From Prasinococcaceae sp. CCMP 1430 (Eukaryota; Prasinodermophyta; Palmophyllophyceae; Prasinococcales; Prasinococcaceae), in NCBI GenBank assembly GCA_013416795.1, contig RQSC01000125.1, positions 42,118-68,551 on the forward strand: a stretch of DNA of 26,434 nt, written 5' to 3'. The translations under genes and the position numbers were made by a program. Under the pieces are notes generated by a model that saw nothing but the letters and a program-made list of their open reading frames with translations, had not been told where the DNA came from and did no database searches. This document shows, one piece after another, positions 1 to 26,434 of the stretch (position 1 is the stretch's first letter; every line of letters begins with the position of its first letter).

Positions 1-289
1 ATGCGCGCGCGCCCACACACAGCAGCGCGGCGGTGAGCGCAGCCAGACGCCGCCGCGCCCGCGGTCGCATTGCGCTGCGGCGCGCCGTGCGCCGTGCGCC
101 ACCACTGGTGCGCCCTGGCGCCGCGCCTACGCCCACCGACGAGGCAACGCCTGCTGGAACGTCCGCCAGGTGGCCGCGCCGGCAGCAGGAGCTTCGAAAG
201 AGCTCAGATTCGAAGCGCCACACCGCGAACAGCACGCTCAGCGCCCCGCACAGCGCTGGCGCTGGCGCGGGCTCAGCGCAGCGTAGGCA
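1..289. other. GC-rich flank, no supported gene
   Basis: This stretch precedes the first plausible start codon at 290. Open frames here are Ala/Arg-rich and overlap on both strands, as expected by chance in very GC-rich DNA. Nothing in it can be recognised. It probably holds the 5' flank or untranslated leader of the gene starting at 290. Confidence 0.4.
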
Positions 290-1292
290 ATGGGCTCGGC
301 TCAGTCGACGGCGCGCGAGCGTTCGACGGTGGGAGCGGCGGCGCTCGCCGCGCTCGCGCCCGACGAGCGCGACGCAGTGCTCGCAGCCGAGGGGCGCGCG
401 CACGCGGCAGCAGTCGGCGGCGGCGGCGCCGGCGACGATGAGGCTGGGGCGGGCGAGCTGCGCGTTCTGCTCGAGCGCGCCGCCGAAGTCGACCCCGACG
501 CGCTTGTGCTCGCGGTGGCAGCCGCGCTCGCGACTCCCGCGGAGCGCTTCGAGTGGGCGTGGTCACTCACAACGTCGAAGCACACTGGAGGTAGCAGCGG
601 CGGCGCGGGGGCGCTCTCGGTGCTACTGCGCGCGGCGGCGCAGCATGCAGTCGGGTACGACGACGATAGCAGGAAAAGCGCTACTGCCTTTGCAGAGGCC
701 GTCTTGACGCCGTTGGGCACTGCCACCGCGCGCCGGCGCGCCGGCGCGCTTGCCCGGCGAGGCCCTCGCACCCCGTCGCTGGTGGCCAGGTTTAGGTTTT
801 ACGGTAGACTAGTTGGAATTGAAAAAATCCAGTTTTCGAGGTTTTTGAGGCCAGAAATTCCAGTCCCAAAAACCTCGAAAACTGGAATTTTTTCTACAGT
901 AGACTAGTTGGAATTTTGGTATTAGGGTAGATTTTAGGGTTCGTAATCATTCTGCCGATCGATGCGATCGCGCTGCGAATGGCGGGAAAACGCGGCGCTG
1001 CGGAGGTGGGGTGGGGTGGGGGTGCAGGGGTGCAGGGGGGAAGCTGAAGAAGGAGAAGAGGAGTAAGCGCGGTCGCGACCTGGACTTCGCGCGTTGGGAG
1101 GATCGCGCAATGCTGCAGCACGCTGAGTGGTACTGCGTGGTGGACGGCCACAACGCTGCCGATGCCGCGGGGCCACTTGCCGAGGGCGCTTCGCCAGCGA
1201 TGGCGATCATGTGCATCCCCGTAGCCGCTGAGGCGAAGCTCCTCCAGAGCCTGAGCGAGCTCATGGCCGACCTCGAGAGTGGGTGCCAATGA
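290..1292 (+). CDS. MGSAQS-starting protein of unknown function, exons tentative
   Basis: An ATG at 290 opens a frame with strong codon bias (G/C third positions) to about position 720. The start MGSAQS has Gly2 and Ser6, which fits an N-myristoylation signal. It is followed by Ala/Asp/Glu-rich helical sequence (LAPDERDAVLA) and FEWAWSLTTSK. A second clearly coding stretch in another frame runs from about 1036 (after a CAG) to a TGA at 1292. It is basic at first (GKLKKEKRSKRG) and ends in SLSELMADLESGCQ. The two may be one gene: a possible donor at 591 and the acceptor at 1035 are both phase 1. That choice would discard the plausibly coding 593-720, so the splicing is unresolved. Some plant TLDc proteins start similarly (MGNSQS), but no TLDc core is visible. 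No family is assigned. Confidence 0.35.
804..915. repeat. AT-rich hairpin element between 17-bp direct repeats
   Basis: The 17-base sequence GTAGACTAGTTGGAATT occurs at 804-820 and again, identical, at 899-915. Between them lies an inverted repeat. Positions 822-847 pair with 867-893 as a 26-bp stem with one bulged A, around a loop of about 19 nt. The element is strongly AT-rich inside DNA of about 70% GC. Its right end reads TTTTTTCTACAG, a good 3' splice-site sequence, and each direct repeat begins GTAGAC, a possible donor. It therefore resembles either a small fold-back transposon with a target duplication or an introner-like element. Confidence 0.75.
908..1035. other. Non-coding stretch, possible intron
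   Basis: After the hairpin element come AT-rich bases with isolated TTTAGGG-like words, then a G-rich stretch of GGGGTGGGG type near 1008-1040. No gene is seen. The stretch ends at a CAG that could be the acceptor for the coding segment 1036-1292. Confidence 0.35.
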
Positions 1293-1343
1293 CAGCAGTG
1301 GGATTAAGATTGCATTACACCCAAGCCTACACGCGCGACAGGC

Positions 1344-1521
1344 TCACGCGCGCTCAGATGAGAGAGCAGCCTCGAGGTCATCGCGTGCCCCGCCGTCGTC
1401 GTCCTCGCCGCTATGAGCGGTCTCATTAGCAGTATCATCACTGGCTGCAGAAACTTCCGCGCCCGTGCTCTCGCCGTTGGCTTCGCCCACGTCTATGACG
1501 GTGTCGGTCGCGGGAGCCTGC
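1344..1521 (-). CDS. Possible acidic C-terminal tail (fragment), minus strand
   Basis: On the minus strand, just left of the single N at 1522, a frame reads TDTVIDVGEANGESTG, continues acidic (SGEDDDGGARDD), and ends LEAALSSERA with a stop at 1344. This mixed Asp/Glu/Thr/Ser/Asn composition looks like a real protein tail. The rest of the same frame, to the right of the N, looks like an Ala/Pro shadow of the plus strand. If real, this is the last exon of a gene whose remainder is missing or lies across a bad join at the N. Plus-strand reading of the same bases gives nothing convincing. Low confidence. Confidence 0.25.
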
Positions 1522-2826
1522 NCCGACGCGCTTGCAGCGGCCGCGGCTGGCGCTGGCGCAGCCGACGGCGCCGGCGCTGGCGCGCCGGCCGCGGCGCCAG
1601 CATTTTCCCTGCGCAAGTTGCTGTACCTCTCGTCGCTGGGTGGCGGCGAGCGCGGCGACGGCGCCTCCCTGCGCGTGGCCGCGTGCGCGCTGGGCCTCGA
1701 GGGCGCCGACGTCTTCGCCACGCTCAATCCGATGGGCGCCGTCGGCCTCAGCGCGTTCTCGACTGCTGGCAACCCGCTACTCAGCAAAGTTGGCGGCGCG
1801 GGCGTCGGCGCAAGCGCCGAGTGCCTCGGGCAGAGCCTCACGGCGTCGGCGGTGGCGTGCACGGGTGCCGACGCGTCCTCCGGCGGCCTCGCCGCTGCGC
1901 AGCTCATGCTCAGGCCGGGCAGCCGCACCGCGATCGCGCTCACCGCCACCGCGGAGCGCAAGGGCGCCGGTGCGGGGGTTGAGGGTGCTAGCGCTGGCGC
2001 GGTGGCGGCCGCGGGTGCCGCCGCGCGCGCCGCGCGTGGCCCCGGCAACGCCGCCAGCGCCGGAGGCGAGAGCGCGCCGGGTCCTAAGGATCCCCTGAGC
2101 GTCCTTGTGAGCCCGGCGGGCCCCGGCGACGGCGACGATGGTGGCGTGCGAGTGGCGATGGCCGTGGAAGAAGGCGACGAGACAGTGGCGACGCAGGCGG
2201 CCAGCACGTCCTCGAGCACTTCATCGGGCGCGTCCACGCCTGCAGCCCCCACCTCCCCTGCTGACGTCGACACGGCGGCGGCCATGGCGACTTCCAATGT
2301 CGCTGCAGCGGCCGCGCTCGCTGCCGCGGCGACAGAGCCCGCGCCCGCGCCCGCCGTTCCCGCCACAGAGGCGTTGGACGCCGCAGCTTGTGCTGCAGGC
2401 GCTGCCTCGGTGTCGTTGGCGGCGTCGTTTGGCGTAGCCCTCGGTGGGCTGTGCACGCTCGCCGGGTGGGCCGCGGCGGAGGACTGTGGCAGCGTTGGGT
2501 TGATGGAGGGCGGAGGGGGTAGCGGGTTCGGGGGCTCGCTTCGGCCGCAGCAGTGCGCACTGATGGTCATGCCCCCGCCCGGCGCTGGCGGCGGCTGGGG
2601 ACTGCTCGCCGGCCACGTGTGCCGCGGCGGGGGCGCCGGTGCGCTGGGCGCCGGTGCGGTGGGCGCCTGCGACGAGGGCTTCGTCGCAGAGGCGTTCGTA
2701 CGACTGTCATCGGCGGACAGGCGCGTGAGCGTTGTACCAGGCGTGGTGCACGTCCGCCCCGGCGGCCTCGCGAGCGGCCTCGACGGCACCACCTCGCTGG
2801 TGCTCAAGAGCCGCCTCACCTTCTGA
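1495..2826 (+). CDS. Low-complexity protein, possible outer-membrane beta-barrel
   Basis: The open frame from ATG 1495 to the TGA ending at 2826 would give 443 residues, with one unknown residue from the N at 1522. Residues after about 40 (SLRKLLYLSSLGGG, then VFATLNPMGAVGLSAFS) and the last 120 residues have varied composition and short alternating hydrophobic segments. The middle (about residues 165-310) is Ala/Pro/Ser/Thr low complexity. The C-terminus (SVVPGVVHVRPGG, then TSLVLKSRLTF) ends on an aromatic residue after amphipathic strands, as in mitochondrial or plastid outer-membrane beta-barrels. That is only a resemblance, and no named family is recognised. The true start is uncertain because the N lies within the first ten codons and the first residues are Ala/Gly runs. 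Confidence 0.35.
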   Translation: MTVSVAGACXDALAAAAAGAGAADGAGAGAPAAAPAFSLRKLLYLSSLGGGERGDGASLRVAACALGLEGADVFATLNPMGAVGLSAFSTAGNPLLSKVGGAGVGASAECLGQSLTASAVACTGADASSGGLAAAQLMLRPGSRTAIALTATAERKGAGAGVEGASAGAVAAAGAAARAARGPGNAASAGGESAPGPKDPLSVLVSPAGPGDGDDGGVRVAMAVEEGDETVATQAASTSSSTSSGASTPAAPTSPADVDTAAAMATSNVAAAAALAAAATEPAPAPAVPATEALDAAACAAGAASVSLAASFGVALGGLCTLAGWAAAEDCGSVGLMEGGGGSGFGGSLRPQQCALMVMPPPGAGGGWGLLAGHVCRGGGAGALGAGAVGACDEGFVAEAFVRLSSADRRVSVVPGVVHVRPGGLASGLDGTTSLVLKSRLTF

Positions 2827-3550
2827 GCGCGTGCGCGGTGAGGCCAGCGGCTCCGCCCGCGCGCATGCCGTGCCACGTGCGCCGTGCCACATCAGCATGG
2901 TATGCTCCCTGTGCCACACGCGCCACACCACGCATGTGCATAGTGTACGTATGCATGCATGCGCCAAAGCCATGGTATCACCATTTTTAAATTTCGAGAT
3001 TTTGGTCAATTTTCACGAGAGTATTTTTTGCAGCCCAGCCGTCGCAGCGCGAGGCGCGAGGCGTGTGCCTCGGGGCTGCGTGCCACACCCCGGGCGTGCT
3101 GCGCCGCGCTGCGTCCCCGGCGGGGCGACGAGAAGGTGCGTGCTTGAGGCGGCGCGTGTGTGTGGGTAAGTGGTCGGGGGTAGGAGGGTGCCACCTTTTC
3201 GATCGCGTCCGTGCCGCGCGCGCGACGGGCGCCTCGCGCCGCCGAGCCCGCGGGAAAACTATCGTCGCCGCTGGCTCGCCCACCAGCGGCGCCGCTGATA
3301 CCCCGCGCAGACGAACAGAGGGCGTTCCAGGCTGCTGTTCTCGCCCTTTGCCGAGGCGGCGGCGTCTTAACCGCCCGCAACACTCGCGTGCGCGCTACAC
3401 GCGCCCGCCCCGCCCCTCACGTGGCCCCGTGCGCCCGCCCGACCGAAACCTAAATGTGTGTCGCTCACCGCCGGCGGCGAGCTGACGCCGTCCTGCTTGA
3501 TCGCCCGATCGCGCGCAGGGCGCTCTCCTGCCCGCCGACCGCACGCAGCC
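2827..3550. other. Intergenic, with AT-rich island
   Basis: No gene is seen between the possible beta-barrel gene and UCH37. Positions 2850-2960 carry several scattered TGCCAC words. Positions 2975-3035 form an AT-rich island (ATTTTTAAATTTCGAG, then GAGTATTTTTTGCAG) that contrasts sharply with its surroundings. It could be a core promoter region or an intron end. The frame in 3458-3550 is continuous with UCH37 but has no similarity to the family, so it is taken as leader. Confidence 0.4.
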
Positions 3551-4567
3551 ATGTCGTCGAGTGGCTGGTGCACCGTCGAGAGCGACCCGGGCGTCTTCAC
3601 CGAGCTCGTATCGGAGATGGGCGCGCGTGGGGTGAGCGTCGAGGAGCTGTGGTCGCTCGACGAGGACAGCCTGCGTGCGCTCGGAAAGGTGCACGGCCTC
3701 ATCTTCCTCTTCAAGTGGCGTGCTGAGCAGGACTCACGCCCCGTCGTTGCGGACGGCGCCGCCCCGAACGTCTTCTTCGCCAAACAGGTCATCACCAACG
3801 CGTGCGCTACGCAAGCATTGCTGTCCATCCTGCTCAACGCCGAGGGCGTCGAACTGGGCGACACGCTGTCCGACTTCAAGGCCTTCGTGGCGGACTTCCC
3901 TGCTGACCTCAAGGGCCTGGCGATCTCCAACCAGGAGGCCATTCGCGCGGCGCACAACTCGTTCGCGCGGCCCGAGCCATTCGTCAGCGACGAGCGCGTC
4001 GCCCAGCCCGACGACGACGTGTTCCACTTCATCAGCTACGTGCGGGTCGGGAGCACTCTCTATGAGCTGGATGGTCTGAAGGAGGGGCCCATCGTGTGCG
4101 CGGAGGGCGTGGGCGGTGCCGACTGGCTCGGATCGGCCGCCGCCGCAGTGCAGGCGCGCATTGAGAGGTACGCCGCCTCCGAGATCAAGTTCAATCTCAT
4201 GGCGATGTGCGAGAGCAAGCAGACGGCGCTGACGAGGCAGAGGGAGGCGGCGGAGGCGCGGCTGGTGGCGCTCGCCGATGGCGCTGCGCCCATGGACACC
4301 GGCGATGGCTCGTCGCTTCCTGAAGGGGAGGAGGCACTCGCGGCCGAGCGCGCGCGCCTGATGGCTGAGATCGCAGACGTGGACGCGCAGCTCGCTGCCG
4401 ATGGCGACAAGCGCGCGCGCTGGAAGGAGGAGAACGCGCGCCGAAAGCACAACTACGTGCCATTCGTGTACAACTTCCTCCGGCTGCTTGCGGAGCACAA
4501 GCAGCTGAAGCCGCTGGTGGACGCCGCGAGGCAGCGGCAGGAGCAGCGGCGGCAGCAGCAGCAATAG
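3551..4567 (+). CDS. UCHL5: Ubiquitin C-terminal hydrolase UCH37/UCHL5
   Basis: This is a cysteine protease that removes ubiquitin from substrates, in the family bound to the 26S proteasome through RPN13 and to the INO80 complex. The single-exon protein has 338 residues, the usual family length. It starts SSSGWCTVESDPGVFTEL, matching the conserved UCH37 N-terminus, so the ATG at 3551 is preferred over upstream in-frame codons. The catalytic set is intact: Gln79 and Cys85 in FAKQVITNACATQ, His159 in VFHFISY, and Asp174 in LYELDGL. After the catalytic domain come a charged helical stretch with MDTGDG and the conserved tail RRKHNYVPF (then AEHKQLKPLVDAA), which is the RPN13/INO80G-binding ULD-type region in animals. 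A Gln/Arg run (QRQEQRRQQQQ) closes the protein. It has no introns, unlike most neighbours. Confidence 0.97.
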   Translation: MSSSGWCTVESDPGVFTELVSEMGARGVSVEELWSLDEDSLRALGKVHGLIFLFKWRAEQDSRPVVADGAAPNVFFAKQVITNACATQALLSILLNAEGVELGDTLSDFKAFVADFPADLKGLAISNQEAIRAAHNSFARPEPFVSDERVAQPDDDVFHFISYVRVGSTLYELDGLKEGPIVCAEGVGGADWLGSAAAAVQARIERYAASEIKFNLMAMCESKQTALTRQREAAEARLVALADGAAPMDTGDGSSLPEGEEALAAERARLMAEIADVDAQLAADGDKRARWKEENARRKHNYVPFVYNFLRLLAEHKQLKPLVDAARQRQEQRRQQQQ

Positions 4568-4831
4568 CTGCGGCGCACCGCCGCAGCAACACCCCGCGAG
4601 TGCGGCGCGCATAGCAATAGCCTGTAACATCATGTACCATTGCGAGGGGATGCTTCCGCCCCCCGCCGCGCCGCCCCGCCGCCGGCGCGCGGCTCGTCCG
4701 GCAACCCATCCCCTCCGCCACCGCGCGGCGCGGGCGGACGTGGCGCGGCGCTCGTCGCGTGCACGCGAGGCGCATGCCGGCGTGTGCTCAATGCTGCGCG
4801 CATTGGGGGCGAGCGTGAGAGTTCCGTTTTA

Positions 4832-5353
4832 TCACAGGAACAGACGATTCGGGTCGGCCTGGAGCGCGGCCTTAATCGCTGCCTGAGCGGCGCGTTCGCG
4901 CTGGCGCAGCTCCGCGCGCCGCGCCCGCTTCGCCGCCCTTGGGGACCCAATGGCCTCGTCCTCCCTCGACCTCGGTCCTCGCAACAACCGCTGCGCCTCG
5001 CGCTCTTCCTCCTCCGCCGCCCGCTCCTCCTCCTCTGCTTTTGCCTTCGCTGCCTCCTCGCGCCGGCGCGCGTCCACGCGCCGGCCCGCCTCATCCTCTG
5101 CCAGCTCGCGCTCGGCCTCGCGCGCCCCCACCTCCGCTTTCAAGGCTAGGCAAACCCCCATTAGGGCGAGAAAGTTCGCGTCGTCCCCGAGCCCGCCACC
5201 CCGCAGACATTCGAGCATCGCCGTCGCCCCCTTCCAGCAGGTGGTCGCGACTTCTCTTTGTTCGCAAACAGCTTCTCGGCGGCGGTATCGCGCGAGGGCG
5301 CCGCTGTTCTCGGCGTCGTGCGGATCCCACGTGGCGACCTGGGACTTCTCCAT
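4832..5353 (-). CDS. Coiled-coil protein of unknown function
   Basis: A minus-strand frame from ATG 5353 gives 173 residues beginning MEKSQVATWDPHDAENSG. The first half holds a helical segment with two cysteines (VCEQREVATTCWKG) and a hydrophobic helix (NFLALMGVCLALKAEV). The second half is a long Glu/Arg/Ala/Lys coiled coil followed by a basic patch (PRAAKRARRAEL) that could be a nuclear localisation signal. The last residues are QADPNRLFL. The frame stays open upstream to 5539, so the true start could lie further 5' or in another exon. No family is recognised. It is divergent from the homoserine kinase gene and convergent with UCH37. Confidence 0.55.
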   Translation of the reverse strand: MEKSQVATWDPHDAENSGALARYRRREAVCEQREVATTCWKGATAMLECLRGGGLGDDANFLALMGVCLALKAEVGAREAERELAEDEAGRRVDARRREEAAKAKAEEEERAAEEEEREAQRLLRGPRSREDEAIGSPRAAKRARRAELRQRERAAQAAIKAALQADPNRLFL

Positions 5354-5835
5354 GTCGCGCTCAGTCGCGAGGTCGAGGCCGGCGGGGAGTCGCCCGGGGA
5401 GGAGCAGGGCCGGGGCGCGCCGCGCGCGCGCGGTGTGCGCGCCCGCGCTCGCGCGGCGCTCGCCACTTGTTCGAAAACCGGTTCGAAGAAGTTTTCCCCA
5501 ATTTATTTCGATGGAGACACCTTCCGTGATTCGCATCAACGCGCGTGGAAAAGGCGGCCACTGGCGGACGACGCTCTTCCGTAGCTTTTGGAGGACCCGC
5601 TTTCACTCCCATACCTGGTATCGGAGGTCCCTCGGCGGGATGCGCATTTTTTCTTTTTTCTTTTTTCTTTTTTCTTTTTTCTTTTTTCGGAAAAAGAGAG
5701 GTGCATGAGCTGCGACCCGCAGCCGCCGCGTCCGAGGGTTTGGCGGAATTGATTTCGCGTCAGCTCGCCGCGGTTTTGGCGTGGTAGCGGGAATGTGGAG
5801 CGCGCGGCCGGGAATTCCGCGGAAAGCGCGCGCAC
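5354..5835. other. Divergent intergenic region with T6C microsatellite
   Basis: This stretch separates the minus-strand coiled-coil gene from homoserine kinase. It includes AT-rich patches near 5475-5515 and 5590-5640 and a perfect 7-base microsatellite at 5647-5688. It presumably contains both promoters, but no specific site can be named. Confidence 0.4.
5647..5688 (+). repeat. (TTTTTTC)6 heptanucleotide microsatellite
   Basis: Six uninterrupted copies of TTTTTTC, immediately followed by GGAAAAAGAGAG, which can fold back on the T-rich strand. It is a striking pyrimidine tract in this GC-rich sequence and lies about 150 bases upstream of the homoserine kinase start. Confidence 0.9.
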
Positions 5836-7132
5836 GTGATGACGATAGCCACAGCCGCGCGCGGGGGCTGCGGCCCCGGCGTCGTCAACCTCCCTCTCCA
5901 CTCCTCCCACTCCCTGCGCGCTCTCGCGCGGCGCTGCGGCCCCGCGCGGCCGCTCTCGTGGTCCTCCTCCCCTCTCCCTCCTCCTCTGCGGGCGGCGGCG
6001 ATGGCGGCGGCGGCGGCGGCGCGCGCGCAGGCCGGCGGCGGCCGTGGCGACCGACGAGGTGGGGGCGCGCGTGGGCGGCGCGGCGGCCTCGAACGGCCAC
6101 ATCGCCTGGTCCACCGACGCGGAGTGCAACGGCGCGGCCGCCAGCGACGCTGAGCGCCTGCTGCCCGGCCAGCGCCTCAAGCTGAGCGTGCCCGCGACGA
6201 GCGCCAACATGGGCCCCGGCTTCGACTCGTTCGGCTTCGCGCTCGACCTGTCCAACGAGCTCATCATCGAGCGCAAGGGCTTCGGCGTGGACATCATCGG
6301 CCAGGGCGCCGACAGCCTCCCGCGCGACCGCTCCAACGCCATCGTCGAGGCGGTCGCGCAGGGCTACGCGTTCGCGACCGGCGGCGAGGACCTGCCCGCC
6401 GACCTGCACTTCACGTGCGTCAACAACATCCCCACCGCGCGCGGGCTCGGCTCGAGCAGCGCGGCGCTCGTGTCGGGGCTCGCGGCGGGGCTCCAGCTCG
6501 CGGGCAGGGACGTGTCGAAGCCGAACGTGCGCCGCGACCTGCTCCAGCTGGCGGCCGATGCGGAGGGCCACCCAGACAACGTCGCGCCGGCCATCTACGG
6601 CGGCTTCCAGATCGCCATCAACACCGGGGGGGAGAACCCGCAGTGGGTGACGCAGGGCGTCAAGATGCCGGAGAGCCTGCAGGCCGTGCTCTTCATCCCG
6701 GAGTTCGAGAGCCTCACCTCGGAGACGCGCGCCGCGCTGCCCAAGGAGATTCCGGTGGCCGACGCCGTGTTCAACATCAGCCGCGCGGCGATGCTCGTCA
6801 ACTCGTTCGCCACGGGCAACTTCGAGACGCTCCGCTACGCTTGCGAGGACGTGCTGCACCAGCCCGTGCGCGGCGCTGACTTCCCGCTCTACCCGATGAT
6901 GGAGGCCGCGCTCAAGAGCGGCGCGCATGGCTGCTTCTTGTCGGGCGCGGGTCCCACGGTGCTCGCGCTGACCGGGGGGCATGGCTCGGACGTCAACGCG
7001 GACACCATGGTCACGTACATGGCCGTAGAGACGGCCGAGGCCATGCGCAAGGAGGCTCTCAAGGACGACCTGAAGGGCAGGGTGGTCATCGCGACGCCCG
7101 ACCTCACGGGCGTGGTGTGCAAGAAGATCTGA
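5836..7132 (+). CDS. thrB: Homoserine kinase (GHMP family), plastid-type
   Basis: The enzyme phosphorylates L-homoserine with ATP, the step before threonine synthase in the aspartate family pathway, normally in the plastid of green organisms. The body at 6031-7132 carries all GHMP motifs: substrate/ATP motif PATSANMGPGFDSFG, phosphate loop PTARGLGSSSA, EGHPDNVAPAIYGGF, and C-terminal GCFLSGAGPTVLALT. It ends VVCKKI at 7132. No ATG lies in this frame before the first motif. A short intron explains that. The frame from ATG 5836 (MMTIATAARGGCG, then HSLRALARRCGPARPLS) looks like a transit peptide. It can join in phase 2 from a GT at 5958 (or 5961) across a pyrimidine-rich stretch to the CAG at 6028-6030. 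This gives 407-408 residues. The kinase body is certain; the first exon is inferred. Confidence 0.93.
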
Positions 7133-7426
7133 GCGCCTCAACCGTGGCCCGCCGAGCTGGAGCGCACGCCCGCCAGCCTGCGCGCAAGGGCTCTTTTCCA
7201 GCACACGCTCCTTCGCGCGCGGTAAGCACTCCAGCACTCGCACACCCTCCGCGCTGGCTCGCGTGCCCTCTGCGCGCGTCCGCGCCTTTTGACGGTGGGG
7301 TATGCTCGCGCACGTTGCTCTCATCTCGCCAAAAATTACGCGTGCCACCGTGGCGGACGGACACACTGGCAGTGCGCGCACACGCGGCGCGCACGCCTGC
7401 CCGCAAACAGTGCCCTCGACCGCCCA
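7133..7426. other. Convergent intergenic region
   Basis: This is the space between the 3' ends of homoserine kinase (plus) and the light-harvesting gene (minus). No gene, RNA or clear terminator is seen. It should contain both 3' untranslated regions. Confidence 0.5.
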
Positions 7427-9041
7427 TTACTGGTTGCCAATCGCCTGCAGGAAGGCGGCGGCGTTGTCGGCGTACGTGGGCACGCCCGCAGCGATCTTCT
7501 CGGCCGCCTGCTTGTCGAGCTGGGCGTCCGAGGCGGCAAGGAGCGGCTCGATGAGGTTGGTGACGAGCGTGGTGCTGCCGGGGTTCGCGCGGTGTGTCGC
7601 GAGGTTCGCCATGGGGCCCTCGTGCGTAGTGAGCGCCTGCACGATCATGCCCAGCCAGGCGAGCATGGCGAGACGTCCGTGCTTCAGCTCGCGAACCTGC
7701 ATCAGACGCAGGTACTCGTCGTTGGTGTTGCCGCCTGGCGCAACGCCCACGTTGAGCGGATCGAAGCGCCCGCCGGGGTACATGTCGTTCTGTGTGCAGT
7801 CCTCGAAGGCGGACGGCGGCGTCTCGTCGAAGGCGGGCCAGCCCGTGCGATGCACTTCGACGCCCGTCATGAGCAGAATCTCCACGAACAGCAGCCCCCA
7901 CGCGGCGTACGGGACAGTGTCGATGTCGTAGCCACCGTAGGTGATGGTGCACGGCGTGGTGATGTCAAAATCGCACGCAGCACCGGCCTCGAACCACGGC
8001 ACGCCCGTCGTGTTCTCGGCGGCGATGGCGCCCGTCACGCCAAGCATCGCCCAGCGTCCGTGCATGAGCTCGCGCGCCGCCTTCTTGGCCACCTTGGGGT
8101 CGCTCGACGTAATCATGTCAATCGCTCCATCGTTGCCCCACTCGGGGTACGCAGAGGGCACGCGCGCGTTCTGTGCCAGCGCGCGAAGGAACCACCCTCC
8201 TTTCACGGGCGTGCCCTGGGCGTCGGCGACGGCGCAAATCTGTCAGGGAGTGCCGACACGGGAGCACGAGGGGCGCGACCACTCGTTCCGGGCGCACGCG
8301 CGCGCGCGAGGGAGCGAGCGCATCATGCGGCGCGCACGCTGGGGACAGTCGCCACGCGCCCGATCCTCACCTTGTTCCAGTTGTTCGATGCGAAGGGGAA
8401 GAACATCAGCCAGAGCGGGTAGGGCTCCTCGTCCTTCGTGGGGCCGTAGGTGCTCTTCACCCAGTTGTTGCCCGACTTCTTCGCTTTCTTGACGGACGCC
8501 GGAGCCTCCTTCGCCTTGGCGGCCGAACTCTTGGTGCCATCCGCCTTGGCCTCCGTCTTCTCCCCTTCAACAGTGGTGGACGCAACGGTGACGTTGGCGT
8601 CATCGCCACCCGCGCCCTGGCACCGCACGCAGTCACCGCCGCAGCGGCCCTTCTTCATCTTGGGCGCCGCGGTGGTTCCCGAGGTGGGCGCTGGGGGCGA
8701 GAATTCGTCGACGCGCGCCTCCGACGTGTGGATTTTGCTCTGCACGGCGTGAGCGCGCGGACGGCGCGAGTGCCGACGGGCGAGGCACGTGCCAGCGGCG
8801 TCAGCGGCGGCGAGCAGTACGAGCGGGCGCGGCAATCGAGGCCGCTCAGAGGCCGCGGCGGCGCGCGCGCCCTGCCGCGCGTGGACGCACCCGCAGCACC
8901 CACTTCCTGCGCGTCCAGGTGCGCCTCTGCGCCGGCTTGCTGGACGGGCGGGCGGCGCCGGGCGCGGCCACGCTTGGCGCTGCTCGCCGCTGACCCCTGC
9001 CTGCGGACCGTACGCACGCCGAACGGCGCCGCGGACGACAA
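7427..9041 (-). CDS. Chlorophyll-binding light-harvesting protein (LHC superfamily)
   Basis: This is a thylakoid antenna protein. The last exon (8239-7427) holds the three-helix LHC core: first helix with the chlorophyll motif ARELMHGRWAMLGVTGA, middle helix WGLLFVEILLMTG, and third helix with RELKHGRLAMLAWLGM followed by EGPMANLATH. That tail resembles green LHCA/LHCB proteins, and the exact subtype cannot be assigned. Exon 2 (8739-8371) ends in YPLWLMFFPFASNNWNK and joins exon 3 at ICAVADAQG across a 131-nt phase-0 intron (8370-8240). A proposed exon 1 (9041-8904) starts MSSAAPFGVRTVRRQ, Arg/Ser/Ala-rich like a transit peptide, and joins by a 164-nt phase-0 intron (8903-8740). The total is about 439 residues, long for the family. 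The excess is a Lys/Ala-rich stretch with a Cys cluster (GRCGGDCVRCQG) before the core. Exon 1 is the least certain part. Confidence 0.9.
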
Positions 9042-9584
9042 CTTCGGCTACAGCGCGGCCGCCACGGGCGCCATCGCTGCGGTGGGCGCAGGGGCGGCGA
9101 GCGCAGCGCACGAGCGCATCCTGCGCGTCTGTCGGGGGGCCGGGGCGTGCGGTGCACGCGCTCTGGTGCCCGCACCGCCTGCGGCCGCCCTCGCCGTGGG
9201 TGGGCCGGCTGGTGCAGGATGGAAGTAGTGCGCAAATTTGAAGTGCGAACGCGCCACACACACGCCACACGCCAAGCACATCCGCCTGCGCGAGTCACGA
9301 AAAGGCCCCCCGGCGAATCGCGCGCGCATGGTCGCACGCGCAGCCTGAGCAGAGAGGAGCGCGCGCTCCGGCGTCGAATCTGGGATTGCCCCTGCTCCCA
9401 GTGCGCGCGCCGGCCACACGCACGCCGCGCATATCTGCGGGTGCGCCGGCCGCGGCGCACCCGGCAGCCGAACGCATGGCGAGCGCGCCGCCGAGTGACG
9501 TGCCCGTTCGCCGGCCGGCGCGTGGCGAGCACGCGCGCCCGATGGCGCGCGCGCGCACCATCGGGCGCGGCGGCGGTTATCGTT

Positions 9585-9830
9585 ATGAATCTCCCATCAT
9601 TTCGGATGCAACCGTTTACGGCACACGACACACATGCGATGACGCACCCACGGGATACTACTGTACATGAATCTCCCATCATTTCGGATGCAACCGTTTA
9701 CGGCACACGAAGTACATGCGATGACGCACCCACGGGATACTCTTGTACGTGAATCTCCCATCATTTCGGATGCAACCGTTTACGGCACACGAAGTGCATG
9801 CGATGAAGCACCCACGGGATACTACTGTGC
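9585..9830 (+). repeat. Three tandem copies of an 82-bp repeat
   Basis: Copies lie at 9585-9666, 9667-9748 and 9749-9830, each beginning (A/G)TGAATCTCCCATCATTTCG and ending ACTGTAC-like. They differ at only a few positions. A degenerate start of a fourth copy (AATCTCAACATCA) follows at 9831. The unit is about 50% GC, far below the surroundings. It is not a multiple of three, so it is not a coding repeat. Each unit contains the small inverted repeat CATC-ATTTCG-GATG. Confidence 0.95.
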
Positions 9831-10182
9831 AATCTCAACATCACAGATCAGTATTCAGCAGGGCGATTGCGCGGAGTCGCTCGACTCGCGCGAATCTCAG
9901 CTCATGCGCGGTGTCCGAAAAGGGATTTGGCGCTGGCCTCAGGCATGCGCAGACATGGCCAGTTTACGTACTCATGGCTGCGAAAAAGGAGCGAAATTTC
10001 TCTTGCGCGAGTTGGGGGCGACGGCGGGCGACGCGGGGCCTCCCGCGGGCCGAAAAAACGCCCGGAATTTCGCGCGCGCGCCCTCCGCGATACTCGTCGC
10101 GGGCGGTGGCCCGCACATGCAAACTTTTCGTCGCCGTTTCCATGGGTAATTCAAGAAATGTTTTTGTTAGGGGCTCGGGACA

Positions 10183-10228
10183 GGGATTTAGATTTAAAAT
10201 CCCCGGTTCGGGAAGGCTCCGAACCGGG
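10183..10228 (+). other. Adjacent stem-loops
   Basis: GGGATTT (10183-10189) can pair with AAATCCC (10197-10203) across a 7-base loop. CCCGGTTCGG (10202-10211) pairs perfectly with CCGAACCGGG (10219-10228) across another 7-base loop. The two stems share two bases, so they would compete slightly or stack. No T-run follows, so this is not a classical terminator. Function is unknown; it could be a structured RNA or part of a mobile-element end. Confidence 0.6.
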
Positions 10229-10539
10229 CTGTAAGGTAAAACCTCCTTTAGGCACACGTGACTACTTGCTGATCCACCGGTCTCTTCCGACCGCCCGACC
10301 GACCGACCTGCGGGGACCCCGCGGGTCTACACCGCAACAGCCTCCTCCCAGGCGGGGAACCTTCCCCCCCTCCAACCCCATCAAATCGAGTGCGCGCGTC
10401 GCCTGTGCCTCGAAAAAATACGCAAATTATCTGGGATATCCGCGCGAAGTGGCACCGGAAGGCGACGTTAGACCGGGTGTCTTCGCCGGATGAATTCGAA
10501 TACATCGGGTTTAGTTAGGAGAAGAGGGGGGAAATGGAA

Positions 10540-10561
10540 GCGCGCGCGCGCGCGCGCGCGC
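10540..10561 (+). repeat. (CG)11 dinucleotide run
   Basis: Alternating C and G, followed at 10631-10659 by a CACG/CA run. Both lie within the 180 bases upstream of the YIF1 start. Alternating CG can adopt Z-DNA. Confidence 0.85.
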
Positions 10562-10720
10562 CTCAGAGCGCGCACGCAGCGGCGCGCGCGCGGCGGCGCC
10601 GCGCTCGCGCTCGGACCTCCCAGGCTCATCCACGCACGCACGCACGCACGCACACACACCACAGCGACCACACACACCTCCCCCCCCATTCCCTCGCGGG
10701 ACCCCTGGGGGTCGGCCGCG

Positions 10721-12052
10721 ATGTCGTCGTTTCAGCCGCCGCCGGGATGGGGAGCGCCTCCGCAGCAGCCGCAGCAGGGGCAGCAGCAGCAGCAGCCGGC
10801 GCACTGGCAGCAGCAACAGGCGCAGCCGCAGCAGGGGCAACAGCTGCAGCAGCGCTACCAGGCTCAGCCGCAGCAGCGCTACCAGGCTCAGCCGCAGCAC
10901 GCGCAGCATCAGCAGCAGCAGCAGCCAGGCTACGGCGCGGGGGGATACGGGTCGTCGGCTGCGCCGGCGGTACCTTCGGGGGCGATGGATCCGACGGCGG
11001 GCGTCTCGGGCGGTGCGTGCGCCAGGCCCCCGCACGCGCGACGAGGAGAGCGCTCTCGCGCCACTGCCGCCTGCCGCTGCGCGCTGGCCCGCGGACCTAA
11101 CCGAGCGCGCGCGCGCGCGCCCGCCCCGCCTCCCATGCCCGCGCCCGGCCGCTCTCGTGCTGACGTGCGCGTCCCCGCAGAAGACCTCGGCGCGGCCGCG
11201 ACCGCGATGGGCGCCAACCCCGTCGCTGCCGGCCTGCTCGGCTCGTACGGCGAGCGGCTCATGGGCTCCGTGAAGACCAACGTGAGCAGCAACTGGCTGG
11301 TGCGCTACGTGGCGGGCGTCGAGTTCACCGAGTACTTCGCCGTCGACGCCGCCTACTTGCGACGCAAGCTGAAAATGGTGCTGCTGCCCTTCGCGCATCG
11401 CGGCAGCTGGTCGCGCCTGTGCGACGGCGTGGCCGGCGGGCTGCGCTTCAAGTCGCCGCGCGAGGACGTCAACGCGCCCGACTTGTACCTGCCGCTGATG
11501 GCGATGTGCGCGCACTGCGTGCTGCGCGCGGCGGCGCTCGGAGTAGAGGGGGAGATGGCACACGCGGCGGCGGCCGCCGCACACGCAGCGCATGCAGCGA
11601 CGCACGGCGAGCTCGCCGTCGATGGGGACCTCGCGACCGCGCACTTTTACGCAGACGTCAAGCGCTTCAACCCGAGCGTCATGTCCGACGGCTTCAACAA
11701 GGCCATGTTCTGGTGGGTGGCGCAGGCCTTCGCGCTCAAGGCGACGGTGTACGTGCTCGGATCGCAGCAGCTTCCCCTCAAGGTGGCGTTCATGGACCTG
11801 ATGGCCTACACGGGCTACATCTTCGTGGGCATCGCGCTGTCGGGGCTGCTGCGGCCAATGGGCGCGCTCGTGTACCGCGGAGTGCTGCTCTACTCTGCGG
11901 TGATGTGCGCGCTGTTCCTCCTTCGCACCCTCAAGCGGGCGGCGCTGTGGGGTGGTGCACACCAGGGCGCGGTGGACGCTGCCAAGGTCAACTACGTGCT
12001 GCTGTGCGCGGCCGCCGCACAGGTCGCCATGGTGTGGCTGATGAGCTACTAG
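10721..12052 (+). CDS. YIF1: YIF1-family ER-Golgi membrane protein
   Basis: YIF1 partners YIP1 in ER-to-Golgi vesicle traffic. The start ATG at 10721 opens a Gln/Pro-rich cytosolic N-terminus (FQPPPGWGAPPQQPQQ) with an exact 24-bp tandem duplication coding QRYQAQPQ twice. A 168-nt intron at 11013-11180 (GTGCGT to CCCCGCAG, phase 1) joins GVSG to EDLGAAATAMG; it has no stop, so it can be read through. Exon 2 shows the conserved family block FAVDAAYLRRKLKMVLLPF, then the signature EDVNAPDLYLPLMAM. Five hydrophobic segments follow, beginning near LPLMAMCAHCVLRAAAL, FWWVAQAFALKATVYVL, MDLMAYTGYIFVGIAL, VLLYSAVMCALFLL and VLLCAAAAQVAMVWLMSY. The spliced length is 387 residues. An Ala/His-rich insert after the first membrane segment is unusual. 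Confidence 0.95.
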   Translation: MSSFQPPPGWGAPPQQPQQGQQQQQPAHWQQQQAQPQQGQQLQQRYQAQPQQRYQAQPQHAQHQQQQQPGYGAGGYGSSAAPAVPSGAMDPTAGVSGGACARPPHARRGERSRATAACRCALARGPNRARARAPAPPPMPAPGRSRADVRVPAEDLGAAATAMGANPVAAGLLGSYGERLMGSVKTNVSSNWLVRYVAGVEFTEYFAVDAAYLRRKLKMVLLPFAHRGSWSRLCDGVAGGLRFKSPREDVNAPDLYLPLMAMCAHCVLRAAALGVEGEMAHAAAAAAHAAHAATHGELAVDGDLATAHFYADVKRFNPSVMSDGFNKAMFWWVAQAFALKATVYVLGSQQLPLKVAFMDLMAYTGYIFVGIALSGLLRPMGALVYRGVLLYSAVMCALFLLRTLKRAALWGGAHQGAVDAAKVNYVLLCAAAAQVAMVWLMSY

Positions 12053-12166
12053 GTCGCGCGCGCAACGCCGCGTCGGCGGCCTGCGCATGTACCGTGAACG
12101 CAACCTTTGCAAGTGTAGCCCGCACCTGCGCCACCCCACGCACGCACGCTGCCTCGCGCTGCCCCT

Positions 12167-12206
<40 letters not shown>

Positions 12207-12331
12207 TTCCGGTCCGCGTGTGCCCGCCTCGAGCGCGCCCGCCGGGCGCAGGGCCAACAAAAAGAGAGAATATACATGTAGCGTACACGAACTCCTGGGG
12301 CGCGCGCGCGTGCGCACCGCCAGGCGACCCT
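12053..12331. other. Convergent intergenic region with poly-C
   Basis: This lies between the stop codons of YIF1 (plus) and TAF13 (minus). Its main feature is the 38-base C run at 12168-12205. No gene is seen. Confidence 0.5.
12168..12205 (+). repeat. Homopolymer of 38 consecutive C
   Basis: An uninterrupted C run in the 3' flank of YIF1, and a G run in the direction of the convergent TAF13 gene. Such a tract can form G-quadruplex or i-motif structures. It is also a classic site for length errors in sequencing, so the exact count is doubtful. Confidence 0.9.
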
Positions 12332-13172
12332 TCAGCGGTTCTTGTGCTTGTTCTGCGTGTGCTCCTCTCGCGCCTTCTTGATCTCGCGGTCGACGCGGAG
12401 CAGCTCCGTTGCGCGCGCGTACTTGCGCGGGTGGCGGCGCACGAGTGCCAGCAGGTCATTCACGTGCACCTTGCCCTCCTCGGCGCCGATCTCTGCCGCC
12501 TTCTGCGTCATCTCGAGGATGTACTCGATGCAAATCTCCTCCACCACGTCGACGGTCTCTTTGAGCGGATCGGCGTCGTCGCCATAGCCGTACATGATGC
12601 GCCGCACTGCGTGGGCAGGTGGGGTAGGGCGGGGAACGTGGCGCACGGTCAGTAGTGGGGGGCGGTTATGGCGCTTCGGAAGGAGCGCGCGGGGCGCCAG
12701 CGCGAGGAGGGCGCCCGGCGGTGCGTGTGGCGACTCGAAGCTGAGTTGGGGTGGCGCACGGGGAGAGCCATGATCACCGCAAGCTCGAGCTCCCGCGCTT
12801 TCATGTGCGCGCTCGCGCGGGCGGGCGGCGGCGCGCACAGGAGCTTCGGCCGCGCTGGGCGCAGCGCCACCACTCACAGTCCTCAGTGAATATCCCTCGC
12901 TTCTTCTTCAGCGCGAACTCCTCCCATCGCTTCTTCTCCGCCTCGGGATCGAGCGGCGCGTCCGCGGCTGCTGCGGCGCCGCCCGCCGCACCGCCCGCCG
13001 AGCGCTTGCCGGGGGAGGCGGCCACACGCTGCGCGCGCGGCGCACGCCGCGCCCCACCTGCGCGCGGCGCCCGCTGCGAGCCGCGGCCTGCCGAGTGATC
13101 CCTCGCTCCGACTCCTCCTCCTCCCCCCTCTGGCCGCTTCCCCGCCCGCACCTCCCCCCCCCCACCGCGCAT
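12332..13172 (-). CDS. TAF13: TFIID subunit TAF13
   Basis: TAF13 is a histone-fold subunit of the general transcription factor TFIID, pairing with TAF11. Exon 2 (12606-12332) reads LRRIMYGYGDDADPLKETVD, then CIEYILEMTQKAAEIG, VHVNDLLALVRRHPRKYARA and a basic end KNKHKNR-like. It follows the human TAF13 histone fold closely. Exon 1 ends KKKRGIFTED and joins by a 271-nt phase-1 intron (12877-12607, GTGAGT to ACGCAG), restoring the family pattern FTEDLRRIMYGYG. The only in-frame Met upstream is at 13172-13175. It overlaps the ATG of the opposite-strand zinc-knuckle gene and would add about 65 Gly/Arg/Ala-rich residues to a family that is usually about 125 residues long. The 5' end is therefore doubtful and another upstream exon is possible. 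The histone-fold identity is firm. Confidence 0.92.
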
Positions 13173-13173
13173 C

Positions 13174-13959
13174 ATGGAGATGCACCACAAGCTCCGCCGC
13201 GACAAGAGCTGGTCCATCCACGGCTGCAACACGTGCGGCCAGGAGGGCCACCAGGCGGCGAACTGCCCGAACGGCTCCAACGACTTCAAGGCTCTCGGCT
13301 TCGACTACCACGTCTACGAGAGCATCAAGGTGAGCGCCGCGAGCGCGCAGGGCCGGCGCTCGTGCGCTCGCTTCCTCGCTCGCGCACGCGCTCGCGCCCC
13401 GCGCGCGACCTGCTCACCAGCTGCGTGCGTGGCTGGCCTGCGCCCGAGCGACGACGGCTCGCCGCTGACACGCGCACATGCGTGGACTGCGCCAACGCGC
13501 TCGCGATTGTCCTGCGGCCATCGCGTCCCCGCTCTCGGGCGCGCTCTCGCATGGCTCGACGCTCGGTTGTCTCTCCCTCCTTTGCCTCTTGCGCTCGCGC
13601 CTGCGCAGCCAAAGCTGAAGGTCGACTTCGAGACGCTCGAGGCGCGAGCCAGGGCGTATGCGGCGGCGATGGGCAAGACAGACGACCCAGCCGTCGCGGC
13701 GCAGGCGGCCGCGGACGTGTTGCCCGCGGCGCTGGACGAGTCCAAGGGCGGGGGCTGGAAGTCGGACGTCGACTTCGCAACGGGGCGGCGCTACTGGTAC
13801 AACGAGCTCACGTGCGAGAGCCGCTGGCACCCACCGCAGCTCCAGCCGACGCAACCACAGCTGCTGCCCGTGCCAGGCGCTGCGCAGGTGCAGGCCGAGG
13901 CGGGCGCGGCCACCGCGGCCGCGGCGGCGCTCCCGCCGCCCGCGATGCCGCCCCCCGCG
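13174..13959 (+). CDS. Zinc-knuckle and WW-domain protein (3' end in gap)
   Basis: Exon 1 (13174-13329) starts MEMHHKLRRDKSWSIHG and contains one CCHC zinc knuckle, CNTCGQEGHQAANC (C-x2-C-x4-H-x4-C). A 279-nt phase-0 intron (GTGAGC to CTGCGCAG) leads to exon 2 at 13609. Exon 2 starts PKLKVDFETLEARARAYAA and holds a WW domain: Trp in GGGWKSD, then TGRRYWYNELTCESRWHPP. A Pro/Gln/Ala-rich linker runs into the sequencing gap. Zinc knuckles bind RNA and WW domains bind proline-rich partners. Both occur together in pre-mRNA splicing factors, so an RNA-processing role is a reasonable inference but is not shown. The C-terminus is unknown. It may continue past the gap. Confidence 0.8.
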
Positions 13960-14376
13960 NNNNNNNNNNNNNNNNNNNNNNNNNNNNNNNNNNNNNNNNN
14001 NNNNNNNNNNNNNNNNNNNNNNNNNNNNNNNNNNNNNNNNNNNNNNNNNNNNNNNNNNNNNNNNNNNNNNNNNNNNNNNNNNNNNNNNNNNNNNNNNNNN
14101 NNNNNNNNNNNNNNNNNNNNNNNNNNNNNNNNNNNNNNNNNNNNNNNNNNNNNNNNNNNNNNNNNNNNNNNNNNNNNNNNNNNNNNNNNNNNNNNNNNNN
14201 NNNNNNNNNNNNNNNNNNNNNNNNNNNNNNNNNNNNNNNNNNNNNNNNNNNNNNNNNNNNNNNNNNNNNNNNNNNNNNNNNNNNNNNNNNNNNNNNNNNN
14301 NNNNNNNNNNNNNNNNNNNNNNNNNNNNNNNNNNNNNNNNNNNNNNNNNNNNNNNNNNNNNNNNNNNNNNNNNNNN
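13960..14376. other. Sequencing gap of 417 N
   Basis: All bases are N. The gap removes the end of the zinc-knuckle/WW gene and the start of the glutamine-synthetase-like gene, or the middle of a single joined gene. Confidence 1.
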
Positions 14377-16507
14377 GGCGCGCTGCGCGCGCGGCGGCCG
14401 CCGCACAGCGCTCCGCAGAGGCGGCGTCTGCCGCGCGCGCGGCGCTCGCAGCGGCTGATGCTGAGCGCGACGAGCTGCGCGCTTGGCTCGGCGACGCCGC
14501 GTGCGGGACGCTCGGAGAGGTGCGCGCCGCTTGCGCTCGTCAGCGCCTGGCGCGCTGATGCGCAGGCGCCGCGCGACAGGCGCTGAATCGCTCGCCAGGG
14601 GCCTCGCCGGAGCGCTGACGGCGTCCTTGCGACAACCCGCTCACCCACCTCGCTCCACGACAGGGTCCCGCGGCTGCCGACGCCGACGGGCATGCCCATG
14701 CCCACGCGTACGCGCATGTTGCGCACGCGGGCGTCCCCATGCCCGACGGCGCGAACGTGCTCAAGATGATATGGCAGGATGCACTCGGCGCGCACCGCTG
14801 CGCCGCCCTGCCTGTCGCGCAGCTGACCGGCCTGGGCGTGGCAGACAGCCCTGGTGCACTGGTCGGCACGAGTGGTGCTGCCGCGGAGAGCATCGACGAC
14901 GGCGTCGCTGACGGCGCGTCTACAAGCGCGCGTGCCGAGTGCGCCCTGCGTGCCTTGCCGGTCCCGTCGCCATCGCCGATGCTCTGTCCGTGGGACCCTC
15001 GCGCTGCGCTGTGCTTTGCTCGCCTCGCGCGTGACGAGCCGAAGCTGCCGCATAGTGCGCTGTGTGCGCGCGCGGCACTGCGGCGCGTCGCCGAGGCACT
15101 CAGTGCCGAGCAGGTGCGTTTGTACAAACGCGCGTGGATCGGGCGCGCGCTCGCGCGACTGGTGCGTGCTCGCTTGGCGGGGGAAAACGCTGACACGGAT
15201 GGGCTGGCGCGCTCGCCTCGCAGGGCATACGGGTTCGAGTCGCCTTCGAGGCGGACTGCGCCTTCGACTCAACTCAACCATCGGCGGCGCACACGCGCAC
15301 CCATACGCGCGCCTCTGCGCATCTTTACTCCGCCGACAAGCTCTCGGACGCGTGGAACAAGGTACACCGCGCACAAGAGTGGATGCGCGAAGCGGGCTCG
15401 CCGCTCGCGAGCGTGAGTGCTTGTGGCGACGGTCGCGTGCGCCTCAGCGGCCTCGCCCTGCCGCCAATGGCCGCCGCCGATGCGTTTATGCTCTGCCGAG
15501 AGGCAATGGATGCGTCGTGTGCAGGCACACGGGCGGATGGGGCTCACGTCGGTGAGCGGGCATCGTTCGCAGGCTCCGAGCTGCGCATGCGCGTGACGCT
15601 GTGGGACGCTGGCCCCGCCGCAGAAGCCGGCGAGGGGCGCGCGACCGCGAGTGTGCTCGATCGCGCCCCGCGCAGTTCTGGCGACTCGATGCAGATTCGT
15701 GTGTCGCGCGCGCAAGGGACGGCCGGGTTTCCCGTGGCCGACGCCAAAACTGAGGGCACCGAGCCCAATGTCGAGGTCGAGCTATCGCGCACCGGCGAGA
15801 GCTTCGTTGCAGGCGTGCTCGACGCTTTGCCCACCCTCGCGGGCTTTGCCGGCCCGAGTACAACGCACGCCGCGTGGGGAGTGCGCACGGCGGGGGTCCC
15901 AGTTCGTGTTCTGCCGGCGGCCGCACGCGCTGACGGCGCTGACGCGGCCGGGGCGAACGGGCACGGGCCGCTCGCTGCTGCAGCTGCAGCCGCCGTGGAG
16001 GTTCGCATCGGCGAGAGCACTTGCAACGTGCACGCGGCACTTGCTGCCGTCCTTGCTGCCGGTGCACACGGCGTGCGCACGCAGGCCCAGCTTCCCGCGC
16101 CGTTCGTGCGCAGGCCCGCTCGCGCGAGCATTGAGCAGCGCGCGGCTGCCAGTGCGTGCGAGCTGCCGGCGAGCGCAAAGGCGTGCGCCGAGGCGCTGCG
16201 TCAGAAACTGAGGTGCGGGCGCTCGCGAGAGTGCTTTGCTCACCGCGTGCTTGGCGTTCGCGTGAGAGCGCGCGCCCGCGACGCAATTTGCGCGTGCAAG
16301 CTCGATCGTTCCGGCTGCGCAAAGATGCGCTGACATCGACGCTGTCGCCGTCGATCGCGCGCGCTCGAGCGCGCACGCCTGCATAGCTCGAGCGCGGAGG
16401 GCACTGCGGGGGCTGCCGTGTGCCGCGCTCTCGGCGCGGCGTATGTGGATATGCTAGCGACGTGCTGGGAGGATCGTGCCACGCGCAAGAAGGAAGGCCA
16501 AGCTTAA
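14377..16507 (+). CDS. Degenerate glutamine-synthetase-like protein (5' partial)
   Basis: Exons: before 14519, 14664-15113, 15224-16212 and 16387-16507. Introns are 144, 110 and 174 nt, with matching phases 0, 0 and 2. After an Ala-rich helix and an alternating His/Ala stretch, the protein follows the FluG/GlnA-type glutamine synthetase fold. The beta-grasp domain (NVLKMIWQDALGAHR, then MLCPWDPRAALCFARL) leads to IRVRVAFEADCAFD at the GFExEF site, ADKLSDAWNKVHRAQEWMRE, and ESFVAGVLDALPTLAGFAGPS. Then come HAAWGV, VEVRIGESTCNVHAALAAVL and ALGAAYVDMLATCWEDR. Catalytic positions are mostly lost. The HxHxS region reads RMRVT, the GQxE region reads GRVR, the NSYxRL segment after the PS is deleted, and the ENR motif is absent. 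This suggests a pseudoenzyme. The fold is recognised from the order of many weak motifs. Confidence 0.75.
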
Positions 16508-16764
16508 ATGCACGCGCGCGCGCATGTGAGGACACGCGCGTGCTGGCATCGGTGCGTTGGGTGTCGTTTTGACTACTGTACTGTATGTCTAATTGCGTCA
16601 GGTCGTGCTCGAACCTGCCCTCGCGTTGCCAGCGGTCGCGGACGCGCGCGCGTCTGATGCACGCGTGGCCGCTCGCAGGGCTGGCCGCTCTAGCGCACGG
16701 GCGCACCAGTGGCGTCCTCTCTGACGCGCAGACGCGCCTGTCAACGTCTGTCTGCCGCATATAC
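16508..16764. other. Convergent intergenic region
   Basis: This lies between the stop of the glutamine-synthetase-like gene at 16507 and the 3' end of the minus-strand gene at 16765. No gene is seen. It presumably contains two 3' untranslated regions. Confidence 0.45.
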
Positions 16765-17426
16765 CTACGCCGCATGGGGCACGGTTCTGAAGTTCCTCTG
16801 CTCGTTGGGGAGCTGCATGAACTCGAGGGCCTTTGAGGCACGTCGCTCAACCTTGCGCGCGCGCTCGGCTTCCTGCCCCAGCGTGCGCGAGTCCGCCACG
16901 GTCGCCTTCTCCGAGATGGAGCCCGCGCGCTCGCTGCGGCTCTGCTTGGGCTCAGGGGATGAAAAAACCTTCGAGAAGGACGTGCGCCTCAGCGCCTCCT
17001 GCGCCGTCGGCTCGTGGTAGCCCGGGCCCGGCTTGGGTGGGTTGCGGGCCGCCTCCTGGCGCGCGGCCTCGTTGGCCGCACGCTCGGCGTCCACCCTCAT
17101 CTTGTATGCGGCAGTCTTCTCGATGGTGTCGATCGCCGAGCGCTGCCTCTGCAGCTCCGCGGCGCGCGCGCTGTCCTTGGTGGCCTCTGAGATTGTGCCA
17201 TTCCGGCCGTCGTCGCGGCCCTCCTTGGCGGGTGCGCCGCCGAAGAGGCGCACGAACGCGTCGTGGCTGCGCGGCGCCGCGCGGCGCGGCGCGGCCAAGT
17301 CAGTGGGGGCTCAGCAGCCCGCGCCGCGCGCGCCCCGAGGCATTCCCCGCGCCTCGCGCCTGGCCTCTCTTCGCCCCGCGCCTCGCGCCTCGCCGCGCCC
17401 CTCGCGCGCCCGCCGCACCTGCCCAT
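16765..17426 (-). CDS. Small helical protein of unknown function, two exons
   Basis: The large exon (17266-16765) reads HDAFVRLFGGAPAKEG, then a long Ala/Arg/Glu helix (AAYKMRVDAERAANEAARQE), PPKPGPGYHEPTAQEALRR, and a Ser/Glu/Lys-rich end finishing RNFRTVPHAA. It has no ATG. A first coding exon of only eight bases (ATGGGCAG, 17426-17419) followed by GTGCGG joins across a 152-nt intron to the GCGCAG at 17267. This rebuilds the Ser codon and gives a 169-residue protein starting MGSHDAFVRLFGG. The Gly2 start could be myristoylated, but position 6 is Ala, so this is weak. No family is recognised. Confidence 0.6.
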
Positions 17427-18280
17427 TGGAATCGGTCGGAGAGGGGGACGAGCGAACGTGATCTCGGCGCCGCGCCGCGGTGCTGCGCGCAGGAGTGGCG
17501 CCGCCCGCGCCGCCGCCGCAATCCCTCGCGCCGCTCTCCCAGCCGCGCGCGCGCGCGTGCGCGCGCGCGCGCGCGCGCGCGTTCCCCGACTTGCGCGCGC
17601 GCGACGAAATCCCGCGCGGCGAAACGGACGACGCACACAACAGGCAGCAATCAATTGGAGGGGAGTGAGGTGGCCTCGGTCGGAAGCGGCTCCCGGCCGA
17701 GCTCCGCAGGCACGTGCGTAGGCAGTGGGTGGGTGGGTGCGGGGACGGCGGGAGTCGCACGCCGCGTTGGGCTGACGTGGCGGGGGGCGCACGCGGACGT
17801 GGCAGGGGCGGTCCGCGTAAGCCGCGTGCCGATGCATAGCTACGTACACCTGTCTGTGTAGCTGGCGTACAACATTTATGTCTCGTCGCGCGCCCGGCCC
17901 CGTCCGTGATTGGCGTAGGCCTCCCGCCACGAGCGAGTCACCCGGCCGGTACCACTCCCCCGTGCCCGTCGCCCGCCCGACCGAGCTCACACTCAGCGGA
18001 GGATGCTGGCTGGCTGGCGGGAGCGCGCTCCGCCCCGGCTGGGCCGTGGATGCGGGCTGGTTCCCCCGTGCGGCTCATCAATCAATCCGAAGGTATGACA
18101 GAGTTCTTATTATCAAACGACGAAGGGGCGCGGGGGCGCGCGTCCCTTGGGGCCGCGGCGCCTCCCTGCGCGGGCCGCGGCTCCGAGTCGCTCGCGGGCC
18201 TGCGCAGGCGAACGCGCGCGTGCTGGGCGAGCCTGTCCCGCGACAGACGGATGAACGCCGGGCTCCCGCCTTCCATGCCG
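17427..18280. other. Intergenic region with Z-DNA-prone run
   Basis: About 850 bases between the 5' end of the small helical-protein gene and the 3' end of the kinase gene (both minus strand). It contains a 38-base alternating CG run at 17544-17581 and less GC-rich DNA at 17620-17660 and 17840-17880. No gene is supported; open frames are Arg/Ala shadows. Confidence 0.45.
17544..17581 (+). repeat. Alternating CG run with one T interruption
   Basis: About 38 bases of alternating C and G, broken once by a T (CGTGCG). It lies about 120 bases upstream of the proposed start of the minus-strand gene at 17426. Alternating CG is the sequence most prone to Z-DNA. Confidence 0.85.
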
Positions 18281-20404
18281 TCACTCGTCGCGCGCCATTG
18301 CGACGGGGTCGGTGACGAGGGCCGTCGTGGAGTGCCGGGGCGCCGCCCGGGCGCGCGGGTGGAGGGCCTCGGGCATGTTGCTGCACGAGCGCCTGTCCCG
18401 GTGCGCGGCGGGGTCCCTTGAGACGCTCCGGCGTGAGGGAGAGGCGCCATTTTCCCCCTGAGTCTGCGCGAAGGCGCGTGCAGCCCCCGCGTGACACAGG
18501 TCGTTCAAGCGCATCTGCCCGCCGTTTTGAGCCTCCTCCACGGACATGCGCGCAGACGCCGATGAGAGCGAGGTGCGGGTGTCGCTGACCAGCCGGAGCG
18601 GCGACTCCATGCGCGAGTTGCGAGGCTGCCGGCCGAGGGCAACGCCGGCGACCAAACCGCCTCCAGAGGGTGGATTCCCCGCGCTTGCTGATGGGCGAAG
18701 GCTGGGCGCGGGCGCCGACACTTCCGGCCCCGCGAGGGCCGCGGCAAAGTCGGGGACCTGGCGCACGGGCACGGCGCCGTGCGCCTCGCCTTTGCCGTCA
18801 CTCGTGCTGACCTTGCGCAACCCACCCGAGGACGGCCGGTCACGCGAGCGCCGCGGCTGTGGGTGAGACGGGTGCGAGAATGTCTTCGAGCGCGTGAGGT
18901 CCTGCGCATCCATCGGCGGACGCCCAGGATGCGCTCCGGTGACGTTGCCCTCCGCTGCGATCGCGCCGCTGGATTGCCGGCGGTGCCGGCGTGCCGCGCC
19001 CTCGCTCCTCCCGTTCGCGTGTGGAGCGTTAGCGTCCCGCAGGCGCGCGTCCCCGTTTCGGCGATGTGTGGGCGCTCGGCGTATCGGTATCGCCTTGTGC
19101 GAGTCCGGCGCCAAGGGCATTTCGATCGGATCCGCCATGCGCGTCCCCCGCGAGAAGTACCCGTGCGCCAGCGCCTCGCCGGCGCTGCTCCGGCGACTCG
19201 AGTCGTACGACATCAGCGCGCGCACCAAGGCCACGGTGGGGGCCTCGAGGCCTTTCTCGCGCAGCACGCTCTCCAACCTGTCGGGATACGAGCTGGGCGG
19301 CCGCATGAGCATCGCGTCGCGCGCGTAGCCCGAACGCGCCATCGAGTCCCAATAAGACTCCGGAGGCGTGCCGCACAGCTTCCATATTCGATGCAGCTGC
19401 TCCACCTCGGTTCTGCCAGGGAGCATTGGCCGCCCCACGACGAGCTCAGCCAGCATCGCGCCCACGCTCCACATGTCAACCTCGGAGCCGTACCTTGTCT
19501 TGCCCAGAAGCAGCTCGGGGGGGCGGTACCACAGGGTGATCACGCGGGTTGTCAGTGGTCTCAGCATCGTCTCAGACGCGTCGAGCTGGACGGCCAGCCC
19601 GAAATCGGCGATTTTGAGCTCGCCTTGGTTGTTCACGAGCAGGTTAGACGCCTTGAGGTCCCTGTGGCACACGCCCATAGAGTGGATGTACTCGAGCCCC
19701 CGCAGCAGCTGCAGCATGTAACGTTTGATCTGGCCTTCGGTCACGGCCGACCCGCGCGTGCTCCCCATGAGCGCCTGCAGGTCGTGCGGCAGGTACTCGA
19801 AGATGAGATACAGCGCGTTGGGCTTTCTGCTGGCAACCACTGCGCGCAGCTCGACGATGTTCTCGTGGCGCAGCCGCGTCAGGATTCGCACCTCGCGGCT
19901 TATGAACGCGAGCGCCTCGGCGTCGAACGGATCGAATTGCACCCTCTTCAGAGCGACCACTTCGCCTGAGGCTCGGTCCACGCCCTTGTACACGATTGAA
20001 TACGTCCCCTCTCCGATCTTGGCGACTCGTTCGAAGTCGTCAATGGAGCGCAGCGGCTGCCGTCGCGACGCGGCCACCTGGCGCGCCAGCGAGGCGAGCC
20101 AGCGTGGCCAGCGCGACACATCGGCGTCCAGCATGGGCGCCACCTTGCTCATGCTCCCGCCAGCGCCGTTGCTGCCGCTTCCCGGCCGGCTCCCCCCGCT
20201 GCTGCTGAAGCTGTTTCGCCGGCTGCCCGCGCGGCTGCTTTCATGACTGCTCGGGTGGCTCCCTTGGCCATCGCCCCCAGCCGCAGAGAAGCGCTGCTTT
20301 TCGCCCTGCCAGGTTCCCACGTGAGCGGCTTGCTCCTTCCCCGGCCTCTCTGCATGCTGCTCGTCGCGCACATGCGCTGCGGCCCCGGACGCGCAGTTTC
20401 CCAT
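18281..20404 (-). CDS. CDK-like Ser/Thr kinase, plant At1g54610/CDKC-related
   Basis: The protein has 707 residues with no intron. The start at 20404 gives MGNCASG, with Gly2 for myristoylation and Cys4 for palmitoylation, as in the plant membrane-linked CDK-like family. A Ser/Gly-rich stretch precedes the family-typical WPRWLASLARQVAASRR, then the kinase domain. Key elements are the glycine loop GEGTYS (131-136), Lys153 in VALKRV, Glu171, HRDLKASN (Asp249), DFG (Asp267), activation segment LRPLTTRVITLWYRPPELLLG with its threonines, and the EVEQLHRIWKLCGTPPESYW block shared with CDK9/CDK12-like kinases. The expected family tail ADPIEMPLAPDSHKAIPIRR follows. All catalytic residues are present, so it should be active. 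The C-terminal 280 residues are Ser/Arg/Pro-rich and disordered, with many R-x-x-S sites. The in-frame codons before 20404 are not family-like. Confidence 0.95.
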   Translation of the reverse strand: MGNCASGAAAHVRDEQHAERPGKEQAAHVGTWQGEKQRFSAAGGDGQGSHPSSHESSRAGSRRNSFSSSGGSRPGSGSNGAGGSMSKVAPMLDADVSRWPRWLASLARQVAASRRQPLRSIDDFERVAKIGEGTYSIVYKGVDRASGEVVALKRVQFDPFDAEALAFISREVRILTRLRHENIVELRAVVASRKPNALYLIFEYLPHDLQALMGSTRGSAVTEGQIKRYMLQLLRGLEYIHSMGVCHRDLKASNLLVNNQGELKIADFGLAVQLDASETMLRPLTTRVITLWYRPPELLLGKTRYGSEVDMWSVGAMLAELVVGRPMLPGRTEVEQLHRIWKLCGTPPESYWDSMARSGYARDAMLMRPPSSYPDRLESVLREKGLEAPTVALVRALMSYDSSRRSSAGEALAHGYFSRGTRMADPIEMPLAPDSHKAIPIRRAPTHRRNGDARLRDANAPHANGRSEGAARRHRRQSSGAIAAEGNVTGAHPGRPPMDAQDLTRSKTFSHPSHPQPRRSRDRPSSGGLRKVSTSDGKGEAHGAVPVRQVPDFAAALAGPEVSAPAPSLRPSASAGNPPSGGGLVAGVALGRQPRNSRMESPLRLVSDTRTSLSSASARMSVEEAQNGGQMRLNDLCHAGAARAFAQTQGENGASPSRRSVSRDPAAHRDRRSCSNMPEALHPRARAAPRHSTTALVTDPVAMARDE

Positions 20405-21260
20405 CGCGCGCGCGGGCAGGCGTGCCCCTCCTTCGGCGACCAGCATCAGGAGGCAGTCATGGCGAAGCTCATTGCACCTTGAGCCTCGACCAGGCCGATG
20501 GCATCAACTCGGAGGCGCTGGTGGCGCTGCCAGAGGCGCCGGCCCGGCCTTCGTGTTCGCGGCCGACGGCGCCGCCGAGCAGCCGAGCGAGCCACCGGCC
20601 AACAGACGTGAGGCAGGTAGGACACGCTCCTCTCTCTCTCTCTCTCTCTGCCTCTCTCTCTCTCTGTCTCTCTGTCTCTCTCCGGTCGCGGGCGCAGGCG
20701 GCGCGCCGCGCGCCGCGTGCGCGACTGGCGCCCCGCCGACGCGCGGTTTGATTTTGATGGCCGTTCCCCGAACCCGCACCATCCGCGGCGCGCGCGCAGA
20801 TTTTCCCGCGGGCGCGCAACAGGAACAGGTCGTCGCGAGGAACGCGCGGCGCATCGCACCCGTCGATCGACGGCTGGCATTCGACGGCGTCCGTTCAATC
20901 GACGTGCCCGCTCCGCTTGGTCGGAGATGTGGGGGCGGGCCGAGCGAGCGCCTCCCCCGCGAGAGTCCAGTCGAGCAGCACGACCACCGACCGACCGACC
21001 GAGCGACACAACAGGCTCCGGGCGGCCGGCACGCGGCCCACACCCCCACCTCGTCGGCCGGAGTCCATCTCGCTTACCAGCTCCAGCTCAAGCGAGTCCA
21101 GCCCCACGGCGGACTCCGTCAGCAGGCTCGCGCTCGCTGGCTGGTCTGAGATGAACCCTACCCCTAACTCTGCGCGTTCGCGGGGGGGCGTCAAAGCCGC
21201 GCGGATCCACGCTCCGCGCGGCGCAGCGCGCCGTCGCGTCCGCGGCACGCACACCGTCAG
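20405..21260. other. Intergenic or unresolved exonic region
   Basis: This is the upstream flank of the kinase gene. It has a CT microsatellite at 20627-20692 that could serve as a pyrimidine tract on the plus strand. Short stretches with codon-like composition occur on both strands near 20480-20610. A candidate minus-strand exon lies at 21145-21078. No complete gene can be built. Some of it may be exons of the minus-strand Pro/Thr-rich gene or of an unseen plus-strand gene. Confidence 0.35.
20627..20692 (+). repeat. CT-rich microsatellite
   Basis: Imperfect (CT)n with occasional G (CTGCCTCT, CTGTCTCT), about 65 bases long, lying about 220 bases upstream of the kinase start. On the minus strand it is a GA run. 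Confidence 0.85.
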
Positions 21261-21786
21261 TCAGATGGTGGGTTCGTACACGAGGCTGTTCGTGCTGACT
21301 GAGGGCGCGCTGAAGCCCAACCCCAACCCCGCGGTGTCGTGGGCACCACCACCACCCACATACTGTACATGGACATGCGTGCCGTGTGTGCGTGTGGGTC
21401 GGTCATCGCGACTGTTGGCACACTCGAACAGGCAGGACACACCCCAAAAAACGTGTGGTGAGCAGCAGCCCCGCGCGGCGGGCGCGCAGCGGGTGCGGAT
21501 TGATGTGGTGAGAAGTCGCCCGTGGGTGGGTTTGGGGCCTCGGGCGTGGGCTCGTCCGCGGCGGTGGGCGACTTGGTCGGCGACTTGGTGGGGCGGTCCT
21601 TGGGAGGCAGCGTGGGCGCCTTGGTGGGCGACGCCGTCGGGAGCGCCGGGCAGTGCGTCGGGCCCACCGCATCGCCGCACGAGAAGTACGACTTGCGCTC
21701 GCAGCCGGCGGGCTTGCAGAAGCACTCGGTGGGGTCGACAGGGCCCTTGCCCGGCGGGCCGCCGCACTCGACCGTGGCGCCCTCGC
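21261..21786 (-). CDS. Cys-rich, Pro/Thr-repeat protein fragment, secreted type
   Basis: Left of the single N at 21787 the minus strand has strong codon bias. It reads a Cys-rich segment (VECGGPPGKGPVDPTECFC, then GCERKSYFSCGD and THCP), followed by a Pro/Thr linker of algal type (ASPTKAP, then RPTKSPTKSPT). Such linkers are common in secreted or cell-surface proteins of many algae. A downstream intron is likely. The frame after the linker degrades, while a short last exon at 21298-21261 (after CCCTCAG) would end SLVYEPTI. The donor was not settled. The 5' end is missing at the N, where the opposite-strand dehydrogenase begins almost at once. No enzymatic domain is seen in the fragment. Confidence 0.6.
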
Positions 21787-21878
21787 NGCGTGCGCGTCGC
21801 CGGAAGCTGCGCGCCGCGCGCTGACGCGTCACGCGCCGCGGCGGCGCCGGTTGCGATGGCGCGCGCGCGCGCGCGCAG

Positions 21879-23678
21879 GCTCCCATGCTCATCAACGGCG
21901 AGTGGGTGCAGTCCAAGACGAGCGAGTGGATCGAGGTGCGCGACCCTGCCACGCAGGACGTGCTCTCGCTCGTGCCCGAGATGACTGCCGCCGAGTTCGA
22001 CCTCGCCGTGCGGGGCGCAAAGGACGCCTTCCCCGCGTGGCGGGCGACGCCGCCGTCGCAGCGCGCGCGCGTCATGCTGCGCCTGCAGGAGGCCATCAAC
22101 GCCAACATGGACGAGCTCGCCGCGGCGATCACGCGCGAGCAGGGCAAGACGCTCGCCGACGCGCGCGGCGACGTCTTCCGGGGCCTCGAGGTGGTCGAGG
22201 CCATGGCCGGCATGCCCTCCCTGCTGATGGGCGAGCTCGTGGAGAACGTCTCCAGGGGCATCGACACGTACTCCATCAAGCAGCCGCTGGGCGTCACCGG
22301 CGGCATCTGCCCCTTCAACTTCCCCGCGATGATTCCGCTGTGGATGTTCCCGGTGGCGCTCACCGCCGGCAACACCATGGTGCTCAAGCCCAGCGAGAAG
22401 GACCCGGCGGCCGCGATGATGCTCGCCGACCTCGCGCTGCAAGCGGGGCTGCCGAAGGGCGTGCTGCAGATCGTGCACGGCTCCAAAGGCTGCGTCAACG
22501 CGCTCCTCGAACACCCGGACGTCAAGTCGATCTCCTTCGTGGGCTCGACCCCCGCGGGCAAGTACATCGCCACCAAGGGCGCGGCGCACGGCAAGCGCGT
22601 GCAGTCCAACATGGGCGCGAAGAACCACGCGCTCATCATGCCCGACGCGGACGTCGCGCAGGTGGCGAACGCGCTGGCAGGGGCGAGCTTCGCGGCGGCG
22701 GGCCAGCGCTGCATGGCGCTGTCGGCGGTGGTGGTGGTGGGCGACGACGCGCGCGTCGACGCCATCGCGGGGGCCGTGGCCAAGCTCGGCGAGGGGCTCA
22801 AGCTCGGGGCGGGCAAGGACGACGGCACCGACGTGGGTCCGCTCATCACTCCCGAGGCGGCCAAGCGCGCCGAGGACCTGATCACCGAGGGCGAGAGCAA
22901 GGCGAGTGCGCGCGCCCTCAGCGTGCGGCGTCGCTACCAGCCTCCCACCCCCCCGCACACATGCGCCCTCGCACGCGTGCATACACATCCCCCCCGCGCG
23001 CACTGCACTGCACTGCACTGCACTGCCGGGTGTGGCGCTGACCCAGCCAGCCGCGCTCGCCGCGCTCGTGCTCCGCGCAGGGCGCCAAGGTCGTCCTGGA
23101 TGGCCGTGACCCGAGCGTGCCTGGCTACCCCAACGGCAATTTCGTGGGGCCCACCTTGCTGTCCGGCGTGACCACCGACATGGATTGTTACAAGGAGGAG
23201 ATCTTCGGCCCCGTGCTGGTGGTGCTCCAAGCGCGTGACATGGACGAGGCCATCGCGCTCATCAATGCCAACCCGTACGCCAATGGCACCGCCATCTTCA
23301 CCACCTCTGGTGCGGCCGCGCGCAAGTTCCAGCACGACATCGACGGAGGCATGGTGGGCGTGAACGTGCCCATCCCCGTCCCGCTGCCGTTCTTCTCCTT
23401 CACGGGCAACAAGGACTCCTTCCAAGGCGAAAACTACTGTGCGTGCGCTCCCCTCCTCTCGCCCGCGCGCCCGCGCGCTGCGCGCCCCTTCTCCTAGACC
23501 CCGTAGCCCGCAGCTGCCTGGCCGGCGCCGCTGACCCGGCCCCGCGCCCACGGCGTCGCCCTCTGCAGTCTACGGCAAGGCGGGCGTCAACTTCTTCACG
23601 CGGACCAAGACTGTCACCACCGCGTGGAAGGACGACTACATGACCAAGCCCTCGATGGCCGGCGTCGGCACCGGCTGA
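21879..23678 (+). CDS. ALDH6A1: Methylmalonate-semialdehyde dehydrogenase (acylating)
   Basis: The enzyme converts (methyl)malonate semialdehyde to propionyl- or acetyl-CoA in mitochondrial valine and pyrimidine catabolism. Exons: 21879-22901, 23081-23438 and 23569-23678. From Met at 21885 there are 494 residues. Conserved features are [16 protein letters not shown] with the active-site Asn (145), the family-specific NMGAKNH where most ALDHs have a catalytic Glu, nucleophile Cys276 in AGQRCMA, and [23 protein letters not shown]-like and [18 protein letters not shown] blocks, ending [10 protein letters not shown]. Intron 22902-23080 begins GCGAGT, a GC-AG intron whose boundaries are fixed by homology (ESK joined to GAKVVLDGR). 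Intron 23439-23568 is GT-AG, phase 1. A CAG directly precedes 21879, so an upstream exon with the mitochondrial presequence is expected. It was not found and may be lost at the N at 21787. Confidence 0.96.
23001..23025 (+). repeat. (CACTG)5 pentanucleotide repeat
   Basis: Five perfect copies of CACTG inside the GC-AG intron of the dehydrogenase gene, after a short C run. Likely polymorphic in length. Confidence 0.9.
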
Positions 23679-24055
23679 GCGGGCGGCGGCGCGGCGCGCA
23701 TCGCCGCGCACTCGCCGCACACGGCCCTCGTCACGGCGCTCGCGACGAGGAGGAGACCTTCGAGGTGCAGGGCGAGCTCGCGCTCGCCCAGCAGCACGCG
23801 CGCAGAGCGCGGAAACTGAAAAAGAAAGTTGCAGAACGCCTCGGCCAGCGCGCGCACGCCGCGCCGCTGCCGCGCCGCGGGGGGCGCTCGCCACAGCGAG
23901 AAGCGAGCGCGCGCCGCGCCGCGCGCCGCCGTCCGCGGGGGCGCGCGGGCTCGTGCGGGGGAGAGGGTAGCGCCGTGTGGGGTGTTGGTGGGGTGGTGGG
24001 TCGGAAGAGGGAGCAGGTTGGGGCGGGGCGCTGATCCCCCCCACGCGCGGGTGCC
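23679..24055. other. Intergenic region upstream of PEX2
   Basis: This lies between the dehydrogenase stop and the PEX2 start on the same strand. It includes a short A-rich patch near 23813-23835 and a G-rich run (GGGTGTTGGTGGGGTGGTGG-like) near 23978-24025 just before PEX2. No gene is seen. Confidence 0.45.
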
Positions 24056-25523
24056 ATGGCGCAGCGCTCGTCGCAGCTCGACGCGCTGCTGCTCGACAGC
24101 GAGCTGTGCTCGATGCTGTTCGACCAGCTCAGCGCGGTGTTCGCGCAGCTTCCCGCGGGGCGCGTCGCGCTGGAGCGATACGCGCCCGAGGCGCGGCTCG
24201 CGCTGGGCGTGGCCATCTGGGCGGCGACCGTCGGCCGCGGCGGGCAGACGCCCGGGTACGCGCTCATGAACCTGCGCCGCGTCGCCGGGGCGCGGCGAGG
24301 CGCGGACGCGGTGGGTGGCGGCGCGGTCAGGCGCGCCGCGCGAACAGGTACGGAGGGCGCACCGCTCGGTGCCGCACGGCGGTACGCGTGGCTTCTCAGT
24401 GCCGTCGTCGCGCCGTGGGCGTTTGCGCGTGCGCGCGACGCCATGGCCGCGCGGCGCTGGGGGTCGCAGCCGCCCGGGAGCGCGCGGCGGAGGCTGTGGG
24501 ACGCCCACGGGTACGCGGAGAGGTTCGCGAGCGTCGCCAGCCTGGGCAACTGGGTGCTCTTCCTGATGGTGCGTTTAGCCGCCGCCGCCACCACCGCGAG
24601 TGCGGCTCGCATCACTCGTGGGCTGCGATGTCGCGCGCGCAAAAGAGCGCGCATCCCCCTGACTCGAGCCACGCGCGCGTGACTGGCGCCCATCCACCGT
24701 GCGGTACAGTGGGGGGGGTACCCGACAGTCTCGGAGCGCGTCGCTGGCGCGCGCGCCGTGCCCGCGCGCGCCGACGTCGGCCGCGCGCCCGACTTCGAGG
24801 AGCTCTCGCGCCAGCTCGTGTGGCGCGAACTCTCCGAGACCATGCTGTACATCCTGCCCGTGCTAAGCGCTCAGGGCGCGCGCGTTCGCGCGATGATGCG
24901 AGGGGTGACAAGCGCGGGAGGGGGTAAAGGGACCACGCTGGATGCCGACACCAGGTGTGCCCTCGCTCGCCGCCTGCGTGCCTGCAAGCGCCCGCTGACG
25001 TGCGCGCGCTTGCGCGTGCGCGTGCGTTTGTGCATGGATGCCTGTGGGATGGGGCATATGTGAGCGAGCCGACGCGCGTGCCCTGACGAGGCGCTCACAT
25101 GCCGGCACGCGCCACGACGGCGCTCGGCGACGCAGGTCGCACGCGTCGGGATGCCCCGTTTGTGGTTCGGCGCGATGCGTTGCGCCGTACGCCGCTGAGC
25201 CCTGCGGTCACGTGTACTGCTACTACTGCTTGCGCGCGTTGGCCGCAGACGCAGAGCGACGCGGAGCCGGCGCGCCGCGCTGCGCGCGTTGCTTCGAGCC
25301 CATTGAAGCGATGCGCAGAAAGCTGCCGCCGCGCGTCGATGCCGAGGACGGCGAGGCCGAGGACGATACCCAAGCTGTCGCAGATGGCGTCAACGCGACG
25401 CTCGACGCCGCCCAAGCGGCGGCCGACGTTGATGCCCAGGCGCTCGCCCTCGCTGAGGCGGCGGCTGAGGCTCAGGGAGCGGCGGCCGTGGCTGGCGGCG
25501 AAGGCGGGGCGTGTGACGCATGA
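24056..25523 (+). CDS. PEX2: Peroxin-2 (PEX2), RING peroxisomal ubiquitin ligase
   Basis: PEX2, with PEX10 and PEX12, forms the peroxisomal membrane ligase that ubiquitinates the import receptor PEX5. Three exons: 24056-24568, 24710-24954 and 25136-25523. Introns are 141 nt (phase 0) and 181 nt (AG|GTGTGC to GACGCAG, phase 2), and the protein has 381 residues. It opens SSQLDALLLDSELCSMLFDQ, close to the plant and animal PEX2 start, and continues with hydrophobic membrane segments (WLLSAVVAPWAF, LGNWVLFLM). The family block YPTVSERVAGARAV is followed by ELSRQLVWRELSETMLYILP, as in plants. The RING runs from about Cys259 to Cys305: CPVCG, then CGHVYCYYC and CARC. The last 65 residues are an Ala/Glu/Asp-rich tail (LALAEAAAEAQGAAA) not typical of the family. 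Exon joins were set by matching phases and homology. Confidence 0.93.
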
Positions 25524-25721
25524 CGCCGTCGCGCCGTGCCGCGCTCTTCGCCTCTAATAACTAATACACACGTGCGCCGCCATTGCGCGCTCACGCCGTG
25601 AGTCCAGTAGGTTTCACGCCCTCGATTACGCGCGCAAAGGCGCGAGCCCGGGGGCGCGGTCTGGCTTGCTTGTTGCTGTGTGGACATTCGGCATGCAATG
25701 CGCACGCCCACGCATCATGCG

Positions 25722-26347
25722 CTACTCCTTCGTGTCGCCGTCGGCCCCATCCGTCTTGGGCGCGGGTGCGTCCGCACTCGCCTCGTCACCGTCGCCCCCG
25801 TCGCCCTCGAACTTCTTGAGGTACGGCTCAACTTCGTCGTAGGCGGCCTGCACCTTGTCCACGAGCGCCAAGCAAAGCTCCTTGCTCTCCTTGATGGTCG
25901 CCTGGCGCAGCTCGACCAGCGCCTTGGTCACCTTGTCGGCGCCCATGCTGCGCGCAGGAGGCAGGTGCGACGGCGAAGGAGGGGGCGTGCGCGCGCGGAG
26001 GAGGACGCCACGGGGCGCGCACGGGTCAGCCACTCGGTCGGGCGTGCTAGCACCTGCCACTCCGAGGGGAGCAGGGCGGGGCGCGCGCTCCGCCGTCGCT
26101 GCGGCGAGCGGCGCGCTCCGGGCGCTGCGGCGGCGACGACGCACTTTGACGAGCTCCCCTTGAACTGGTGCGCCGTGGCGTCAATCTTCTTCCACTGAGG
26201 GTCGTCCTCTGTGGCGAGCGTGCGGAGCTTGGTGGTGTGCTCGGCCGCGTCCTCCATGTATTGCTTGGTCACCTCGGCGACGAAGCTCGGCCCGTCGGGG
26301 TCGTCGTCGAGCATCACGAGCTGCACGAACTGGTCGACGATGATTCC
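25722..26347 (-). CDS. Histidine phosphotransfer (HPt) protein, AHP type, 5' partial
   Basis: HPt proteins carry phosphate from hybrid sensor kinases to response regulators; in green plants they serve cytokinin-type phosphorelays. Exon (26347-26145) reads GIIVDQFVQLVMLDDDPDG, then PSFVAEVTKQYMEDAAEH, and KKIDATAHQFKGSSS with the phosphorylatable His. A 197-nt phase-2 intron (26144-25948) joins to MGADKVTKALVELRQATIK, giving the canonical HQFKGSSSNMGA motif. The helical bundle ends VEPYLKKFEG, followed by an acidic Gly/Asp/Ala tail (DGDEASADAPAP) up to the stop at 25722. A CAG just before 26347 shows that at least one upstream exon lies near or beyond the window end. All residues needed for phosphotransfer seem present. 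Confidence 0.92.
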
Positions 26348-26434
26348 CTGCGAGCGCGAGGCGAGCGCGGCGGGCGGGCTCGCTGGTCAGCGCGTCGAGT
26401 GACGGGCGTCCGCGGGCCACCGCGCCGCCCGCTC

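Follow-up and report, generated by a model that had tools for sequence, protein, structure and literature searches.

A probable FluG/NodGS-type glutamine synthetase-fold pseudoenzyme in an alga

What could a glutamine synthetase (GS)-like gene do in an alga when most of the catalytic residues are lost from its product, and is such a gene a working one or a relic? The question is raised by a 26,434-nt stretch of the Prasinococcaceae sp. CCMP 1430 genome (hereafter the window; contig C39, 42118-68551, of an assembly with 145 contigs and 24.5 Mb), which carries a spliced GS-like gene next to a run of Ns (Table 1). A frame for a chlorophyll a/b-binding protein (PF00504, 3e-25) also lies in the window, and contig C18 of the same assembly has an exon of the RuBisCO small subunit. 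As a small-subunit gene in the nucleus is a mark of the green lineage, the host is likely a green alga.

The GT-AG junctions and the joining phases (0 and 2) of the three GS-like exons were verified, in agreement with the phase-matched splicing proposed in an earlier reading made from the letters alone (the sequence-only reading), and the coding sequence from the ATG at 14739 encodes 494 aa. Position 14664 is preceded by a splice acceptor and is therefore no established start. The intron grammar (GCTGAC spacing and phase 0 on both sides) points to a further intron at 14520-14663 and an exon 5' of it, suggesting that the gene likely has an additional 5' exon adjoining the 417-N run. The candidate upstream exon has a GC3 of 0.79 in frame with no homology support, and its start would lie in or beyond the N run; alternatively, translation would start at the ATG at 14739. 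GCTGAC, which lies 30-53 nt before the intron end in the four introns examined, is a candidate for a strong branch-site motif in this alga; in the window's aldehyde dehydrogenase gene, it was found 39 nt before the end in one of the two phase-consistent introns. Across the window, the motif occurs 24 times on the plus strand and 7 times on the minus strand. A zinc-knuckle and WW-domain frame (PF00098 and PF00397; window 13099-13959) runs into the N run; this frame may be a separate gene, and its being joined to the GS-like gene is less likely.

Table 1. Features of the GS-like gene and of its catalytic positions (window coordinates)
Feature	Position	Strand	Detail or basis
Run of 417 N	13960..14376	none	may conceal the 5' part of the gene, the end of the gene upstream, or both
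Candidate upstream exon (RAARAAAAAQRSAEAASAARAALAAADAERDELRAWLGDAACGTLGE)	14379..14519	+	phase 0, donor GTGCGC; frame and donor read
Candidate intron, 144 nt	14520..14663	+	GCTGAC 45 nt before intron end
Exon, N-terminal GS domain	14664..15113	+	first in-frame ATG at 14739
Intron, 110 nt, phase 0, GTGCGT...GCAG	15114..15223	+	GCTGAC 30 nt before intron end
Exon, most of GS catalytic-domain fold	15224..16212	+	homology, shuffles, structure model
E134-A-D136 at the ExE site (first Glu retained, second Glu changed to Asp)	15248..15256	+	alignment
A191 to R198, in place of two M-alpha glutamates	15419..15442	+	alignment
R246 and R248 where GS has HxH (ligand of M-beta; ATP contact)	15584..15592	+	alignment
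Deletion site of the NSYxR...flap stretch (glutamate-binding Arg, flap residue)	15854..15865	+	alignment
A348, replacing the arginine of ENR, to R353, the second ATP arginine, still present	15890..15907	+	alignment
E384, M-beta ligand, kept	15998..16000	+	alignment
Intron, 174 nt, phase 2, in-frame TGA inside	16213..16386	+	GCTGAC 53 nt before intron end
Last exon, C-terminal residues	16387..16507	+	stop TAA 16505-16507

The spliced protein belongs to the GS superfamily by profile: PF00120 (Pfam) matched it with an E value of 2.3e-14 and 53.6 bits, above the curated cut-off of 24, the match being limited to the C-terminal half (residues 330-478 of the 519-aa reading). PF03951 had no match at E 0.001 in the whole genome. 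When the single sequence was compared by hhalign with an alignment of 12 other GS proteins, from which the window protein was left out, the alignment covered residues 7-476 of 494 (E 2.8e-16). Single pieces gave weaker matches: exon 1 alone aligned at E 0.0018, in a register identical to that of the full-length alignment, and the first part of exon 2 alone gave an E value of 0.0056. For each of six protein pieces, none of 200 shuffles matched the observed score, with the smallest margin, 26.2 versus a shuffle maximum of 25.0, for the first part of exon 2. These results support a GS homology beyond chance, and the N-terminal VLKMIWQDALGAHR and C-terminal ALGAAYVDMLATCWEDR quoted in the sequence-only reading are both present. 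The best PDB chain was matched at E 1.6e-7. The best NCBIfam match was gamma-glutamylputrescine synthetase (NF045547; 9.4e-14, 51 bits versus a cut-off of 650), yet the catalytic columns are lost in the window protein. The protein is also predicted to have the GS fold: all 50 structure matches listed for a model of exon 2 were GS-family proteins, the model itself leaning on the GS alignment. Folded as a single sequence, exon 2 gave a low-confidence model (pLDDT 42) for which Foldseek listed nothing at E 0.001 or better; GS and GmaS rows were mixed with adenylyl cyclases and other proteins in the range E 0.02-0.5.

The catalytic columns were those of Table 3 in PMC6478659; 11 of its 12 residues were placed by motif on the protein P0002 and read off the alignment, and the twelfth, D53, given there as unconserved in FluG too, was left out of the scoring (PMC6478659). 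Three of the 11 columns were kept (E134, R353, and E384), one was conservative (D136), five were replaced (A191, R198, R246, R248, and A348), and two, the arginine that binds glutamate and the residue of the flap, were deleted. The motif changes quoted in the sequence-only reading were all found in the spliced protein, namely EAD, CGDGRVRLS, RMRVT, GPSTTHAAWGV at the NSYxR deletion, and RTA in place of ENR. Its description of the active site as erased fits the seven columns lost but is too strong for the three kept and the one conservative. The 12 relatives agree fully at 43 columns; of these, 3 of 10 catalytic columns were kept versus 20 of 33 others, the latter including the initiator Met (p 0.15), so that an erosion specific to the catalytic columns is only suggested. 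When near-invariant columns were added, the figures were 3 of 11 versus 31 of 60 (p 0.19). Arginine stands at three of the six changed catalytic sites (binomial P 0.009, post hoc); a change from His to Arg takes one GC-raising base change. As judged from these columns, the protein is predicted to lack the set of metal, ATP, and glutamate residues of an active GS or gamma-glutamyl ligase.

Two trees of 21 and 20 rows were computed, with a single, hand-entered NodGS row. The window protein grouped at 100/99 support with three database GS proteins (P0002-P0004), together with the NodGS row where included, and formed the longest branch in both trees (2.71 and 2.86 versus medians of 0.43 and 0.44). 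Its nearest kin appear to be FluG/NodGS-like GS domains, a placement that is unsure because the branch is very long and the make-up is unusual. An IWxDAxGxHRCxA start is common to the window protein and the hand-entered NodGS row. FluG and NodGS combine an amidohydrolase with a GS-type gamma-glutamyl ligase; no amidohydrolase domain was seen on the GS-like gene, which has the 417-N run on its 5' side. The amidohydrolase family PF04909 was found at two places in the genome, on contigs C75 and C143, the GS-like gene being on C39. The place on C75 (L007, 433-2958, minus strand) is a single 841-aa open frame with the amidohydrolase at its front (PF04909, 6.1e-39) and, after it, a domain that we take to be of the PhzF type.

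GSI-like proteins (FluG and NodGS) are reported to be without GS activity, are proposed to make other metabolites, and are linked to development and nitrogen signalling (PMC6478659, PMC9909507). The catalytic residues of FluG are reported to be kept and required (PMC6478659), whereas 7 of 11 are lost in the window protein. The earlier comparison with lengsin, a vertebrate pseudo-GS described as an inactive dodecamer (PMC2667176), holds only as logic, as both are GS relatives without catalysis (predicted from sequence for the window protein), but the trees, which had no lengsin row, put the protein nearest to FluG/NodGS-like GS domains. Compared by description, lengsin keeps the conserved, functionally important regions of GSI, whereas most of them are lost here (PMC2667176). 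No algal pseudo-GS was found in the literature as judged on titles and abstract openings.

In database searches with the single sequence as query, P0001 was the only match at E 0.001 or better (7994 candidates scored), and residues 155-355 as query likewise gave P0001 as the one match at E up to 10 (6121 candidates). A profile that included one hand-entered plant row gave 13 matches, P0001 included (7994 candidates scored), among which no algal orthologue was established. The three matches of the spliced protein in its own genome were all pieces of the GS-like gene itself. P0001 covers the protein from residue 179 on, through 277 exon-2 codons, the last of which straddles the splice site, and then runs into the intron, within which it undergoes a frame change. 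It differed from the window at 3 of 277 residues in exon 2 versus 6 of 57 in the adjoining intron (p 0.001), that is, about ten times fewer differences in the exon, which argues against a dead pseudogene. We read this one comparison as suggesting weak but real purifying selection on the gene.

A relic is the first alternative to be weighed: a FluG-type GS gene, its enzyme role lost, would be in decay with little or no selection acting on it, and the rarity of stops at 70% GC would partly account for the open frame. The GC3 of the coding sequence was 0.75 overall (0.77, 0.74, and 0.70 in exons 1, 2, and 3), close to the GC of the gene's own introns (0.70 and 0.68), whereas eight homology-picked stretches of the same genome ranged from 0.86 to 1.00 (L001, 0.88; L002, 0.90; L003, 0.94; L004, 0.89; L006, 0.93; L007, 0.86; L008, 0.86; and L016, 1.00 over 32 codons only), L003 and L006 being by appearance near copies of one gene and not independent controls. 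The window ORF list was excluded as a control because it had been pre-filtered on GC3 > 0.78. The statement that codon bias is intact thus failed against these eight genes, GS paralogues included. The longest branch in both trees, the losses without significant focus on the active site, and a content of 23% Ala with Ala-rich insertions also favor a relic, as does the fact that long chance frames are common here. The window is roughly 70% GC, and an antisense frame of 500 aa (window 15486-16988, minus strand) illustrates how little a long frame proves at such GC. However, the difference between exon and intron in P0001 speaks against decay, the splice sites and phases are intact, and so is the frame, as had been claimed: its 494 codons would be expected to contain about 5.3 stops if drawn from the gene's own codon-position composition (P 0.005 for none at all) and 10.1 if drawn with the composition of noncoding DNA nearby (P 4e-5). 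The low GC3 and the long branch are both compatible with weak constraint. We therefore regard a relic as unlikely; of the assertion that the gene is not a decaying pseudogene, the conclusion that it is probably not dead stands, but the codon-bias argument for it does not.

A bolder reading is that the metal site was rebuilt. The arginines R198, R246, and R248, which replace three metal- or phosphate-contact residues, would form with R353, E134, and E384 a metal-free anion pocket for glutamate, 2-oxoglutarate, or a nucleotide, turning a FluG-type ligase into a dedicated nitrogen-status sensor; we consider this a long shot. Catalysis by altered chemistry, in which E134, D136, E384, and R353 would hold one metal and the nucleotide and arginines would do the rest, appears very unlikely. 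E134, E384, and R353 are kept, D136 is conservative, and for FluG itself the case has been made that it is no GS but a gamma-glutamyl ligase (PMC6478659). However, the protein has lost the other two M-alpha glutamates, the histidine of the M-beta site, the arginine that binds glutamate, and the flap, and alanine substitutions at predicted key residues are reported to abolish FluG function (PMC6478659). A gene-model or sequence error, in which the motifs would be recovered by a different splicing or by frameshifts, is largely refuted and scarcely credible: the 5' part does adjoin the N run, but the altered motifs from residue 126 on sit in a single open exon, the other two frames of exon 2 are without HxExxxGQxE or HxHxS by eye, and P0001 has the identical residue at each of the 15 positions compared, among them all replaced catalytic sites that it spans, so that all losses within its coverage are shared.

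The genome has six PF00120 places, the GS-like gene included, and, to judge from their frames, these appear to comprise one class-I GS and four GSIII-like genes besides it. The class-I GS (L001; PF00120, 9.8e-70) has motifs intact by eye and, although of the same family, groups apart from the window protein in the trees. Plant-type GSII was not seen among the six places; introns could hide one. The GSIII-like L003 (contig C133) and L006 (contig C21) have identical first 45 residues, which would reflect either recent duplication or one gene assembled twice. As the genome has a class-I GS and further GS genes, nitrogen assimilation need not rely on the GS-like protein.

Taken together, the gene probably encodes a fast-evolving GS-fold pseudoenzyme of the FluG/NodGS type, and the claim of a GS-fold protein without most catalytic residues in an algal genome is borne out. 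Under the pseudoenzyme reading, the protein would be made and would fold, perhaps into GS-like rings, and would be unable to hold two Mg ions or to transfer phosphate. It may instead bind a ligand or partner in a nitrogen-signal or scaffold role, which would parallel that of its FluG/NodGS kin in development and nitrogen signalling, minus the chemistry. A signal product of GSI-like proteins has been proposed, and is described as unidentified in Aspergillus and Arabidopsis (PMC9909507); an algal relative with the fold and without the chemistry would allow a role in binding or scaffolding to be told apart from signalling by a product. If the gene is a relic, it marks the extent to which a GS can diverge while its frame stays open. 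If the pseudoenzyme reading is true, a pseudo-GS in an alga would be a further case beside lengsin.
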